64,000 nt of DNA from an uncultured Gemmata sp. (GTDB taxonomy: Bacteria; Planctomycetota; Planctomycetia; Gemmatales; Gemmataceae): NCBI GenBank assembly GCA_937924775.1, contig CALDUT010000002.1, forward strand, positions 124,001 through 188,000. Reading direction: 5' to 3'. The notes beneath the pieces were generated by a model. It was not told where the DNA came from, made no database searches, and saw only the letters and a program-made list of their open reading frames with translations. The position numbers and the translations under genes were made by a program. This document shows, one piece after another, positions 1 to 64,000 of this stretch. Within the stretch, counting starts at the first letter, position 1; each line of letters starts with the position of its first letter.

Positions 1-456
1 GATAAACCCGAAGGGGTAACCGGACACAATCGTTACCGGGCCATGAAAACGCCCACGATGGGGAAACTCCCGCGCCGCGGTGCAGGTCAGGGATTGTCCC
101 GCTGGCAGCCGGTAGACCAAAAACGTGTTGCTGTGCTGTTGGGCCTGATCGGCCACCGTCACGGTGACCGGGGAACGCGATTCATTCGTCACCCGCACCC
201 CGCATTCAGCCCATTCGCCCGCAAACACCGGATGAATCGATAACCGCTGCGCTATTGTGCGCCGGACCGCCCGCCACGCCATCACCCCGTTGATAACTAC
301 CAACATCACCATCGCATAGACGATGATGATGACCATATTAATACTTTTGAACCACACATAACCCCCGGCCAGCATCGCGACAATCAACCAGCCCCACCCG
401 GTCGCAGTGAACCGGAGTTGCAGGGGATGGTGCGGCTTGGCAGTGGTCGGCGTCAT
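1..456 (-). CDS. DUF58 domain protein, N-terminal part (cut by window edge)
   Basis: Reading the minus strand from the ATG at 456 gives an open frame of 152 codons that runs off the left edge. It starts MTPTTAKPHHPLQLRFTATG. Two closely spaced hydrophobic stretches follow (about residues 24-35 and 41-60), then a beta-rich region containing RVTNESRSPVTVTV and EFPHRGRFHGPV. This is the usual start of DUF58 proteins: two membrane helices, then an immunoglobulin-like segment before the vWA-like DUF58 core, which is not in view. The ATG overlaps the stop of the MoxR gene (ATGA at 453-456), so the two are translationally coupled. MoxR-DUF58 is a standard operon pair in which the AAA+ ATPase is thought to remodel or load metal into vWA proteins. 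The family call rests on context plus the N-terminal half. Confidence 0.75.
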   Translation of the reverse strand, partial: MTPTTAKPHHPLQLRFTATGWGWLIVAMLAGGYVWFKSINMVIIIVYAMVMLVVINGVMAWRAVRRTIAQRLSIHPVFAGEWAECGVRVTNESRSPVTVTVADQAQQHSNTFLVYRLPAGQSLTCTAAREFPHRGRFHGPVTIVSGYPFGFI

Positions 457-1421
457 GTGGGTACCTTCACCTTCGCGAGGATGTCGCGAACAACCGGCCC
501 TGCATCGGGATGCCCCCCCGCCGCCCAACTCCGGGTGACCAACCGGTGTGCCAAAACCGGTTCGGCCAACGTTTTCACATCATCGGGAATGACATAATCC
601 CGACCCGCGGTGACGGCATAGGCTTGCACCGACCGATACAAGGCCAAAGCCCCCCGAATGCTCGCCCCCAGGGCCAATTCCTGATGCCGGCGGGTTTCGC
701 CAATCAGATCGAGGATGTATTCCGCAATCGCTTCATCCACCCGCACGGTACGGACGTACTCTTGGAGAGCGATCACATCAGCGGGTTGAAGGACCGGCTC
801 GAGTTTTTCCACCGGCTCACCCGCTCGGTGCTGTGTCAAGATCGCCCGTTCGGCTTCACGATTCGGGTAACCAACTTTCACGCGGATCAAAAATCGGTCG
901 AGTTGGCTTTCTGGCAGCGGATAAGTGCCTTCGAATTCATGTGGGTTTTGTGTCGCGACTACCAAAAACGGTGGTCCCAGTAGCCGGGTGTTGCCATCCA
1001 CCGTCACTTGCCGTTCTTGCATCGCTTCTAAAAGGGCCGATTGGGTCCGCGGTGTGGCGCGGTTGATTTCGTCGGCTAATAGTACTTCGGCAAAGAGAGG
1101 GCCGGGTTGAAAAACGAACTCGCTGGTCTGGGATTTGTACACCGTGACACCGATGAGATCACCGGGTAACAAGTCCGGGGTGAACTGAATACGATTGAAC
1201 TTGCACGCCAAACTCCGCGCGAGGGCCTTGGCCAACAGTGTTTTGCCCACGCCGGGAACGTCGTCCAGCAAGATGTGCCCTTCCGCCAGCAGAGCGACCG
1301 CGGCCAGTCGCACCACCTCCGGCTTGCCCAGGAACACCCGGTTGATGTTCGCCTGCAGGGCGTCGAGGAGAGATGCGAGTTCCCGAGGGGTTCGGGCGGG
1401 GAGTAAGCCATCGTGTGCCAT
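453..1421 (-). CDS. MoxR-family AAA+ ATPase
   Basis: This is a 322-residue MoxR ATPase. The Walker A motif is DDVPGVGKTLLAKAL (about residues 53-67). Walker B with the family signature is LLADEINRATPRTQSALLEA, followed by sensor 1 (VVATQNP) and the LPESQLDRF segment. The C-terminal lid carries LGASIRGALALYR. Length is normal for MoxR. These ATPases act as chaperones for vWA-domain proteins, and the DUF58 gene directly downstream overlaps it by 4 bases. It lies divergent to the DUF1501 gene at 1636. A second MoxR (54574-55584) is encoded at the other end of the window and is clearly a paralog rather than a recent copy. Confidence 0.93.
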   Translation of the reverse strand: MAHDGLLPARTPRELASLLDALQANINRVFLGKPEVVRLAAVALLAEGHILLDDVPGVGKTLLAKALARSLACKFNRIQFTPDLLPGDLIGVTVYKSQTSEFVFQPGPLFAEVLLADEINRATPRTQSALLEAMQERQVTVDGNTRLLGPPFLVVATQNPHEFEGTYPLPESQLDRFLIRVKVGYPNREAERAILTQHRAGEPVEKLEPVLQPADVIALQEYVRTVRVDEAIAEYILDLIGETRRHQELALGASIRGALALYRSVQAYAVTAGRDYVIPDDVKTLAEPVLAHRLVTRSWAAGGHPDAGPVVRDILAKVKVPT

Positions 1422-1635
1422 GCGCCGTCTCCGCGGATGGAAGCGACGCCTTTAATATACGATCCTGACCGCCAACCGGTTCGTAGCCTGCAGCGCCGGC
1501 GCAGAGATGGTCTCACTGTCCCTGTCCTGGCACCAACTTCGTAGTTGCTAGTCCGCCGAAAATTGGCTACCAAGATAAGAAGAGTTATCAGAATGAGCGG
1601 ATCCAGTAGCTTTCAGCACTGTGGGAGAACAGCGG

Positions 1636-3003
1636 ATGATCCGGCTTGATGCAGTACGGCCCGCAACCTTTTGTGATGGTCTTTCGCGGCGGGATTTCTT
1701 GCACGCCGGTGCGCTGGCCCCTTTGGGTCTGACGTTGGCGGGCTGGCAGCGGGCCAAGGCTGTCGGAGCGGTGGATAGCGACGTCAATTGCATCATGCTA
1801 TTTCTCGTCGGCGGGCCCAGCCAACTCGATACCTGGGACCCGAAGCCGAACGCTCCGGTGGAGGTGCGGGGGCCATTTCAACCGATCAAAACCTCGGTCA
1901 ATGGTATCCATATCAGTGAAATCTTCCCCAAAATGGCCCAACATGCGGATAAATATTCGCTGTTGCGGACTGTGTATCACACCGCGACCGCGGTTCATGA
2001 TACCGGCCATCAGATGATGCAAACCGGCCGGCTCTTCACCGGCGGGGTGGAGCATCCGCACATCGGGTGTGTCCTGGGCTATCTGAAGGGTGGCCGCGGG
2101 GAACTCCCGGCCCATGTGCTGTTGCCCAAGCCGATCGGTCGCACGGGCGGAAACTTACCCCACGGCCATACGGCCGGCTATCTCGGCAAACCCTATGATC
2201 CGTTCATTTTGAATGCCGACCCGAACGCTCCTGGCTTCAAGGTGCCGGACCTTCTCCCCCCGGAATACCTTTCCGCTATCCGGGCCCAGCGGCGACAGAA
2301 ACTGCGGGAGGCCGTTGACGGAGCCGTTGCCAAATTCGAGCAAAACGCGGCCGCTCAACAGCTCGATGACAACTTCCAGCTCGCGTACCGGCTGATGTCC
2401 AGCACCAAGGCCCGCGAGGCGTTCGCCTTGGAGAAAGAACCCGAGAAAACCCGCGACCGCTACGGCCGTACACGCTTTGGCCAGTCGTGTCTGATGGCCC
2501 GGCGGCTGATCGAAGCGGGTGTCCGCTTTGTTACCGTTAACATGTTCGAGACGGTGTTCGACGAAGTCACCTGGGACATCCACGGCTCTAAGCCCTTTAC
2601 CGATATTGTTCAGATGTCGAAGGAAGTGGCCCCGAACTTCGACCAGGCTTACACCGCACTCTTGGAAGACCTCAGCGATCGCGGTTTGCTCGCCAATACT
2701 ATGGTGGTCGCGGTGGGTGAATTCGGCCGCACCCCGAAGGTGAACCCCGCCGGCGGCCGCGACCACCACCCCGGGGCTTGGACCATCCTCATGGGCGGCG
2801 GCCCCCTCCAGGGTGGCCGCATCGTCGGCGAAACCGATGAACACGCCTTTGCCCCGAAAACCCGACCGATCACACCGGCAGAAGTCGCGGCCACCATCTA
2901 CCGCGGCTTGGGGTTGGACCCGCATAAAGAACTCCCCGGTCCACAAAACCGCCCCATCCCGTTGGTAGACTACAATGTCAAACCGATTGGGGAACTCTTT
3001 TAA
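1636..3003 (+). CDS. DUF1501 protein with Tat-type signal
   Basis: This is a 455-residue protein of the DUF1501 family, which has an alkaline phosphatase/sulfatase-like fold and is expanded in planctomycetes. The N-terminus has SRRDFLHAG (residues 17-25) followed by a hydrophobic stretch, a Tat-type export signal. Family landmarks are GGPSQLDTWDPKP near the start, the central RRLIEAGVRFVTVN, and VGEFGRTPKVNPAGGRDHHP near the end. An in-frame GTG at 1621 would add five residues. The ATG at 1636 is preferred because GGGAGAA lies just upstream of it. It precedes the DUF1549/DUF1553 gene at 3181, the usual partner. The biochemical function is not established; a role in periplasmic glycan or sulfate-ester breakdown is inferred from genome context in this phylum. 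Confidence 0.9.
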   Translation: MIRLDAVRPATFCDGLSRRDFLHAGALAPLGLTLAGWQRAKAVGAVDSDVNCIMLFLVGGPSQLDTWDPKPNAPVEVRGPFQPIKTSVNGIHISEIFPKMAQHADKYSLLRTVYHTATAVHDTGHQMMQTGRLFTGGVEHPHIGCVLGYLKGGRGELPAHVLLPKPIGRTGGNLPHGHTAGYLGKPYDPFILNADPNAPGFKVPDLLPPEYLSAIRAQRRQKLREAVDGAVAKFEQNAAAQQLDDNFQLAYRLMSSTKAREAFALEKEPEKTRDRYGRTRFGQSCLMARRLIEAGVRFVTVNMFETVFDEVTWDIHGSKPFTDIVQMSKEVAPNFDQAYTALLEDLSDRGLLANTMVVAVGEFGRTPKVNPAGGRDHHPGAWTILMGGGPLQGGRIVGETDEHAFAPKTRPITPAEVAATIYRGLGLDPHKELPGPQNRPIPLVDYNVKPIGELF

Positions 3004-3091
3004 TCCACGCTCGGTCTTCTCCCAGAAGCGGAGTGAACCTTCTTGGTCGATTCGCTCCCGTTTCATGAGAAGGCCAGAAGTGAACTTTTGT

Positions 3092-3107
3092 TATCAGTGA
3101 TCTGATA
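3092..3107. promoter_or_regulatory. Perfect inverted repeat upstream of the DUF1549 gene
   Basis: TATCAG-TGAT-CTGATA is a 6-bp perfect inverted repeat with a 4-base spacer in the 177-base gap between the DUF1501 and DUF1549 genes. It is A+T-rich compared with its surroundings and looks like an operator half-site pair. No binding protein can be named from sequence alone. Confidence 0.3.
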
Positions 3108-3123
3108 TTTCTGTTTCGTGATA

Positions 3124-3154
3124 TTGTGAACTATTCTGATGGGTGAAGTGATCA
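3124..3154 (+). promoter_or_regulatory. Candidate shared regulatory motif, copy 1
   Basis: TTGTGA at 3124 is followed exactly 21 bases later by GAAGTGATCA (3145-3154). The same two blocks with the same spacing occur at 25770-25800 upstream of a DUF1501 gene, and a diverged version occurs at 25818. If the upstream GTG/ATG at 3139 were the real start of the DUF1549 gene this block would be coding, so its regulatory role depends on the start at 3181. Confidence 0.3.
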
Positions 3155-3180
3155 TTTCAGCTTTACGCAGGGTCGAACTT

Positions 3181-5652
3181 ATGCCGCGTTTCAGTTTGGC
3201 TGTGTTGGTGCTGCTGGTTGGGGCATTCCCACTCGTTGCGGGGGAGATTCGTGTTTACCCGCCGGCGGTTCAGATCAGCGGGCCGGTCCGCACACAGCAA
3301 CTGCTGGTCGTAGAAGAAGAAAACGGGCGTGTGGTCCGCGATCACACCGCGGCAGCGACGTTTACTTCATCTCACACCGCTATCCGTGTGGATGCTGCGG
3401 GCGTGATTACTGCCACAACCGCCGGCAAGGCCACCATCACCGTGGAGGTTGGCGGTCGACAAGCGACAGTGGAGGTAACTGCCAGCGACAATACTAGCCC
3501 GTGGAACTTCCGCAATCATGTTCTGCCGACCCTCACACGGACCGGATGTAACATGGGAGCTTGCCATGGGGCGTTAGCCGGCAAAGGCGGAATGAAACTT
3601 TCGCTCCGCGGATACGATCCGGACACGGATTGGTTCGTGCTGACCCGGCAAGCCGTTGCCCGCCGCGTCGATCTGCGTCAACCGACGGATAGCCTATTAC
3701 TCAAGAAAGCCATCCGGGCGATGCCCCACGGGGGCGGGGCCCGCTTCGATGAAGGTTCGCCGCATTATCAGCTGCTGGTCGATTGGCTCAAAGCCGGTGC
3801 GCCTGGACCGCAGGAAACCGATCCGACCCTTGAACGCCTCGACGTCTTTCCCCCCGCAATTCTCATTCCCGCACGCCGGGCCAAAGAATCGACGAACCGC
3901 GTGATTGTGCGCGCTACCTATTCCGACGGTACGCAGGAAGATGTCACACCGTGGGCGCGGTTCGCGTCAAGCGAGGAACAGGTTGCTCGGGTTGATGACG
4001 ATGGCCAGGTCACCCCCACCGGCCACGGGGAGGCCGCCATCACCGTGGGTTTTGGTACCAAAGTGGCCCTGGTCACGGTCACGGCCCCGTTTCCTCACGA
4101 CGTCAGTCCCGACCTCTTCCGTCGCTCGCCACGTCACAACTACATCGACGACCATATCCTGAAAAAACTCGAACTATTACAGATTCCCCCCTCCGATCAA
4201 TGTACGGATGCCGAATTTATCCGCCGCGTCTACCTCGACACCTGTGGGATTCTACCTTCACCGGCCGAGGTGGACGCATTCCTTCAAGACCCTCACCCCC
4301 AGAAACGCGCGCAACTGATCGACCGCCTCCTAGAACACCCGGCGTTCGTCGATTATTGGTCTCACAAATGGTCCGATTTGTTTCTGGTCTCAACCCGCAA
4401 ACTGCCGCAAGCGGCGATGTGGGCCTTCTACCGCAAGATTCGTCAGAGTGTGGCCGATAACCAACCCTGGGACCAATTTGCACGCGACATTCTTACCGCG
4501 ACCGGTAGCACTCTCACCAACGGCGGTGGCAATTACTTCGTGCTGCATAAAGACGTCAGCCAATTGGCGGAAACGACAGCGGTCACCTTCCTGGGATTGT
4601 CGATCAACTGCGCCAAATGTCACAATCACCCGTTAGAGAAATGGACGCAAGATCAGTACTGGGCCTTTGCCAATCTTTTCTCCCGAGTGAGCCTCAAAAA
4701 CGGAGAACGGCGCGATGAAGTGATTGTGCAAAACAAACACGATGGCGAAGTCCTGCATTTGCGCCGGGGTATTCCCATGCCGCCTGCACCACTCGACGGC
4801 CAACCGTTGCCGGCCGACTCTCCCTCAGATCGCCGGGAGTATTTTGTCGCGTGGCTTACCGCCCCCAACAATCCCTTCTTCGCAAAGGCGATTGTCAACC
4901 GCGTCTGGCGCAACTATATGGGGCGGGGTTTGGTTGAAGCCGAAGACGACCTGCGGGAAACCAACCCCCCCTCAGACCGCGAATTGTTCGAGGCCCTTGC
5001 AGCGGATTTGATTCAGCACAAGTACGATCTGAAATACCTGATGCGGCTGATCCTCAACTCCGCGGCCTACCAACGCTCCTCGCAATCGCGCCCCGGCAAC
5101 GAGGCCGACGACCGCTTCTATTCGCGCTACCTCATCCGTCGCTTGCCCGCGGAAGTCATTCTCGATGCCTACGCCGACATCACCGGGGTTCCTACCCCCT
5201 TCGATAAGATCAATTCCGCTGCTGGTGATGATAGCCGACCCATCGCCACCTACCCCCTCGGCACACGAGCCGTGCAAATTCCCGATTCGCTGGTGACGTC
5301 CCGCTTCCTTGATGCCTTTGGTCGTGCCGAACGGATTCAAACTTGCTCGTGCGAACGCAGTTCTGATTCCAGCGTCGCTCAAGCCTTGCATCTGAATAAT
5401 GGTTACACCCTGAACGACAAACTCCGCGATAAAAACTCCATCGTCAGCCGTTGGCTCACCGACAACCTGCCCAACGAGAAAATTCTCGAGCAATTGTTCC
5501 TGCATGCTCTCGCCCGCCGCCCGACAACCACCGAAAAGGCCAAACTCCTGGCGATTCTCAGTGAAGGCTCGGATACCACGACACGCCGCGAAGCGATTGA
5601 GGACCTCGTGTGGGCCGTACTGACCAGCCGCGAGTTTTTGTTCAATCACTGA
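3181..5652 (+). CDS. Ig-like/DUF1549/DUF1553 exported protein
   Basis: This is an 823-residue exported protein. From the ATG at 3181 it begins with a signal peptide (MPRFSLAVLVLLVGAF, then VAG). A BIG2-type Ig-like domain follows (about residues 20-105), then a CNMGACHG motif near residues 123-130, which is a CX4CH variant of the cytochrome-like domain of this family. A second Ig-like domain spans about 220-305. DUF1549 (about 330-540) contains CAKCHNHP, and DUF1553 (about 560-800) contains IVNRVWRNYMGRGLV. An upstream in-frame ATG at 3139 would place 14 residues before the signal peptide and is less likely. It lies between the DUF1501 gene and a small exported protein. Heme attachment at the CXnCH motifs is plausible but unproven. 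Confidence 0.88.
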   Translation: MPRFSLAVLVLLVGAFPLVAGEIRVYPPAVQISGPVRTQQLLVVEEENGRVVRDHTAAATFTSSHTAIRVDAAGVITATTAGKATITVEVGGRQATVEVTASDNTSPWNFRNHVLPTLTRTGCNMGACHGALAGKGGMKLSLRGYDPDTDWFVLTRQAVARRVDLRQPTDSLLLKKAIRAMPHGGGARFDEGSPHYQLLVDWLKAGAPGPQETDPTLERLDVFPPAILIPARRAKESTNRVIVRATYSDGTQEDVTPWARFASSEEQVARVDDDGQVTPTGHGEAAITVGFGTKVALVTVTAPFPHDVSPDLFRRSPRHNYIDDHILKKLELLQIPPSDQCTDAEFIRRVYLDTCGILPSPAEVDAFLQDPHPQKRAQLIDRLLEHPAFVDYWSHKWSDLFLVSTRKLPQAAMWAFYRKIRQSVADNQPWDQFARDILTATGSTLTNGGGNYFVLHKDVSQLAETTAVTFLGLSINCAKCHNHPLEKWTQDQYWAFANLFSRVSLKNGERRDEVIVQNKHDGEVLHLRRGIPMPPAPLDGQPLPADSPSDRREYFVAWLTAPNNPFFAKAIVNRVWRNYMGRGLVEAEDDLRETNPPSDRELFEALAADLIQHKYDLKYLMRLILNSAAYQRSSQSRPGNEADDRFYSRYLIRRLPAEVILDAYADITGVPTPFDKINSAAGDDSRPIATYPLGTRAVQIPDSLVTSRFLDAFGRAERIQTCSCERSSDSSVAQALHLNNGYTLNDKLRDKNSIVSRWLTDNLPNEKILEQLFLHALARRPTTTEKAKLLAILSEGSDTTTRREAIEDLVWAVLTSREFLFNH

Positions 5653-5687
5653 TGTTTCTGTTCGACCACGATCTGGAAAGGTTTAAA

Positions 5688-6254
5688 ATGAACAATTCGC
5701 TGCGACGCATACACTCTGGGCGCAACATCCGGTGGGTGGGAATGGTTTTGAGCTTTTTGTTGGCAACAGGATCGGTCTTTGCGGATGTTTCCTCCGGCCC
5801 GAAAGAGAATGAAAAAGCCGCGCCCCTGAAGGTTTTTGCGGTCAGTGGCGAGCCGAAGGACAAGGAAGTGGATTATGTGATGCTGCGGCAGGATCAACCC
5901 ACGGTTTATGTGTTTGTTTCAGGCAAAGATTTCGATCGGCCGATGTTCCGTTATCTCAAGAAGTTAGAAGAAGATTTGGGGCTAGATGGCCTCGTGGTGG
6001 CGATATGGCTTAGTGACGACGCGGATCAAGCCAAGGAGTATTTGGGGAGAATCACTTCGTATTTCAATAGCGCGGCCCTGACGGTTTTTGGGAAAGCGGC
6101 CGGGCCAGACGCTTGGAGCATCAATTCGGAGGCTCGGCTCACCGCGGTGGTCGTCCACAATGGCCGCGTCGTCAAGTCGTTTGCCTATCAGTCGCTCAAT
6201 GAAACCGATGCCCCGGAAGTGGCCCAAACGTTGAAGAAAGCGATCAAGAAGTGA
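5688..6254 (+). CDS. Small exported protein, thioredoxin-fold-like (inferred)
   Basis: This is a 188-residue protein starting at the ATG at 5688, preceded by GGAAAGG. The open frame extends back to 5610 but that part overlaps the DUF1549 gene. A basic N-terminus and hydrophobic stretch (GMVLSFLLATGSVFA) form a signal peptide. The remainder alternates predicted strands and helices (PTVYVFVSGKDFDRPMFRYL, LDGLVVAIWLSDDADQAKEY, LTAVVVHNGRVVKSFAYQ), an order that resembles a thioredoxin fold. No CxxC is present, so redox activity is not supported. It sits 35 bases after the DUF1549/DUF1553 gene and is probably co-transcribed. The family is not recognised. Confidence 0.65.
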   Translation: MNNSLRRIHSGRNIRWVGMVLSFLLATGSVFADVSSGPKENEKAAPLKVFAVSGEPKDKEVDYVMLRQDQPTVYVFVSGKDFDRPMFRYLKKLEEDLGLDGLVVAIWLSDDADQAKEYLGRITSYFNSAALTVFGKAAGPDAWSINSEARLTAVVVHNGRVVKSFAYQSLNETDAPEVAQTLKKAIKK

Positions 6255-6952
6255 ACCGACCTTCGGTCTTTAAACCCGGCTGAAGCATACGGTGCCATTC
6301 CGACAGCTTGGTAGCGAGTCTGCCAGGCTGTCAACTCTTCACGCTCAAGATCCGCGACAGCGGGTATGCACCGCTTTGCTGAAATACTTGTTCATCGTTG
6401 AGCGACTGATTGCATCCGACATTTCGGAATACACAAGCACAGTCACACTCCGTTCCCGCCCGTGAACCAGATTCGCCGCGACTGTGTCTTCTTCTCGTCT
6501 TGCGATTCTTCCACAGCATTAACTTTGCGGGGGACATTGGGTGTTCATCCCGACCTTGTTTCGCGTTAGGTCAACCAGGAAGGAACGGGTTTCACTTTCT
6601 GGGCCGGAGCGTTCAGCTGCTCGTGCCGCGATGGGTGTTGAGGATCCCAACCCTACGAGTCGGACTTCACGGCCGCAGTGAATCTCCAGACCGAGCTTGC
6701 CATGTGTGGCTTTTTGTTCAGTTGCGAGTGAAACAAGGTTGTTCATTCCGGAAGATTTTTTGGAAATTTTCCCTTTCGGACTTGTAAGGTTGGGCCGATC
6801 AGCGTAGTATAAACATATGTATGCTGGGTTCTTTAGTTCACTAAACCCAGTCAACACCGCAGGCGATGCCAACACGCCTTTCAGGTCGGTAGTTGCAGTG
6901 GTTCCGTGAGGGCGGGGCAACGATTGTCGAAGCCTATTGGGAGGGAGATTTC
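6255..6952. other. Gene-free stretch
   Basis: About 700 bases of ordinary composition. Overlapping open frames on both strands (for example 6410-6787 plus and 6519-6920 minus) show no signal peptide, domain or ribosome site and read like chance frames. No repeat or strong hairpin was found. It may be decayed coding sequence. Confidence 0.4.
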
Positions 6953-7018
6953 ATGAGTTGTTCTGACTTCTCGATCGATTACAGCTACGAGAACGACGAA
7001 TTTGGTTACGTTAATTGA
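6953..7018 (+). CDS. Possible 21-residue peptide or decayed gene start
   Basis: An ATG at 6953 is preceded by GAGGGAG at a good distance for a ribosome site and opens a 21-codon frame: MSCSDFSIDYSYENDEFGYV, one more residue, then TGA at 7016-7018. The peptide is acidic and rich in Tyr, Asp and Glu, with no hydrophobic segment. It lies exactly at the border between normal DNA and the A+T-rich island. It could be a genuine small peptide, a leader peptide for the structured region that follows, or the surviving 5' end of a gene truncated by insertion. Sequence alone cannot decide. Confidence 0.3.
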   Translation: MSCSDFSIDYSYENDEFGYVN

Positions 7019-7020
7019 CA

Positions 7021-7059
7021 AGATATGTGTCCATATTGTTATAACGAAGATATGTGTCC
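7021..7059. repeat. Two direct copies of AGATATGTGTCC
   Basis: AGATATGTGTCC occurs at 7021-7032 and again at 7048-7059, a 27-base period, directly after the stop of the small ORF. The setting at the edge of an A+T-rich island suggests either a protein-binding repeat or the end of a mobile element remnant. No transposase is nearby. Confidence 0.5.
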
Positions 7060-7096
7060 CCGTGTAACAGAAGCCCGATTAACAGATGAGAGAAAC

Positions 7097-7140
7097 TACT
7101 ATAGTAAACGTTGTGCGATATTTTTACCATTATAGTAAAA
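7097..7140. repeat. A+T-rich palindromes
   Basis: TACTATAGTA (7097-7106) is a perfect 10-base palindrome. TTTTAC (7122-7127) pairs with GTAAAA (7135-7140) across a 7-base loop. The word TATAGTAAA is shared by the two elements, so they may also be direct copies of one binding site. Confidence 0.4.
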
Positions 7141-7228
7141 GAAACAAGAAACCAATAAAATAGGAAAATTGATTATTAAGCATCGGGAACGATGTAATTC
7201 TCCCAATTTCTATCTTGTTTCGGGAGAA
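7141..7228 (+). ncRNA. Candidate structured RNA with possible pseudoknot
   Basis: Three pairings fit together. GAAACAAGA (7141-7149) is the exact reverse complement of TCTTGTTTC (7213-7221). CATCG (7181-7185) and CGATG (7190-7194) close a GGAA loop, which is of the GNRA tetraloop type. TTCTCCC (7198-7204) pairs with GGGAGAA (7222-7228). The 7213-7221 strand lies inside the loop of that last hairpin, so pairing with 7141-7149 would make an H-type pseudoknot. The hairpin is followed by a T-rich stretch (7230-7244), as in a terminator. Strand is chosen from the T-run. The area is A+T-rich, so chance pairing is a real risk. Confidence 0.3.
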
Positions 7229-7308
7229 CTTTTGAATATTTTTTGTCGCCTGAGGGACACAATGCCAGCTCATTAGGATTGAGTATTAACCGCTGCCATG
7301 GCTTTGAA

Positions 7309-7332
7309 TCATCATTATCTGATAATTGATGA
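7309..7332. repeat. Imperfect hairpin
   Basis: TCATC-ATTA and TAAT-TGATGA pair around a TCTGA loop with a single bulged base. It is the last of the cluster of hairpins in the A+T-rich island. Confidence 0.35.
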
Positions 7333-8161
7333 CATCACTAAGAGTAAATATGTAGATATTATATCATCTTATTGCGAATTCCAATATGGTAACTTCCCTG
7401 CGTACGGTGATGTTAGGACTCATTAGCCCGGAGATCCAGACGCAGCTTGACAAAAGCCTTAGCTGGAGGATCGAGGAAGACGGCAGGGTTTGGTTCACTT
7501 TTAATGATAAGACGCACCGGGCGGTGGTTTCATCGCCTCCCAGACTTAATTCTCATCGGTGCCGATTCTCCGCCGAGAAGCATTTTTTATCTTTTGCTCT
7601 GCGAGTTGTTCGGTCGAAGATCCACCTTAGCCAGAGTCATAGGCTCTTTACGAAACGTATTCCCAAGAGGATAAGGATTATTCGTTGGCTCTTCTTCGTG
7701 GCAATGCGGCGGACGCAGAAATGCTTCGAGCAGCGCTTTTTGCCATTTAAGTGTCGGATGTGGCAACTGGCACCCGCTGCCAGCTAGGAGCGGACCCCCA
7801 CCATGGCCTAGAAAGTCCGACAACTCGTCGCGGTGCATGGGAGGCAAATATCATTAAGTCGAACCGTCGTTACGCTGCATCCTCGATTTTGGATCCAAGC
7901 AAACTAGCGTGAACTGGGCATGATGGTGGCCAAGACAGCATGCTGCGTTTCGTCATTCCGGCGTTTGCCCGTGAGTCACATGGAATGTGGAGGGGCGGAT
8001 TTATATGGAGATTTCAAGTTTTTTTCATTAAATTATCGTGTAGAAAAAAAAAACAGTTCTTTATGCTACTTACATGCGTTCTTTACCATCACCTCCTAAA
8101 AAACTTGTTCGATAGCATAGGTTCGTTCCCTCTTTCCTCATTAATCCCGGGGAGGCGTTAC
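7333..8161. other. Gene-free stretch before the DUF1559 gene
   Basis: About 830 bases. The longest open frame (7386-7787 plus) has no recognisable domain and no ribosome site, and an overlapping frame (7447-7674) and a minus frame (7587-7847) are equally unconvincing. The 7.4-7.8 kb part could be a decayed gene. A small hairpin, CTGGCA-CCCGC-TGCCAG, is at 7767-7783. A run of ten A lies at 8044-8053 and the ribosome site of the next gene (GGGGAGG) at about 8150-8156, so the promoter of the DUF1559 gene should be in the last 200 bases. Confidence 0.4.
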
Positions 8162-9376
8162 ATGGCACAGAGCCAAAAACGCTTGATTTTCTTGCAAGGC
8201 TTTACCCTGATCGAGTTGTTGGTGGTGATTGCCATTATCGCCATCCTGATTGGTTTGTTGCTTCCGGCGGTGCAAAAAGTCCGCGAAGCGGCCGCCCGGA
8301 TGCGTTGCCAAAACAACCTCAAGCAGTTGGCACTGGCAGCGCACAATTATCACAGTACGCATGGATCTTTCCCCCCGGGCTTGCCGCGGATTTTGCAAGC
8401 CTTGCAATCGAATGCCCCCTTTAATTCCGATGGAAATCCCAATCCCGTTCCGGGTAGTGGCACTCCGGCTCCTGGTGAACCGCCCCTGTGGGTAGTGTGG
8501 GGCAATAGCAGTTCTACCTCAAACCCGCCTCGTTTCGGAACTCGCTGCTACGGGCCGAGCTGGCCGCTACATATTCTGGCGGAAATGGAGCAAACACCCT
8601 TAGTTGCCAGAATCGAGCCAGCATTTTTGGCGGAAGGAGCGGGGGCGGATCAAGCTAACCCGGCCGACAACTGGGACGGGACGCCATTACGGCGTCCGGA
8701 CATCGACTTCCAATCGACCTTGAGTACCCGCATTCTCAACTGCCCTAGCTCCGGTCATAATCCTAACGTTCACTTCAGTAATCTGAGTTTGGAAAATCTC
8801 ATGAAAGGCAACTACGTGGGTTGCTGGGGTGGCGGTACGTTTGGCTCGTCAGCCGAATTTGTTCCGACACCCACCAGCGGTGTGTTTGGTCTCGTTGAGG
8901 TGGCGAAGTGGCCGTGGCAATTGCGTTTGGGGACCGGACGGGGCATTAAAGTCGAACATATTACCGACGGCTCCTCTAACACTCTCATGTTCAGCGAAGT
9001 GCTTCCCTATGATGTGGCTACACTCGGGGCGACCACAAGCAGCCCTGAGGGTCGGAACCGTGACATGCGCGGCTGTGTCTTGCTCCCGGCAGCGGGTGGG
9101 AACGTTTTTACGACCTTGACCGCTCCCAATAGCACCACCCCAGACACGATTATCTCGTGCGAATCCACAATTCCGGCCACGGACCCCTATCGCCGGGTGT
9201 GTGTGCAGAATCAAACCGACGGCAACACCTTTGCGGCCGCTCGCAGCAAGCACTCCGGGGGCGTGAACGCTGCGTTGGCGGATGGCAGTGTCCGCTTCTT
9301 CCGCGACACCATCAACGTGCAAGTGTGGCAAGCCCTGGGCACGCGGGCCGGTGGCGAAGTTGTGAACTTCGATTGA
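8162..9376 (+). CDS. DUF1559 prepilin-like protein
   Basis: This is a 404-residue protein with a type IV prepilin/pseudopilin N-terminus: [20 protein letters not shown], with cleavage expected after the Gly before FTLIE. The DUF1559 landmark [20 protein letters not shown] follows, and the C-terminus has [18 protein letters not shown]. This family (often called H-X9-DG) is hugely expanded in planctomycetes. It is thought to be processed by a prepilin peptidase and assembled outside the cytoplasmic membrane. The open frame extends back to 7940, but the ATG at 8162 has a strong GGGGAGG site and places the prepilin motif correctly. It is followed by a terminator-like hairpin at 9396-9437. Confidence 0.93.
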
Positions 9377-9395
9377 TGGATGACGTGACCGGATC

Positions 9396-9447
9396 GACCC
9401 AGCGTGTGATCGTCACTGAACGCATCGGCGCTGGGTCATCCTCTTTT
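9396..9447 (+). terminator. Probable rho-independent terminator of the DUF1559 gene
   Basis: GACCCAGCG (9396-9404) and CGCTGGGTC (9429-9437) form a perfect 9-bp stem, followed by ATCCTCTTTT. The loop is long (24 bases). It starts 19 bases after the stop codon. Confidence 0.6.
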
Positions 9448-9491
9448 CCATTGGGATTTTTGGCTTCCAATCCTTCTAGGAATTACTGCGT

Positions 9492-9881
9492 ATGATGCTG
9501 CCATGCCTGCGTGGGCTTTTGACGAGTGGGTGTTTAATCCTGACTGTGGGATTGTGCGGCTGCGGCGACAACACACAGATACCCAACCCGCCCAGTTACG
9601 GCTCGGCCGAAGGAAAAGACATCGCTGTGCTAATTGAGGATTTCAACGAGCACAAGGCCAATGCTCGGCGGGCCAGTGAATTATTTGTCCAACCGGCCCG
9701 AGACCTCAAAAAATACGACGGTTACAGCTACGATTTGTCCGGTTCTCCGACCGTCAGCGGCGACAAAGCCACCGCCACAGTGAAGGTTCGTACCGATGAA
9801 GGGACCGACAAGGGAACCGTTGAATGGAGCTTCGTGAAGGTCGGAAACAAGTGGAAAATCCAAGCCGCACCGCTGCCCTAA
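9492..9881 (+). CDS. Small lipoprotein
   Basis: This is a 129-residue protein. The N-terminus is a lipoprotein signal with LTVGLCGC as lipobox, so the mature protein would begin at the last Cys and be membrane-anchored. The remainder is hydrophilic and beta-rich (SGSPTVSGDKATATVKVRT, then GTVEWSFVKVGNKWKIQAAP), resembling small NTF2- or DUF4878-like domains that end in a W-K-I pattern. The GC-rich membrane protein gene that follows starts inside its 3' end. No specific function is recognised. Confidence 0.75.
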   Translation: MMLPCLRGLLTSGCLILTVGLCGCGDNTQIPNPPSYGSAEGKDIAVLIEDFNEHKANARRASELFVQPARDLKKYDGYSYDLSGSPTVSGDKATATVKVRTDEGTDKGTVEWSFVKVGNKWKIQAAPLP

Positions 9882-10876
9882 CCTCCTCAACTTATTGTGC
9901 CGGCACCCGGGGATGGATCATATCCCCGGTTTTCGATTTATTGTTCCTAGCCAACCTCGGCTGGCTGTTGTTGCTGCTGCCCGGTTTCACCACCGACGCC
10001 GACACGGCCATCGACTTCTGGCAAATTTACTTCCTGACCCTCCCGCACCGCTGGATCACCCTGGTTTTGGTCGTGCTCGATCCGGATCGCCGCGGGGACC
10101 AAACCCGGCGGCTGATTCTTGTCGCGGTGTTGGCCGCCTTGGTGGTGATTGGGGCTTTCCTCGGTACCGGGGCGTTTTTGTGTCTGGCCCTTGTCGACTA
10201 CATCTGGAACGGCTGGCATTTCGCTAGCCAACACGCGGGTGTTGTGCGGATGTATTCACGGAAAGTGGGTGGGGGGTCAGAATTTTTGGAACGCTGGGGT
10301 CTTCGTGGCTTCGTCACCTATGGTGCGTTGCGAGCCGCTGGATGGGCTACAGGGTGGGTGGAAGTCGAGCCGCATTACTTTCAGTGGCTGCAAGCTCTCG
10401 ACGCGGCTATTCTCCTGATACCCCTCGCCTTGCTAACAACCAATCTTGTTGGCTTTACGGCCGAACGTATCGGCAAAGTGGTTTATCTCAGTAGTGTCTG
10501 CATTTTGTACACCGGCTTCATCCTCAGTTTGCAACTCGGCTGGGTCCGGGGGGTGGTGATGTTAGCCGCCGCCGGCTCGATGTTTCATGCGGTGGAGTAT
10601 TTGGCGATCGTGACCCACTACGCCTGGCGACGGCAGACCGTCGGCAGTGCGGGAGCGTTCCGGACGCTGGCGCAATTTTGGTTACTTTTTCTCGCTGTGT
10701 ATGTGGTGGTTTTGGGTTCGTTCGGGGCGTGGGCAGCCCGAGTCGACAGCGGCATGTTTGTTCTCTGGCAAGGGATGAATCTCTGGGCTGCTTTTGTTCA
10801 CTACGCCTTCGATGGTATGATTTGGAAGCTCCGCCGCCCGGAAACCGCCATGGCCTTGGGAGTGGCGAATCCATGA
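9824..10876 (+). CDS. Polytopic membrane protein
   Basis: This is a 350-residue integral membrane protein with about eight or nine hydrophobic helices. The first is VFDLLFLANLGWLLLLLPGF. A conserved-looking polar motif, IWNGWHFASQHAGVVRMY, contains two His in or next to a helix. From the ATG at 9824 it overlaps the lipoprotein gene by 58 bases; a GTG at 9851 is an alternative start with less overlap. Its stop overlaps the start of the TPR protein (ATGA at 10873-10876). The three genes 9492-12069 look like one transcription unit. The family is not recognised. Confidence 0.75.
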   Translation: MELREGRKQVENPSRTAALTSSTYCAGTRGWIISPVFDLLFLANLGWLLLLLPGFTTDADTAIDFWQIYFLTLPHRWITLVLVVLDPDRRGDQTRRLILVAVLAALVVIGAFLGTGAFLCLALVDYIWNGWHFASQHAGVVRMYSRKVGGGSEFLERWGLRGFVTYGALRAAGWATGWVEVEPHYFQWLQALDAAILLIPLALLTTNLVGFTAERIGKVVYLSSVCILYTGFILSLQLGWVRGVVMLAAAGSMFHAVEYLAIVTHYAWRRQTVGSAGAFRTLAQFWLLFLAVYVVVLGSFGAWAARVDSGMFVLWQGMNLWAAFVHYAFDGMIWKLRRPETAMALGVANP

Positions 10877-12069
10877 ATCGTCCGGAATACCGCGGCATTC
10901 TCGCGGCGGGACTGGCGGTAGTCCTCCCGGCGGTTGTGCTGCACGGCACCTGTGGCCCCGAGCGGTGGGAACGCGGATTAACCGCCGCCCCGTTCGCCTG
11001 GCCGCGGCTTTTTATCAGCCACCTGATCACTGCGATACCGTTGGGTTGGGTCCTGGCGCGGTGGTTGCGATCCTTCCCGGGGGTGAATGAGGCGGCTTCT
11101 GGCGTTTGGCTGGGAGCCGGGGTGGGTATCGTTGGTTTGGCTGCGGTCATCAGTCCTGGGTTGGGGGAAGTCCTCGGCGAAGGGGCTTTCGGTTCCGGCC
11201 CGCTGCTAGTCCTCCGCGTGTTACTAGCTGTATTATTCGTGTTACCATGGTGTGTGTGGGCGCTGGAGCCGCGGGAGAAGCCCCTTCCGTACGGGGGCTT
11301 GATGCTCGGGGTTGCGCTGGGTATTGCGCTGGTGCCCTGTGCGGTCTATGCCGAAGCTTTTATCGCGGCGCGAACCCAAGCTGCGGAAGAATGGATGGCA
11401 AGCGGCCGCTATGCTAAGGCGGAGTGGGAATTGACTGGCTTGGTGGAGTTGGGTAGCGAACGTCCGGTGGCTCAGAAACACCCCGCGGAATTGCTCCCGC
11501 TTCTGCGGAAAGAAATCGATCGGCTCCACCGGGCTGTCGGGTATCCACTGCCCGCCACGGCCTCTCCCCGAGCAAAGATTGCAAGGGCGGAAGCCTGGAT
11601 TCAACTCGAACAACTCGAGCCGGCGGCCGAAATTCTCGAACCGCTCGCTCCTACCGATCTCAATGCCCTATTATTGCTGGCCGTCGTCAATCGCGACCGC
11701 CAGCACTGGCACGAAAGCGACGCTAACTATCACGCCGCCCTTGAGCAACTCCTTCCCCGGGCCGTGAGCGATCCATCCGCCCGCGAACGTGCTCGCTTGG
11801 CTTTCGAGGGGCTCGCTTACAATGCTCGCCAGACCCGCCGTCGGGCCGATGCCGAGCAGATTCTCCAACGGGCCATTGCCGAGTTGCCCCTGGAAGCCGC
11901 GCGATTCCATTTTCTCCTTGGACAACACTACGCTTCCACCGGTCACCCCAACCGGGCCATCGATCACCTCACCCAAGCGGTGGAGCTTGACCCCGCGAAG
12001 CACCGCGAAACCGCGACCGAAGTGATGCGCCAACTGCAATCGTCGACCCCGAGTTGTTTGCTTCGTTAA
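10873..12069 (+). CDS. Membrane protein with C-terminal TPR repeats
   Basis: This is a 398-residue protein. The N-terminal half has about five hydrophobic helices (GILAAGLAVVLPAVVLHG, LITAIPLGWVLARWL and others). The C-terminal half is soluble and helical, with TPR-like repeats such as FLLGQHYASTGHPNRAIDHL followed by LDPAKH. The open frame continues upstream to 10678, but the ATG at 10873 is coupled to the stop of the preceding membrane protein gene (ATGA). A membrane-anchored TPR scaffold is the most that can be said. Operon partners are the lipoprotein and the polytopic protein upstream. Confidence 0.75.
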   Translation: MNRPEYRGILAAGLAVVLPAVVLHGTCGPERWERGLTAAPFAWPRLFISHLITAIPLGWVLARWLRSFPGVNEAASGVWLGAGVGIVGLAAVISPGLGEVLGEGAFGSGPLLVLRVLLAVLFVLPWCVWALEPREKPLPYGGLMLGVALGIALVPCAVYAEAFIAARTQAAEEWMASGRYAKAEWELTGLVELGSERPVAQKHPAELLPLLRKEIDRLHRAVGYPLPATASPRAKIARAEAWIQLEQLEPAAEILEPLAPTDLNALLLLAVVNRDRQHWHESDANYHAALEQLLPRAVSDPSARERARLAFEGLAYNARQTRRRADAEQILQRAIAELPLEAARFHFLLGQHYASTGHPNRAIDHLTQAVELDPAKHRETATEVMRQLQSSTPSCLLR

Positions 12070-12193
12070 GTTTCCCCACTCGGCAATCCCGCGAAATTCT
12101 GCTGAAGCGGCATAGCCGGCTGAACCGATATTAGGTGTCGAGGCGACAACACGCGGGGGCGTGAAGTCATTAGTTATGAGGGGGAAAGGCGAG

Positions 12194-12481
12194 ATGCGAA
12201 CCGTACGGCGATGGCTGGCCCGCGTCGCGGCCTGGATCGGATTGTTGCTGCCGGTTACCACCGGTTGCCAGACGTGGTACGGGGGCATGACGTTGCCCAG
12301 TGGCCGCTATCTGGAGCATTTCCCGCAATATATTGCCCCCGATCCGACCTTCCCGTTGCCGCGCGAGTTGGCCAGTCAGGAAGATCCAGAGGGGATCGCT
12401 CGCGGTGGTTTGGGCATCGGTGGCGGTGGGGGACCGATCGCCCCTCCGCCCCCGGTACCTGCTGATGGCGGGCCACGCTGA
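12194..12481 (+). CDS. Small glycine/proline-rich lipoprotein
   Basis: This is a 95-residue protein from the ATG at 12194, which is preceded by GGGGGAAAGG; ATGs at 12161 and 12176 are alternatives. The signal MRTVRRWLARVAAWIGLLLP leads into VTTGCQ, a lipobox. The mature part carries HFPQYIAPDPTFPLPRELAS and a C-terminal Gly- then Pro-rich tail. Short lipoproteins of this style precede longer ones in many Gemmata-type genomes. No function can be given. Confidence 0.65.
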   Translation: MRTVRRWLARVAAWIGLLLPVTTGCQTWYGGMTLPSGRYLEHFPQYIAPDPTFPLPRELASQEDPEGIARGGLGIGGGGGPIAPPPPVPADGGPR

Positions 12482-12691
12482 TGCGGCAATGTTTGGGTCG
12501 CAGTGAACCTGCGCGCGAGTCGCTTCGGCGGCTTGTGTGGGGTTGGGGCGATTCGTCGAAATGCACTTGTTTTTGCGATAAGCGAGCGTTATGGCCCACT
12601 CACCGAGCGACGAATTCCGCCTCATGGCATGGAGGCCACGAAGCGGTAGGCGGCGAACAGGGGTTGCCGGCCCGTTCGGGGGAGGGGAACC

Positions 12692-13270
12692 ATGGCGCAA
12701 GGATCGCGCAGACGGTGGATCCGCTGGATAGCCACCGGGTTGGGAGTCTTGGTTTGTGCCCATCTGGTCGGCTGTTGGAGCATGGACCGGTGGAAGGATA
12801 CGAAAGAATCCAATAACGGTAAGTTGCCGCCGCTGCCCGGCACACCTCAACTCCCACCGGGACAGGGTCATTTGCCCCCGGTGAAGGGTCCGCCGGTGGG
12901 TGTGAATACGGCGATCCCGGGCGCTGGAGCCAGTCGTTTTGGCACCGAGGGCGTGAATACCAACAAGTCGGGAGCCGTTCAACCGCTGGATTACCCGGCC
13001 CAACTGGGTATGGGAGGGACGATCGGGGCTCCCGCCATACCCGGTGTCCAGCCGCTTCCCACGACAACCGTACCAACCAGTGGGACAAACTTCCCATCAC
13101 CAGCACTGAATTCGCCTCCTCCGCCGCAGTTGGGATTGTCGGACCCGATGCCGCCGTTACCTCCTGATGGGTTCCATTCTGGAGGGGTGGGAACGCCGAT
13201 GCCCCCCTTACCGCCGCCGACCACAAGCTCAGAGCCACCACCGTACACACCGCTATACCCCACTCGATGA
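12692..13270 (+). CDS. Proline-rich lipoprotein
   Basis: This is a 192-residue protein with a GGGGGAGGGGA ribosome site before the ATG. A basic signal segment (MAQGSRRRWIRWIATGLGVL) leads to the lipobox HLVGC. The mature region is dominated by Pro, Gly and Thr (GKLPPLPGTPQLPPGQG, PPPQLGLSDPMPPLPPDG), which indicates an extended surface or periplasmic linker rather than an enzyme. It follows the small lipoprotein at 12194 by 210 bases and faces larB on the other strand. No domain is recognised. Confidence 0.65.
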   Translation: MAQGSRRRWIRWIATGLGVLVCAHLVGCWSMDRWKDTKESNNGKLPPLPGTPQLPPGQGHLPPVKGPPVGVNTAIPGAGASRFGTEGVNTNKSGAVQPLDYPAQLGMGGTIGAPAIPGVQPLPTTTVPTSGTNFPSPALNSPPPPQLGLSDPMPPLPPDGFHSGGVGTPMPPLPPPTTSSEPPPYTPLYPTR

Positions 13271-13461
13271 ACTCCTCAGGTCCGCGAGCGAATCTGCACA
13301 GTCGCCCTTCGCGGCCGATACCGATGACGAACAGGAAACCCCTGTATTCCCCGGCGGGAAATCGATCGGCCCGCCGTCATCCCGGCCCGATGTCAGTATG
13401 AGGTCGGTCCAGTGGGCGTCGATTGGCCAAAAATTGGACAGCGGCTCAATCACTTGGAGGT

Positions 13462-14238
13462 TTACTGACTTTGCAATCGCTTGACAAAACGCGCTGCCAC
13501 ATAGCCGGCTTTGAAGCCAGCATCGATGTTCACTGTGCAGACCCCGGCCGAACAACTGTTAAGCATCGTCAGTAGCGCGGCGATTCCTCCCAGCGAGGCC
13601 CCATAACCGATACTGGTGGGGCAAGCGATGACTGGGCAATCAACCAATCCGCCCACAACACTCGGCAACGCTCCATCCATCCCGGCCACAACAATCACCA
13701 CATCTGCGGTTTGTAAACGGTCATAGTGTCGCAGAATCCGGTGGATGCCCGCGACCCCAACATCCACGATCAATTCCACATGGGCCCCCATGACCCGGGC
13801 GGTTTGCACTGCCTCCTGCGCGACTGGCAAATCGCTGGTTCCTGCGGTGACGACGAACACCCGGCCGGCAGGGGCCGGTCGCTCTCCGGGCCCGGGCAGC
13901 CAAAAGGTTCGCGCCAGTCGGTCTTGTTCCGCTTGGGGGAAACAGGTGGTTAAATGAGCGGCTTGAATGTCGTTGACCCGGGTGACAAAGCAATCCTGGC
14001 GGGCGTCCACAAGCCTCTGAACTGCGCCCGCGACCCATTCCGGGGTTTTCCCCTCAGCCAGAATGACTTCGGGGAAGCCACAACGCCGTTGTCGGTCCAA
14101 ATCCAGTGTCGCGTAGCCGAGTTCTGCGACGGTGGAAGAAATTCTCCCTTCCAGTTGATGGAGAGCCTCGGCGATGGTCAACGAACCAGCACGAACGGCT
14201 TCGAGAATCGATTTCAGGGAGTTCGCATCCATAGGCAT
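13462..14238 (-). CDS. larB: Nickel pincer cofactor biosynthesis protein LarB
   Basis: This is a 258-residue protein matching LarB, the enzyme that carboxylates and hydrolyses nicotinic acid adenine dinucleotide in the first step of nickel-pincer-nucleotide cofactor synthesis for lactate racemase-type enzymes. The C-terminal PurE/AIR-carboxylase-like domain is clear: VTAGTSDLPVAQEAVQTARV, then VVIVVAGMDGALPSVVGGLV and CPVIACPTSIGYGASLGG. The N-terminal half has LDLDRQRRCGFPEVILAEGK, typical of the family. The open frame extends up to 14349. ATGs at 14238 and 14232 give the usual length, but neither has a strong ribosome site. larC, larE and larA are not next to it here. Confidence 0.9.
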   Translation of the reverse strand: MPMDANSLKSILEAVRAGSLTIAEALHQLEGRISSTVAELGYATLDLDRQRRCGFPEVILAEGKTPEWVAGAVQRLVDARQDCFVTRVNDIQAAHLTTCFPQAEQDRLARTFWLPGPGERPAPAGRVFVVTAGTSDLPVAQEAVQTARVMGAHVELIVDVGVAGIHRILRHYDRLQTADVVIVVAGMDGALPSVVGGLVDCPVIACPTSIGYGASLGGIAALLTMLNSCSAGVCTVNIDAGFKAGYVAARFVKRLQSQ

Positions 14239-14405
14239 CACGCGGTGAGAATCGAGGAGGAGTTCCGTAAAGCCGGCTGTACGGAACTTGAACAATTTTC
14301 GCGACAATCGCCCAAAAACTGAATTCCCCCACCTGCACAGCCGATACACCCGATACCGCCACTACTCCGTGTGGCCGGTGAACTTGGGTGTCGGGGGGGG
14401 CCATC

Positions 14406-16184
14406 ATGACGTTCGCCGCGGTCACGTTGCTGGGGATTACTGTAGGCCAGCCGCTTGGCGCGGACTACCACGCCATGAATTCGCGCAATATCCGCATCCC
14501 CATCGAATACAAACAAGACCGGAAATCCATCCGGCAAGTGATTCTGTATGTCGCCCGCAATGGCGAAAACACCTGGTATCAGGAAGCCGCGGTCACACCC
14601 GATAAAGACGATTTCGTGTACATCGCGAAAGACGATGGCATCTATTGGTTCAAAATGGTGATTGAAGATGTGCGCGGAAACCGCGATCCCGTGGATCTGA
14701 CACGCGATCCGCCCGATCTGAAAGTGTTGATTGATGCCACGCCGCCGGTCGTTCGCGTTACCAATGCCAAACGCCAAGGCGATGAAATCACGATTGAATG
14801 GGCTATTGAGGAGAAATTTCCCAACGATGCCGAAACGAAGGTTCATTTCCGAGCCACGGATAACACCCGGGGGTATTGGCAGGAGGTGAAATTGCCGGAG
14901 AATTCCCGACACGGTGTTCGTTTTCGATCGGGAACCAATGGGCCCGTCACAGTGAAAATTGCCGTTGCGGATCTTGCGGGGAATCGTACGGAGATAACGC
15001 GCGAATTCCTCGCCGCCGGAGCGACCGCGGCCGTCTCGAATCCACCGTCAGCGCCCGAAAAAGACTCAGTAACGCCCATCAGCGGGACTGGGGGGCCGGC
15101 TGGGGGAGCCCCGCTTCCGCCGCCCAATTGGGAGCCGATCAGCCCGAGCCCCGCGGCTCCGGTTCCGCCGGCCTTGGTTGGCCCGCAATCGCCCCTGCCA
15201 CCGTTGCCACCGACGCCGCCGGTGAGTGCGCCGTCGGTGGCGCCTTCATCACCATTTTCGCCGCCCCCCCCACCTTCCTTGGGTCAGCCACCACAACAGC
15301 CGGCCCCACCGATGCCAACAACTGCACCGGCGCCGGTCTACAATCCCCCGACCTCGCCGCAACCGCAGCCGCTGCCCACGGTGGATCCGCACACGCCAAC
15401 CTTTACCACAATGCCACTGAGACACCCGCAATCCACCGAAACGTGGAGCGGAGCGTCCCCGACGATCGAAGTGATGCGGGCTCAGGTCATCAACTATCCG
15501 CGCTTTGATATTGGTTTCGACCTCGAACAGCGGGGGCCGTCGGGCATCAGCCGGGTGGATCTGTGGGTCACGCGCGATGATGGTAAAACCTGGCGGAAAT
15601 GGAGTCAGCACGATGGCCAAGGGGGCGTGGTGCGCGTGGTTCTGGATGTGCGTGAGAATCTTCATCAGTTGGAAGGAAGCTATGGGTTCCGCCTGGTGCC
15701 GGTCAGCGGTGCGGGGTTAAGCGAGCGTGAGCCGGTCGCAGGCGATGCCCCGGAATTGAAGGTTATTCTCGATGTGACGCCGCCCCACATCGACCTTTAC
15801 CCGCCCGAACCTGATCCCCACGCGCCCGATACGCTGATTCTCAAGTGGAAAGCCACCGATCGCAACTTCGGGGACGACCCGATCACTCTGGAGTGGAGTG
15901 AAGCCCCGGCCGGACCGTGGAAACCTGTGGCGATGGCGGCATCCGACACGGTGGTTCAGACCTCTGGCGCGTCCGCGCCGGCCGCCCGGCGGTTGCCAAA
16001 CACCGGACAATACGCGTGGCGGATTCCCGCGGGCGTGCCGGCCCGCGTGTACCTGAAAGCCACCGCCCGGGACGCCGCGGGAAATGTGAAGGAAATCGTG
16101 ACACGCAATCCGATTCTGGTCGATCTGACGAAGCCGCGAGCGAAGATCAACGGGATCGTCGCTCCGGCGGTGTCGCCCCCCTAA
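14406..16184 (+). CDS. Exported proline-rich protein with two beta domains
   Basis: This is a 592-residue protein from the ATG at 14406 (a G-rich stretch precedes it); a GTG at 14388 is an alternative. A signal peptide (MTFAAVTLLGITVGQPLGA) is followed by two Ig/fibronectin-like units (about residues 20-110 and 115-210) with YVARNGENTWYQEAAVTPDK and VTIDATPPVV-type edges. A long Pro-rich linker (about 220-340) leads to a second pair of beta domains with WVTRDDGKTWRKW, LDVTPPHIDLYP and AKINGIVAP. The repeated 'D-x-TPP' and 'D-x-G-K/N-T-W' phrases suggest internal duplication. It is probably surface-exposed and adhesive or structural. No enzyme motif was seen. Confidence 0.75.
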   Translation: MTFAAVTLLGITVGQPLGADYHAMNSRNIRIPIEYKQDRKSIRQVILYVARNGENTWYQEAAVTPDKDDFVYIAKDDGIYWFKMVIEDVRGNRDPVDLTRDPPDLKVLIDATPPVVRVTNAKRQGDEITIEWAIEEKFPNDAETKVHFRATDNTRGYWQEVKLPENSRHGVRFRSGTNGPVTVKIAVADLAGNRTEITREFLAAGATAAVSNPPSAPEKDSVTPISGTGGPAGGAPLPPPNWEPISPSPAAPVPPALVGPQSPLPPLPPTPPVSAPSVAPSSPFSPPPPPSLGQPPQQPAPPMPTTAPAPVYNPPTSPQPQPLPTVDPHTPTFTTMPLRHPQSTETWSGASPTIEVMRAQVINYPRFDIGFDLEQRGPSGISRVDLWVTRDDGKTWRKWSQHDGQGGVVRVVLDVRENLHQLEGSYGFRLVPVSGAGLSEREPVAGDAPELKVILDVTPPHIDLYPPEPDPHAPDTLILKWKATDRNFGDDPITLEWSEAPAGPWKPVAMAASDTVVQTSGASAPAARRLPNTGQYAWRIPAGVPARVYLKATARDAAGNVKEIVTRNPILVDLTKPRAKINGIVAPAVSPP

Positions 16185-16352
16185 TTCATTCGTAAGCGGG
16201 AATTTTCGCGCCTCAGCAAAAATGGCTTGGCGCTCAATCTTCACAAACCGCAGGTTTGTTCGCCACCATCACGCAATTTTTGACCTAAATTCGAAGTATG
16301 AGGAGAAAAACGAGGCTTTTCTTCTCATCAAGCTCATCCATTCGGCTGTGCG

Positions 16353-17240
16353 ATGGTGGACCGAATCACCGACACATGGGTTACAACGCCCAAGAAAATT
16401 CTTTCCGCGGTTCGGGAAGCGTGCTTGGTTCACATTTACCCGACAGGCCCCACCATGGGCTGCCGCTACACCTTGGGCGATCGCCCGGTGATGATCGGTC
16501 GCGGCGATGATTGTGACATTCGCCTGACGGATCATTCGGTCTCCCGTCGGCATGCGTGCATCGAACCGGTCAACGGCGGCTATGTGGTTACCGATCAGCG
16601 TAGTACCAATGGCACTTTTGTGAACGACAAGTTCGTCGAGGGGCCATATCCGTTGCACGATGGGGATTATTTGCGTGTGGGGAATTGTCTGTACCGGTAT
16701 TTGGCCGGGGGCAATATCGAAGCGGAATACCATGAGGAGATTTACCGGCTGACGATTCTGGACGCTTTGACGCAAACCTATAATACTCGATATTTGAACG
16801 AATTTTTGACGCGGGAGGTGATCCGCTCGCAACGCCATAACCGCCCGCTGTCGATTTTGGCCTTCGACATCGACCGTTTCAAATCCCTCAACGACTCCTA
16901 CGGGCATCTGTGCGGCGACTTCGTTTTACGCGAATTGGCGGATTTGGTCCGCGGCACGATGCGGCAGGAAGATCTTTTCGCCCGCTGTGGGGGCGAGGAA
17001 TTTACGGTCGTTTTGGTAGAAACCACGCGGGAAGAGGCTGTGCAGGTGGCCGAACGGCTCCGCGAGACGGTGGAAGCCCATCAATTCCACTTCGAATCGA
17101 TGCCCATCAACCTGACGATCAGCATTGGCGTGGCTAGCACATCGGGCGATCCGGACGTGACCCCGACATCGCTACGCCGTGAAGCCGACGAAAAGTTGTA
17201 CCAAGCCAAGCGTAACGGTCGCAACCGCGTGTGTAGCTGA
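16353..17240 (+). CDS. FHA-GGDEF diguanylate cyclase
   Basis: This is a 295-residue cytoplasmic protein. An N-terminal FHA domain (about residues 33-116) has the phosphothreonine-binding landmarks IGRGDDCDIRL, SVSRRHACI and RSTNGTFVND. A GGDEF domain (about 132-294) carries the active-site GGEEF (213-217), and an allosteric I-site RQED (204-207) lies five residues before it. It should therefore make cyclic di-GMP and be product-inhibited. FHA fusion implies that Ser/Thr phosphorylation controls it, fitting the many Ser/Thr kinases of planctomycetes. No membrane segment is present. It converges with the cardiolipin synthase gene. Confidence 0.93.
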   Translation: MVDRITDTWVTTPKKILSAVREACLVHIYPTGPTMGCRYTLGDRPVMIGRGDDCDIRLTDHSVSRRHACIEPVNGGYVVTDQRSTNGTFVNDKFVEGPYPLHDGDYLRVGNCLYRYLAGGNIEAEYHEEIYRLTILDALTQTYNTRYLNEFLTREVIRSQRHNRPLSILAFDIDRFKSLNDSYGHLCGDFVLRELADLVRGTMRQEDLFARCGGEEFTVVLVETTREEAVQVAERLRETVEAHQFHFESMPINLTISIGVASTSGDPDVTPTSLRREADEKLYQAKRNGRNRVCS

Positions 17241-17316
17241 TGGCGACCCAGCCAGTTTTTGGGGCTGTTTTGGGGTTGTTTGATCAAATCTTCGGCGATT
17301 CTTTCACGGCAGGTTG

Positions 17317-18753
17317 TTACAACACCGGGCTGAACAGACGGCAGGCGTTTTCCGCTAAACGGGCGACCAGAGGGCGGGTGCCGTACAACACGGGGTCGAG
17401 CCGGACGGAGTATTCTAAATCGCGTAAGAAGGCCCTTTCGAGTTCCCGCACGGCGGCGGTGTCGAAAAATTGACAGTTCAGCTCGAAGTTCAAGAACAAG
17501 CTGCGATTGTCGGTGTTGGCCGAACCGACCGAGGCCCATTCTCCGTCCACCAACACATATTTACTATGCATCATGCCCCGGGTGTACTGATAAACCTTGA
17601 CTCCGGCAGCCAATAAATCGGCCCAATAGTACCGCGCCGCCAGAAACGGCAGCCATTTGTCCGGGCGGAAAAGGCCGAGGAACCGCACATCAAGCCCGGA
17701 GCGGGCCGCCAGCACAATCGCATCGCGTAAGCCGGCATCAGGTACGAAATACGGGCTAGCAATCCACACCCGCCGGCTGGCCCGCAGAATCGCGGCGACG
17801 TAGGTTTCCCGAATCGACTTATAGTCCTTATCTGGTCCGCTGGCGACCACTTGAACCAGTGTCGTGCCGCGGGCGGTGTGCGCGGGGAAGTAGCACGGTC
17901 CTTTCACCGCCTCATTGGTGGTGAAGTACCAATCTTCGAGGAACGTATGTTGCAGTCCTTCCACCGCCGGACCGATGACACGGAAATGGGTATCGCGCCA
18001 ATAGCCGTAGTTCGGGTGCAGGCCCAAGTATTCATCGCCGATGTTCATCCCCCCCGTGAAACCGAGGCGGCCATCAACTACCAGAATTTTGCGGTGATTG
18101 CGTAGATTCACCCGCAAGGGGTTGAGAATCGGCAGAAACGACGCTGTTTGGCACCCATGGCGTTGCAATTCCTTCAGCACCCGGGACGAGAGGTTGTACG
18201 AACCCACAGAATCCACTAGGAGTCGCACTTCGACTTTCCGCCGGGCACAGCGACGCAATGCCTCAAAGAACCTGCGGCCTGTGGCATCGGCCCGGCAGAT
18301 GAAAAACTGGGCATGAACGTGATGTTCGGCCCGTTCGATCGCCGCCAGCATGGCTTCGAAGGCTTCGGTTCCTTCGTGATAGAACTCAACGGCATTACCC
18401 CGAGTGACTGGGAAGCCATCTTCGTGCTGCGCGATGCGAGCCAATACAGCCCACGGGGGTGGCACTTCGGCCGATTCACCATCGACGCGAGCGACGAATT
18501 TCTTGTAAGCCTGTCCACGTTGTTGCCGCTTGCGGAGTTTGCGGGGAATGGTTTGATAGCCAAAGAGCAGAAACAGGATAGGTCCCAAGATCGGGAGCAA
18601 AAGGACCGTCAGTGCCCAGGCAATGGCCGACATCGGTTCACGCTTCAGATGCAGCACCGCCACGAGCGTGCCACCCGCCAGCGCAAACTCCAGCAACAGC
18701 AGCCAGCCAGCGATGTCTTGCCAGAAGACTGCCACGAATTGCGAAAACGACAT
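17317..18753 (-). CDS. cls: Cardiolipin synthase (phospholipase D family)
   Basis: This is a 478-residue protein with two N-terminal membrane helices (about residues 14-34 and 45-66) followed by two PLD domains. The catalytic motifs are NHRKILVVDGRLGFTGG (H220, K222, D227) and MHSKYVLVDGEWASVGSAN (H396, K398, D403). Length and layout match bacterial cardiolipin synthases of the Cls type, which join two phosphatidylglycerols into cardiolipin and glycerol at the inner membrane. Related PLD-family transferases cannot be fully excluded. The gene starts 133 bases before the divergent isomerase gene. Confidence 0.9.
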   Translation of the reverse strand: MSFSQFVAVFWQDIAGWLLLLEFALAGGTLVAVLHLKREPMSAIAWALTVLLLPILGPILFLLFGYQTIPRKLRKRQQRGQAYKKFVARVDGESAEVPPPWAVLARIAQHEDGFPVTRGNAVEFYHEGTEAFEAMLAAIERAEHHVHAQFFICRADATGRRFFEALRRCARRKVEVRLLVDSVGSYNLSSRVLKELQRHGCQTASFLPILNPLRVNLRNHRKILVVDGRLGFTGGMNIGDEYLGLHPNYGYWRDTHFRVIGPAVEGLQHTFLEDWYFTTNEAVKGPCYFPAHTARGTTLVQVVASGPDKDYKSIRETYVAAILRASRRVWIASPYFVPDAGLRDAIVLAARSGLDVRFLGLFRPDKWLPFLAARYYWADLLAAGVKVYQYTRGMMHSKYVLVDGEWASVGSANTDNRSLFLNFELNCQFFDTAAVRELERAFLRDLEYSVRLDPVLYGTRPLVARLAENACRLFSPVL

Positions 18754-18886
18754 GCTGTCAGTATATCACTCCCAGTTTTCTGCCGCCTGCGGTATACTCG
18801 GTGTTCGACCCGCGGAAATACACGATACTCACCGAGGGCTGGGCAGCCTGGGATGGTGAGGAGTTCGCGAAAAGGGTGGAATTCTG

Positions 18887-19834
18887 ATGCTCTCGCGACG
18901 GCAGATGATACAAACGGGGTTGGGGTTCACCGGGTTAGCGGCCAGCAGCTGGTGTCACGTCGCGGCGCGCCATTCGGCCTCGGGTGATGAGCCACCGGTT
19001 CCCACAAAATCAAAACGCATCCGGCAGTCGGTGGCGTTTTGGTGTTTCAACGCCCGGGGGGAAAAGTGGTCGGCGGAGAAAGTCTGTCAGGTGGCGAAGG
19101 AACTAGGTTGTGCTTCCGTGGAACTAATTCCGCCGGAACATTGGCTGTTGTTGAAGAAGTACGGTTTGATTTGTGCGATAGCTTCCAATGGGGTGGCGGG
19201 GGCCGCGTTCAAGCGAGGCTTGAACAACCCCCGGTTTCACGACGAAGTCATCACGCAGACGAAAAAAACCATCGATCGTTGTGCGGAAGCCAAGTTCCCG
19301 AATGTGATCGCCTTTGTCGGGTATCGCTGGATCGATCCAGACAATCCCCAATCGGGTGAGATCAGTCGCGATGAGGCTTTCAAGAATTGTGTCACCGGGT
19401 TGAAAAATTTGGCGCAACATGCAGAGAAACAAGGTGTTACGGTTTGCCTCGAACATCTGAACACCCGCGACGATTCCGACCCGATGAAAGGTCATCCCGG
19501 CTATCAGGGCGACGACCTCGACTTTGTCGCCCGAATCGTCCGCCAAGTCGGGAGCCCCCGCGTCCGGCTGTTGTTCGACATTTACCACGTTCAAATCATG
19601 CACGGGGACATTATCCGGCGCATCGAGCAGAATAAGGACATTTTGGGGCACATTCATACTGCCGGTGTGCCAGGGCGCGGCGAGTTGGACGACCAACAAG
19701 AGATCAACTACCCCGCGGTGATGAAGAAGCTGCTCGCGGTGGGTTATACCGGGTATGTTGGTCAGGAATTCATTCCGACCCGTGACCCCTTGGCAGGTTT
19801 GAAACACGCTCTCAGCCTTTGTGATGTGAACTGA
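18887..19834 (+). CDS. Hydroxypyruvate isomerase-like TIM-barrel protein, Tat-exported
   Basis: This is a 315-residue protein with a Tat-type leader (MLSRRQMIQTGLGFTGLAAS) and an AP-endonuclease-2/xylose isomerase-like TIM barrel. Metal-site segments are VCLEHLNT (Glu), LLFDIYHVQIMHGD (Asp, His) and YVGQEFIPT (Glu). The DIYHVQIMHGD segment is characteristic of hydroxypyruvate isomerase (Hyi/OtnI) relatives. Export makes a role in periplasmic or surface sugar conversion more likely than central metabolism, so the exact substrate is uncertain. A 300-base gap separates it from the convergent FAD enzyme gene. Confidence 0.85.
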   Translation: MLSRRQMIQTGLGFTGLAASSWCHVAARHSASGDEPPVPTKSKRIRQSVAFWCFNARGEKWSAEKVCQVAKELGCASVELIPPEHWLLLKKYGLICAIASNGVAGAAFKRGLNNPRFHDEVITQTKKTIDRCAEAKFPNVIAFVGYRWIDPDNPQSGEISRDEAFKNCVTGLKNLAQHAEKQGVTVCLEHLNTRDDSDPMKGHPGYQGDDLDFVARIVRQVGSPRVRLLFDIYHVQIMHGDIIRRIEQNKDILGHIHTAGVPGRGELDDQQEINYPAVMKKLLAVGYTGYVGQEFIPTRDPLAGLKHALSLCDVN

Positions 19835-20134
19835 TAATGCTAAATGACGGCTGCCAATCCGCGGTCAGTCAAGCTCCCGGACAATCTCGAGTATGTGTGA
19901 CCTGCGACAAGCATAAGACCCTCGGAGGGATTCTAATCATCTCTGGGCGGATGGCTTGTTGTTGAGGCAAAGTGCATCCGCCGTTGCTTCCCAATCCGGC
20001 ACAGTGCGATCGCATCGCCTATGGTTTTTCCGATAACGCCGGTCAAGCCTCTTGCGAGCCAGTATTGTTGGTGTTTTTTTGTGCAATGAGGAGGAATGAC
20101 CTCTGATAATTTGTGCAGAAGAGAAACCTTTCCC
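19835..20134. other. Convergent intergenic region
   Basis: 300 bases between two converging genes. A run of seven T (20074-20080) after a loosely paired stretch might help terminate the plus-strand gene, but no strong hairpin was found. A 16-codon frame at 20096 with an AGGAGG-like site overlaps the end of the FAD gene and is not called. Confidence 0.4.
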
Positions 20135-21739
20135 TTACCGCGGTAGACAATACTTCGCGACAATCGCCTTGGCAGTACGCAGACCATCGACGGCCGCGGA
20201 AACGATCCCGCCGGCATAACCGGCTCCTTCTCCCACAGGGTACAGTCCACGAACCCCCGGGGATTCCCGTGTGTGGCTGTCGCGCTCGATCCGCAGGGGA
20301 GAACTGCCCCGGGATTCTGGCCCGGCCAGGACGGCTTCGGGCAAAAATCGCCCCTGCCAACGGCGATCCATCTGCGGCAAACCGGCCATCACTGCTTCGG
20401 CTACCAGCGGCGGCAGCACTTCGCGCAAATCAGATGCAGCAACCCCCCGCGGATAACTCGTGGCGGGAATCGACTTCGACACCCGGTGGGCCAGGAAGTC
20501 CGTAGCCCTCTGAACCGGGCAGCAGTACTCGCCCCGCCCACCGAGGGTGTAGGCGATGGCTTCATACTTCTCTTGTAAGCGTACACCCGCGAGAACGTCG
20601 CGGCCCGCGAAGGCTTCGGTCGGCACGGTCACCACTAAACCGCTATTGGCAAAGGGCGAATCACGCTGGCTGAGGCTCATGCCGTTGGTGGCGAAGTACC
20701 CTTCTTGGGAAACGCTGGGGATGATGTATCCCCCCGCGCACATACAAAACGTGAACAGATCGTGCTTTCCATGAGCCACCAGTGAATAGTCCGCGTTACC
20801 CAGTTGCTGTTCGTAATAATCGTGCCGGGGGCCGAATTGCACAGTATTGACGACTTCCTGCGGGTGTTCAATACGCACCCCAAACTGAAATGGCTTGGGC
20901 GAGAGGGGCACCCCACGCGCGGCCAGCATTCGGTAGGTGTCGCGGGCGCTGTGGCCGATCGCCAAAACGACAACCGACGCGGGGATGAGTCCCCGGGAGG
21001 TGTTCACGCCGGTGAGCTGGCCGTCGCGAATTTGCAAATCTTCGACACGGGTTAGAAAATGAACTTCGCCGCCCAGGTCCTCAATCCTTTGTCGCAGGGC
21101 TTTGACTACGGCGGGCAGCCGGTTGCTGCCCAGATGGGGCCGGTGGTAATAGAGAATGCTCGGCTTGCCCGGTTGTTGTCCTTTGCATTCGGCGAACAGT
21201 TCCAGAACCCGCATCACATCGGGCCCGGTGCTGCGGCAGGTCAGCTTTCCATCGCTGAAGGTGCCCGCACCGCCTTCGCCAAACAGATAATTGCTTTCTG
21301 GATGAAAAGGACCGCCTGCGTCGAAGCGTTTGACGTCGCGAATCCGATCGCTAACCTGGGTTCCACGCTCCAAAACGATCGGGCGATACCCCATCTGGGC
21401 CAAAAAGTACGCGCACACCAACCCGCCGGGGCCAGAACCGACAACAATGGGCCGATGTGGCAAGGGTACCGAGCCGGGGGCTGGCATGGCGAACGGTGGT
21501 TCGACCACCGGTTCGAGCTGGATCGGGGGTGCCGCCCGGGGAGCGGCTTCGGGAATGTCGATTTCAAGATTGTAGACGAATCGCAACTGGCGTTTGTCGC
21601 GGAGGTCGAGAGCTTTGCGGACGATCCGCCAGCGCGTCAGCTCCGCGGCGGGTATACCCAAAGCCCGGCTCACATGCTGCGGCAGCGATGTTTCCGGTTC
21701 TTCCACCGGCAAACGGATATTGGATACACGAAAAAGCAT
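20135..21739 (-). CDS. FAD-dependent dehydrogenase (COG2509-like)
   Basis: This is a 534-residue protein. The dinucleotide-binding motif IVVGSGPGGLVCAYFLAQMG lies about residues 97-116, followed by LERG, which ends the Rossmann beta-alpha-beta. Other landmarks are FGEGGAGTFSDGKLTCR, VVLAIGHSARDTYRML and, at the C-terminus, GLYPVGEGAGYAGGIVSAAVDG, the second FAD-contact region. About 90 residues precede the FAD domain and resemble the N-terminal extension of uncharacterised FAD-dependent dehydrogenases. The domain order fits COG2509; the substrate is unknown. It lies downstream of the interrupted small gene on the same strand. Confidence 0.88.
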   Translation of the reverse strand: MLFRVSNIRLPVEEPETSLPQHVSRALGIPAAELTRWRIVRKALDLRDKRQLRFVYNLEIDIPEAAPRAAPPIQLEPVVEPPFAMPAPGSVPLPHRPIVVGSGPGGLVCAYFLAQMGYRPIVLERGTQVSDRIRDVKRFDAGGPFHPESNYLFGEGGAGTFSDGKLTCRSTGPDVMRVLELFAECKGQQPGKPSILYYHRPHLGSNRLPAVVKALRQRIEDLGGEVHFLTRVEDLQIRDGQLTGVNTSRGLIPASVVVLAIGHSARDTYRMLAARGVPLSPKPFQFGVRIEHPQEVVNTVQFGPRHDYYEQQLGNADYSLVAHGKHDLFTFCMCAGGYIIPSVSQEGYFATNGMSLSQRDSPFANSGLVVTVPTEAFAGRDVLAGVRLQEKYEAIAYTLGGRGEYCCPVQRATDFLAHRVSKSIPATSYPRGVAASDLREVLPPLVAEAVMAGLPQMDRRWQGRFLPEAVLAGPESRGSSPLRIERDSHTRESPGVRGLYPVGEGAGYAGGIVSAAVDGLRTAKAIVAKYCLPR

Positions 21740-21818
21740 GAAGTCATTGTACCAACCTGACCATTCCCAGAGCCGGGTCAGGATATGGACAGAATTTTAC
21801 CGATCGTGAAATGGGGAG

Positions 21819-21841
21819 TCCTGTACAGAATCCGTACAGGA
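21819..21841 (-). terminator. Hairpin after the interrupted small gene
   Basis: TCCTGTAC and GTACAGGA form a perfect 8-bp stem with a 7-base loop, 27 bases past the final stop of the interrupted gene. No T-run follows, so it could be a transcript-end hairpin or a processing site rather than a classic terminator. Confidence 0.45.
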
Positions 21842-21867
21842 TTGGACCGGACGTAGACGTTGGAAAA

Positions 21868-22221
21868 TCACTTCACCCGTTTGAATTTGGCGGTGGTGCC
21901 GTCGTTGTCGCGGCAGACCAGCTCATCCGCGGTGAGTTTCGTCACTTCTGTCGTGTCTTTCGTATCGCCAATGATCAGTTCCAATAGGTTACCGTTGAGC
22001 TTGTACCCAAATTCGAAGGTTTGCTTCTGCCCTTAAGCGGTGGCGCTGATAACCAATTTGCCGTCCTTTTGGAAGTCGAAGACAGAACCTTTGGGAATGC
22101 CCGCCACTTCGGCGGTCAATTCCCATGATCCGAGCAAGTCATCCAACTTTGGTTCATCCGCGGCTATCGCATTGGGAATCATCACCAAAAGGGCTGCCAG
22201 GAACCAGCGATCGAATGACAT
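21868..22221 (-). pseudogene. Small secreted protein interrupted by an in-frame TAA (TIGR03066-like)
   Basis: From the ATG at 22221 the frame gives a signal peptide (MSFDRWFLAALLVMIPNAIA) and a conserved-looking start (LDDLLGSWELTAEVAGIPKG, VFDFQKDGKLVISATA), then hits TAA at 22033-22035 after 62 codons. The same frame continues without shift for 55 sensible codons (GQKQTFEFGYKLNGNLLELI ... LTADELVCRDNDGTTAKFKR) to TGA at 21868. Both halves together match the layout of small lipocalin-like secreted proteins of the Gemmata paralogous family TIGR03066 (W-E motif, F-x-x-D-G-K, then G-x-Y-x-x-x-G-N-x-L). One base change (for example GAA or CAA to TAA) explains it. Alternatives are a sequencing error or readthrough. 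Confidence 0.8.
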
Positions 22222-22449
22222 GATAGGCCACCTTATTCAAGATTTGGGAAAGGGGATGCAGCGTTGGCAGCATTTCCCGCAATAGTACCGTATACAGTTC
22301 CATTCATTACGGAGATTCCGAGAAAAAACCTGCTTTCATCGGCTTGCGAAATGACTAAAATGAGAAAGTAGATACATTCCCGCCAACCTCGCGAGTCGGC
22401 CTCGCGCCTCACTGAAGTTTCACCGACGCGATTTCCAATAGGAGCAGCT

Positions 22450-25400
22450 ATGGTGATGTCGCGGATGACCCCTCTTTTTCCGGTATGTCTCATCGCGTGC
22501 CTGATGGTGTTGGTCGCTACTCCCTATTCCGCGTCACGATCGGCCGCGGCTCCACCACAGGCCCCGCCTTCCAAGGGCCTCATTACCCCCCCAAAAAGTA
22601 GCGGGATTGAATACAACCGTGACATCCGGCCCATTTTGGCTGAAAACTGCTTCGCTTGCCACGGCCCCGATAGCGCCGCCCGCAAAGCCGACCTGCGCCT
22701 CGACCAACGCGACATTGCCATCGAACTTAAGGCCATCGTGCCGGGAAAACCTGAGGAAAGCGAAATGATTCGGCGTATTGTCGCCGAAGACCCGCACGAG
22801 CTGATGCCGCCACCCAAAACCAACAAGAAACTAACCCGGGAACAAAAGGATTTACTTAAACAGTGGATTGCCAGCGGAGCCGAGTATCAACCGCATTGGT
22901 CGTTCATCCCGCCGGTGCGACCGCCGATTCCGGACGTCAGAAACAAAGCATGGGTCCGCAATCCGATCGATAACTTCATTTTGGCAGAATTGGAAAAACG
23001 CGGTCTCCAACCAGCCCCCGAGGCCGACCGGCGAACCCTGGCCCGGCGGCTATCTCTGGACCTCACCGGGCTACCACCCGATCCAGCGGATGTGGAGGCG
23101 TTCGTCAACGATACTTCCCCGCTGTGGTACGAGAAGTATGTGGAGAAGCTACTGGCATCGCCCCATTGGGGGGAACACCGCGGCCGCTACTGGCTTGACT
23201 ACGCCCGCTACGCCGACACCCACGGCATCCACTTCGACAACTATCGGGAGATCTGGGCTTACCGCGATTGGGTGATCAATGCCTTCAACGCCAACCAACC
23301 CTTCGACCAATTCACCATCGAACAACTTGCCGGCGACCTTCTTCCCAACCCTACACTCGATCAACTCATCGCCACTGGATTCAACCGCAACAACATCACC
23401 ACCAACGAAGGTGGGGTTATTCCCGAAGAATACATCGTTCTGTATGCCCGCGATCGGACCGAAACGACCGCGCAAGTGTGGATGGGCCTCACCGCGGGCT
23501 GTGCGGTCTGTCACGACCACAAATACGATCCTCTCTCGATGAAGGATTTCTACTCACTCTCAGCGTTTTTTAATAACACCACGCAAGGGGCGATGGATGG
23601 CAACATCCCCAATACTCCGCCGACCATAACGGTTCCGCGCCGTGAAGACCGGAAACGCTACGAAGAAATTGGCCAACAATTGAACAGTTTGCGGCAGCAG
23701 GTGGCCCAACGGCGTCAAGCCGCTAAACCCGAGTTCGACCGGTGGCTGCAAAAGGCGAATATCGCAGATATTTACGCGCAGAATCCGCGGACCGGGCTGC
23801 GGTTGCATGCCCCCCTCAACGATGGCGTCGGCGCGGAAATCCGCTTTGCTCTCGATGGGCAAATCCGCTCGGCTCCCTTCGGCGACGCTTTCGGCTGGGC
23901 TAATGGTCCCCGCAATGGCAAAGCCTTCTTGGTAGGCCTGAAAGGTGAGGGCCAAGCCCCGGCGATTCCTGACGCTGGGGATTTCGATACCAACCAACCC
24001 TTCACCGCGACGGCATGGCTGAAGCTGACCCGCAATAACAGCATCGGTGCCATCATGGCCCGGATGGATGCCAATCACCGCGGCTGGGATGTCTGGGTGG
24101 AGGGCAACCGCATTGCGATGCACCTCATTCACGCCTTCCCCGAGCAGGCCCTCAGGGTCACTTGCAACACCCCGGTGCCCGTCAATCAGTGGGTGCATGT
24201 CGCCATCGTCTCCAATGGTACTGCAAAGGCTTCTGGGATAACGATTTACGTCAATGGCCAGCCGCAACCCACCACCACGCAGGTGGATAAGCTCAGTGGC
24301 ACGACGAGAACGGAAGCTCCGTTCACCATCGGTCAGCGCTCGCACGGTGAGGGACGGCTGCTAGGCGCTAACATTGAAGATGTTCGCCTGTACGATGTGG
24401 AATTGAACGCCGAGCAGGTGGGGCAGCTGATGCGTTACGCCGCGGTGGCCGATTTGCTGGCCAAGCCGGCGTCGCAGCGAACGGCCCCCGAGACCGATAC
24501 GCTCTACAGTTGGTGGTTGGCGACCGTCGATCAGCCCACCCGCGAGTTCGAGAAACAGATCGCCCACCTTCAACGGGAAGAAGCCGCGATTCGTGGCCGG
24601 GGAACTATCGCCCACATCATGCAAGAGCGGAAGGGTTCCGAACCCATCGCTTACATTCTGTTTCGGGGCGATTACGACAAACGCCGCGAGCAAGTGAAAG
24701 CGGATACGCCCGAAGCCATGCCCCCTCTGCCGAACAACTTACCACGCAACCGTTTAGGGCTGGCCAAGTGGCTCGTTTCACCCGATCATCCGCTGACCGC
24801 TCGGGTGACGGTCAACCGCTTCTGGCAAGAAGTGTTTGGCACCGGGCTTGTGCGGACCAGCGGCGATTTTGGCGTCGCTGGGGAGTTGCCCAGCCACCCC
24901 GAACTGCTCGATTGGCTGGCCGTGGAGTTCCGCAGCCCGACGCCGGGCCTTTGCTGCGATGATCCTAAACCGTGGGACGTCAAGCAACTGTTCCGGCTGA
25001 TCGTCACCAGTGCCACCTACCGGCAAGCCGCGATCACCACACCAGAAAAACTGGAAAAAGACCGTGACAATCGGTGGCTCAGCCGTGGACCCCGCTTCCG
25101 GATGGATGCCGAAATGATCCGCGACTACGCCCTCGCAGTCAGCGGCTTGCTGGTACGCAAAATCGGCGGCCCCAGTGTCAAGCCGTACCAACCCGATGGG
25201 GTGTGGGAAGCGGTGGCCATGATCGGCTCCAACACTCGCCATTATCAACGCGATTCTGGGGAAAACCTCTACCGCCGCAGTATGTACACCTTCTGGAAAC
25301 GCTCGGCCCCACCGGCGGCGATGGAAGTTCTCAATGCTCCCAATCGCGAAACCTGCACCGTCCGCCGCGACCGGACCAACACGCCCCTCGCGGCCCTGCT

Positions 25401-25722
25401 GACGCTCAACGATGTTCAGTTCGTCGAAGCGGCCCGGGTGTTGGCCGAAAAAGCCCTGCACCACGATGCGAACGATGACAAACGGCTCGACTTCCTCGCC
25501 CGGCGGGTTCTAGCCCGACCCTTCCGCGATGCCGAGCTGCAAATTCTCCGTGCATCGCTGACACAACTGCGGTCCCACTACCACGAACAGGCGCAGGAGG
25601 CCAAGAAGCTCATCACCTTCGGCGAATCGAAACCCGATGAGAAACTGAACCCCAGCGAGTTGGCCGCATGGACCATGCTGACCAACCAGCTATTGAACTT
25701 GGACGAAGTGCTGAACAAGTAA
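22450..25722 (+). CDS. PSCyt1/DUF1549/LamG/DUF1553 exported protein
   Basis: This is a 1090-residue exported protein with AGGAG before the ATG. Signal segment residues are about 8-30. A planctomycete cytochrome C-like domain (PSCyt1) has ENCFACHGPD (C67, C70, H71) and DLRLDQRD. DUF1549 (about 165-375) contains CAVCHDHKYDP. A LamG/concanavalin-like domain (about 480-670) has FTATAWLKLTRNNSIGAIMA and WVHVAIVSNG. DUF1553 (about 765-1050) contains VNRFWQEVFGTGLVRTSGDF. The architecture is a standard planctomycete one. LamG suggests carbohydrate binding and the CXXCH motifs suggest heme. It is followed by DUF1501, the usual partner, 138 bases downstream. Confidence 0.93.
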   Translation: MVMSRMTPLFPVCLIACLMVLVATPYSASRSAAAPPQAPPSKGLITPPKSSGIEYNRDIRPILAENCFACHGPDSAARKADLRLDQRDIAIELKAIVPGKPEESEMIRRIVAEDPHELMPPPKTNKKLTREQKDLLKQWIASGAEYQPHWSFIPPVRPPIPDVRNKAWVRNPIDNFILAELEKRGLQPAPEADRRTLARRLSLDLTGLPPDPADVEAFVNDTSPLWYEKYVEKLLASPHWGEHRGRYWLDYARYADTHGIHFDNYREIWAYRDWVINAFNANQPFDQFTIEQLAGDLLPNPTLDQLIATGFNRNNITTNEGGVIPEEYIVLYARDRTETTAQVWMGLTAGCAVCHDHKYDPLSMKDFYSLSAFFNNTTQGAMDGNIPNTPPTITVPRREDRKRYEEIGQQLNSLRQQVAQRRQAAKPEFDRWLQKANIADIYAQNPRTGLRLHAPLNDGVGAEIRFALDGQIRSAPFGDAFGWANGPRNGKAFLVGLKGEGQAPAIPDAGDFDTNQPFTATAWLKLTRNNSIGAIMARMDANHRGWDVWVEGNRIAMHLIHAFPEQALRVTCNTPVPVNQWVHVAIVSNGTAKASGITIYVNGQPQPTTTQVDKLSGTTRTEAPFTIGQRSHGEGRLLGANIEDVRLYDVELNAEQVGQLMRYAAVADLLAKPASQRTAPETDTLYSWWLATVDQPTREFEKQIAHLQREEAAIRGRGTIAHIMQERKGSEPIAYILFRGDYDKRREQVKADTPEAMPPLPNNLPRNRLGLAKWLVSPDHPLTARVTVNRFWQEVFGTGLVRTSGDFGVAGELPSHPELLDWLAVEFRSPTPGLCCDDPKPWDVKQLFRLIVTSATYRQAAITTPEKLEKDRDNRWLSRGPRFRMDAEMIRDYALAVSGLLVRKIGGPSVKPYQPDGVWEAVAMIGSNTRHYQRDSGENLYRRSMYTFWKRSAPPAAMEVLNAPNRETCTVRRDRTNTPLAALLTLNDVQFVEAARVLAEKALHHDANDDKRLDFLARRVLARPFRDAELQILRASLTQLRSHYHEQAQEAKKLITFGESKPDEKLNPSELAAWTMLTNQLLNLDEVLNK

Positions 25723-25769
25723 CGTTGGCCCTGGCGATAAGTTTTCAATCCGCAGTAAACTGCCGGGGA

Positions 25770-25800
25770 ATGTGACAAAAGTTCATGATCGAAGTGATCA
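25770..25800 (+). promoter_or_regulatory. Candidate shared regulatory motif, copy 2
   Basis: ATGTGACAAAAGTTCATGATC followed by GAAGTGATCA (25791-25800), the same 10-base block and 21-base spacing as at 3124-3154. It includes the inverted repeat TGATC-GAAGT-GATCA (25786-25800). It lies 61 bases before the DUF1501 start. Confidence 0.4.
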
Positions 25801-25817
25801 ATGGACCTGGGTAGAAA

Positions 25818-25848
25818 TTGTTACAAAATTCATCAATTGAGTGATTCA
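25818..25848 (+). promoter_or_regulatory. Candidate shared regulatory motif, copy 3
   Basis: TTGTTACAAAATTCATC, then GAGTGATTCA starting 21 bases after the first T: a diverged direct copy of the element 48 bases upstream. Tandem copies suggest a regulator-binding array or overlapping promoters for the DUF1501 gene at 25861. Confidence 0.35.
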
Positions 25849-25860
25849 CCGAGACGAACC

Positions 25861-27348
<1,488 letters not shown>

Positions 27349-27461
27349 AATGGTATGCCCGAGCCGGTTGGACCGAGGTTGCTTCTCAGGTGGCGATTAT
27401 CAGAGAACTCGCGGGTGCGACACAACCACAGCTTCTCTTTGCTCGTTTTGAGGTCTTCTCC

Positions 27462-28733
27462 ATGACTGACTCGAACCGTCGAACGTTTTTGAAAACCGCG
27501 GCGGCCGCCGCGGCGACCGCGCCGCTGCTTCCGGGAGCCTATGCGGCCCCAGACGATACACTCCGCATCGGCCTGGTGGGCTGCGGCGGTCGCGGCACGG
27601 CGGCGGCCCGGGAAGCCCTGCGAGCCGATCCCAAGGTCAAACTCGTCGCCATGTGCGATGCCTTCATGGATCGACTGGAAGACAGCCTCAAAAACATTCT
27701 CAGCGTCCAGGATGTCGCGTCGAAGGTGGATGTCGCTCCCGAACGCAAGTTCGACGGCTTCGATGGCTACCAGAAGCTCCTCGAACATGTCGATGTGGTG
27801 TTGCTCTGCACGCCCCCGGGCTTCCGCCCGCTACACCTGAAAGCGGCCATCGAGGCTGGTAAGCACGTTTTTTGTGAAAAGCCCGTGGCGGTGGATGTGG
27901 CCGGGGCCAAATCGGTGATCGAAACGGCCCGCTTGGCCAAACAAAAGAATCTCAGCATCTGCTCGGGTTATTGCTGGCGGTACTATCATCCGCTGCGGGA
28001 AACCGTGAAGTGCATTCACGATAACGTCATCGGCGACATCGCGGCGATGCACATCACCTACCTGACCGGCACCCTGTGGCATCGCGGGAACGATCCGAAA
28101 TGGACCCCGATGGAATACCAAATGCGGAATTGGTATTACTTCACTTGGCTCAGTGGCGATTTCATCGTCGAGCAGCACTGCCACAACTTCGACAAGATGA
28201 ATTGGGTCCTCCAGGGGAAGGTTCCCATTGCCGCAACGGCGGTGGGGGGGCGGCAACAACGCCGCGATCCGAAATTCGGCCATATCTACGACCATTTCGC
28301 CGCGACGTTGGAATTCGACGGCGGGTTGAAGGTCTTCTCTTTTTGCCGGCAAATGGATGGCTGCGGGAAAGGTGATGTCAACGATCATGTGATTGGAACC
28401 CGGGGCTCGGCTCAACTCATGGAATTTGCGGTTCGCCCCACCGGGGCATCGGAGCGGGTGTTTGCCGATCCGCGGGCCAAGAGCATGTATCAGGTCGAAC
28501 ACGATGAACTCTTCGCTGGGATTCGGTCTGGGAAATTCATCAACGATGGGGAAACGGCCGCGCACAGCACACTCATGGCCATTTTGGCCCGCGAAGCGGC
28601 GTATACGGGGCGGCGGCTGACGTGGAAGGAACTGATGGCCTCCAACCAGAACCTCGCCCCGGCGAAGTACGATTGGAATTACCCCATCGAAACGCCGCGA
28701 GTTCCGATCCCCGGGACTTATAAGTTTGTCTAA
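27462..28733 (+). CDS. Gfo/Idh/MocA oxidoreductase, Tat-exported
   Basis: This is a 423-residue protein starting at the ATG at 27462 (GAGG upstream); the frame runs back to 27345 but the Tat leader NRRTFLKTAAAAAATA sits correctly only from here. The NAD(P) domain begins LRIGLVGCGGRGTAAAREAL, and GKHVFCEKPVAVDVAG carries the catalytic-region Lys of the family (EKP). The C-terminal alpha/beta domain includes WLSGDFIVEQHCHNFDKMNW. Exported Gfo/Idh/MocA proteins are numerous in planctomycetes and probably oxidise sugars or inositols with a co-exported nicotinamide cofactor. The substrate is unknown. It follows DUF1501 closely and precedes the FAH-family gene. Confidence 0.92.
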   Translation: MTDSNRRTFLKTAAAAAATAPLLPGAYAAPDDTLRIGLVGCGGRGTAAAREALRADPKVKLVAMCDAFMDRLEDSLKNILSVQDVASKVDVAPERKFDGFDGYQKLLEHVDVVLLCTPPGFRPLHLKAAIEAGKHVFCEKPVAVDVAGAKSVIETARLAKQKNLSICSGYCWRYYHPLRETVKCIHDNVIGDIAAMHITYLTGTLWHRGNDPKWTPMEYQMRNWYYFTWLSGDFIVEQHCHNFDKMNWVLQGKVPIAATAVGGRQQRRDPKFGHIYDHFAATLEFDGGLKVFSFCRQMDGCGKGDVNDHVIGTRGSAQLMEFAVRPTGASERVFADPRAKSMYQVEHDELFAGIRSGKFINDGETAAHSTLMAILAREAAYTGRRLTWKELMASNQNLAPAKYDWNYPIETPRVPIPGTYKFV

Positions 28734-28862
28734 AATGAGGGAAGTACGGTACTGCCGCAGCGACCGGTTCGGGATCCGGATCGGTCGCCCCGAGTCTTGT
28801 TTTTCCGAAGTGGTCTTTGTCGTCGATTGTCACTGGGAATTGATTCCGGATAAGGATGGAGT

Positions 28863-29717
28863 ATGCAATTCGGTCAAGTTCGGCTTCCCTCGGGGGCGGT
28901 GGTGGTGATCGCCCTGGACCGGGGACACATTCACCCCCTAGATATGAACCGCGATCCGCACATTCGCTCCCTGGCGGATGTGCTTTATCACCCCGAACCG
29001 GTGGTGATCGCCCGGAAGCTCATCGCCGCCGAACCGCAGCTCACTGCGACCGATTGCGAGTTCCTGGCCCCCCTCAATCATCAGGAGGTGTGGGCCGCCG
29101 GGGTTACTTATAAGCGGAGCAAAGTCGCCCGCGAAGAAGAATCTCAGGGGGCCGCTCAGTTTTACGATAAAGTCTACACGGCGGCGCGGCCGGAACTGTT
29201 CTTCAAAGCGACATCACAACGGGTGGTTCATCCCGGCCAGCCAGTACGCATTCGTAGCGATGCCACCTGGAGCGTTCCCGAGCCAGAGTTGACGCTCGTG
29301 ATTTCGCCGCGTGGCCGGATTGTGGGCTTCACTATCGGCAACGACATGAGTTCCCGTGACATTGAAGGCGAAAACCCCCTGTATTTGCCCCAAGCGAAAA
29401 TTTACAAAGGCTCCTGTTCGATCGGGCCGGTGATCACCCCGGTGGCCGAAATGCCACCATTACCTGAGGTCGAGATTCATCTTGAGGTACGCCGGGCGCA
29501 GCAAGTCGCCTTTGAGGGGCGAACCACACTGGCCCAGATGGCTCGCACGCCACAAAGCCTGACAGAATGGCTATTTAAGGAAAATGAATTCCCGCAGGGG
29601 GCCTTCCTCCTGACCGGCACCGGCATAGTCCCACCCGATGCTTTCACCTTGATGCCGGGCGATGTGGTCCGAATCTCCATCACCGGCATCGGTACTCTTA
29701 CCAATCCTGTCGCGTGA
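28863..29717 (+). CDS. Fumarylacetoacetate hydrolase-family protein
   Basis: This is a 284-residue protein with AAGGATGGAG before the ATG. FAH-fold landmarks: AAGVTYKRSK near residue 80, LFFKATSQRVVHPGQPV, a metal-binding segment SVPEPELTLVISPRG (Glu-x-Glu) and IGNDMSSRDIEGENP (Asp). Members cleave C-C bonds of acylpyruvates or act as hydratases or dehydratases on sugar-acid derivatives. The closest setting in planctomycetes is 2-keto-3-deoxy sugar acid catabolism, which fits the upstream Gfo/Idh/MocA gene. It is cytoplasmic (no signal peptide). The specific reaction is not settled by sequence. Confidence 0.88.
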   Translation: MQFGQVRLPSGAVVVIALDRGHIHPLDMNRDPHIRSLADVLYHPEPVVIARKLIAAEPQLTATDCEFLAPLNHQEVWAAGVTYKRSKVAREEESQGAAQFYDKVYTAARPELFFKATSQRVVHPGQPVRIRSDATWSVPEPELTLVISPRGRIVGFTIGNDMSSRDIEGENPLYLPQAKIYKGSCSIGPVITPVAEMPPLPEVEIHLEVRRAQQVAFEGRTTLAQMARTPQSLTEWLFKENEFPQGAFLLTGTGIVPPDAFTLMPGDVVRISITGIGTLTNPVA

Positions 29718-29841
29718 CGGCCCGGGCTATGAACTGTGGGAAGGAATTCTGCAAAGGCATAGGCCGCTTTTTTCGGTCGTTTTCTGGTGTCTCGGGTACG
29801 GCTCGGGGCTGTCACGAGCAGTCTCCGGTACTTCCGGCGGT

Positions 29842-31548
29842 CTATTTCTTCTGTTGGGGCCGGAAACGGACGCCGTAGGTGGATTCCCACCGTTTCGGGG
29901 AACCCGGCAGAGTCACTCCTGGAACGGGCAGATCGTACTTGTGAGCGTAATACAACAGTCGCTGGGGGTATTCGGGCCATTTGCCTTCCCAGCGGGCCAG
30001 CTCGCGTTTTTCGTCGGCGGACATCTGGGGGAACAGTTGTTCGCGGGCGAATTCTCGCACCGAGGGTTTGAATTCCGAAAGCCGAGCGGGCCCAAGCGGC
30101 GGAATAGTGCCGAACTTGCTCAGCCCCGTCAGCTCGCGGTGAACTTCCAAGGGGTATTCCGGCCATTTCCCTGAAGCTGCCCGCAATCGCGTAGATAAAC
30201 CCTTTCTGGCTAATAGGGGAAAGGTGATACTCTGGGGCAGATCCTTGAAATCGGTGTACAGCAGTTTTGGGTTTTCGGGTTCCGGAAGATACGGTTTTTG
30301 GTGGGCCAGTTCAAAAACCAGCAACCCGAACCATGCCCATAGATTCTCCCGGCGGGCAACATCGAGCCGGCTGCGATATTCTTCCAATTCGACGGCGTTG
30401 AGACGGCAGCGGACGGGATCATCGACCTTGAAAACCGTTTTCGCGTAATCCAGAACCTCCTTTTTCCCGGCTTCAGTATCGAAGGGCCACGGCGATTTGT
30501 TCGCGGCAAACTCCTCAGCATGCTGGCGGATGAAGGCCCAACGATCGCGGCGGATGGCCTCCTCCTCGCGCCATTGCTTGACGAGCTCCGGATTGGTCCG
30601 CACCGGGGCCGGCAGGGCATCCAACCATTGTCGTTCGCGAACGTCCCGGATGAGACCCAACCGTAATCCCGGTGTGGCCGCAGCCAGAATTCCGCGTCGT
30701 TCACTTTCTGGAAGTCGATCGAGCCACGCGGCATACGCCTCCAGAACCCGCAAGAGCCGATCACGTTCCTTGGGGTCGCGGTTGTGGAGTTCTGTATCCA
30801 GTTGAATGATGGCCTGCTGTCGATTCCCAGGTAACGAACGAAACGATTTCGCGAGCTGATCGAACTCTTTGCCGGTGGGCACGGTGATGGTTTCGTTCGA
30901 GGGAATCCGCAAGGTGGGATCGAAGGCGACGGCGGCATCTTCGCCGAAATACTCGGGGCTGGCCAATTCTTCCAAAAAGGGGATGTCGTCCGCCACGGCA
31001 TAAAGGGGCAACAATTCAATGACTCGCGGGTTGGCTTCGTACTGGGGCGCGTCGGATTCTTTGTCGCGTGTAGCCACAAGCGGACCGCGGGTCCATGCGG
31101 CGATCAGGTAGCCCAAGGGGATGCAAACCAGTATGGCCACCAACATGGCTGACCAGACCCACGCGGAGGCTTGCGGGGTGTGTGCCGGGTCGGTTGTTGC
31201 CAGACGAGACTGGGAATAGAGGGGTAACGGTCGCGAGGTCGATAATTCCACCGTGGGAGGGGCGGGTTTGGCAACGGTCTTCGACGCCGGGGGCCGAACC
31301 GTCGGCAGTTTGTCGAGGGTACGGCTCGTGAAGTTCGCAGACGGTTCGGTTCGCGGCAGGTAATCGAGCAGATCGAAGGATTTTTTCAATTCCGCGGCGC
31401 GGGCGCGGGCCACCGGATCGTTTGCGAGCCGCTGTTCAACCCGTTGGGCGGCCTGCGGATCGAGTTCGCCATCCAAATACGCCACCAACTCGACATCTAA
31501 CGGTTCGAGGCTCGCATCATCCTCCGGGGGTAGCTTGTCGTGGGCCAT
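29842..31548 (-). CDS. Large anti-sigma-factor-like membrane protein
   Basis: This is a 568-residue protein, 31 bases downstream of an ECF sigma gene on the same strand. The N-terminus resembles anti-sigma domains (LVAYLDGELDPQAAQRVEQR, residues 21-40) but lacks the His-Cys zinc residues of the zf-HC2 type. A single membrane helix (about 130-151) separates it from a roughly 410-residue C-terminal part that is rich in charged and aromatic residues and Arg-Trp pairs (LPGNRQQAIIQLDTELHNRD, FLEELASPEYFGEDAAVAFD). Position and N-terminus make it the likely partner that holds the sigma factor. The large outer domain would be the sensor and matches nothing recognised. Confidence 0.7.
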   Translation of the reverse strand: MAHDKLPPEDDASLEPLDVELVAYLDGELDPQAAQRVEQRLANDPVARARAAELKKSFDLLDYLPRTEPSANFTSRTLDKLPTVRPPASKTVAKPAPPTVELSTSRPLPLYSQSRLATTDPAHTPQASAWVWSAMLVAILVCIPLGYLIAAWTRGPLVATRDKESDAPQYEANPRVIELLPLYAVADDIPFLEELASPEYFGEDAAVAFDPTLRIPSNETITVPTGKEFDQLAKSFRSLPGNRQQAIIQLDTELHNRDPKERDRLLRVLEAYAAWLDRLPESERRGILAAATPGLRLGLIRDVRERQWLDALPAPVRTNPELVKQWREEEAIRRDRWAFIRQHAEEFAANKSPWPFDTEAGKKEVLDYAKTVFKVDDPVRCRLNAVELEEYRSRLDVARRENLWAWFGLLVFELAHQKPYLPEPENPKLLYTDFKDLPQSITFPLLARKGLSTRLRAASGKWPEYPLEVHRELTGLSKFGTIPPLGPARLSEFKPSVREFAREQLFPQMSADEKRELARWEGKWPEYPQRLLYYAHKYDLPVPGVTLPGSPKRWESTYGVRFRPQQKK

Positions 31549-31579
31549 AGTCCGACTCGCTCCAACGTAGATCTGAACG

Positions 31580-32257
31580 TCAGGGATCGCGTTCGGGCTC
31601 GATTTCTTCCTCCTCCACCGGCGGTGGCGGGGGCATTTCGTCCATATAGATGTAACCCTGCAAGGCCTCGCGGAGCTTGCAGCGGGCGCGACTAAGCAGC
31701 GATTTTACCGCTTTGGGACTGAGATTCATCACTTCGGCGATGTCCGCGTAGTTCATATCCTCAAATTTATTGAGGATGATGGCCATGCGTTGCCGTTCAT
31801 TGAGGCTATCTAAAGCCTTCCGGATCACTTCGGCCAATTCTTGCTGTTGCAGCTGGTGCGTGGGGGGATGATCGCGGTTGGGGGCCAGTTGCTCGGCGGG
31901 TCGGGCTCCCAGGGGACCGGAGTCGTGAACTTCCAGGGTGGTCGCCGGTCGCCGCTGCCGATCGCGGAGGGCGTTGAGAGCGAGGTTATTGGCAATGGTG
32001 AACAGCCAAGTCGAAAACTTGGCTTTAGGGGTATAACTTTTCCGCGTCCGGTAAACACGCAAGAAGACTTCCTGGGCCAAATCCTCAGCTTCATCCGCGT
32101 GGCCGACGAGGTGATGCATGATGGCGACCAGCCGGTGTTGGAAGCGTTCTACCAGCTCCGCGAAGGCTCCGGTATCGTCCGCATCGCGTACCCGGAGCAT
32201 CAAGCGGATGTCCGGGTCGCGGAGAGCCATTTGGGTGCTAGTTTGACCAACGGACAT
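31580..32257 (-). CDS. ECF-type RNA polymerase sigma factor
   Basis: This is a 225-residue sigma-70 family protein. Region 2 (about residues 20-95) contains AEDLAQEVFLRVYRTRKSY and FSTWLFTIANNLALNALRDR. Region 4 (about 145-200) contains LNERQRMAIILNKFEDMNYA and LSPKAVKSLLSRARCKLREA, the -35-binding helix-turn-helix. An acidic Pro/Glu tail (MPPPPPVEEEEIEPERDP) is unusual and absent from minimal ECFs. It is followed by the anti-sigma-like gene, so it is probably released by an envelope signal. Its promoter targets are unknown. Confidence 0.92.
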   Translation of the reverse strand: MSVGQTSTQMALRDPDIRLMLRVRDADDTGAFAELVERFQHRLVAIMHHLVGHADEAEDLAQEVFLRVYRTRKSYTPKAKFSTWLFTIANNLALNALRDRQRRPATTLEVHDSGPLGARPAEQLAPNRDHPPTHQLQQQELAEVIRKALDSLNERQRMAIILNKFEDMNYADIAEVMNLSPKAVKSLLSRARCKLREALQGYIYMDEMPPPPPVEEEEIEPERDP

Positions 32258-32361
32258 AAACCGGCATTCTGTTCGGGAGGATGGAAGGCTAGGGCCTCAA
32301 CAGCAGTACCAGGAGGACTTCGCTGAAATTTCCCATGGGGATTGATCAGTTTGTTGATGAA

Positions 32362-33522
32362 TTATGTCGAGTTTTCTTCCCAGCGCCGCCGGAGTTGACC
32401 GCAGGCGGCATCGATTTCTGCTCCTTTGCGTTTGCGAACCTTGACACTAATACCCGATTTGCGCAAGGTTGCGATGAGGTTTTTCAAGTCGGTGGAGTTC
32501 GGGCGGCGATAGGGGAGCCCGTCCACTTCGTTCCACGGGATCAGATTGACATGGGCTTTGCGGCCGCGTAGCAGGCCGGCGAGTTGCCGCGCGTGGTGCG
32601 GTTGGTCGTTCAACTGGCCCAAAACCACATATTCGTAAGTCACTTGCCGCCTGGTGGTGGCGAAATACTCGTCCGCAGCGGCCAAAATGGCATCCAAGCC
32701 AATTTTGGCGTTGGTGGGGACGATTTGCGTGCGGAGTTCATCGTTGGGGGCATGCAGGGATACCGCCAGATGGTAAGGCTTGCCGCATCGGGCCAGTTGG
32801 CGCATCTTGTCAGGCAGACCCACCGTGGAGATGGTGACGTGCCGGGCCCCGATTCCCAGGCTATTTGGATCGCCAGCAATCGCCAGTGCCTTGAGCAAGT
32901 TTTCCAAATTGGCCAGAGGTTCGCCCATACCCATCACGACGATATGCGTCAACCGTGTGGCTTTCCGTTCCCCCGGCACACGGGCTGAAGGTTCGGGCCC
33001 GCTTCCGCCGCGGGGAGGCCGTGGCGTCAGATTCCGGAGCCGCACCAACTGTTCGACGATTTCGCCGACGGTTAAGTTCCGTACCACGCCATTCAATCCA
33101 CTGGCACAAAAGACGCAGCCCATCCCGCAACCCACCTGCGTGCTGATGCAGGCGGTTGCCCGGCCCTGATCCTGAATCAGCACACATTCGATGAAACGCC
33201 GATCCGTCAGCCGCAACACCAACTTGTGCGTATCGTCGGGAGCCTGAAGGTGCTGTTCCACTTGCGTCGCGAAGACACGGTAGTGTTGGGCCAAGTCGGC
33301 CCGCAACGCCTGCGGCAGGTCCGACATTTCTTCAAACGTAACGGCCCGGTTGGCGAAGACTTGCCGCCAAATTTGCTGGGCGCGCAGCGCCGGTTGCCCG
33401 CGGGCCGCCAACCACGCCTGCAAACTGGCGGGGGATTGGTCCAAGAGGCTATGAATGAGAGGGGTATGAGCCGATGGGGTCGCTCGCCCCGGTTCTTCCG
33501 CTATTGGCAGTGGGATCGTCAT
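32362..33522 (-). CDS. rlmN: Dual-specificity 23S rRNA/tRNA A2503/A37 methyltransferase RlmN
   Basis: This is a 386-residue radical SAM enzyme that adds C2 methyl groups to A2503 of 23S rRNA and A37 of some tRNAs. The cluster motif is CGMGCVFC (C132, C136, C139), with the upstream conserved Cys at 125 (TACISTQVGC) and the methyl-carrying Cys at about 374 (IDAACGQLRR). Also present are VVMGMGEPLANLENLLKAL and HVTISTVGLPDKM. A roughly 20-residue Pro/Gly/Arg insertion (about 167-189) sits before VVMGMGEP and is not typical. The catalytic Cys pattern supports RlmN; the related Cfr differs mainly in substrate. Confidence 0.93.
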   Translation of the reverse strand: MTIPLPIAEEPGRATPSAHTPLIHSLLDQSPASLQAWLAARGQPALRAQQIWRQVFANRAVTFEEMSDLPQALRADLAQHYRVFATQVEQHLQAPDDTHKLVLRLTDRRFIECVLIQDQGRATACISTQVGCGMGCVFCASGLNGVVRNLTVGEIVEQLVRLRNLTPRPPRGGSGPEPSARVPGERKATRLTHIVVMGMGEPLANLENLLKALAIAGDPNSLGIGARHVTISTVGLPDKMRQLARCGKPYHLAVSLHAPNDELRTQIVPTNAKIGLDAILAAADEYFATTRRQVTYEYVVLGQLNDQPHHARQLAGLLRGRKAHVNLIPWNEVDGLPYRRPNSTDLKNLIATLRKSGISVKVRKRKGAEIDAACGQLRRRWEENST

Positions 33523-33690
33523 AGTCGCATTCTAGCGGCCCCGCGAAGTTCGGGGAAGCAGACCGGACCGACTTCATCGCCTCTCGTAGGGCCGCCTTGG
33601 CGGGTGTTGCCAGAACGCCCATGGCGGATCGAGTTGCTCTTCCCATCCCCCTGTCCGATTCGCTACCATCAGGCTCTTTCTCCACCAGGG

Positions 33691-34998
33691 ATGGTCTCCA
33701 TGCGTTGGCTTTTGATCGGCTACATGTTTTTGTTCATTCACCGGCCGTTTGAAGTATGGCCGTGGTTGGGGGAGTTGCACATCGAGCGGGTGTATATGCT
33801 GTTCACCCTCGCGGTGTGGGTGGTTTATCCCTACAAGCGGTTTTTGCCCAATATTCAGCATGCGGCGTATGGCGCGTTGGCTTTGGCGGTGTTACTGGCG
33901 TGGGCGGCCAGCCCGTGGGCAGCGCAGGGGCAACCGGTGGTCGAGGATTGGTTGAAGGTTGTCGTATTTTATGTCCTGCTCGTCACTTGCATTCACGATG
34001 AAGAGGGTCTGAAACATGTAGCGGTCGGCTTCATCGCGGTGATGAGCCTGTACTTATTGCACTCGTTCCGCGAATATTTGGGTGGCCGGCACACATACCG
34101 CATGGGCATTGCCCGCATGATGGGTGTGGATACGACTTTAGGTGATCCGAACAGTTTCGGGGCCAGCATTGTCTTTGCTTTACCGATAGTTATGGCTTTG
34201 TGGAACTCGGGGATCGGGGGCCGGTGGGGTCGGCTCTATTGGAGTGGCTACGTGGCGTTATCGTCGCTATGCATTCTGCTGACGGGGTCGCGGTCGTCGT
34301 TTCTGGGCTTATTGGTGTTTTTTGCGATCATCATCGCTCGAACCCGTTACCGCTTCACGGCGTTGGTACTCTTTGCAATCACGGCTCCGGTGGCCTTTGT
34401 GGCCCTGCCGGAATCGCTGCAAAACCGCTTTGAGACGATTATTGATCCTGAGGTCGGACCAGCCAATGCCCGAGAATCCGGGGAGGGGCGGATTCAGGGG
34501 TTAATCTTAGGCTGGCAGCAGTGGCTGAATAACCCCCTGACCGGGATCGGCCCCGGTGCCTGGCGGCCGGCCAATAGAACACAATTAGAATCTCATAATC
34601 TTTACGGGCAACTTCTGGGAGAAACCGGCACACTCGGGGCCTTGGCATTTCTGGCCATTCTGGCGAGCTTTTGGGTCAATCTGCGGGCCATTGGACGGGT
34701 GCGGAAGGCTGTTCCGGCCTGGCGCAATGACTTGATCTTCACCTTGCCCTCGGCCATTGGTGTCGCGGTGGTATTGTTGCTCTTTATGGGTAATTTCGGT
34801 CATAACCTCTTTCGTTTCACATGGTTATGGTACGGCGGTTTTCTTATCATCGCCCGCTATTGTGTGGCGAAACGCGTCGCTCAGGGGGTATGGGAAAGCG
34901 ATTGGGGCCAACCACACGGGGAGGAGGAGCCATCACGTGAACTCGGGCAATGGCCCGCGGGTTGGATTCGGCACCAGCCGCACACTGGTGGCTTGTAG
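33691..34998 (+). CDS. O-antigen ligase-like membrane protein
   Basis: This is a 435-residue polytopic protein (about ten to twelve helices) starting at the ATG at 33691, or at 33700. The frame extends back into the rlmN region, which is not credible as coding. The Wzy_C/O-antigen ligase hallmarks are a large loop with HSFREYLGGRHTYRMGIARM, DPNSFGASIVFALP, LTGSRSSFLGLLVFF (a conserved Arg-containing helix start) and GIGPGAWRPANRTQLESHNL (the conserved His region). Such proteins join O-antigen or exopolysaccharide to lipid or polymerise it. No glycosyltransferase genes adjoin, so ligase versus polymerase cannot be decided. Confidence 0.85.
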   Translation: MVSMRWLLIGYMFLFIHRPFEVWPWLGELHIERVYMLFTLAVWVVYPYKRFLPNIQHAAYGALALAVLLAWAASPWAAQGQPVVEDWLKVVVFYVLLVTCIHDEEGLKHVAVGFIAVMSLYLLHSFREYLGGRHTYRMGIARMMGVDTTLGDPNSFGASIVFALPIVMALWNSGIGGRWGRLYWSGYVALSSLCILLTGSRSSFLGLLVFFAIIIARTRYRFTALVLFAITAPVAFVALPESLQNRFETIIDPEVGPANARESGEGRIQGLILGWQQWLNNPLTGIGPGAWRPANRTQLESHNLYGQLLGETGTLGALAFLAILASFWVNLRAIGRVRKAVPAWRNDLIFTLPSAIGVAVVLLLFMGNFGHNLFRFTWLWYGGFLIIARYCVAKRVAQGVWESDWGQPHGEEEPSRELGQWPAGWIRHQPHTGGL

Positions 34999-35008
34999 TG
35001 ATAGCATA

Positions 35009-35034
35009 TTGTGACAAAATTCCATTTGATTACG
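35009..35034 (+). promoter_or_regulatory. Candidate shared regulatory motif, partial copy 4
   Basis: TTGTGACAAAATTCCATTTGATTACG, 57 bases before the end of the gap to the DUF1549 start at 35091. The first block (TTGTGACAAAATTC) matches the elements at 25770 and 25818; the second block is weaker. A further look-alike, TTGAACAAAATC, starts at 35044. Confidence 0.35.
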
Positions 35035-35090
35035 CGGAGAAATTTGAACAAAATCGAGAGGATATCCTCTTTGTTTGAAAATTATCACCG

Positions 35091-37229
35091 ATGTATCGAC
35101 TCGCGGGTTGGGCGGGAGTAGTTCTGGCTAGTCTGTGCCTGCCGTTGGTCGCGTGTGCGACGGACGCGGACCATCATTGGGCCTGGAAGAAACCGCAGCG
35201 GCCCGCCGTTCCGACTCTCTCCGGCCCGACTCCGTCCAACCCCATCGATGCCTTCATTCGGGCGAAATGGGAAGCTGTGGGACTGACGCCCGCTCCCCGG
35301 GCCAGTCGCGAACAGCTGATTCGGCGTGTCACCTACGACCTCACGGGGCTTCCCCCCACACCCGAAGAAATCGACGCGTTCGTCAACGATCGTTCTCCTG
35401 ACGCGTGGGCGAAGGTGGTTGATCGGCTGTTGGCCAGCCCACATTACGGCGAGCGGTGGGGCCGGCATTGGCTCGATTTGGCCCGGTACGCCGATACTAA
35501 TGGCTACGAATTCGACGAACCGCGACCCGATGCGTGGCGATACCGGGATTACGTCATCCGCAGCTTCAATAGTGACAAACCGTTCGATCGCTTCATCCTC
35601 GAACAAATCGCAGGGGATGAAGCCTTTCCTACCGACCCGGAGGCCTTGATCGCGACCGGCTTTCACCTGCTTGGCCCGGACATGACGGATTCGTCCGACC
35701 AAGCCCAGCGCCGGTACAACACGCTCAGCGACATGACCGACACCACAGCGCTGGTCTTTCTGGGCCTCACGCTGACGTGTGCCCGCTGTCACGACCACAA
35801 GTTTGAACCCTTGTCGCAGCTGGACTATTTCCGGTTTATGGCGTTTTTCACGCCCGCGGCCTTTCGCCGCGATCTCTCGGTGGCCACGGCGGAAGAGGTC
35901 CAACAATTTCAGCGCCAGCAAGAAATTTACCAGGATTTGACGAAAACCCTCCGTGCGGCCATTGATGCCATCGAAGAACCGCACCGGCAGCGGATCTATG
36001 AAGCGAAACTGGCCAAACTTCCCGCGGATGCCCAAGCGGCCTACCGGACACCCCGTGAGAAACGCACCGGGGGGCAGCTCGAATTGATTGCTGAAACCGA
36101 ACGTCAAGTCCAGGTTTCGGAGGCAGAAATCGCCAAAGCCCTCAGCCCGGCTGAGAAGTCGCGGATCGACGAACTGAAGGATCAACTGAAAGCGTTCGAT
36201 GCGAAAAAACCGGCTCCCTTGCCCACCGCGATGGGGCTGAAGGAGGGATCGCCTCAGCCCCCCAAAACCTATCTGCTCGAACGCGGTGAGCTGGCCAACA
36301 AACGGGACGAAGTCGAACCGGGCTTTCCGGCCATTCTCTTACCCGGCCATCAACCCACACCTGCGACCATCACGCCGTTGCCGACTAGCACCGGTCGGCG
36401 CTGGGCTCTGGCGCAGTGGATCGCCTCTCCGGATAATCCGCTGACCGCCCGGGTGATTGTCAATCGGCTCTGGCAACATCACTTTGGCCGGGGCATTGTG
36501 GCCACGCCCAATGATTTTGGGCTCCGCGGGGCCACTCCGACACACCCCGAATTGCTCGATTGGCTAGCCTGCGAGTTGATCGAACAGAAATGGTCGCTGA
36601 AAGCCCTGCATCGGCTGATGTTGCTTTCGGAAACCTACCAACAAAGCACGATAGTCACCGCCGAAGCCCGCGAGCGGGATCCCGGTAATACTTTGTTTTC
36701 CCGCATGAGCCGGCGGCGTCTCGAAGCCGAAGCCGTTCGCGATGCCCTGTTGGCGATCAGCGGTCAACTCAACCGGAAAATGGGCGGCCCGGGGGTGGTG
36801 CTGCCCGCGAACGCCCGGGCCGCCGGCGGGGCCCGCGCCATAGCAGCGACCCCCGATGCCCGCGAATACACCCGCCGAAGCATTTACCTTTTTTCCCGCC
36901 GCAACTTACGCGACAATTTCCTCCAAGCCTTCGACTTCCCCGATACCAACCTCAGCTGCCCACAGCGGGAACGCAGTACCACCGCCCCCCAAGCCCTCGC
37001 CTTGCTGAACTCGCCAGAAGCCGTGACCGCCGCGCAACGACTGGCCAACCGGCTGCAACAAGAAGCCAAAACGCGCAAAGAGCAGATCGTGTTGGCCTAC
37101 CGCCTCACCCTCGGTCGCTCCCCCACAGCCCAGGAGAAAGACCGGGTTGCGGCCTTCCTGCAAGACTCCCCCTGGAGTGAATTCTGCCGAGCCTTGTTCA
37201 GTCTCAATGAATTCCTCTACTTGGATTGA
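35091..37229 (+). CDS. DUF1549/DUF1553 exported protein, short form
   Basis: This is a 712-residue exported protein with a signal peptide (MYRLAGWAGVVLASLCLPLV, then ACA). It lacks the N-terminal cytochrome-like and Ig or LamG parts of its two paralogs. DUF1549 (about residues 45-260) contains YDLTGLPPTPEEIDAFVNDR and CARCHDHKFEPLSQLDYFRF; DUF1553 (about 430-690) contains VNRLWQHHFGRGIVATPNDF. A central helical, charged segment (about 275-380) separates them. It is the third such gene in the window and is again followed by a DUF1501 gene (121 bases on), so the pair is probably an operon. Confidence 0.92.
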   Translation: MYRLAGWAGVVLASLCLPLVACATDADHHWAWKKPQRPAVPTLSGPTPSNPIDAFIRAKWEAVGLTPAPRASREQLIRRVTYDLTGLPPTPEEIDAFVNDRSPDAWAKVVDRLLASPHYGERWGRHWLDLARYADTNGYEFDEPRPDAWRYRDYVIRSFNSDKPFDRFILEQIAGDEAFPTDPEALIATGFHLLGPDMTDSSDQAQRRYNTLSDMTDTTALVFLGLTLTCARCHDHKFEPLSQLDYFRFMAFFTPAAFRRDLSVATAEEVQQFQRQQEIYQDLTKTLRAAIDAIEEPHRQRIYEAKLAKLPADAQAAYRTPREKRTGGQLELIAETERQVQVSEAEIAKALSPAEKSRIDELKDQLKAFDAKKPAPLPTAMGLKEGSPQPPKTYLLERGELANKRDEVEPGFPAILLPGHQPTPATITPLPTSTGRRWALAQWIASPDNPLTARVIVNRLWQHHFGRGIVATPNDFGLRGATPTHPELLDWLACELIEQKWSLKALHRLMLLSETYQQSTIVTAEARERDPGNTLFSRMSRRRLEAEAVRDALLAISGQLNRKMGGPGVVLPANARAAGGARAIAATPDAREYTRRSIYLFSRRNLRDNFLQAFDFPDTNLSCPQRERSTTAPQALALLNSPEAVTAAQRLANRLQQEAKTRKEQIVLAYRLTLGRSPTAQEKDRVAAFLQDSPWSEFCRALFSLNEFLYLD

Positions 37230-37349
37230 CAGGAGAACCTTCGTGGTTCAGGCTGCTGGAATAGGCAGAATGTCACGGTGGGGGGGGAATGAAACAGACT
37301 TCACGGTGCAATCATCGACTCCGTTATGCCGCGAAGGAGGAGAAAAGAC

Positions 37350-38765
37350 ATGCTCCCTCCGGTTGTTGATCGCCGACGCTTTCTGCGCCATGCCGGATTT
37401 GGTTTGGGGAGCATCGCGCTGGCGTCGCTTTTGCACGACGACGGTTTACTCGCCAGCGATGCTCCGGTCGATCCACTGGCCCCCCAAAAGCCCCATTTTG
37501 AAGCCAAGGCTAAGCGAGTCATTTTCCTCTTCATGTCCGGTGGCCCCAGCCATGTCGATACCTTCGACCCCAAACCGGAACTGACGCGGTTGCACGGCCA
37601 GCTATTACCAGCCAGTTTCGGGCCGGTCAAAACCCGCCGGGGTGTCGATAAGAACAAACTCTTGGCCTCGCGGCGGCAATTCCGCAAATACGGCCAAAGT
37701 GGGATCGAGCTGAGCGATTGGTTTCCGCATCTGGCGCGATGTGTGGACGATCTGTGCGTTCTGCGCGGTTGCTACGGGGATAGTGTCACCCATCCGGAAT
37801 CGGTGTATCTGATGAACACCGGTTCGGTCCTCATGGGCCGGCCCAGCCTCGGCGCGTGGGTGAGCTACGGGTTGGGGACCGAAAACCGTAATATGCCGGC
37901 GTTTATTGTCTTACCAGACCCCGGCGGTTGGGTCAAAGGCGGCTCACCCGCGTGGGGCGGCGGTTTCCTCCCCACCGTGTATCAAGGTACGGTGGTCAAG
38001 GGCGGCTCGGCTCCCATCGAACACTTGGCCAATCCTCCCGGTATTTCCCCGACCCAACAACGTAAAACCCTCGATTTCATCGCGGAAAGTAACCGCGAGC
38101 ATCTCGCCAGCCGCGATAACGATTCGGAACTGGCCGCCCGCATCGCGGCTTACGAACTCGCCTTTCGGATGCAAGCGCATGCCCCTGAATTAGTAGATCT
38201 TTCCAAAGAAACCGTCGCCACGCAACGGCTTTACGGCCTTGATCAGAAAGAAACCGCTGAGTTCGGTACACGTTGTTTGCTCGCCCGGCGGATGATCGAA
38301 CGGGGTGTTCGCTTCGTCCAGCTCTACTGCGGAGATACCAACGGCTGGGATGGTCACAGCAACCTGGAGGAGAATCACGGCAAATTGGCCCGGGCCAGCG
38401 ATCAACCCATCGCCGCGTTGCTCACCGATCTCAAACAGCGGGGGTTGCTGAAGGAAACACTGGTCATTTGGGGCGGGGAATTCGGCCGGACACCCATGAG
38501 CGAAGGAACCTCCGGCCGCGATCACAACCCACATGGCTTCACCCTGTGGATGGCTGGCGGCGGCGTCAAAGGCGGTGTGGTCATTGGCAGTACCGACGAC
38601 ATCGGCCTTCGCGCCGTCACCGGCAAAGCCCACGCCCACGACATCCATGCGACCATCCTTCACCTGCTGGGACTGAACCACAAAAAATTGACCTTCCGTC
38701 ACAATGGCCGCAACGAACGGCTCACCGACAACGGCGGTGAGGTGATTTACGAAGCTCTCGCCTGA
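37350..38765 (+). CDS. DUF1501 protein with Tat-type signal
   Basis: This is a 471-residue protein. The ATG at 37350 is preferred to the one at 37326 because GAAGGAGGAG lies in the 25 bases between them. The leader is VVDRRRFLRHAGFGLGSIAL. Landmarks: MSGGPSHVDTFDPKPELTRL, YGDSVTHPESVYLMNTGSVL, RRMIERGVRFVQLYCGDTNG, WGGEFGRTPMSEGTSGRDHN. It is the downstream partner of the short DUF1549/DUF1553 protein. Compared with the DUF1501 at 1636 it carries the extra HPESVYLMNTGS segment, shared in style with the 25861 protein (HEPAITHMQTGN). Confidence 0.92.
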   Translation: MLPPVVDRRRFLRHAGFGLGSIALASLLHDDGLLASDAPVDPLAPQKPHFEAKAKRVIFLFMSGGPSHVDTFDPKPELTRLHGQLLPASFGPVKTRRGVDKNKLLASRRQFRKYGQSGIELSDWFPHLARCVDDLCVLRGCYGDSVTHPESVYLMNTGSVLMGRPSLGAWVSYGLGTENRNMPAFIVLPDPGGWVKGGSPAWGGGFLPTVYQGTVVKGGSAPIEHLANPPGISPTQQRKTLDFIAESNREHLASRDNDSELAARIAAYELAFRMQAHAPELVDLSKETVATQRLYGLDQKETAEFGTRCLLARRMIERGVRFVQLYCGDTNGWDGHSNLEENHGKLARASDQPIAALLTDLKQRGLLKETLVIWGGEFGRTPMSEGTSGRDHNPHGFTLWMAGGGVKGGVVIGSTDDIGLRAVTGKAHAHDIHATILHLLGLNHKKLTFRHNGRNERLTDNGGEVIYEALA

Positions 38766-38789
38766 CCCCCACCCGCGGTCTGAGACTGG

Positions 38790-38803
38790 GGCCAACGCTG
38801 GCC
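38790..38803 (+). terminator. Short hairpin after the DUF1501 gene
   Basis: GGCCA-ACGC-TGGCC forms a perfect 5-bp stem with a 4-base loop, 25 bases after the stop. There is no T-run, so it is only weakly terminator-like. Confidence 0.25.
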
Positions 38804-38911
38804 ACAAACCCACAGGTTTTCAACACCGCACTCTTGCTGCCTGCGCGGGCGAACGATAGCTTGATGCCACCACGTGGCGTCCTCACGGCTGCTTATCTAA
38901 GGAGAAGGTTC

Positions 38912-39622
38912 ATGATCCGCTGGAGTTCCCTGCTTGTGGCTTTAGGGCTTGGGGTGGTTGTCGTCTCCCTGGCCCGTAGCGACGACAATAAACCGCCACC
39001 CGGCTTTGTGGCACTTTTCAATGGCAAAAATCTCGACGGCTGGCAAGGTAATCTCGATATGAAACAGCGGGCCACCCTGCCCAAAGAGAAGCAAGAGGAA
39101 ATCATCAAACAACGCACGAAAATAGCTCAGGAAAACTGGCTCGTTCAAGATGGTGTGCTGCATTGCACCGGCAAGGGGGGAGTCAGCCTTCAGACCGTCA
39201 AAGATTATGGGAATTTCGAGTTGCTGGTGGATTGGAAAATCGAAAAGAAAGGCGACAGCGGTATTTATCTCCGCGGACAGCCCCAAGTGCAGATCTGGGA
39301 TTCCGACAACCTCGATCCGGAGCGGTTCAAGGCCGATTTTGGCAAAGGTTCAGGTGGATTGTGGAATAATCCCGCGGGCGATCCGGCGAAAATCCCACTG
39401 AAGAAAGCCGATAAACCTGTGGGTGAATGGAACACCTTCCACATCACTGTGATCGGCGATGAGGTGACGGTGAAGCTCAACGGCGAAGTGGTGGTCGATA
39501 AGGGCAAACTCCGCAATTATTGGTTCAAAGATCAGCCAGTGCCGGCCACCGGTCCTATCGAACTGCAGTATCACGGCGATCCGCTGTGGTTTAAAAACAT
39601 CTACATCAAAGAACTGAAATGA
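38912..39622 (+). CDS. DUF1080 (3-keto-disaccharide hydrolase-like) exported protein
   Basis: This is a 236-residue protein from the ATG at 38912 with AAGGAGAAGG upstream; the frame opens at 38834 without a ribosome site. A signal peptide (MIRWSSLLVALGLGVVVVSL) precedes the DUF1080 lectin-like beta-sandwich: FVALFNGKNLDGWQG, then YGNFELLVDWKIEKKGDSGI, LRGQPQVQIWD, GEWNTFHITVIGDEVTVKLN and PIELQYHGDPLWFKNIYIKE. Members hydrolyse 3-keto-glycosides or bind glycans in the periplasm. It fits with the DUF1501 and Gfo/Idh/MocA genes in the same locus. No membrane segment beyond the signal. Confidence 0.93.
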   Translation: MIRWSSLLVALGLGVVVVSLARSDDNKPPPGFVALFNGKNLDGWQGNLDMKQRATLPKEKQEEIIKQRTKIAQENWLVQDGVLHCTGKGGVSLQTVKDYGNFELLVDWKIEKKGDSGIYLRGQPQVQIWDSDNLDPERFKADFGKGSGGLWNNPAGDPAKIPLKKADKPVGEWNTFHITVIGDEVTVKLNGEVVVDKGKLRNYWFKDQPVPATGPIELQYHGDPLWFKNIYIKELK

Positions 39623-39718
39623 TTGCAGTTCCTCCGGGTTGCCGGTGTGCATTCGGGGCATCGGCACCCGGTCGTTTTACTGTTCCCCAGTGCATCCGGA
39701 GCGACGGTTGACTGTCTT

Positions 39719-41686
39719 CTACGGTTTCCCAACACCCGGAGATTTCTCATCAGTTGGGGCTTTCTCGCCACCTTGGGGCTTTTCATCCGGTTTTGGCGAC
39801 TTTTGGGACTCTACGAAGGACGCGGCGCGGGCGCTCAGTTGCCGGGCGTGGGCTGCCCGGTTCGGGAAGCCGGCATGGGCCGAGGAGAGTTGCTCGTAGC
39901 TGCGCCAGGCGGCCAGGGCCGTTCGCCAGGCATCAAGAGCATCGGCTTGCAGCCGTTCCCGATCCGTTCCTTGGGCTTGTTCGAGCCGGGTTTGGAGTCG
40001 CTCGGCCTGTTCGTGTTTGCATAAAGCCAACAGTAATGACGCCTCGGCCCGACCCACCTCGGCAGACGCCTTGTCGATCAGCAGGATAGCTCCCGGTTGG
40101 TTCCAGTGTTTGTCGATTTGGGCTTGCACGCGAGCTTCCGCGTCTTTGTCGTTATTGAAGCGGGCTCGCCGCAGTTCGTTGTACAAATCGTTGGTAGTGG
40201 CAATCCATTCATTGATGATCTGAGCCTGTTGCGCGGCGTTCTGGGCCCGGAGCCGCTCCAGGCCGCTGGAATACATTTGTTGTTTGGCGACGACATCCAA
40301 TGCTGCGGTCTGGTATTGGCCTCGTTGGATACGTTCGCGGGGATTAGGGGGTTCAATGAACGAGTTGTACAACTTGCCCGCGGCGGCTCCGCGGAGCCGG
40401 TCGATGGCCAGCCCTTCCTCCAGCCCTACCGGTTGGCCGAAGGCACTCGCAGGAATTTGCTCGCGAATGTACAGGTCGTAGAGGCGTGAACCGGCTGGGT
40501 TGCGGTCGGCTCCACCGAGTTCCACCGGCAGGAAGGTCCGGGCGGCGCGTCCGTAGGCGAACGGATCATTCACGGGGTTCCAATACGTTGGCTTCCAATC
40601 ACCAAAAGCCGCTTGTTGAGCCCGGAGACTGGTGATGTTGTAGGCTACCTTCACGCCCAATTCGCTCTTGAGCTGCCGTTCGAATTCCGCCATACGAGCT
40701 GCCAGGGAATTGACCGGAACTACGAGATACACGCTTGGGTTTTTCACATCATTGAGGGTCAGCCCGGAGCGGTTGGCTTTGTCTTCAATCCAGGCTTTCG
40801 CGGCTTCGGGATCGGCTTTGAGCTGATTGAGAGTATGGGAGAAAGCCACCCCCCGCCACGGGTCAAACAGTTTCACGTCATTATCGATGCGAACACCCAC
40901 CGCCCAGAACGGACCCCGCGGCGCTGCGGCCATCGCGGCTTCGTAATCGCTGAGGGATTTGATTGGGGCGGTGACATCATAAACAGGCGTACTCGGGCCA
41001 GGACTACTCGAACCGACCAGGCAGCCATCCAGTTCCAGTTGCTGCAGCAGTGCCAGGAAAACGTACATCCGCTCCAAACCTGAGCCAAAACCGCGGCGCA
41101 ATACCGCCGTGGGCGGCAGCGTATGAACGAGGAATTTCTGCGGTCCGACCGGTTGAACCCACGGTTGGAGATACACCTGTCGGCACACCCACGCGAAAGC
41201 CAATTCGGCCTGCTTCTCTACCGGCAATCCGCTTAACGCCAAGGCGACCGCCGCATCGCGCAGGTACAAACAGTCGGCTAAATACGCACTGTCGAAGGCG
41301 GTGAAGGCTTCCGAGGCAATTTCTTCCTGGTCTTCCGGTGAAAGGGGAATCACCTGGGCCAACTCCTGGATCGCCTCCGCCGACAGGACGGGTAATCGCG
41401 TGCCGGTGCTGTGTTCCACATCTGAACTGAGTGTAGCGAGGACGACCTTGGTGGCCGCCAGATCAGTTTCTTTTTTCAAGCGGCTGGCCGCGGTTTTCCA
41501 CGGATTGGTTTTGGCGATATCGGTGGGGTTGGCATCGTCGATGCGGCTAAGAGGTTTGCTGCATCCGGTTGTAAGAATCCCAAAACCTACAACAATGGCG
41601 AGTATCCCACTCACGAAATGGCCGGCACCGGAGTGAATACACTGACGAAGACAGTGATTAGGGCAACCAGATTGGTGAATGTACAT
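39719..41686 (-). CDS. Transglutaminase-like lipoprotein (fold inferred)
   Basis: This is a 655-residue protein if started at the ATG at 41686. A GTG at 41614 would give a more compact signal (VSGILAIVVGFGILTTGC). An ATG at 41755 would overlap kdsA. LTTGC is a lipobox. Residues roughly 140-280 (YLADCLYLRDAAVALALSGL, VCRQVYLQPWVQP, GLERMYVFLALLQQLELDGC, VGVRIDNDVKLFDPWRGVAF) have the strand-helix layout of transglutaminase-like domains, but the catalytic Cys-His-Asp set is not clear. The C-terminal third is helical (QAQIINEWIATTNDLYNELR) and ends in a Lys/Pro tail. It is probably a periplasmic scaffold; the function is unknown. Confidence 0.65.
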   Translation of the reverse strand: MYIHQSGCPNHCLRQCIHSGAGHFVSGILAIVVGFGILTTGCSKPLSRIDDANPTDIAKTNPWKTAASRLKKETDLAATKVVLATLSSDVEHSTGTRLPVLSAEAIQELAQVIPLSPEDQEEIASEAFTAFDSAYLADCLYLRDAAVALALSGLPVEKQAELAFAWVCRQVYLQPWVQPVGPQKFLVHTLPPTAVLRRGFGSGLERMYVFLALLQQLELDGCLVGSSSPGPSTPVYDVTAPIKSLSDYEAAMAAAPRGPFWAVGVRIDNDVKLFDPWRGVAFSHTLNQLKADPEAAKAWIEDKANRSGLTLNDVKNPSVYLVVPVNSLAARMAEFERQLKSELGVKVAYNITSLRAQQAAFGDWKPTYWNPVNDPFAYGRAARTFLPVELGGADRNPAGSRLYDLYIREQIPASAFGQPVGLEEGLAIDRLRGAAAGKLYNSFIEPPNPRERIQRGQYQTAALDVVAKQQMYSSGLERLRAQNAAQQAQIINEWIATTNDLYNELRRARFNNDKDAEARVQAQIDKHWNQPGAILLIDKASAEVGRAEASLLLALCKHEQAERLQTRLEQAQGTDRERLQADALDAWRTALAAWRSYEQLSSAHAGFPNRAAHARQLSARAASFVESQKSPKPDEKPQGGEKAPTDEKSPGVGKP

Positions 41687-41712
41687 ACGTTGAAGCTCGT
41701 GGTGATGGTCAA

Positions 41713-42549
41713 TTATGGGTTGGATGATCGGAGGGCGAAGCGCAAACGCAGGCATGTGGTGATCAGGTTCGGCAATTCCGCCAACGGGACCATGTTGGGG
41801 CCATCGCTTTTGGCGTCATCGGGCTGCGGATGAGTCTCGAGGAAAACGCCATCACAGCCCGCGGCTACAGCGGCGCGAGCCAACACGGGCACCATCGACC
41901 GATCGCCACCGGTTCGATCCCCCAAAGCTCCTGGTTTCTGTACGCTGTGAGTCGCATCAAAGATCACGGGAATACCCATTTCTTGCATCCATGGGATCGA
42001 ACGCATGTCGTTGACGAGCCAACCATAACCAAACGTTGTGCCGCGTTCGGTGAAAAGCACGTTGTGATTGCCGCACTCCGCGAGTTTGGCAGCCACGTTT
42101 TTCATGTCCCACGGGGCCATGAACTGCCCTTTTTTGACATTCACCACGCGTCCGGTGCGGCCGCAGGCTTCGAGGAGGTCGGTCTGTCGGGCCAAAAATG
42201 CCGGCACCTGAAGAATGTCGCAGACTTGGGCCACCGCGGCAGCCTGATGGCATTCGTGAACGTCGGTCGTCACAGGTAAGCTGGTGTTCCGCTTCACGGC
42301 CTCCAGCGTTTTCAATCCCTCGTGCAACCCGGGGCCGCGGAAGGATTTCCCACTCGAACGGTTCGCCTTATCAAACGATGCTTTGAAAACCAACGGAATC
42401 GCCAGTCGATCCGCCAAGTGCCGCAGATCCTCCGCGATTTGCAGCGTAAAATCGTGTGATTCGATCACGCATGGGCCACAAATCCACAATAGCGGCTGAC
42501 CAGCGCCCACGCGATACGATCCGATGGTGACAGGTGAGAATCCGTTCAC
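41713..42549 (-). CDS. kdsA: 3-deoxy-8-phosphooctulonate (KDO-8-P) synthase
   Basis: This is a 278-residue enzyme that condenses phosphoenolpyruvate with arabinose 5-phosphate, a step toward KDO for lipopolysaccharide. Landmarks: [88 protein letters not shown] and [17 protein letters not shown]. The Cys in GPCVIES is the one that binds metal in class II enzymes (it is Asn in E. coli-type KdsA), so this should be metal-dependent. It lies 57 bases after the PfkB-family kinase gene and before the lipoprotein gene, all on the minus strand. Confidence 0.96.
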
Positions 42550-42606
42550 AGTGATTCCTCCCCCGCGGTAATTCGTTTGAGTTTCTTCCCTTTGTCGAGA
42601 GTCTCT

Positions 42607-43584
42607 TCAACCTTGGGACCCGAACGCTTCAGTGGTGAATCTTAATTGGACCTTGGGCAACCGACTCAAGGGCGACGAGGCTACTTCACGTTCGACGTCC
42701 GCTCGGTCGATGCGTGGGGTTGCTCCTTGGTGTTGGCACACCCGCGCCGCGTAGTGCGCGGCGAAGCGGGCGCATTCCCGCAGCGGTTGGCCTTCCCGGT
42801 ACAGACAAACCATCGCCGCGGTGAACGCATCGCCAGCCCCTACCGTATCCACGACGTGGGTGTGAACACCCGGCAGATAGAACTGATCCTCATAAGCCCA
42901 GACATCGCAGCCGGCTTCGCCATGCGTCCACAACACACACCGATTTTCCGCGACCGGATGGCCCACCAGTTGCCGGAGAAATTCCTGGGGTGTGCTCAGG
43001 GAATACCCTAAGCTCCGGGCCAAGATCATCGCTTCATCAGTATTGAGCTTTACCCACTCGGCATGGGCCAGACTCGTTTGCAGCATCGCTTCGGAAAGAT
43101 CCGATTGCCGGATATTGACATCCAAAATACGAAACGGACTACTCGAATCCGCGGTGGCGTGGGTATGCAGGAACTGCTGAATCGTCTTCCTACTGCGTTC
43201 CGAGCGTTGCCCCAACGTTCCGAAACAAACGCACCAGCAATGGCGGGCTAAATCGTTCAACTCTTCACTCCAATTTATCCAATCCCACGCCACATCCTCA
43301 GTAATAGTGTAATTCGGTATACATTCGTTGTCAACATCAATGTGGACGCTACCTGTGGGATGTTTCTCATCGACTTGAACGAACTGATCTGTAAGCCCCA
43401 AAGTCCGAACGTGTTCCCGCAGTTCACGTCCTTCCGCGTCGTGGCCCACACGTGAAACAATGACCGCGGGATGGCCCAATTGTTGGCAATGGAAGGCGAA
43501 GTTGAACGGTGCGCCGCCGGCCACCTTCCGGCCATCTGGGTAGATGTCCCACAGCAATTCCCCAATACCGACAATTGGCTTCAT
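42607..43584 (-). CDS. PfkB-family carbohydrate kinase (fructokinase-like)
   Basis: This is a 325-residue kinase from the ATG at 43584; the open frame continues to 44064 but overlaps the SDR gene. PfkB signatures: near the N-terminus GELLWDIYPDGRKVAGGAPF, and at the C-terminus VVDTVGAGDAFTAAMVCLYR with the catalytic base D252. The loop LDVNIRQSDLS is the ribokinase-fold strand before the ATP site. The layout fits fructokinase, but ribokinase-fold enzymes switch substrates readily. It lies between an SDR and kdsA on the same strand, suggesting sugar metabolism feeding envelope synthesis. Confidence 0.92.
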   Translation of the reverse strand: MKPIVGIGELLWDIYPDGRKVAGGAPFNFAFHCQQLGHPAVIVSRVGHDAEGRELREHVRTLGLTDQFVQVDEKHPTGSVHIDVDNECIPNYTITEDVAWDWINWSEELNDLARHCWCVCFGTLGQRSERSRKTIQQFLHTHATADSSSPFRILDVNIRQSDLSEAMLQTSLAHAEWVKLNTDEAMILARSLGYSLSTPQEFLRQLVGHPVAENRCVLWTHGEAGCDVWAYEDQFYLPGVHTHVVDTVGAGDAFTAAMVCLYREGQPLRECARFAAHYAARVCQHQGATPRIDRADVEREVASSPLSRLPKVQLRFTTEAFGSQG

Positions 43585-43658
43585 ATCTAACCAGCCAAGT
43601 CTTCGAACGGCTCCCCCGAAGCTACCGAAGTTCTGCCGTGGACGCTTTCGACCATTGG

Positions 43659-44441
43659 TTACCACAGGGTGTAGCCGCCATCCACCACCAGTGTGGCCCC
43701 GGTGATGTAGCTGGCCGCGTCGCTGGCAAGAAAAACGGCGGCGGCAGCGAGTTCTGCGGGCTCTCCCAGACGCGCCATGGGGATGCGGTTCTCGAAATCG
43801 CGTTGAAATTCTGGTTTGGCGGCGAACCAGCGACGGTTGGCATCGGTGAGGAAAGCGCCCGGAGCGATCGCATTGACGCGAACGCCCCGGGGAGCCCAAT
43901 CCGCGGCCATGGCTCGGGTGAATGCGGTCAGTGCGGCTTTCGCAGTTTCGTAATGCCGGCCGCGGATACCGGGGATGGTCACCCACGGCCCGGCGATACT
44001 GGTGATGTTGATCACACATCCGCGGCCCCGTTCCAGCATGCCGCGACCAAGCTTTTGGCAACACACCAACGCGCTGGTTAAGTTCAGATCAAATAATTCT
44101 TGCCATTGTTGAATGGGCATATCTTCGATAGCCACATCGACCCTCCGGCCACCGACGTTGTTGATAAGAATATCCACCGGTCGGTTCCACCGAAGGACTT
44201 GCTCGCTCGCGGCTTCAGCGCCGGCGACCGTGCCGACATCGCTGGCAATCGTTGTAACCCATCGGCCTAGGGAGGCTAATTCGTGTCGAGCCGCCTCCAG
44301 AGAGCTTTCCTCCCGCCCGATGAGAATCAGATCGGCTCCGGCTTCGGCCAAGCCCTGGGCCATAGCTCGTCCCAATCCCCGGCTACCACCGGTGATGACC
44401 GCGAGTCGCCCAGTCAAGCGAAATTGATCGAGTACCGCCAT
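43659..44441 (-). CDS. Short-chain dehydrogenase/reductase
   Basis: This is a 260-residue classical SDR. The NAD(P) motif is ITGGSRGLGRAMAQG (about residues 16-30), followed by the NNVGG strand, catalytic Ser148 (INITSIAG), Tyr164 and Lys168 (RGRHYETAKAALTAFT), and VRVNAIAPGAF. The Arg after GGS favours NADPH. The C-terminus ends FLASDAASYITGATLVVDGG. It resembles gluconate 5-dehydrogenase/3-oxoacyl reductase relatives; the substrate is not defined. It is the first gene of the run SDR, PfkB kinase, kdsA and lipoprotein. Confidence 0.93.
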   Translation of the reverse strand: MAVLDQFRLTGRLAVITGGSRGLGRAMAQGLAEAGADLILIGREESSLEAARHELASLGRWVTTIASDVGTVAGAEAASEQVLRWNRPVDILINNVGGRRVDVAIEDMPIQQWQELFDLNLTSALVCCQKLGRGMLERGRGCVINITSIAGPWVTIPGIRGRHYETAKAALTAFTRAMAADWAPRGVRVNAIAPGAFLTDANRRWFAAKPEFQRDFENRIPMARLGEPAELAAAAVFLASDAASYITGATLVVDGGYTLW

Positions 44442-44770
44442 TGTGGAACCAACAGCGACCGAAAAAGTCTGAACACACCTCGGGGACCATCCCGTAGCGA
44501 CATCTTATAAATCTGTAGGCCAACAGGAGCGGCACGCCGGGCTGCATTCAGGCATTTCGTCACTACGCGACACCGACGCGAACTACCAGGAGCAACGAGT
44601 GATAGCCAAGACCGCCCTGCAGTGTTACGTTCTTTCGTTTCATAACAACTCTGCGAAGCTTTGGTGAACCTGCCGCGGGCTTTCTTGCGATTGCCCCTGG
44701 TGGGCAGTAACCTCTCACTGGGTGTTGTGACACGCCAAATTCCTCCCACACCTGCGACGAGGTGATACTG
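44442..44770. other. Divergent intergenic region
   Basis: 329 bases between the SDR gene (minus) and the metallophosphoesterase gene (plus), so promoters for both should be here. TTGTGACA at 44725-44732, followed by AAATTCC, resembles the first block of the motif found at 25770 and 35009 but lacks the second block. No repeat or strong hairpin was seen. Confidence 0.4.
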
Positions 44771-46015
44771 ATGAAACACTTTCTTTTAGGGATTATGACG
44801 GCCACCGCACTCGCGGCGGTGGTTTCACTGTCCCGTTGGGAATCGTTGGATGCCCGGGTACCCGCGGAAGCCAATCAGCTTGTGATCGAAACGGCTGACA
44901 AGAACCCGTGGACCTCGATTCAACTGAACAACGACCCCGATCAATTCACCTTTGCCGTTGTCTCCGACCGTACCGGCGGCCACCGGCCTAAAGTATTCTC
45001 CCAAGCCGTTTACCGGCTTAACTTGTTGCAACCGCAGTTTGTCATGTCGGTGGGCGATTTGATCGAAGGGTACACCACGAAGGAAGAAACGATCAAGGAA
45101 GAATGGGATGAGTTCGATAGCTACGTGAAAAAGTTTGAAATGCCCTTCTTCTATGTCCCCGGTAACCACGACCTGACCAACAAAGTCATGGTGACCAAAT
45201 GGGGCGAACGCTACGGCAAACGTTACTACTCGTTCACCTACAAAGGCGTTCTCTTCTTGTGTCTGTGCTCGGAAAATCCCCCCAATATGGGGACTATCGA
45301 CAAAGAACAACAAGAATGGATCGATAAGACGCTACAAGCGAATAAAGACGTTCGATGGACCTTCCTGTTCCTTCACAAACCGATTTGGACGGCCAAAGAC
45401 CTCGACGCCAACGGCTGGGCCGCGGTCGAGAAGAGCCTCGCCGGGCGGAACTACACCGTCTTCTGTGGGCACGTTCACCGGTATGTGAAATACGAACGTA
45501 ACGGTATGGAATACTTCCAACTGGCCACCACCGGCGGCGGCAGCCGCCTCCGCGGCACCGATTACGGCGAGTTCGACCATGTGGCCTGGGTCACCATGAA
45601 GAAGAACAAACCGCTGATTGCCAACATCATGCTTGAAGGGGTCTTGCCCAATGATCTGAAAGTGCCAGATAGCGATGAAAAAGGCGTGCCACGCAAACTG
45701 CGGCCGACTTTCCCCGTCAGCGGGCGATTGACCCTCGGTGGGCAGCCGGTTGCCGGACTGACCATTGTTCTCAATGAATACAACGCGCAAACCGAACGTT
45801 ATGTGACCGTGGCCGAAGGCCGCACCGACGACAAAGGTCGCTTCGAGATGACGACCTACGCCAAGTTCGACGGAGCCCCCGCCGGCGAATATGTGGCTAC
45901 GGTTGTGAAAGCCGAAGGTGTGCCAGAAATCTACACCTCGCCCACCACCAGCACACTCAAAGTTCGCATTCACGAAATGCCCAACATGCTCAACTTCGAC
46001 CTACCCACGCGTTAA
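44771..46015 (+). CDS. Exported metallophosphoesterase
   Basis: This is a 414-residue protein from the ATG at 44771, preceded by GAGGTGATA (a GTG at 44762 is the alternative). The signal peptide is MKHFLLGIMTATALAAVVSL. Metal motifs: VVSDRTGG (Asp; the usual DxH is DxT), VMSVGDLIEGY, YVPGNHDL and FCGHVHRYVK. The C-terminal about 110 residues form a carboxypeptidase-regulatory-like beta domain (VSGRLTLGGQPVAGLTIVLN, DDKGRFEMTTYA). It is periplasmic or surface-located and probably acts on phosphate esters. The domain union is common in planctomycetes. The substrate is unknown. Confidence 0.88.
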   Translation: MKHFLLGIMTATALAAVVSLSRWESLDARVPAEANQLVIETADKNPWTSIQLNNDPDQFTFAVVSDRTGGHRPKVFSQAVYRLNLLQPQFVMSVGDLIEGYTTKEETIKEEWDEFDSYVKKFEMPFFYVPGNHDLTNKVMVTKWGERYGKRYYSFTYKGVLFLCLCSENPPNMGTIDKEQQEWIDKTLQANKDVRWTFLFLHKPIWTAKDLDANGWAAVEKSLAGRNYTVFCGHVHRYVKYERNGMEYFQLATTGGGSRLRGTDYGEFDHVAWVTMKKNKPLIANIMLEGVLPNDLKVPDSDEKGVPRKLRPTFPVSGRLTLGGQPVAGLTIVLNEYNAQTERYVTVAEGRTDDKGRFEMTTYAKFDGAPAGEYVATVVKAEGVPEIYTSPTTSTLKVRIHEMPNMLNFDLPTR

Positions 46016-46213
46016 CACCATGTGAGGGGGTGACGCCACCCATTCAGACGACATTTTCGACGACTCCGGGGGGCCCGGTGGGAGGAATTCTCACCGGGTG
46101 TCGTTTTGGGCCTATCAAGGGCGATGGCAGAAGTTTCCGCGTTCTTGCTAGCGATGCGGGCGGCCATCGGGTTAGAATCAGATCACAATTTTTTTGGTTT
46201 TTGGGTTGACACC

Positions 46214-47773
46214 ATGACAAGGATAGCGCACATAGTAATAGGTGTACTTTTGTTTGGTACGGTGCCGCTGGTGGCTGCCGACAAACCAAACATTCTTTTC
46301 ATTTTCAGTGACGACCATGCGTACCAGGCCATTAGTTGCTATGGGGATGCCCGCAAGCTCATCGAAACGCCTAACATCGACCGAATTGCCGCCGAGGGCA
46401 TCCGTTTCGACCGCTGTTTGGTGCCCAACTCGATTTGCGGCCCCAGCCGGGCGACAATTCTCACTGGTAAATATTCCCACCGCAACGGCTTCTACAACAA
46501 CACCAACAGCCGTTTCGATGGTGCCCAGGTGACTTTTCCGAAGCTTTTGCAGAAAGCCGGCTATCAAACGGCCATCATTGGGAAGTGGCATTTGGTCACC
46601 AATCCTACCGGATTTGATCACTGGCACATTCTGCCGGGGCAGGGGCGGTATTACAATCCGCCGATGATCAAGGACGGTCAACAGATCCAGCACGACGGTT
46701 ACACCACCGATCTGATTGCCGATTTCAGCATCGAATGGCTGAAAAACCGCGACAAAAGCAAACCGTTTTTGCTGATGTCGCACCATAAAGCCCCGCACCG
46801 GGAGTGGTCGCCGGCGTTACGCCACTTGGGTTGGGATAACGACCGCAAGTACCCTGAACCGGAAACCCTCTTCGACGACTACGCCCATCGCGGAGTGGCC
46901 ATCCGCGATCAGGACATGACGTTGGCGAAAACCTTCACACCGTTGGACGCCAAGTTAGTTCCGCCGCCGGGGATCAATGCCGAACAACTCAAGCAATGGA
47001 ACGCGTATTATGAACCCCGCAATAAGGCGTTTCACGAAGCGAAACTGGAAGGCCAGGAATTGGTTCGCTGGCGTTACAACCGCTACATGCACGACTACTT
47101 GGGTTGCATCAAGGCTGTGGATGAAGCGGTGGGCAAAATCCTCAAGTATCTCGACGATGAAGGTTTGTCGAAGAATACGCTAGTGATTTATTCTTCAGAT
47201 CAGGGGTTTTATTTGGGAGAACACGGTTGGTTCGATAAACGGTGGATTTTGGAAGAATCGCTTCGCACGCCACTGGTCGCACGGTGGCCGGGCGTCATTC
47301 CGCCGGGGCAGGTGAATACCCAGATTGTCAGCCTGCTCGACATGGCACAAACACTCCTCGAAGCCGCGGGGGTTAATGCCCCGGCCGATATGCAAGGCCG
47401 CAGTTTGCTGCCCCTTTTCCGCGGGCAGAAACCCAATGATTGGCGCAAGAGCTTCTACTACGAATACTACGAGTATCCCACGCCGCACCGCGTCATGCCG
47501 CATTACGGCGTGGTGACCGATCGTTACAAACTGGCACGTTTCTATGTGCCCAAAGCCGATGGTTCCCCGCCTGATCCGGATTACTGGGAACTCTACGATC
47601 GGCAGAAAGACCCGCTGGAAACCAAGAGCTTTTACACCGATCCGGCCTATGCCAACACGATCCGAGAACTGCATGCTGAACTCGATCGCTTACGCCGGGA
47701 GTTGGAGGTTCCCGACAACCCGCCCAAGGAAGCATATGGCAACCTCTTTATGCCCAAGAAGAACAAGAAGTAG
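46214..47773 (+). CDS. Cys-type sulfatase, exported
   Basis: This is a 519-residue sulfatase from the ATG at 46214 (the frame opens at 46106 without support). Signal peptide: MTRIAHIVIGVLLFGTVPLV, then AA. Metal residues are in FIFSDDHAYQAISC. The formylglycine site is CGPSR (C75-R79), followed by ATILTGKYSHRNGF. Further motifs: TAIIGKWHL, LMSHHKAPHREW and VIYSSDQGFYLGEHGWFDKR. A sulfatase-maturing enzyme must convert C75; none is in the window. It probably removes sulfate from polysaccharides such as carrageenan or fucoidan-type glycans. The hairpins at 47814-47868 follow it. Confidence 0.95.
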   Translation: MTRIAHIVIGVLLFGTVPLVAADKPNILFIFSDDHAYQAISCYGDARKLIETPNIDRIAAEGIRFDRCLVPNSICGPSRATILTGKYSHRNGFYNNTNSRFDGAQVTFPKLLQKAGYQTAIIGKWHLVTNPTGFDHWHILPGQGRYYNPPMIKDGQQIQHDGYTTDLIADFSIEWLKNRDKSKPFLLMSHHKAPHREWSPALRHLGWDNDRKYPEPETLFDDYAHRGVAIRDQDMTLAKTFTPLDAKLVPPPGINAEQLKQWNAYYEPRNKAFHEAKLEGQELVRWRYNRYMHDYLGCIKAVDEAVGKILKYLDDEGLSKNTLVIYSSDQGFYLGEHGWFDKRWILEESLRTPLVARWPGVIPPGQVNTQIVSLLDMAQTLLEAAGVNAPADMQGRSLLPLFRGQKPNDWRKSFYYEYYEYPTPHRVMPHYGVVTDRYKLARFYVPKADGSPPDPDYWELYDRQKDPLETKSFYTDPAYANTIRELHAELDRLRRELEVPDNPPKEAYGNLFMPKKNKK

Positions 47774-47813
47774 GTACCTCCGGTGGTGTCTGCCCAGCAA
47801 TGCCCGACGCCGC

Positions 47814-47868
47814 CATAACATCCAGTTATGGTTGCATCTGCCGTGGTGCGAAGCGCGGCAGATGCAAC
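47814..47868 (+). terminator. Tandem hairpins between sulfatase and vWA genes
   Basis: CATAAC-ATCCA-GTTATG (47814-47830) is followed at once by a perfect 13-bp stem, GTTGCATCTGCCG with CGGCAGATGCAAC (47831-47843, 47856-47868, 12-base loop). No T-run follows. The strong stem could end the sulfatase transcript or act as an mRNA-stability or attenuation element in the vWA gene leader, whose start is 38 bases further on. Confidence 0.55.
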
Positions 47869-47905
47869 AGTATGAGAAAATCCTCGTGCGGAGGAGAAGT
47901 TCATC

Positions 47906-50209
47906 ATGCCCGCCCCCCGACGCCTGGCTTGGCTGCCCAAGCCCCTTTTATTCGGACTCTACGGAGCCCTCGGCGGGTTGTTGGGGGCGTTGCTGTTGGC
48001 AGAGCCTCTGTACCATCTCCTGACACCGGCCGAAGCCGCCGCGGGGGAACCGTTGCCGCAGGTGGCTGTGGTGGCTTCGCCAGCCGTGGAACTGTTCATT
48101 GGTGGTAAGAATCGTTTCTCCGTGCAAGTGGCCCGCGAAGGCTTCCACGGCCCGGTGACAGTTCATGTTGAAGATTTGCCGACGGGAATTACCGCGGTAC
48201 CAGTCGTTATCGCGGCCGATCAGGTCGAAGCTCAAGTTGTGCTGGTCGCTTCACCCACGGCGGCTCCGGCTTCATCGCTCACGGCCAAGGTCGTGGTCCG
48301 TGGCGGACCAGAAAGTCGCCCGGCCACCGCGGACACGACCATCCTTGTGCATGTTCGGGAAGGAGCCCAGCCCTTCGCGGATGTGGTGTTCGTTCTCGAC
48401 ATATCCGCGAGCATGCAGTGGGCCATCGACGATTTGAGAAATGGCATTGGGAAATTCACCGAGTCTCTCACCAAAGCCCGCATTGATTTCCGCCTGGGAC
48501 TTGTCGTTTTTGAAGATGCTACGCGGCCACACGAAGGGGTGGAAGTGATCCATTTCAAAGGTGGTCCTTTCACGGCCGATACTGCGGCATTTCGTGATGA
48601 ACTGAGCCGTGTGCGGATCAAAATTGGTAGCGGTGGCGATATTCCAGAGAGTAGTTTGGAAGCCATTACCAAAGCCTGTGAACTGCCGTTCCGTAAAGAA
48701 GCGACCAAAGTGCTGCTGCTTATTACCGATGCACCTCCCAAAGTGGTCCGCGGGACACCCAAGCAAGCCGTGGAGAATCTGGCGACGATTATTCGCGAAT
48801 CGAAAATAGATGCGGTTCACACAGTGGTTCATCGCTTGGATGAAGCAATCTACCAACCTCTGACCAAAGCCGGCCTCGACAAAAACGGTGGCCGATACTT
48901 CAACCTCGCTGATGTGGTCCGTGGAGAGGATGGCTTCGACACCGTGCTGATCAATTTTGGCAGTGCGGTGACCACCGCAGCCATTGCGAAAAATCCCGCC
49001 AACCAACCACGTATCGCGGAGAAAAGCACTGAAGCCCCGCGGGTGGTCAAAAGCCTGCAATCCCGCGAACAAACAGCCACCGGCAGTGAGGGGCAGATCG
49101 TGGTCCGCAGTGCTGTTTGGACAGCCGCGATCGCCGCGATGATTGGTTGGATCCTTGTCGCGGGGCAGCATTACTACTTGCGTGGTTCCTGGCAGCCGCT
49201 GCGCGGCGTGCTGCTGGCGGGCATGGGTGGTTGCGTCGTTGGTCTGCTGGGCGGCTCGGCAGGGCAGGGATTATACTTGCTCGCGAAAGGAAATGAGACG
49301 TTATCGATGATCTTTCAGGTCCTTGGGTGGTCGCTCCTGGGTGCTTTAGCGGGCGCTGGGTTATCCGTATTTATTCCCAACATGAAGTGGACCTTGGGGC
49401 TTGCCGGGGGAACCGCCGGTGGTGCCATCGGTTGTGCCTGTTACCTGGCTGTATCGGGTTGGCTCGGTTCTCTGCAATTATCGGGTGGGTTCAGCAGCGT
49501 GGCCGATGCTTTAGGCCGCTTCAGCGGCGGGTTAGCCCTGGGCTTGTGTATCGGTTTGATGGTGACCATGGCGGAAACGGTTTTCCGCCATGCATGGCTC
49601 GAAGTTCGCTACGGCGAACGAGAAACGATCACCGTGACACTCGGACCAGAACCGGTGAAGATCGGTAGCGACGCCCGAAGTTGCACGGTCTGGGCACGCG
49701 GGGCCCCGCCTCTAGCGCTACGGTTTTTCCTCCGCGACGGTCAAGTGATCTGTGACGAATTGATTCAAGGTCGCGAATTGGTGGCCCATGACGGATTCCA
49801 AAAAGAAGTGGGTACCCTGACGATTCGTGTCCGCACCGGCCATGCCGCGGCGAGCGCACAGGCGCCTACTCCCCAAGTGGCCAAAGCGGCATCGGCTGGC
49901 CCCGCTAAGCGAGCTGCACCCATAGACGACGATGGCTTTGATCTGCCTATGCCAGTGACAAAAGCGAATTCGCATCCGGTGCCGGCAGCCTCGCCGACTA
50001 CGTCGCGAACAACCGCTCCGGCCGCGACAACGACAACCAAAGGCTCCCCACCGGGAAAATCGACGCCACCCGCGATACCACCTATTCCAAGGATTCAACC
50101 GGCGATCAAGCCGACCGTCAAAAACCCCAATGCGTGCCCGGGATGTGGACGGGTGATCGCCGGTGTTCCCGGCCAACGCTATTGCATGATTTGCGATCAC
50201 ACGTTTTAG
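47906..50209 (+). CDS. vWA membrane protein with FHA-like and zinc-ribbon ends
   Basis: This is a 767-residue protein with GGAGGAG before the ATG. An N-terminal membrane helix (about residues 12-32) is followed by a beta domain (50-150), then a vWA domain (about 158-350) whose metal site DISASM (165-170) and TDAP (274-277) are intact. A Gly-rich block of about five helices follows (403-560), then a region (565-645) with FHA-like strand wording (PVKIGSDARSCTVWARG), a Pro/Ala/Thr-rich linker and a C-terminal CPGCG...CMIC zinc ribbon (744-764). The mix suggests a membrane sensor or adhesion hub. The FHA-like call is tentative. A single gene, not in a MoxR operon. Confidence 0.8.
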   Translation: MPAPRRLAWLPKPLLFGLYGALGGLLGALLLAEPLYHLLTPAEAAAGEPLPQVAVVASPAVELFIGGKNRFSVQVAREGFHGPVTVHVEDLPTGITAVPVVIAADQVEAQVVLVASPTAAPASSLTAKVVVRGGPESRPATADTTILVHVREGAQPFADVVFVLDISASMQWAIDDLRNGIGKFTESLTKARIDFRLGLVVFEDATRPHEGVEVIHFKGGPFTADTAAFRDELSRVRIKIGSGGDIPESSLEAITKACELPFRKEATKVLLLITDAPPKVVRGTPKQAVENLATIIRESKIDAVHTVVHRLDEAIYQPLTKAGLDKNGGRYFNLADVVRGEDGFDTVLINFGSAVTTAAIAKNPANQPRIAEKSTEAPRVVKSLQSREQTATGSEGQIVVRSAVWTAAIAAMIGWILVAGQHYYLRGSWQPLRGVLLAGMGGCVVGLLGGSAGQGLYLLAKGNETLSMIFQVLGWSLLGALAGAGLSVFIPNMKWTLGLAGGTAGGAIGCACYLAVSGWLGSLQLSGGFSSVADALGRFSGGLALGLCIGLMVTMAETVFRHAWLEVRYGERETITVTLGPEPVKIGSDARSCTVWARGAPPLALRFFLRDGQVICDELIQGRELVAHDGFQKEVGTLTIRVRTGHAAASAQAPTPQVAKAASAGPAKRAAPIDDDGFDLPMPVTKANSHPVPAASPTTSRTTAPAATTTTKGSPPGKSTPPAIPPIPRIQPAIKPTVKNPNACPGCGRVIAGVPGQRYCMICDHTF

Positions 50210-50302
50210 TGCGAAAATGCACTCTACGCAAGCTGAGAAGTGCTGAATTGTGGTTCTTGGAGGGTGTTGCGGATTCTGAAAACAGTCCCGCGGTAGCCGG
50301 AT

Positions 50303-50995
50303 TCATTCGAGAAGTTCCGCCAGTCGTTTGATCCGCGACCGAACATCGGGATGGCGGCCTTGTGGGTCGAGAAGGATCGCCTGCCAGCCGGCCTGCAAAG
50401 CCCCTTCATAGTCGTTGGCGCGATCATCTCCTACGAAGAGAAGTTCGCTGGCTGGGCAATGAACCCGCTGGGCGGCTTCCTCGAAGAACTCACGACCCGG
50501 CTTGCGAATGCCCACATCGGCACTGATCACCACCCGATTGTGGAAACATGCCAGCGCAGGAAAACCGGCCAGCACTTTCCACAGCCGGTGATCGTAATTT
50601 GATGCCAACCCCAAAACGAGCCCCCGATTTTGCAGTTGCGTCAGGGTATCTTGAGCATCAGTGGCCAGTCGCCACGAATCGGGGCGGGCAAAGTGTTCGA
50701 ACAGCTCGCGATAGCACGCCTCAGGATCGGCCACCCCGGCAAGGCTTCGAGTGATAATGCGGTGCCACCGTTGCTGCTCACGGTCTTCATTCGTTCGCCA
50801 CTGCAGACTATGGTCAGCGCGTTCCTCTTCCTGATAGGCCGCCCAGAAACGGGATCGCACCTCCTCCGCGGAGATTGGTAGTCCGTGCTGGTGCGCGATC
50901 TGGGCATATATCACGGGTGCCGGTGGTTCGGGAAAAAGCAGTGTGCCAACAGCATCGAAGTAAACAGCCCGGACCGACTGAGAAATTCGCGGCAT
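50303..50995 (-). CDS. HAD-family hydrolase
   Basis: This is a 230-residue HAD hydrolase. Motif I is VYFDAVGTLLFPEP: the nucleophile Asp is present and the usual second Asp is Val, as in HDHD3-like subfamilies that carry DAVGTL. The cap is alpha-helical (subclass I). Later motifs: LGLASNYDH (Ser), VGIRKPGREFFEEA (Lys) and LFVGDDRANDYEGALQAG. A general phosphatase is likely; lack of the acid/base Asp makes activity uncertain. It converges with the vWA gene and precedes the membrane operon on its own strand. Confidence 0.88.
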   Translation of the reverse strand: MPRISQSVRAVYFDAVGTLLFPEPPAPVIYAQIAHQHGLPISAEEVRSRFWAAYQEEERADHSLQWRTNEDREQQRWHRIITRSLAGVADPEACYRELFEHFARPDSWRLATDAQDTLTQLQNRGLVLGLASNYDHRLWKVLAGFPALACFHNRVVISADVGIRKPGREFFEEAAQRVHCPASELLFVGDDRANDYEGALQAGWQAILLDPQGRHPDVRSRIKRLAELLE

Positions 50996-51027
50996 AGTTT
51001 TTCGATAAGCAGGGAACCAACGACTGG

Positions 51028-51363
51028 TTATTCCAACGTAACGGGGGACGACGACCGGGACCGCGGCCCTGGCATAACGGCCTGAACCGGAGTCGGGGTG
51101 TACGATTTTCCTGCCATCCGGCTGGCCATCCGCGTTGGCGTCTGAACGGATGTCTCCGAAAGCGACCGGGCAGCTTGAGCAGCCACCGCGACCTTCAGCA
51201 GGTGAATACCGCCCCGGAAGATGATGAACGCGATGAAAATGGTAGGAGCGGCCGCGAATAGCCGCTTATTCATCACCAGCACATACGCTTGCCAGAAGAA
51301 CCACAAGCCGCAGCCGATGAGGGCCCAGCCGGCCAACTCCCGGCTCCAATAGGCCAGTTTCAT
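51028..51363 (-). CDS. Small two-helix membrane protein
   Basis: This is a 111-residue protein with two hydrophobic stretches (about residues 10-28 and 37-60) and a polar Ser/Thr/Pro-rich tail. It lies 18 bases after the 51382 gene and appears to be the last gene of the MoxR-DUF58 operon. The family is not recognised. Confidence 0.6.
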   Translation of the reverse strand: MKLAYWSRELAGWALIGCGLWFFWQAYVLVMNKRLFAAAPTIFIAFIIFRGGIHLLKVAVAAQAARSLSETSVQTPTRMASRMAGKSYTPTPVQAVMPGPRSRSSSPVTLE

Positions 51364-51381
51364 GGTTTGGTCCTCGTGTTG

Positions 51382-52392
51382 TCAGGAGGAGGGATTGTCC
51401 AAGCGGTCCGTCCCCCTGTGGGGTGAATCGTGCCTGCCAACCGCCAGGGCAGCGATGCGAGAATCGGAAACTGCCGTTGTTCGTGAGCGTTCATAGCGGC
51501 GGCGGGCCAATACCCGCTGGCGGCCCCAAGCACGCCATTTTTCGATCCGTGCACGCTCGCGGTGCGACTCGGCCCAGCTGGTATTGGCCAAAATCATGGC
51601 CCCTTCGGCCGGTCCCATCACCCGCAAGCGCCAATAGCCAAAAACCAACCGGTATAACAAGTAACCGAAAAACAAAAGCCCGACCGTAAGGAAGAACCGG
51701 CTCTGCCCCGCACTGAATTCCCCTGGTGGAAATGACCCACTCCGGTAACGGGCAAACGATTCCTGATCCGCCCACTGAAAGGGAAAGCCGCTTTCCATCG
51801 GCGTGAAGTCGAAAGCATTGATCAGCCACCACACCACTTGGCCGGCCAGCACCATTGCGGCCGACGCCGATACGAATTGCGTTAGCTCATTCGCCGCGAT
51901 GTGCGTACTCGGCCGTCGCGGTGCAGCTTCATCCCGCCGGCGTGAGGTATTTTCCAAGGGCAACGACTGATGAACAAGACCCAGAAGGCGGTATGCCGAG
52001 CCACAGTAAACCAATGCCGACATCACCAGAATCAGGTCGGAGATGCGAAAATGCGTTTCCCGAACCTGGAGTGGATTGTTGTAACCAAGTTGCAGATAGC
52101 CGAACGGAAATACGCTGAAGTAAAAGAGGACCAGCAGCACCAGAGGCGGTCCGGCCGCCCAGCGAAATACGATGGAGACAGTGCCCACAAGCATGACAAC
52201 GGCCGCCCCAATATCGCCGCCGCTGAGGTATAACACCAGAGCCGTCAGGGCCAGCGCTCCCAAAGCCGCGAACGTATACCGGCGGATGCGTTCATCCTGA
52301 AGGAGTCGCTCAACGACCTGGCGTGGTGACAATCGCTGCGTGTGGTTCTGGCGCGCAGACTCCAAGTGAGGGTCTGTTGAGGCAGTAGTCAT
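51382..52392 (-). CDS. Polytopic membrane protein of the MoxR-DUF58 operon
   Basis: This is a 336-residue protein whose start overlaps the stop of the DUF58 gene (ATGA at 52389-52392). It has about six hydrophobic segments: a pair around residues 40-95, one around 100-130 and others toward 180-260. A soluble basic C-terminal tail follows. Translational coupling to DUF58 implies a partner in the same complex. The family is not recognised. Confidence 0.7.
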   Translation of the reverse strand: MTTASTDPHLESARQNHTQRLSPRQVVERLLQDERIRRYTFAALGALALTALVLYLSGGDIGAAVVMLVGTVSIVFRWAAGPPLVLLVLFYFSVFPFGYLQLGYNNPLQVRETHFRISDLILVMSALVYCGSAYRLLGLVHQSLPLENTSRRRDEAAPRRPSTHIAANELTQFVSASAAMVLAGQVVWWLINAFDFTPMESGFPFQWADQESFARYRSGSFPPGEFSAGQSRFFLTVGLLFFGYLLYRLVFGYWRLRVMGPAEGAMILANTSWAESHRERARIEKWRAWGRQRVLARRRYERSRTTAVSDSRIAALAVGRHDSPHRGTDRLDNPSS

Positions 52393-54452
52393 CGTCGGCT
52401 CCTCATGCCGCGTAACCGGTCGAGATGGTCCAACACTAACCGGACCGGGTCGCCATCGTTGACACGCAAGACACTCGCCCCTGCTTGAGACAGAGCCCGC
52501 CGCATACTGCGGAACGACTCATGATACTGTCGGGTCAGGCTATCCTGTACAATTTGTGCGATCCGCTGCTGGTGTTTGTTGATCCGAGGCTCTTCACCGA
52601 GTTTCTCTGGGCGGCTGGAGGAATCCGCAGGGGGCGGTGAGGGTGTCTGTGAGTCAGGCGTTGGAATATCCACAGGCCATGGCACAATGATTAGCACATG
52701 ATGCCGCCGCGCCCGAGCCACGCGACATGCTCGCACCAGCGGTTCGAGATCGTCGCCCAGTTCCGTGAGGTCAGCCAAGACAACATACAGTTCATTGTCG
52801 CGGGCCACACCAACAGCGCGAATGAGTTGATAGGCCAATACCTGTGCCTTCTGTTCACACCGGTAACGATAGCGGCCGTCGTCGTCGTACATCGGCACAG
52901 GACAGCGATGCCGGTGATGTTCAAGGAAGTCGCTGATCCGTTGGGCGAAGGCGGTGTCGTCGTGGATGTAGCGTTCTATCGCATCAGGACCCGCTCCATC
53001 TTGCAGGGAGAGAAGCGCTGCAAGTTGTTTCCGCTTGCGTAGTTCAGCCACCCGCTGACCAAACCATCCGCGGACACCATACAGTAGCCAAACCACAGCC
53101 GCGAGGACCGAGGGAAGACACAATACCGTCATCCAAATGAGTAATGCCAACAGAATTCGAGTCACCCAAAACACTTTAGGCGTTATTCGAACGGCAAAAT
53201 CAAACGTGGTGGCCATCCACGTTTGGTAGATTTTCTGCACAGGACCGGGCAGAGGCGGGCCACCCAGAATGTTGGCCAGCTTATACGCCGCCAAAGCCGG
53301 AGGAGCCACTAGGATGAAGACCACAATCCAGCCCCACCAGCGATCCAACAGCGGTTGCCACAACCGGCTGAGGGGCACGGTGTTGACTTTTTTCGTCATC
53401 AATTCGGGGTAGATTTCATGGGCCAGCGGATAGACTTGGCGTATCATCGTTTCGAGGGGCACGCCCCGAGTGCTGGGTTGCAAAGCGGCCACGTCGGCCA
53501 AGGTCCGCAATACCGTGATCATGTGCGTTTGGGTGCGAGCCGGGCGGAGAACCTGTGCCGAGCGATCGTCGAAGGTTGTCAGACCGACGAGGTCACGGTT
53601 GGCAGCGGCCGCCTGCGCGATGACGGCACTGATGCCGGCCAGCCGTGTCAGCAGTGTGTTGCCGGTAGGCCCTAACCGTACACCTTCCGAGGTGTCGAGA
53701 AAGAGCATACAACGCACCGGGACATCGCTTTCGTATTCTTTGGTGATGAGTTTGTCTTTCCGAGCCGAAGCTTTCCAGGCGATCATCTTCGGGGGGTCGC
53801 CGGGTTGATAATCGCGTAGGTCGTGGAGTTCATCGCCGGCTCCGGGGCGGCGCAGCCGGTGAATACCTGGTGGGGGTAAAATGTTGAACCGCTTGTCCGC
53901 CCGTTGATTGCCCTCCTCATCGACCAATGGCGGCAAGACCAGAAACTCGACCGGATCGCGGAGAAAGATCCGACGATAGAAAAAGCCTTGCAAATCGGCG
54001 ACCCGCACCCGCACGCCCTCGAATCGCACCACTCCGGGAGCCGGGCATTGGGCAGTGTAGCGTATGTCTACAGCTTGGCCGCGCGGCAGGGTCGCGGTGG
54101 TGGCCGTGTGGCCTTCCACGAGGTTGATACCTGCCGGCAAACGGTCTTCGAGCAAGGCATATCGGATGGTGAAGTTACCCTGGTGATACACGCGAAGCCG
54201 TACCTGAAACGGAACATTTGCCCACAATACGGGAGTGGTGCGCCCGCCTTGGAGTACCAGCCGTTCGGCCTGCAACTGGGCCAGGGCTCCGTTTGCGGCG
54301 AGGTTGAAGTAAATCCACTGGCTCAGAAACCACAGCAAAAGTGTCAGCGCCAGAATGGCCGGCACTGTGGTGTAATTCACCACAGCAAAAGCGCCTATGG
54401 CGAAAATGAGAAGGACAATAATGAGAAACCACCAACCACGCGGTGTCAACAT
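52389..54452 (-). CDS. DUF58 protein with membrane insertion in its vWA core
   Basis: This is a 687-residue protein from the ATG at 54452 with GGAAAGG upstream; the longer frame to 54623 overlaps the MoxR gene. Two N-terminal helices (about 8-50) are followed by the DUF58 signature GDELHDLRDYQPGDPPKMIAW (residues 206-226) and the first vWA half with FLDTSEGVRLG (251-261). The vWA-like core is then interrupted by about 200 residues (346-545) holding two further membrane helices (373-393, 430-458), and resumes with DNELYVVLADLTELGDDLEP (552-571). The C-terminus has FRSMRRALSQAGASVLRVND. MoxR lies upstream on the same strand, the usual partner. Confidence 0.88.
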   Translation of the reverse strand: MLTPRGWWFLIIVLLIFAIGAFAVVNYTTVPAILALTLLLWFLSQWIYFNLAANGALAQLQAERLVLQGGRTTPVLWANVPFQVRLRVYHQGNFTIRYALLEDRLPAGINLVEGHTATTATLPRGQAVDIRYTAQCPAPGVVRFEGVRVRVADLQGFFYRRIFLRDPVEFLVLPPLVDEEGNQRADKRFNILPPPGIHRLRRPGAGDELHDLRDYQPGDPPKMIAWKASARKDKLITKEYESDVPVRCMLFLDTSEGVRLGPTGNTLLTRLAGISAVIAQAAAANRDLVGLTTFDDRSAQVLRPARTQTHMITVLRTLADVAALQPSTRGVPLETMIRQVYPLAHEIYPELMTKKVNTVPLSRLWQPLLDRWWGWIVVFILVAPPALAAYKLANILGGPPLPGPVQKIYQTWMATTFDFAVRITPKVFWVTRILLALLIWMTVLCLPSVLAAVVWLLYGVRGWFGQRVAELRKRKQLAALLSLQDGAGPDAIERYIHDDTAFAQRISDFLEHHRHRCPVPMYDDDGRYRYRCEQKAQVLAYQLIRAVGVARDNELYVVLADLTELGDDLEPLVRACRVARARRHHVLIIVPWPVDIPTPDSQTPSPPPADSSSRPEKLGEEPRINKHQQRIAQIVQDSLTRQYHESFRSMRRALSQAGASVLRVNDGDPVRLVLDHLDRLRGMRSRR

Positions 54453-54573
54453 GGGGCCTTTCCACAAGCCACCCGAGCGAACCACCCCACCGCGGATGAG
54501 GCAAGTCCCGTCGCGGGGGGCAAAAGAAAAATCGCTATGTCGTTTGTATTCAGTTTTGGCGAGTCGGTACGAG

Positions 54574-55584
54574 CTACACGGTTTCGAGTACTGGGACGGC
54601 CTCCAGGATTTCCCGGACGACATCTGCGACTTGCTTGCCTTCGATCTCCGCTTCGGGGCGAAGGATCAGCCGGTGCCCCAACACGCCCATGGCGACCGCT
54701 TGCACATCCTCATGGGTGAAGTAGTGTCGCCCTTCGAGGACCGCGTGGGCACGAGCACACCGCAGCAGATTCAAGGCCGCCCGGGGACTAGCACCCAACG
54801 CGACGTCCGGATGGCGACGGCTTTCTGCCGCCAGTTGGCAAATGTATTCATACAGCGATTCCGCACCATAAACCGCTGGGAGCTTGCGCTGTAAATCGAG
54901 AATCATCTCCGGGTTGAACATCGGCTGCACTTCGGCCACAGGTTGGCTGTGCAGCTTCAGCAAGTTGACCTCATGCTGAAACCCCGGATAGCCCATTTCC
55001 ACCCGCAACAGGAAGCGATCGAGCTGGGCTTCTGGTAAGCGGTAGACCCCTTCCTGTTCCACCGGATTTTGTGTAGCCAGGACCAAAAACGGCAGCTCCA
55101 GCGGCAAGGAGATGCCATCGACCGTAACTTGGTACTCCTGCATTGCTTCCAGGAGTGCTGCCTGAGTCTTAGCGGGGGCGCGGTTGATTTCATCGGCCAG
55201 CAGCACTTGGGTGAAGATTGGCCCTTTGCGGAGCACAAAATCATTGACATTGCGATCGAAAATCGACGTGCCCGTGACGTCGGAGGGCAACAAATCGGGG
55301 GTGAACTGCACCCGTTGGTATTGGCAACCCAGCAATCGGGCGAAGACCTTCGAAAGCGTTGTTTTCGCCACGCCCGGGACCCCCTCCAGGAGAACGTGGC
55401 CGCCGGCGAGCAGGGCGATGAGCAGTTGTTTGGTCACGTCTTCAGCGCCTACGACCACCCGTGCCACTTCCGCAGTCACTTTTTGGCACAGTTGTTTGGC
55501 GTGTTGAGCCAATTCGTGAGCCGCGGCGCGAAGATCGCTCGGCGGTGCCGGCATACCGGGGGTTGATGTCGAAGCCAACGTCAT
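54574..55584 (-). CDS. MoxR-family AAA+ ATPase
   Basis: This is a 336-residue MoxR ATPase. Walker A is EGVPGVAKTTLSKVFARLLG. Walker B and the family signature are LLADEINRAPAKTQAALLEA. Also present are LATQNPVEQEG and YRLPEAQLDRFLLRVEMGYP. The C-terminal lid has LGASPRAALNLLRCARAHA. It lies upstream of the DUF58 gene (122 bases) and downstream of DUF4350 (78 bases), in the order DUF4129-DUF4350-MoxR-DUF58. The AAA+ unit probably remodels the DUF58/vWA proteins. It is a distant paralog of the ATPase at 453-1421. Confidence 0.95.
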   Translation of the reverse strand: MTLASTSTPGMPAPPSDLRAAAHELAQHAKQLCQKVTAEVARVVVGAEDVTKQLLIALLAGGHVLLEGVPGVAKTTLSKVFARLLGCQYQRVQFTPDLLPSDVTGTSIFDRNVNDFVLRKGPIFTQVLLADEINRAPAKTQAALLEAMQEYQVTVDGISLPLELPFLVLATQNPVEQEGVYRLPEAQLDRFLLRVEMGYPGFQHEVNLLKLHSQPVAEVQPMFNPEMILDLQRKLPAVYGAESLYEYICQLAAESRRHPDVALGASPRAALNLLRCARAHAVLEGRHYFTHEDVQAVAMGVLGHRLILRPEAEIEGKQVADVVREILEAVPVLETV

Positions 55585-55662
55585 GCCCTGCTCCCGTCGC
55601 AGTCCAGCCTGTGGGGTGAAGTCCTCCGTTGCATCACGAAGAGATTGGAGGATGTTGACGTT

Positions 55663-57237
55663 TTAGGAGTTTGGGTTCTGGTCGCGAGGTACAAAGTGCC
55701 AGTGACCATCCGCATGGGCTTGGCGAAGCCGCACAAAATACGGTTCGATCTGATGCCAGCGTCGCGGGCTGATGACCACAGGCGGTCCGAAGGCGATGCG
55801 CCACATGTCGCGGATGGCCCGACGCAGCGCATCGGGTTTGCGAATCGCCGAGGAAATCGCCACCGGTGGCGGAAGCGGTTCGGCAGAAGTCGGCGCGCCG
55901 GCGGAGAGGAAGAAATCTCGCATCAACTGATGTACCGGCTCGTACAAATTGTTCGCCTGAAGCAGTTCACGTTGACGCCGCTGAAAGACACCGGGTAAAC
56001 CCGTGGGGGCTTCGCCGGCTCCGGTCGCCGGGGCAGGGGGAGTATCCAGTGGATGGCGGCTACTGAGTGTGCGGCTCAACAGGAATATCGTTATCATAAT
56101 CGCCGCGGTTGCAACCAAGCCCTCAAGCCATCGGGCAAAGTGTCGAGACTCCCGGTCCGAACCCTCCGGTCCTAGCAACAGTTTCTGCAAGGCATCCCGG
56201 CTTTCGAGCTGATCCAGCAGTTGTTCGCCCAGATCAACGAGTTTCTCCTGGTTTTTGTTCAGGAATGTGCCCAAGTCGGGCATAGATTCCGGAGGAACCT
56301 TCTTTTGCGATTGTGCGAGAGCTTGTTTTAAGCTGTCGAAACTTTCAATGACTCGGCCATTTTCAAAAAACAAGCAGCGTTTGCGATGCTTGTCGGGCCC
56401 TTGCAAATATTCAATCGTGCGGAGAGCGAATTCCAGATTGTCCGTTTCGCGTTCCATCAGCATTTGGTTGATGTAAATGCTGGCGTCAGCGACTGCCAGA
56501 AAGGCATAACCGGGGCGGCCTGTGGGTTGTTGGGGCCCATCGCCGCCGATGGCGAAAAGCGGTGGGGGGGTCAACCGCATCTGCCAATCTGTTCGGGCCG
56601 ATCGGGGCAAGCGGGCCAAGGGGTATTGGTATTCGCCGCGGTATTGCAGTGGTTCTTCGAGGTAGGTGGGTTGATTGGTGGCCAGTTTTTGGAGACCGCG
56701 AAACAATCCCCACACCGGGCCGGGGTTATTGATCGGCTGTGGGAGTTCCGCGGGTGAAATGGGCACAACCCAGGGGCAATCTTCGTCGCCTTGGTAACAA
56801 TCGCGCCGATGGGCCCGGACTGGGATACCAGTGAAACTAGTAATCGGGTTGAAACCCCCTTGCTGGAAGGCCGAGTAAACGCTGAAACGGTCATCGGAAG
56901 CGATCAGAGCCGCACCTTGGGCTTCTGTGGCGATGCGGGCCCAGATCAGAGGCTCCGCATTGAACAGCGGGTTTTGCGGATTGCCAAGAACAATCACCAT
57001 CAGATCGTCTTCGGCCCAGGGGCGGTTGCGGATGTCCTGAAGTGTGACCGGTTTGATTCCGGCTTTATCGAGCAGGGCACGGAATAGTTCAGTACCCCCT
57101 CCGAGGATCAGTAGCTGCGGTTTATCAGCCTGTGGGGGTCGATCTTGACCGGCCAGCGGTGGAATCACGAGTAAAATGATAAGAATCGTGATGATTCCGA
57201 CGCGATCTGCTCTCCAGCCGTATCGGGATGCGTTCAT
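55663..57237 (-). CDS. DUF4350 membrane protein
   Basis: This is a 524-residue protein that starts inside the stop of the DUF4129 gene (57234-57237). A signal-like helix (GIITILIILLVIPPLAGQD) is followed by the DUF4350 region (about residues 40-260: LILGGGTELFRALLDKAGIK, DLMVIVLGNPQNPLFNAEPL). A second helix (about 370-390, LVATAAIMITIFLLSRTLSS) leads to a C-terminal soluble part. DUF4350 is found in MoxR operons and may bind or scaffold the vWA partners. The precise job is unknown. Confidence 0.82.
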   Translation of the reverse strand: MNASRYGWRADRVGIITILIILLVIPPLAGQDRPPQADKPQLLILGGGTELFRALLDKAGIKPVTLQDIRNRPWAEDDLMVIVLGNPQNPLFNAEPLIWARIATEAQGAALIASDDRFSVYSAFQQGGFNPITSFTGIPVRAHRRDCYQGDEDCPWVVPISPAELPQPINNPGPVWGLFRGLQKLATNQPTYLEEPLQYRGEYQYPLARLPRSARTDWQMRLTPPPLFAIGGDGPQQPTGRPGYAFLAVADASIYINQMLMERETDNLEFALRTIEYLQGPDKHRKRCLFFENGRVIESFDSLKQALAQSQKKVPPESMPDLGTFLNKNQEKLVDLGEQLLDQLESRDALQKLLLGPEGSDRESRHFARWLEGLVATAAIMITIFLLSRTLSSRHPLDTPPAPATGAGEAPTGLPGVFQRRQRELLQANNLYEPVHQLMRDFFLSAGAPTSAEPLPPPVAISSAIRKPDALRRAIRDMWRIAFGPPVVISPRRWHQIEPYFVRLRQAHADGHWHFVPRDQNPNS

Positions 57238-59069
57238 ACTTCGTCTACCCCCGCCAGTTCGCAGACCAACCGCCGCGCTTCCAAGAGCTCCACCCGCGAC
57301 AGCGGTTCATCAAGCGGGGCATACCGGGCCAATTCGTACAAACGGGCCAACTTAAGCGCCGGTTCCACATGGGTTTGCGCTAGCGTCACCAAGGCCTCGG
57401 CGATTGTCGAATGCGTCCACGTTTTCGCATCCTGGCCACACAACAGGACACTGAGATATTCGAACGCTCGGACCACGTCTTCGCGGGAGTTGATCGTTCG
57501 CGGGTCGATGGGCCAGTCGCTTTCGGTGGTGGCCCGTGTGGCCGGTCGCTGCATTATTAGGGTATCCCATTTTCGCCACACCAGTATCGCGGCTACGATC
57601 GCCAGAATAATCAGCAGCAGCAGGACCGGGATTTTCAGTGTGCCGATGTGGAGCGTGCCCAAACCGTCCCAGCCGGACCCGGTGAGGGAAGGGCTTGAAC
57701 CACTGCCAAGATCCACGGTGTGGTCGCGGCTTCGGCTGGAACCGAGGGTCCAGTCGATGCCACCCCACCGCCAGCCGAAGTTGAATTCCGGCCACTCCCA
57801 GCCCTCGTCGAAACGGAACCAATCGGCCCAATCCTTCTGGCTTTCGCCTTGAAGGCTGTCGAAAAACGAATTCCCGTTTTCGTCGAACAACGAGTTCATC
57901 AGCTCCGGGTCGTCGACCAATTCTTGTAAGGCCCGTTGGACCGCGGGGGACTCTTCGATCGGCCCCACATTGCGTTCCCACAGGGCCGTGGCCGCCTCCA
58001 AAGCCTTGGTTTTCGCAAGTTTTTCGGGCGATTGCTTGACAGGCCCGAGGGGATTGTCGGGGTCGAAACGGCGAATGTCGTTGGCCGGTGGTTCTGGGGG
58101 TTGTGGTGGCGGTCCTGGCCGTGGCGGTTCGCCGGGAAGCAGCTCGCGGGGGATTGCCGGATCGGGCCGCGGCGGTTCTGGTGGCAGCGGTTCAATTTTG
58201 GGCAGGTTTTGGGGGTCGATTTCCTGGCCGGTCCGCGGATCGAAGAGTTTCCCGGTTTTGGGGTCGATGGGGAAACCCGTGGTTTTGTCAAATGCGGGTG
58301 GATTCTTGGGGTCAATAGCAGGGAACTGCTGGGGGTCGAAGTGGGGGTTTTGGGGGTTGAAGGGTTGCAATTCGTGCGGTTCCAGCACTGCTCCGGTGCG
58401 TGGATTGAATGGCTTGCCGGTTTTCGGGTCGATCGGCAGAGGCGTTCGCGGATGCACCAGGGGCGGCATTTGGGGATCAACACCGGGTAATTTTCCCGGC
58501 TCGAGGGGAAGATTCTTCGGGTCGAAAGGCGGAATTGGCGTTTTCGGGAGCTTCGGTGGATTGAGGATTTGGAACGGATCGTCCGGTGCTGGGCCATTTT
58601 TCCCCAGGGATTTTAATAAATTTGCGATGTCTGCCGGGGAGGGTTGTGGCGGCGGGCTGCTTTTATCCGGCAGCGGGGCTTGGTTTTTGTACTTTTGGAC
58701 AAGATCCGTAAGCCGGTCGCGGAAAGCTTTGTCGCCCAGGAGCCGATTGGCCATGGCCTCGATCTCGGCATCTGGGGCGTTGGGGTTTTTCTCCTTCACC
58801 ATCCGCTTGAGCAGATTCATAAAGGCGTCGTCGCTGGCGGCAGGAAGGGAGGCCATTTGCGCCAACAATTCCCGGACTTCTTCGGGATTGAACGTTTCTC
58901 GCCAGATTTTGTGCCGGCCAGCTCTCGGATCGGTGGGGAAGAACTCGCGGTCACGGCCCCAGCCGCGCTGCGGGGGGGGTTGTGCGGCCACCGGTCGCTG
59001 TTCGACCCACAACCCCAGCCCGCCGGCAAAGAGTATACACAGAAGCCAACCGCGACGACCACCCGCCAT
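57234..59069 (-). CDS. DUF4129 protein with proline-rich repeat region
   Basis: This is a 611-residue protein. The signal segment is WLLCILFAGGLGLWVEQRPV. A helical domain (about 55-160) is followed by a 160-residue Pro-rich block (about 170-330) built from variants of 'DPKTGKPFNPRTG' and 'DPKNPPAFDKTTG'. A helical segment (340-440) has a Trp/Asp-rich stretch (WADWFRFDEGWEWPEFNFGW). A membrane helix (479-499) precedes the DUF4129 domain (about 530-605: TWTHSTIAEALVTLAQTHVE). It is the first gene of the MoxR operon and probably links the complex to the outside. The repeat block looks like a spacer. Confidence 0.85.
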   Translation of the reverse strand: MAGGRRGWLLCILFAGGLGLWVEQRPVAAQPPPQRGWGRDREFFPTDPRAGRHKIWRETFNPEEVRELLAQMASLPAASDDAFMNLLKRMVKEKNPNAPDAEIEAMANRLLGDKAFRDRLTDLVQKYKNQAPLPDKSSPPPQPSPADIANLLKSLGKNGPAPDDPFQILNPPKLPKTPIPPFDPKNLPLEPGKLPGVDPQMPPLVHPRTPLPIDPKTGKPFNPRTGAVLEPHELQPFNPQNPHFDPQQFPAIDPKNPPAFDKTTGFPIDPKTGKLFDPRTGQEIDPQNLPKIEPLPPEPPRPDPAIPRELLPGEPPRPGPPPQPPEPPANDIRRFDPDNPLGPVKQSPEKLAKTKALEAATALWERNVGPIEESPAVQRALQELVDDPELMNSLFDENGNSFFDSLQGESQKDWADWFRFDEGWEWPEFNFGWRWGGIDWTLGSSRSRDHTVDLGSGSSPSLTGSGWDGLGTLHIGTLKIPVLLLLIILAIVAAILVWRKWDTLIMQRPATRATTESDWPIDPRTINSREDVVRAFEYLSVLLCGQDAKTWTHSTIAEALVTLAQTHVEPALKLARLYELARYAPLDEPLSRVELLEARRLVCELAGVDEV

Positions 59070-59312
59070 CAGGTCGCCTCCTTAAATATTGAAGAGGCCT
59101 TGCGATGCCTACCTCTCTCTGCAATTCATTGTGTCGGAACTTCTCGATGGAAGCAAGCGGTTGGCCACAACCCACTGCAAACCCACCAATTCCGCCGGCG
59201 ATTCCGACCGCCGGATAGGGATTCTCCCAAGGTGGGTTATCGGATTGGCTCGTGGATCGATCGTCCGTTGGCCCGATCCTGAGGTCGTCGTGAGCGACCG
59301 CGAAGCCGGGGT

Positions 59313-60206
59313 TTAACCTTTCACCAGTTCCTCCCACAGGGCCTTGTACTTTTTCAAAAATGCGATGCCATCGTCCACATTGTAAGCTCTCCCCACTTCG
59401 CAGAGCGTGTAGCGGTCGTACCCGATGCCGCGGAGTAAGGAGAACAGTTCCTGGTAGGGGTAAGTGCCTTTCGCGTCGTTCTCTAAGTCATTAATGTGAC
59501 AGGATTTAATCCACTTTTTGAGTAAACCGAAGGACTTGGCGACGGATTTTGGGGTGCCTGTGGGGTCGTCGATGTCAGCGCTGTTGGAATTCCAACAGAC
59601 ACCGACCGCGGGGTGTTCACAGGCTTCCATAATCGTTTTCATGTTTTGAGGAATCTGCGTGATGGCACCGTGGACTTCGACCCAAATCTCCACCCCGGCA
59701 TCCGCGGCAGCTTTCCCACACTGCTGGAGGGCTTGGCCGATCTGGACGAAAGTTTTCTGCGGGTCGGCACCTTTGGGTACGCCGTTGGGGCGGACTTTGA
59801 CCCCCCGGCCTCCCAAGTCTTTCACCAATTGGATGAATTGCTTGCAATCCTCAATGTTTTTGGCCACCACCTGGGGATTGTTGGAATGGAACTCGCAAAC
59901 GGTGCCACAGCCCCAGAAAACCACGCCGCTATCCGCGAACTGCTGCCGCACCATTTTCCGCTGTTCGGCTGTCAGCGAGGGTTCAACACCGTGTTTGTGG
60001 GTCGTGCGGCATTCCACCGCGGCGATCCCAACCTGTCGGCAGACTTTCAGGATGGTTGGTAAGTCCCAATCTTTGGCGACGTTGTAAGTGACCAAGCCCA
60101 GTTGGAACCGGGGCGGTTCTGCCGCTGCCAACGCGGAGGGGGTGCAGAGGGCCAGGCTAGCAGTGGTTGTTTGGAGGAACCTTCGGCGGGAAATTCGTGG
60201 GTGCAT
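59313..60206 (-). CDS. Sugar phosphate isomerase/epimerase, Tat-exported
   Basis: This is a 297-residue TIM-barrel protein of the AP-endonuclease-2 fold. The ATG at 60206 places the Tat leader (RISRRRFLQTTTASLALCTP) correctly. Metal-site segments: VAAVECRTTHKHGVEPSL, IWVEVHGAITQIPQN, VGVCWNSNSADIDDPTG and IKSCHINDLENDAKGTYPYQ. It is the second Tat-exported isomerase in the window and differs from the 18887 protein, lacking the DIYHVQIMHGD segment. The role is unknown, likely sugar conversion outside the cytoplasm. Confidence 0.88.
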   Translation of the reverse strand: MHPRISRRRFLQTTTASLALCTPSALAAAEPPRFQLGLVTYNVAKDWDLPTILKVCRQVGIAAVECRTTHKHGVEPSLTAEQRKMVRQQFADSGVVFWGCGTVCEFHSNNPQVVAKNIEDCKQFIQLVKDLGGRGVKVRPNGVPKGADPQKTFVQIGQALQQCGKAAADAGVEIWVEVHGAITQIPQNMKTIMEACEHPAVGVCWNSNSADIDDPTGTPKSVAKSFGLLKKWIKSCHINDLENDAKGTYPYQELFSLLRGIGYDRYTLCEVGRAYNVDDGIAFLKKYKALWEELVKG

Positions 60207-60640
60207 AGCGGTTTTTCCGTGAAACAGGAGTGAACGGAAACTATGATCGCGTCTCGATTTCCAGCAGCAAGAGAAAAAAATGAACAGACTGGGCAATATT
60301 TGGTCAGTGGCGCGCATCGTAATAGGTGAGAGGGGGTGTTTGGCAGCGTCCCCTTCTCGTGTGGGAGCGACAGTGTCGAGCCGGTGATGTTGGAGGGTTG
60401 GCAGCGTCCCTTCAACCAGCCGGCTCGACCGATTTTTGGCTCTCTCGCCGTTTCTGCGAAACCCTTCTCCACAACCACCTTTCAGCTTACCCGGAAGATT
60501 GTCACTAGGTTAAGGTGTGGCAATTTCTGGCGGTCTGAACAATGCCTCTTCGCTTATCACGCTCATAGCCCCGGAAGCGGGTTTACCCTGACTGCCCCGA
60601 CCGGTACAGTGATGTGACCGGAACTTAGGAGGCACCTCTC
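60207..60640. other. Divergent intergenic region with hairpins
   Basis: 434 bases between the isomerase (minus) and M20 (plus) genes. TGGCAGCGTCCC occurs twice (about 60342 and 60399). GTCGAGCCGG (60375-60384) pairs with CCGGCTCGAC (60420-60429), with an inner stem TTGGAGGG/CCCTTCAA, followed by CGATTTTTGG. Such a terminator-like structure in a divergent promoter region is unexpected and may mark a small RNA ending here. Confidence 0.45.
60375..60437 (+). terminator. Long hairpin in divergent region
   Basis: A 10-bp perfect outer stem (GTCGAGCCGG/CCGGCTCGAC) encloses an 8-bp inner stem (with one G-U pair) and is followed by ATTTTT. It ends a transcript on the plus strand, but no annotated gene precedes it, so a non-coding transcript upstream is possible. 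Confidence 0.5.
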
Positions 60641-62044
60641 ATGAAACAAGCCGCCCTGAATTGGCTCGAGAAAAATCATGAAGAAATCGTCCACAATCTG
60701 GCCGACCTAGTGGCGATTCAAAGCATCAGCACCGATGGGGAACACAATCCCGAAATCGAGCGGACCGCCAAACTGACCTGCGATCAGATGCGTGATGCCG
60801 GGCTTCACAATGTGGAAGTTCTCCGGGTCGGCCAATCGATGCCGTATGCCTACGGCGAATGGCTCGACGCCCCGGGTAAGCCAACGGTCTTTTTGTACGC
60901 TCACCACGATGTTCAGCCGGTCAATTTCGTGGAACAATGGCAAAGTGACCCGTGGAAGCTCACCCGACGCGATGGCCGACTTTATGCCCGCGGCGCGGCC
61001 GACGACAAAGGAGCTATTGTTGGGCAACTGGCCGCCATCGCTGCCTATCGTAAGACCGGCAATACCTTGCCCGTCAACATCAAAATGCTTGTGGAAGGCG
61101 AGGAGGAAATTGGTTCGAAAAATCTGCTGAAGTTCTTCGAAACGCACCGCAACCGGCTGAAATCCGACGTCATTATCGTGTGTGATACGGAAAACATTCA
61201 AGTGGGCATCCCGAGCATCACCTATTCCCTCCGTGGTATTGTGGCCGTCAAAGTCGAGGTGAATACCGCGAAGATACCGGTACACAGTGGCATGGTCGGC
61301 GGGGCTTTGCCCGATGCGGCGATCGCTCTGAGTGCGATCTTGGGTCGTTTGTATTGGAATAACAGCCCCCTGCCGATCTCGGGGTTTTACGATCGCGTCC
61401 GCCCCCTGACTGACAAAGAACGGCAAGCCTTCCAAAGACTTCCCTTCGATGAACAGAAATTCCGTAGCACCTGTGGTATGGTCAGTACGGCCCAATTCGC
61501 GACCGAACCGGGCTACAACTTCTACGCCCAAACCTGGCGACGTCCGGCGGTAACCGTCATCGCGCAAGAAGCCAGTTCGATCAAAGGGGCGTCGAACCAG
61601 GTTTTACCGAAAGCGACTGCCTTGGTCAGTTGCCGTATTGTGCCCGACCAAAAACCGGACGAGGTTCTTCAACAACTAACAGCCTTTCTGACTGCCAACC
61701 CCCCCTGGGGCTGCGAGGTGGTGGTGACCCCTGTGGGGCCCCCGGTCGACTGGTGGATGACTGACCCCAACGGCCCGGCGTTTGAAGCCGCCCTCTCGGC
61801 CATGCGTAGCGGCTTCGACTGCGACCCGGTCGCGATTGGTTGTGGCGGGACCATCGGTTTTGTCGGCCCATTGTGTGAACTCTTCGGGGGCGCACCGGCG
61901 TTGTTGTTGGGCATCGAAGACCCGGCCAGTAACGCACACGCGCCCAATGAGAGCCTGCACGAGGGTGATTTCAAGAAGCTCATGGCCTCCTTGGTTCATC
62001 TTTTCGATAACATGGGCAAACTTTCCCCAGATCGCGTGAAGTGA
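60641..62044 (+). CDS. M20-family dipeptidase
   Basis: This is a 467-residue metallopeptidase with AGGAGG before the ATG. Metal residues: VFLYAHHDVQPVNF (His), ARGAADDKGAIVGQLAAI (bridging Asp), VEGEEEIGSKNLLKFF (Glu pair), VCDTENIQVGIPS (Asp) and NAHAPNESLHEGDF (His). The lid domain is in the middle (HSGMVGGALPDAAIALSAIL). Length and the HHDVQP motif match the M20 dipeptidases related to ArgE/DapE/CPG2. No signal peptide, so cytosolic, breaking down imported dipeptides. It is followed by a strong hairpin at 62080-62102. Confidence 0.95.
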   Translation: MKQAALNWLEKNHEEIVHNLADLVAIQSISTDGEHNPEIERTAKLTCDQMRDAGLHNVEVLRVGQSMPYAYGEWLDAPGKPTVFLYAHHDVQPVNFVEQWQSDPWKLTRRDGRLYARGAADDKGAIVGQLAAIAAYRKTGNTLPVNIKMLVEGEEEIGSKNLLKFFETHRNRLKSDVIIVCDTENIQVGIPSITYSLRGIVAVKVEVNTAKIPVHSGMVGGALPDAAIALSAILGRLYWNNSPLPISGFYDRVRPLTDKERQAFQRLPFDEQKFRSTCGMVSTAQFATEPGYNFYAQTWRRPAVTVIAQEASSIKGASNQVLPKATALVSCRIVPDQKPDEVLQQLTAFLTANPPWGCEVVVTPVGPPVDWWMTDPNGPAFEAALSAMRSGFDCDPVAIGCGGTIGFVGPLCELFGGAPALLLGIEDPASNAHAPNESLHEGDFKKLMASLVHLFDNMGKLSPDRVK

Positions 62045-62079
62045 TAGTCGATTGCTCGCCGATGGTTCGCCCCAACCTC

Positions 62080-62102
62080 CCCAACCGGCACTCCCGGTTG
62101 GG
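62080..62102 (+). terminator. Hairpin after the M20 gene
   Basis: CCCAACCGG-CACTC-CCGGTTGGG is a perfect 9-bp stem with a 5-base loop, 36 bases past the stop. There is no T-run after it, so it may protect or pause the transcript rather than release it. Confidence 0.55.
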
Positions 62103-62238
62103 TACGGCTCCTGGAGTTCCGGTTATTCGTTTGCCTGCGGGCGTGGTTGGCGATTAGTTGGCTTTAGCGGCTTGGCAATTCGCACACTAGCGGTCAGGAT
62201 ACATGGTGAGATTTCGCGCCTGCGTTGAAGACTCACCT

Positions 62239-64000
62239 ATGATTCCGAGCATCACGCGACTGATTGTGCCAGCTTGGGTAGCGCTATTCACCGCCGCGGT
62301 GGGCTGGGCCCAAGTGAAAGAGCCGCCGCCGGCCGAAAAACTGGATATTCAAATCCGCTATCGGATCCGGGCGGACCGCGACGAGCGGATCCGCCAATAC
62401 CGGGTTTTGGAACAACATCTCCAATCCTTAGGCTTCGAAGATGCCCGCAAGGATGACCCCGATCGCGACCTCGACATCCTCGATCCCACCGCGGAACGGC
62501 ACATCGGTACCATTCCGAGTGATAAGGTGATGGACGTTCTGAAGGATGTTCGCGTTCAAAACATCCTTTTTGCGCCAGCGGGCTACACTTACCCCGAGCC
62601 AGATCAATTGGTCGCGGTCAAACTCGGCCTGCGCCGTGGCTCTCCGGCTTCAGTGCAGCAGCAACTGCATCGCCAGGTTATTAACCATTTGGCATTATTG
62701 GACTTCCGCGAAGCGTTAGGTTACGACACCCTCGCTCACACCCTCATTCGCGGCTATCTGCCAGCCAAGAACGTGGAACGGCTGTTGTACGACCTTCGCT
62801 ATGAACCCACCGGCTGGTTTTTGCCAGGGGTTCCGCTGGAGAAACTGCCTGTGCCTCTCCGGGATCGCAACCCGATTCAATGGGCGGAAGTACTTCCCAA
62901 CGTCACTCGCCCGGAACCTTACGCCCCGCCCCCGGTGTTACCCCTTCAATTGAAGTACTCGCCAGACCTACGGGCCCTGATGCTCGATCCCGAGATGCAA
63001 AATCGCCCCTTGCGGGTGGAGGTGGTCTGGGATCACAACATCACCGATCGGGAAGCCCTCCGCGGGGTGGTGTTGGGCCAGTACGCCGGGGCGTCGTTGG
63101 ATGGCGTCGTCGGCAACGTCACCAGCATCCGCGTGCCCCGTTTGTCGTTTGTTGAGCGTTTGGCCCAGGAACCGCGCGTTCTGTATGTCCGGTTACCGCG
63201 GCAAGCCCACGAAACGTTGGGCATCTGGAACGACGGGAACGGTTCCACCTCGCAAGACGTTCTGAAAGCCACCAGTGTCGTGGAGCTGCATAAGTTGGGT
63301 TACAAAGGCGCAGGAGTGAAGGTAGTTCTCTTGGGCTCCGACTTCACCGGGGCAGAAAAACTGATAGGTCAAGAACTTCCGGCACGCACCAAGATTCTCG
63401 ACCTGACCTTTGATTTGACGCCCGAATTGACCCCCGCGCCGGCCGACCCCCTGCGCGAGGGTACCGGGACGGCGGCGGCACGGGCCTTGGCCGCCATGGC
63501 TCCAGAGTGCGAGTTGGTTCTGGTTCGCATCGACCCCGGTAGCTTCTTCCTCCTGCATACCGTGTTGCGGTTGTCCCGGGGGGAAATCGCCTACACCGAT
63601 GCCCTCCAACTTCGCCTTGCGGAACTGACGCAGCGGGCCGAAGCCCTAGAACGCGACAAAACCGAAGCAATCCTGGCCTATCGGGCCGCTCTCGCCGATC
63701 TGAGCGATACCCAACCGGCCATCGAACAACGGAACAAAACCCGGGCCGCGTTGGAAGCCCTTCTGAAAAAGGAAGAGGAGCTGGCCGCGTTGATCCGCCG
63801 TTTCAACACCTATCAGCGAGAAATCACCACCGCCTTGGCCGGGGCTCAGGTCTTCGTCAACACCTTGGTTTGGGAGTCTGGCTATCCTCTGGACGCATTG
63901 CACGATTTTGCCAGCACCCTTGATCGCCTCGCGTTCCCTACCCAGCCGCGAGTCATCAAGCGGGCGGGTAATCCCGCTTCGTTCCCACCTCCGCCGATCG
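62239..64000 (+). CDS. Exported protein with degenerate subtilase-like domain (cut by window edge)
   Basis: From the ATG at 62239 the frame stays open for 587 codons to the edge. A signal peptide (MIPSITRLIVPAWVALFTAA) is followed by a region with weak repeats, then a subtilase-like segment: VVELHKLGYKGAGVKVVLLG (about residues 347-366) and REGTGTAAARALAAMAPECE (406-425). These match the strand order around the catalytic Asp and His of S8 peptidases, but the Asp position reads LGSDF and the His-Gly-Thr is Glu-Gly-Thr, so the active site is lost. A helical, charged stretch (about 455-530) may be coiled coil. The C-terminus and any Ser site are outside the window. Confidence 0.7.
   Translation, partial: MIPSITRLIVPAWVALFTAAVGWAQVKEPPPAEKLDIQIRYRIRADRDERIRQYRVLEQHLQSLGFEDARKDDPDRDLDILDPTAERHIGTIPSDKVMDVLKDVRVQNILFAPAGYTYPEPDQLVAVKLGLRRGSPASVQQQLHRQVINHLALLDFREALGYDTLAHTLIRGYLPAKNVERLLYDLRYEPTGWFLPGVPLEKLPVPLRDRNPIQWAEVLPNVTRPEPYAPPPVLPLQLKYSPDLRALMLDPEMQNRPLRVEVVWDHNITDREALRGVVLGQYAGASLDGVVGNVTSIRVPRLSFVERLAQEPRVLYVRLPRQAHETLGIWNDGNGSTSQDVLKATSVVELHKLGYKGAGVKVVLLGSDFTGAEKLIGQELPARTKILDLTFDLTPELTPAPADPLREGTGTAAARALAAMAPECELVLVRIDPGSFFLLHTVLRLSRGEIAYTDALQLRLAELTQRAEALERDKTEAILAYRAALADLSDTQPAIEQRNKTRAALEALLKKEEELAALIRRFNTYQREITTALAGAQVFVNTLVWESGYPLDALHDFASTLDRLAFPTQPRVIKRAGNPASFPPPPI

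What the first reader, a model, noticed from the sequence alone, without database searches (positions are those of the whole stretch)
21868..22221. Secreted small protein gene broken by one in-frame stop
Both sides of the TAA at 22033-22035 stay in the same frame and carry family-like patterns, with a signal peptide at the start and a proper stop at the end. A single-base change is enough. It may be a young pseudogene in a large paralogous family, a readthrough case or a sequence error.
Basis: partly seen in the sequence, partly recalled or inferred. Interest (0 to 1): 0.6.

Follow-up and report, generated by a model that had tools for sequence, protein, structure and literature searches.

The report
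Broken gene for secreted lipocalin-like protein
A small gene for an exported barrel-shaped protein carries a stop codon in its middle and is most likely a dead copy of an otherwise ordinary gene family in a Gemmata-like bacterium.

Summary
On the minus strand (window 22221 down to 21868) an ATG with a good ribosome-binding site opens a 117-codon frame, interrupted once by TAA at codon 63 and closed by TGA. Each half alone matches NCBIfam TIGR03066 (E 6e-5 and 8e-5). Read through, it scores 56.8 bits, below the curated 93.25, and just passes Pfam Lipocalin_4. A model of the read-through protein is an eight-stranded lipocalin-like barrel with the stop in the turn between strands 3 and 4, so the first fragment holds three of eight strands. 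The stop's column is a variable loop position, filled in all 61 relatives aligned. Nothing found supports recoding: TAA ends 13 of 34 long ORFs in the window, no suppressor tRNA was seen, and two relatives with stops carry them elsewhere. The gene was not found beside its conserved neighbour in 17 related genomes and has no close paralogue, so it is a divergent single copy, not a fresh duplicate. Best reading: a real nonsense pseudogene. Sequencing error is the main rival; only reads can exclude it. Ordinary.

The parts
21868..22221 (-). interrupted gene: 62 codons, TAA, 54 codons, TGA; lipocalin-like relative of TIGR03066
22228..22234 (-). Shine-Dalgarno-like AAGGTGG, 6 nt before the ATG
   Evidence: read; by inspection
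22162..22221 (-). likely signal peptide, residues 1-20
   Evidence: by inspection; residues 1-16 have pLDDT under 50
22036..22221 (-). first half, residues 1-62, strands 1-3 of the modelled barrel
   Evidence: TIGR03066 E 6.2e-5; model
22033..22035 (-). in-frame TAA, codon 63, at the turn between modelled strands 3 and 4
21871..22032 (-). second half, residues 64-117, strands 4-8 of the modelled barrel
   Evidence: TIGR03066 E 8.2e-5; model
20135..21739 (-). neighbour: FAD-dependent protein, conserved, intact
22450..25722 (+). neighbour: planctomycete cytochrome/DUF1549/DUF1553 protein, conserved, intact

Best explanation
A real nonsense pseudogene. The gene once made a small exported eight-stranded lipocalin-like protein related to the TIGR03066 paralogue family of Gemmata. 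A TAA at codon 63 now ends translation after the third of eight strands, so the product would be a signal peptide plus a partial sheet that cannot close the barrel and is probably degraded. Shown: the frame, the stop, the homology of both halves. Modelled: the barrel and where the stop falls in it. Inferred: loss of function, and that the stop is real in the organism. The stop is probably recent, since no second lesion is seen, but the copy itself is divergent and not a fresh duplicate.
For: Both halves match one family in one frame. A read-through model is a lipocalin-like barrel with 8 strands, residue 63 lying between strands 55-62 and 65-76; best PDB matches are lipocalin-like proteins (4qrl: Foldseek E 6.2e-5; Z 10.7, rmsd 2.4 over 88 residues). 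Of 111 matches in 19 genomes of the genus, this is the only one with an internal stop. It is among the weakest scorers against a leave-one-out family model: 83.9 bits, rank 59 of 62, median of the others 153.8, with one of the five longest end branches. The near-invariant G-T before Tyr73 reads F-G here. TAA ends 13 of 34 mechanically chosen long ORFs of the window, both neighbours included. No suppressor anticodon was called in the tRNA loci. In the collinear part of relative G012, 21 of 21 compared genes show no stop inside their aligned coding part, so the assembly is not generally error-prone here.
Against: No reads were seen, so one wrong base is not excluded. Departures at conserved columns are not unusual: 7 of 30, and 25 of 61 relatives depart as often. 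Codon usage of both halves is normal or better (0.71 and 0.79 against a mean of 0.72), so there is no independent sign of long decay. As a singleton with no near relative, the gene would score low in a family model even if intact.
Confidence: 0.77

Rival explanations
1. The TAA is a sequencing, assembly or minority-strain error and the gene is intact.
For: One lesion only; normal codon usage in both halves; the assembly is in 27 contigs and may be a metagenome bin.
Against: 21 of 21 compared neighbouring genes show no such stop in the aligned coding part. From general knowledge, consensus base errors that make a nonsense codon are rarer than real pseudogenes.
Confidence: 0.14
2. The first 62 codons make a shortened but useful exported peptide.
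For: Start signal and leader are intact.
Against: Only 3 of 8 modelled strands remain; the second half is still family-like, which a long-standing truncation would not preserve.
Confidence: 0.05
3. The stop is read through or recoded, giving a low level of full-length protein.
For: Frame and family pattern continue across the stop; the position is a tolerant loop.
Against: TAA is an ordinary terminator here; no suppressor tRNA was called, though 2 of 49 loci were not called and the genome is 97% complete; two relatives with stops have them at other columns, one of them TGA; no relative in the genus has a stop here; no Rfam element nearby.
Confidence: 0.03

Closest known systems
NCBIfam TIGR03066 (Gem_osc_para_1)
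   Same: Collinear match over profile 2-121; G31, W33 and Y73, invariant or nearly so in the family, are kept.
   Different: 56.8 bits, under the curated 93.25; internal stop. Two intact siblings in the same genome are also under the cut-off (86.5 and 70.3 bits).
Pfam PF13648 Lipocalin_4
   Same: Read-through 23.4 bits over the gathering score of 22.4.
   Different: Barely over the line; neither half passes alone.
Bacteroides lipocalin-like protein 4qrl
   Same: Modelled barrel aligns over 88 residues, Z 10.7, rmsd 2.4.
   Different: 27% identity over the aligned residues; a shared fold shows no function.

Membership tests
TIGR03066 (Gem_osc_para_1) | score over the curated cut-off of 93.25 bits | tested here: not met
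   56.8 bits read through, 23.1 and 22.7 for the halves; called a relative, not a member
TIGR03066 (Gem_osc_para_1) | collinear match along the whole profile | tested here: met
   profile 2-121 of 121 read through
TIGR03066 (Gem_osc_para_1) | one uninterrupted reading frame | tested here: not met
   TAA at codon 63
Lipocalin_4 (PF13648) | score over the gathering score of 22.4 bits | tested here: met
   23.4 bits read through
lipocalin-like fold | eight-stranded antiparallel barrel | tested here: met
   single-sequence model, mean pLDDT 76.7, 8 strands; PDB matches; a prediction, not a solved structure
lipocalin-like fold | ligand binding | not testable with these tools
   needs an assay
secreted protein | signal peptide | tested here: inconclusive
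   by inspection only; no predictor run
stop-codon recoding | conserved stop position in relatives, or a suppressor tRNA | tested here: not met
   1 of 111 genus matches has a stop, itself; stops of two other relatives lie at other columns, judged by eye; no suppressor anticodon called

The most novel reading that the evidence does not exclude
The stop is tolerated on purpose: occasional readthrough at a loop codon, or two separately made pieces, gives a small amount of a working exported barrel.
Probability: 0.03. Interest if true: 0.6.

Novelty: new member of a known kind. Interest (0 to 1): 0.12.

Why it matters
Mostly for annotation: gene callers will list a 62-residue fragment or nothing, while the sequence is a broken lipocalin-like gene. 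It also shows that this little-studied Gemmata paralogue family loses single members, and it offers a structural reading of the family: a read-through copy is modelled as a lipocalin-like barrel. If the stop were tolerated it would be a test case for readthrough of TAA, but nothing here points that way.

Tried and rejected
Recoding was sought by position of stops in relatives, tRNA anticodons, TAA use and Rfam; none supported it. A recent duplicate or mobile insertion was sought: no DNA match to the gene in 58 relatives, no close paralogue, no direct repeats of 12 bases or more around it, and the G012 gap between the neighbours has no similarity to the gene and is not a clean empty site, so how the gene arrived or was lost elsewhere is not settled. 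Restart of translation in the second half: by eye no ATG or GTG follows the stop within the first codons; not modelled. No sigma-70-like promoter or intrinsic terminator was found in 21740-22460. Tree placement failed: long branch, unresolved. Papers: TIGR03066 gave 0 papers; two wider searches gave listings of 2 and 7 papers, none opened. The PDB sequence search gave only a weak best hit, 2mhd E 0.004.

Full report
What is there. The interrupted gene lies on the minus strand, 22221 to 21868. It starts with ATG behind AAGGTGG, runs 62 codons to a TAA (22035-22033), continues in the same frame for 54 codons and ends with TGA. The first residues look like a signal peptide by inspection.

Is it more than chance. 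Each half alone finds TIGR03066 and nothing else in NCBIfam at E up to 1 (E 6.2e-5 and 8.2e-5), on neighbouring parts of the profile, and the read-through protein scores 56.8 bits over positions 2-121. It also just passes Pfam Lipocalin_4, 23.4 against 22.4 bits. The curated TIGR03066 cut-off of 93.25 is not met. The own genome holds five TIGR03066 matches, of which two pass the cut-off; this one alone has an internal stop. A protein search adds one more weak, uninterrupted match, making six in all.

Family context. In 59 genomes searched with the family (own included), 37 had a match. Two other stop-bearing rows stand in the part of that list that was shown, which was cut off: G033 (TAA) and G013 (TGA). 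By eye their stops fall at later columns than ours. With the read-through protein, 19 genomes of the genus gave 111 matches; only the query itself has an internal stop. In 95 genomes of the family at E up to 1e-9 the highest identity listed for a match other than itself is 49%. So no ortholog was recognised.

The stop column. In an alignment with 61 relatives (from 38 fetched stretches, chosen by me from the stronger matches) every relative has a residue at the stop column: G 18, D 16, K 11, N 6, E 4, Q 2, A, M, S, T one each. It is a variable loop position. Which codon stood there cannot be told.

Structure. A single-sequence model of the read-through protein (TAA read as Gln) has mean pLDDT 76.7 and eight strands; residues 63-64 are the turn between strands 55-62 and 65-76. 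The best PDB matches are lipocalin-like proteins: 4qrl E 6.2e-5; only three of the matches have E at or under 0.001; Z 10.7 at rmsd 2.4 over 88 residues. A profile of 16 sequences found only 2mhd (uncharacterised, E 0.004) under 0.01 by sequence. The fragment before the stop would hold strands 1-3 of 8.

Neighbourhood. Downstream lies a conserved FAD-dependent protein, upstream and divergent a cytochrome/DUF1549/DUF1553 protein. The FAD gene was found in 18 of 19 genus genomes, the own one included. The 18 loci from the 17 other genomes were examined with 1.5 kb flanks where the contig allows: none has a match to the gene at E up to 1, and in 9 of the 18 the DUF1553 gene is seen beside the FAD gene. 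In the nearest relative, G012 (89% FAD identity), the DNA aligns on both sides but about 585 bases of the window, gene included, and about 400 bases there do not align. Gain here or loss elsewhere is not settled. The three clustered family genes on contig 4 of the own genome each pair with one gene of G012 with starred support; the broken gene pairs with none.

Decay or error. Against a leave-one-out family model the gene ranks 59 of 62 (83.9 bits; median of others 153.8), but its 7 departures at 30 conserved columns are matched or exceeded by 25 of 61 relatives, and its codon usage is normal. Evidence for decay beyond the stop is therefore slight. In the collinear G012 contig I took the ORFs of at least 200 residues whose best match in the window is at least 78% identical: 21. 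None has a stop inside its aligned coding part; the stops seen lie before the first Met or, once, at residue 592 of 595 (smaller and weaker rows were not counted, and one of the 21 aligned only in its second half). That argues against a poor assembly, not against a single wrong base.

Recoding. TAA ends 13 of 34 mechanically chosen ORFs of 250 residues or more, both neighbours included. Of 51 tRNA matches held in 49 loci, ARAGORN called tRNAs in 47 loci and no anticodon for a stop codon. No Rfam element lies in 20000-26000.

Verdict. A nonsense pseudogene of a lipocalin-like protein related to a known paralogue family; ordinary. Sequence error is the chief rival.

Noticed in passing
window 21822-21838: Inverted repeat TGTAC-N7-GTACA upstream of the FAD gene; of 23 related loci only L062 has one at a like distance (-74 against -99). 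In the window, 1 exact match; with 1 mismatch, 2 against 0.40 expected. Possibly an operator shared by two close species.
   Followed up: partly
L159 (G033) and L160 (G013): Two other family-like frames with one in-frame stop each, TAA and TGA, at other columns than ours: broken members occur elsewhere.
   Followed up: partly
L161 (own genome, contig 4, 34800-37100): Three TIGR03066-like genes in a row, each with its own counterpart in G012.
   Followed up: partly
own genome tRNA loci L199-L247: No tRNA-Asn was called by ARAGORN; loci L244 and L247 gave no call although Rfam matches them.
   Followed up: no
L184 neighbour G007:C311:8985-9665: Two family matches lie in one open frame of 296 residues, so some members appear fused in tandem.
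   Followed up: no
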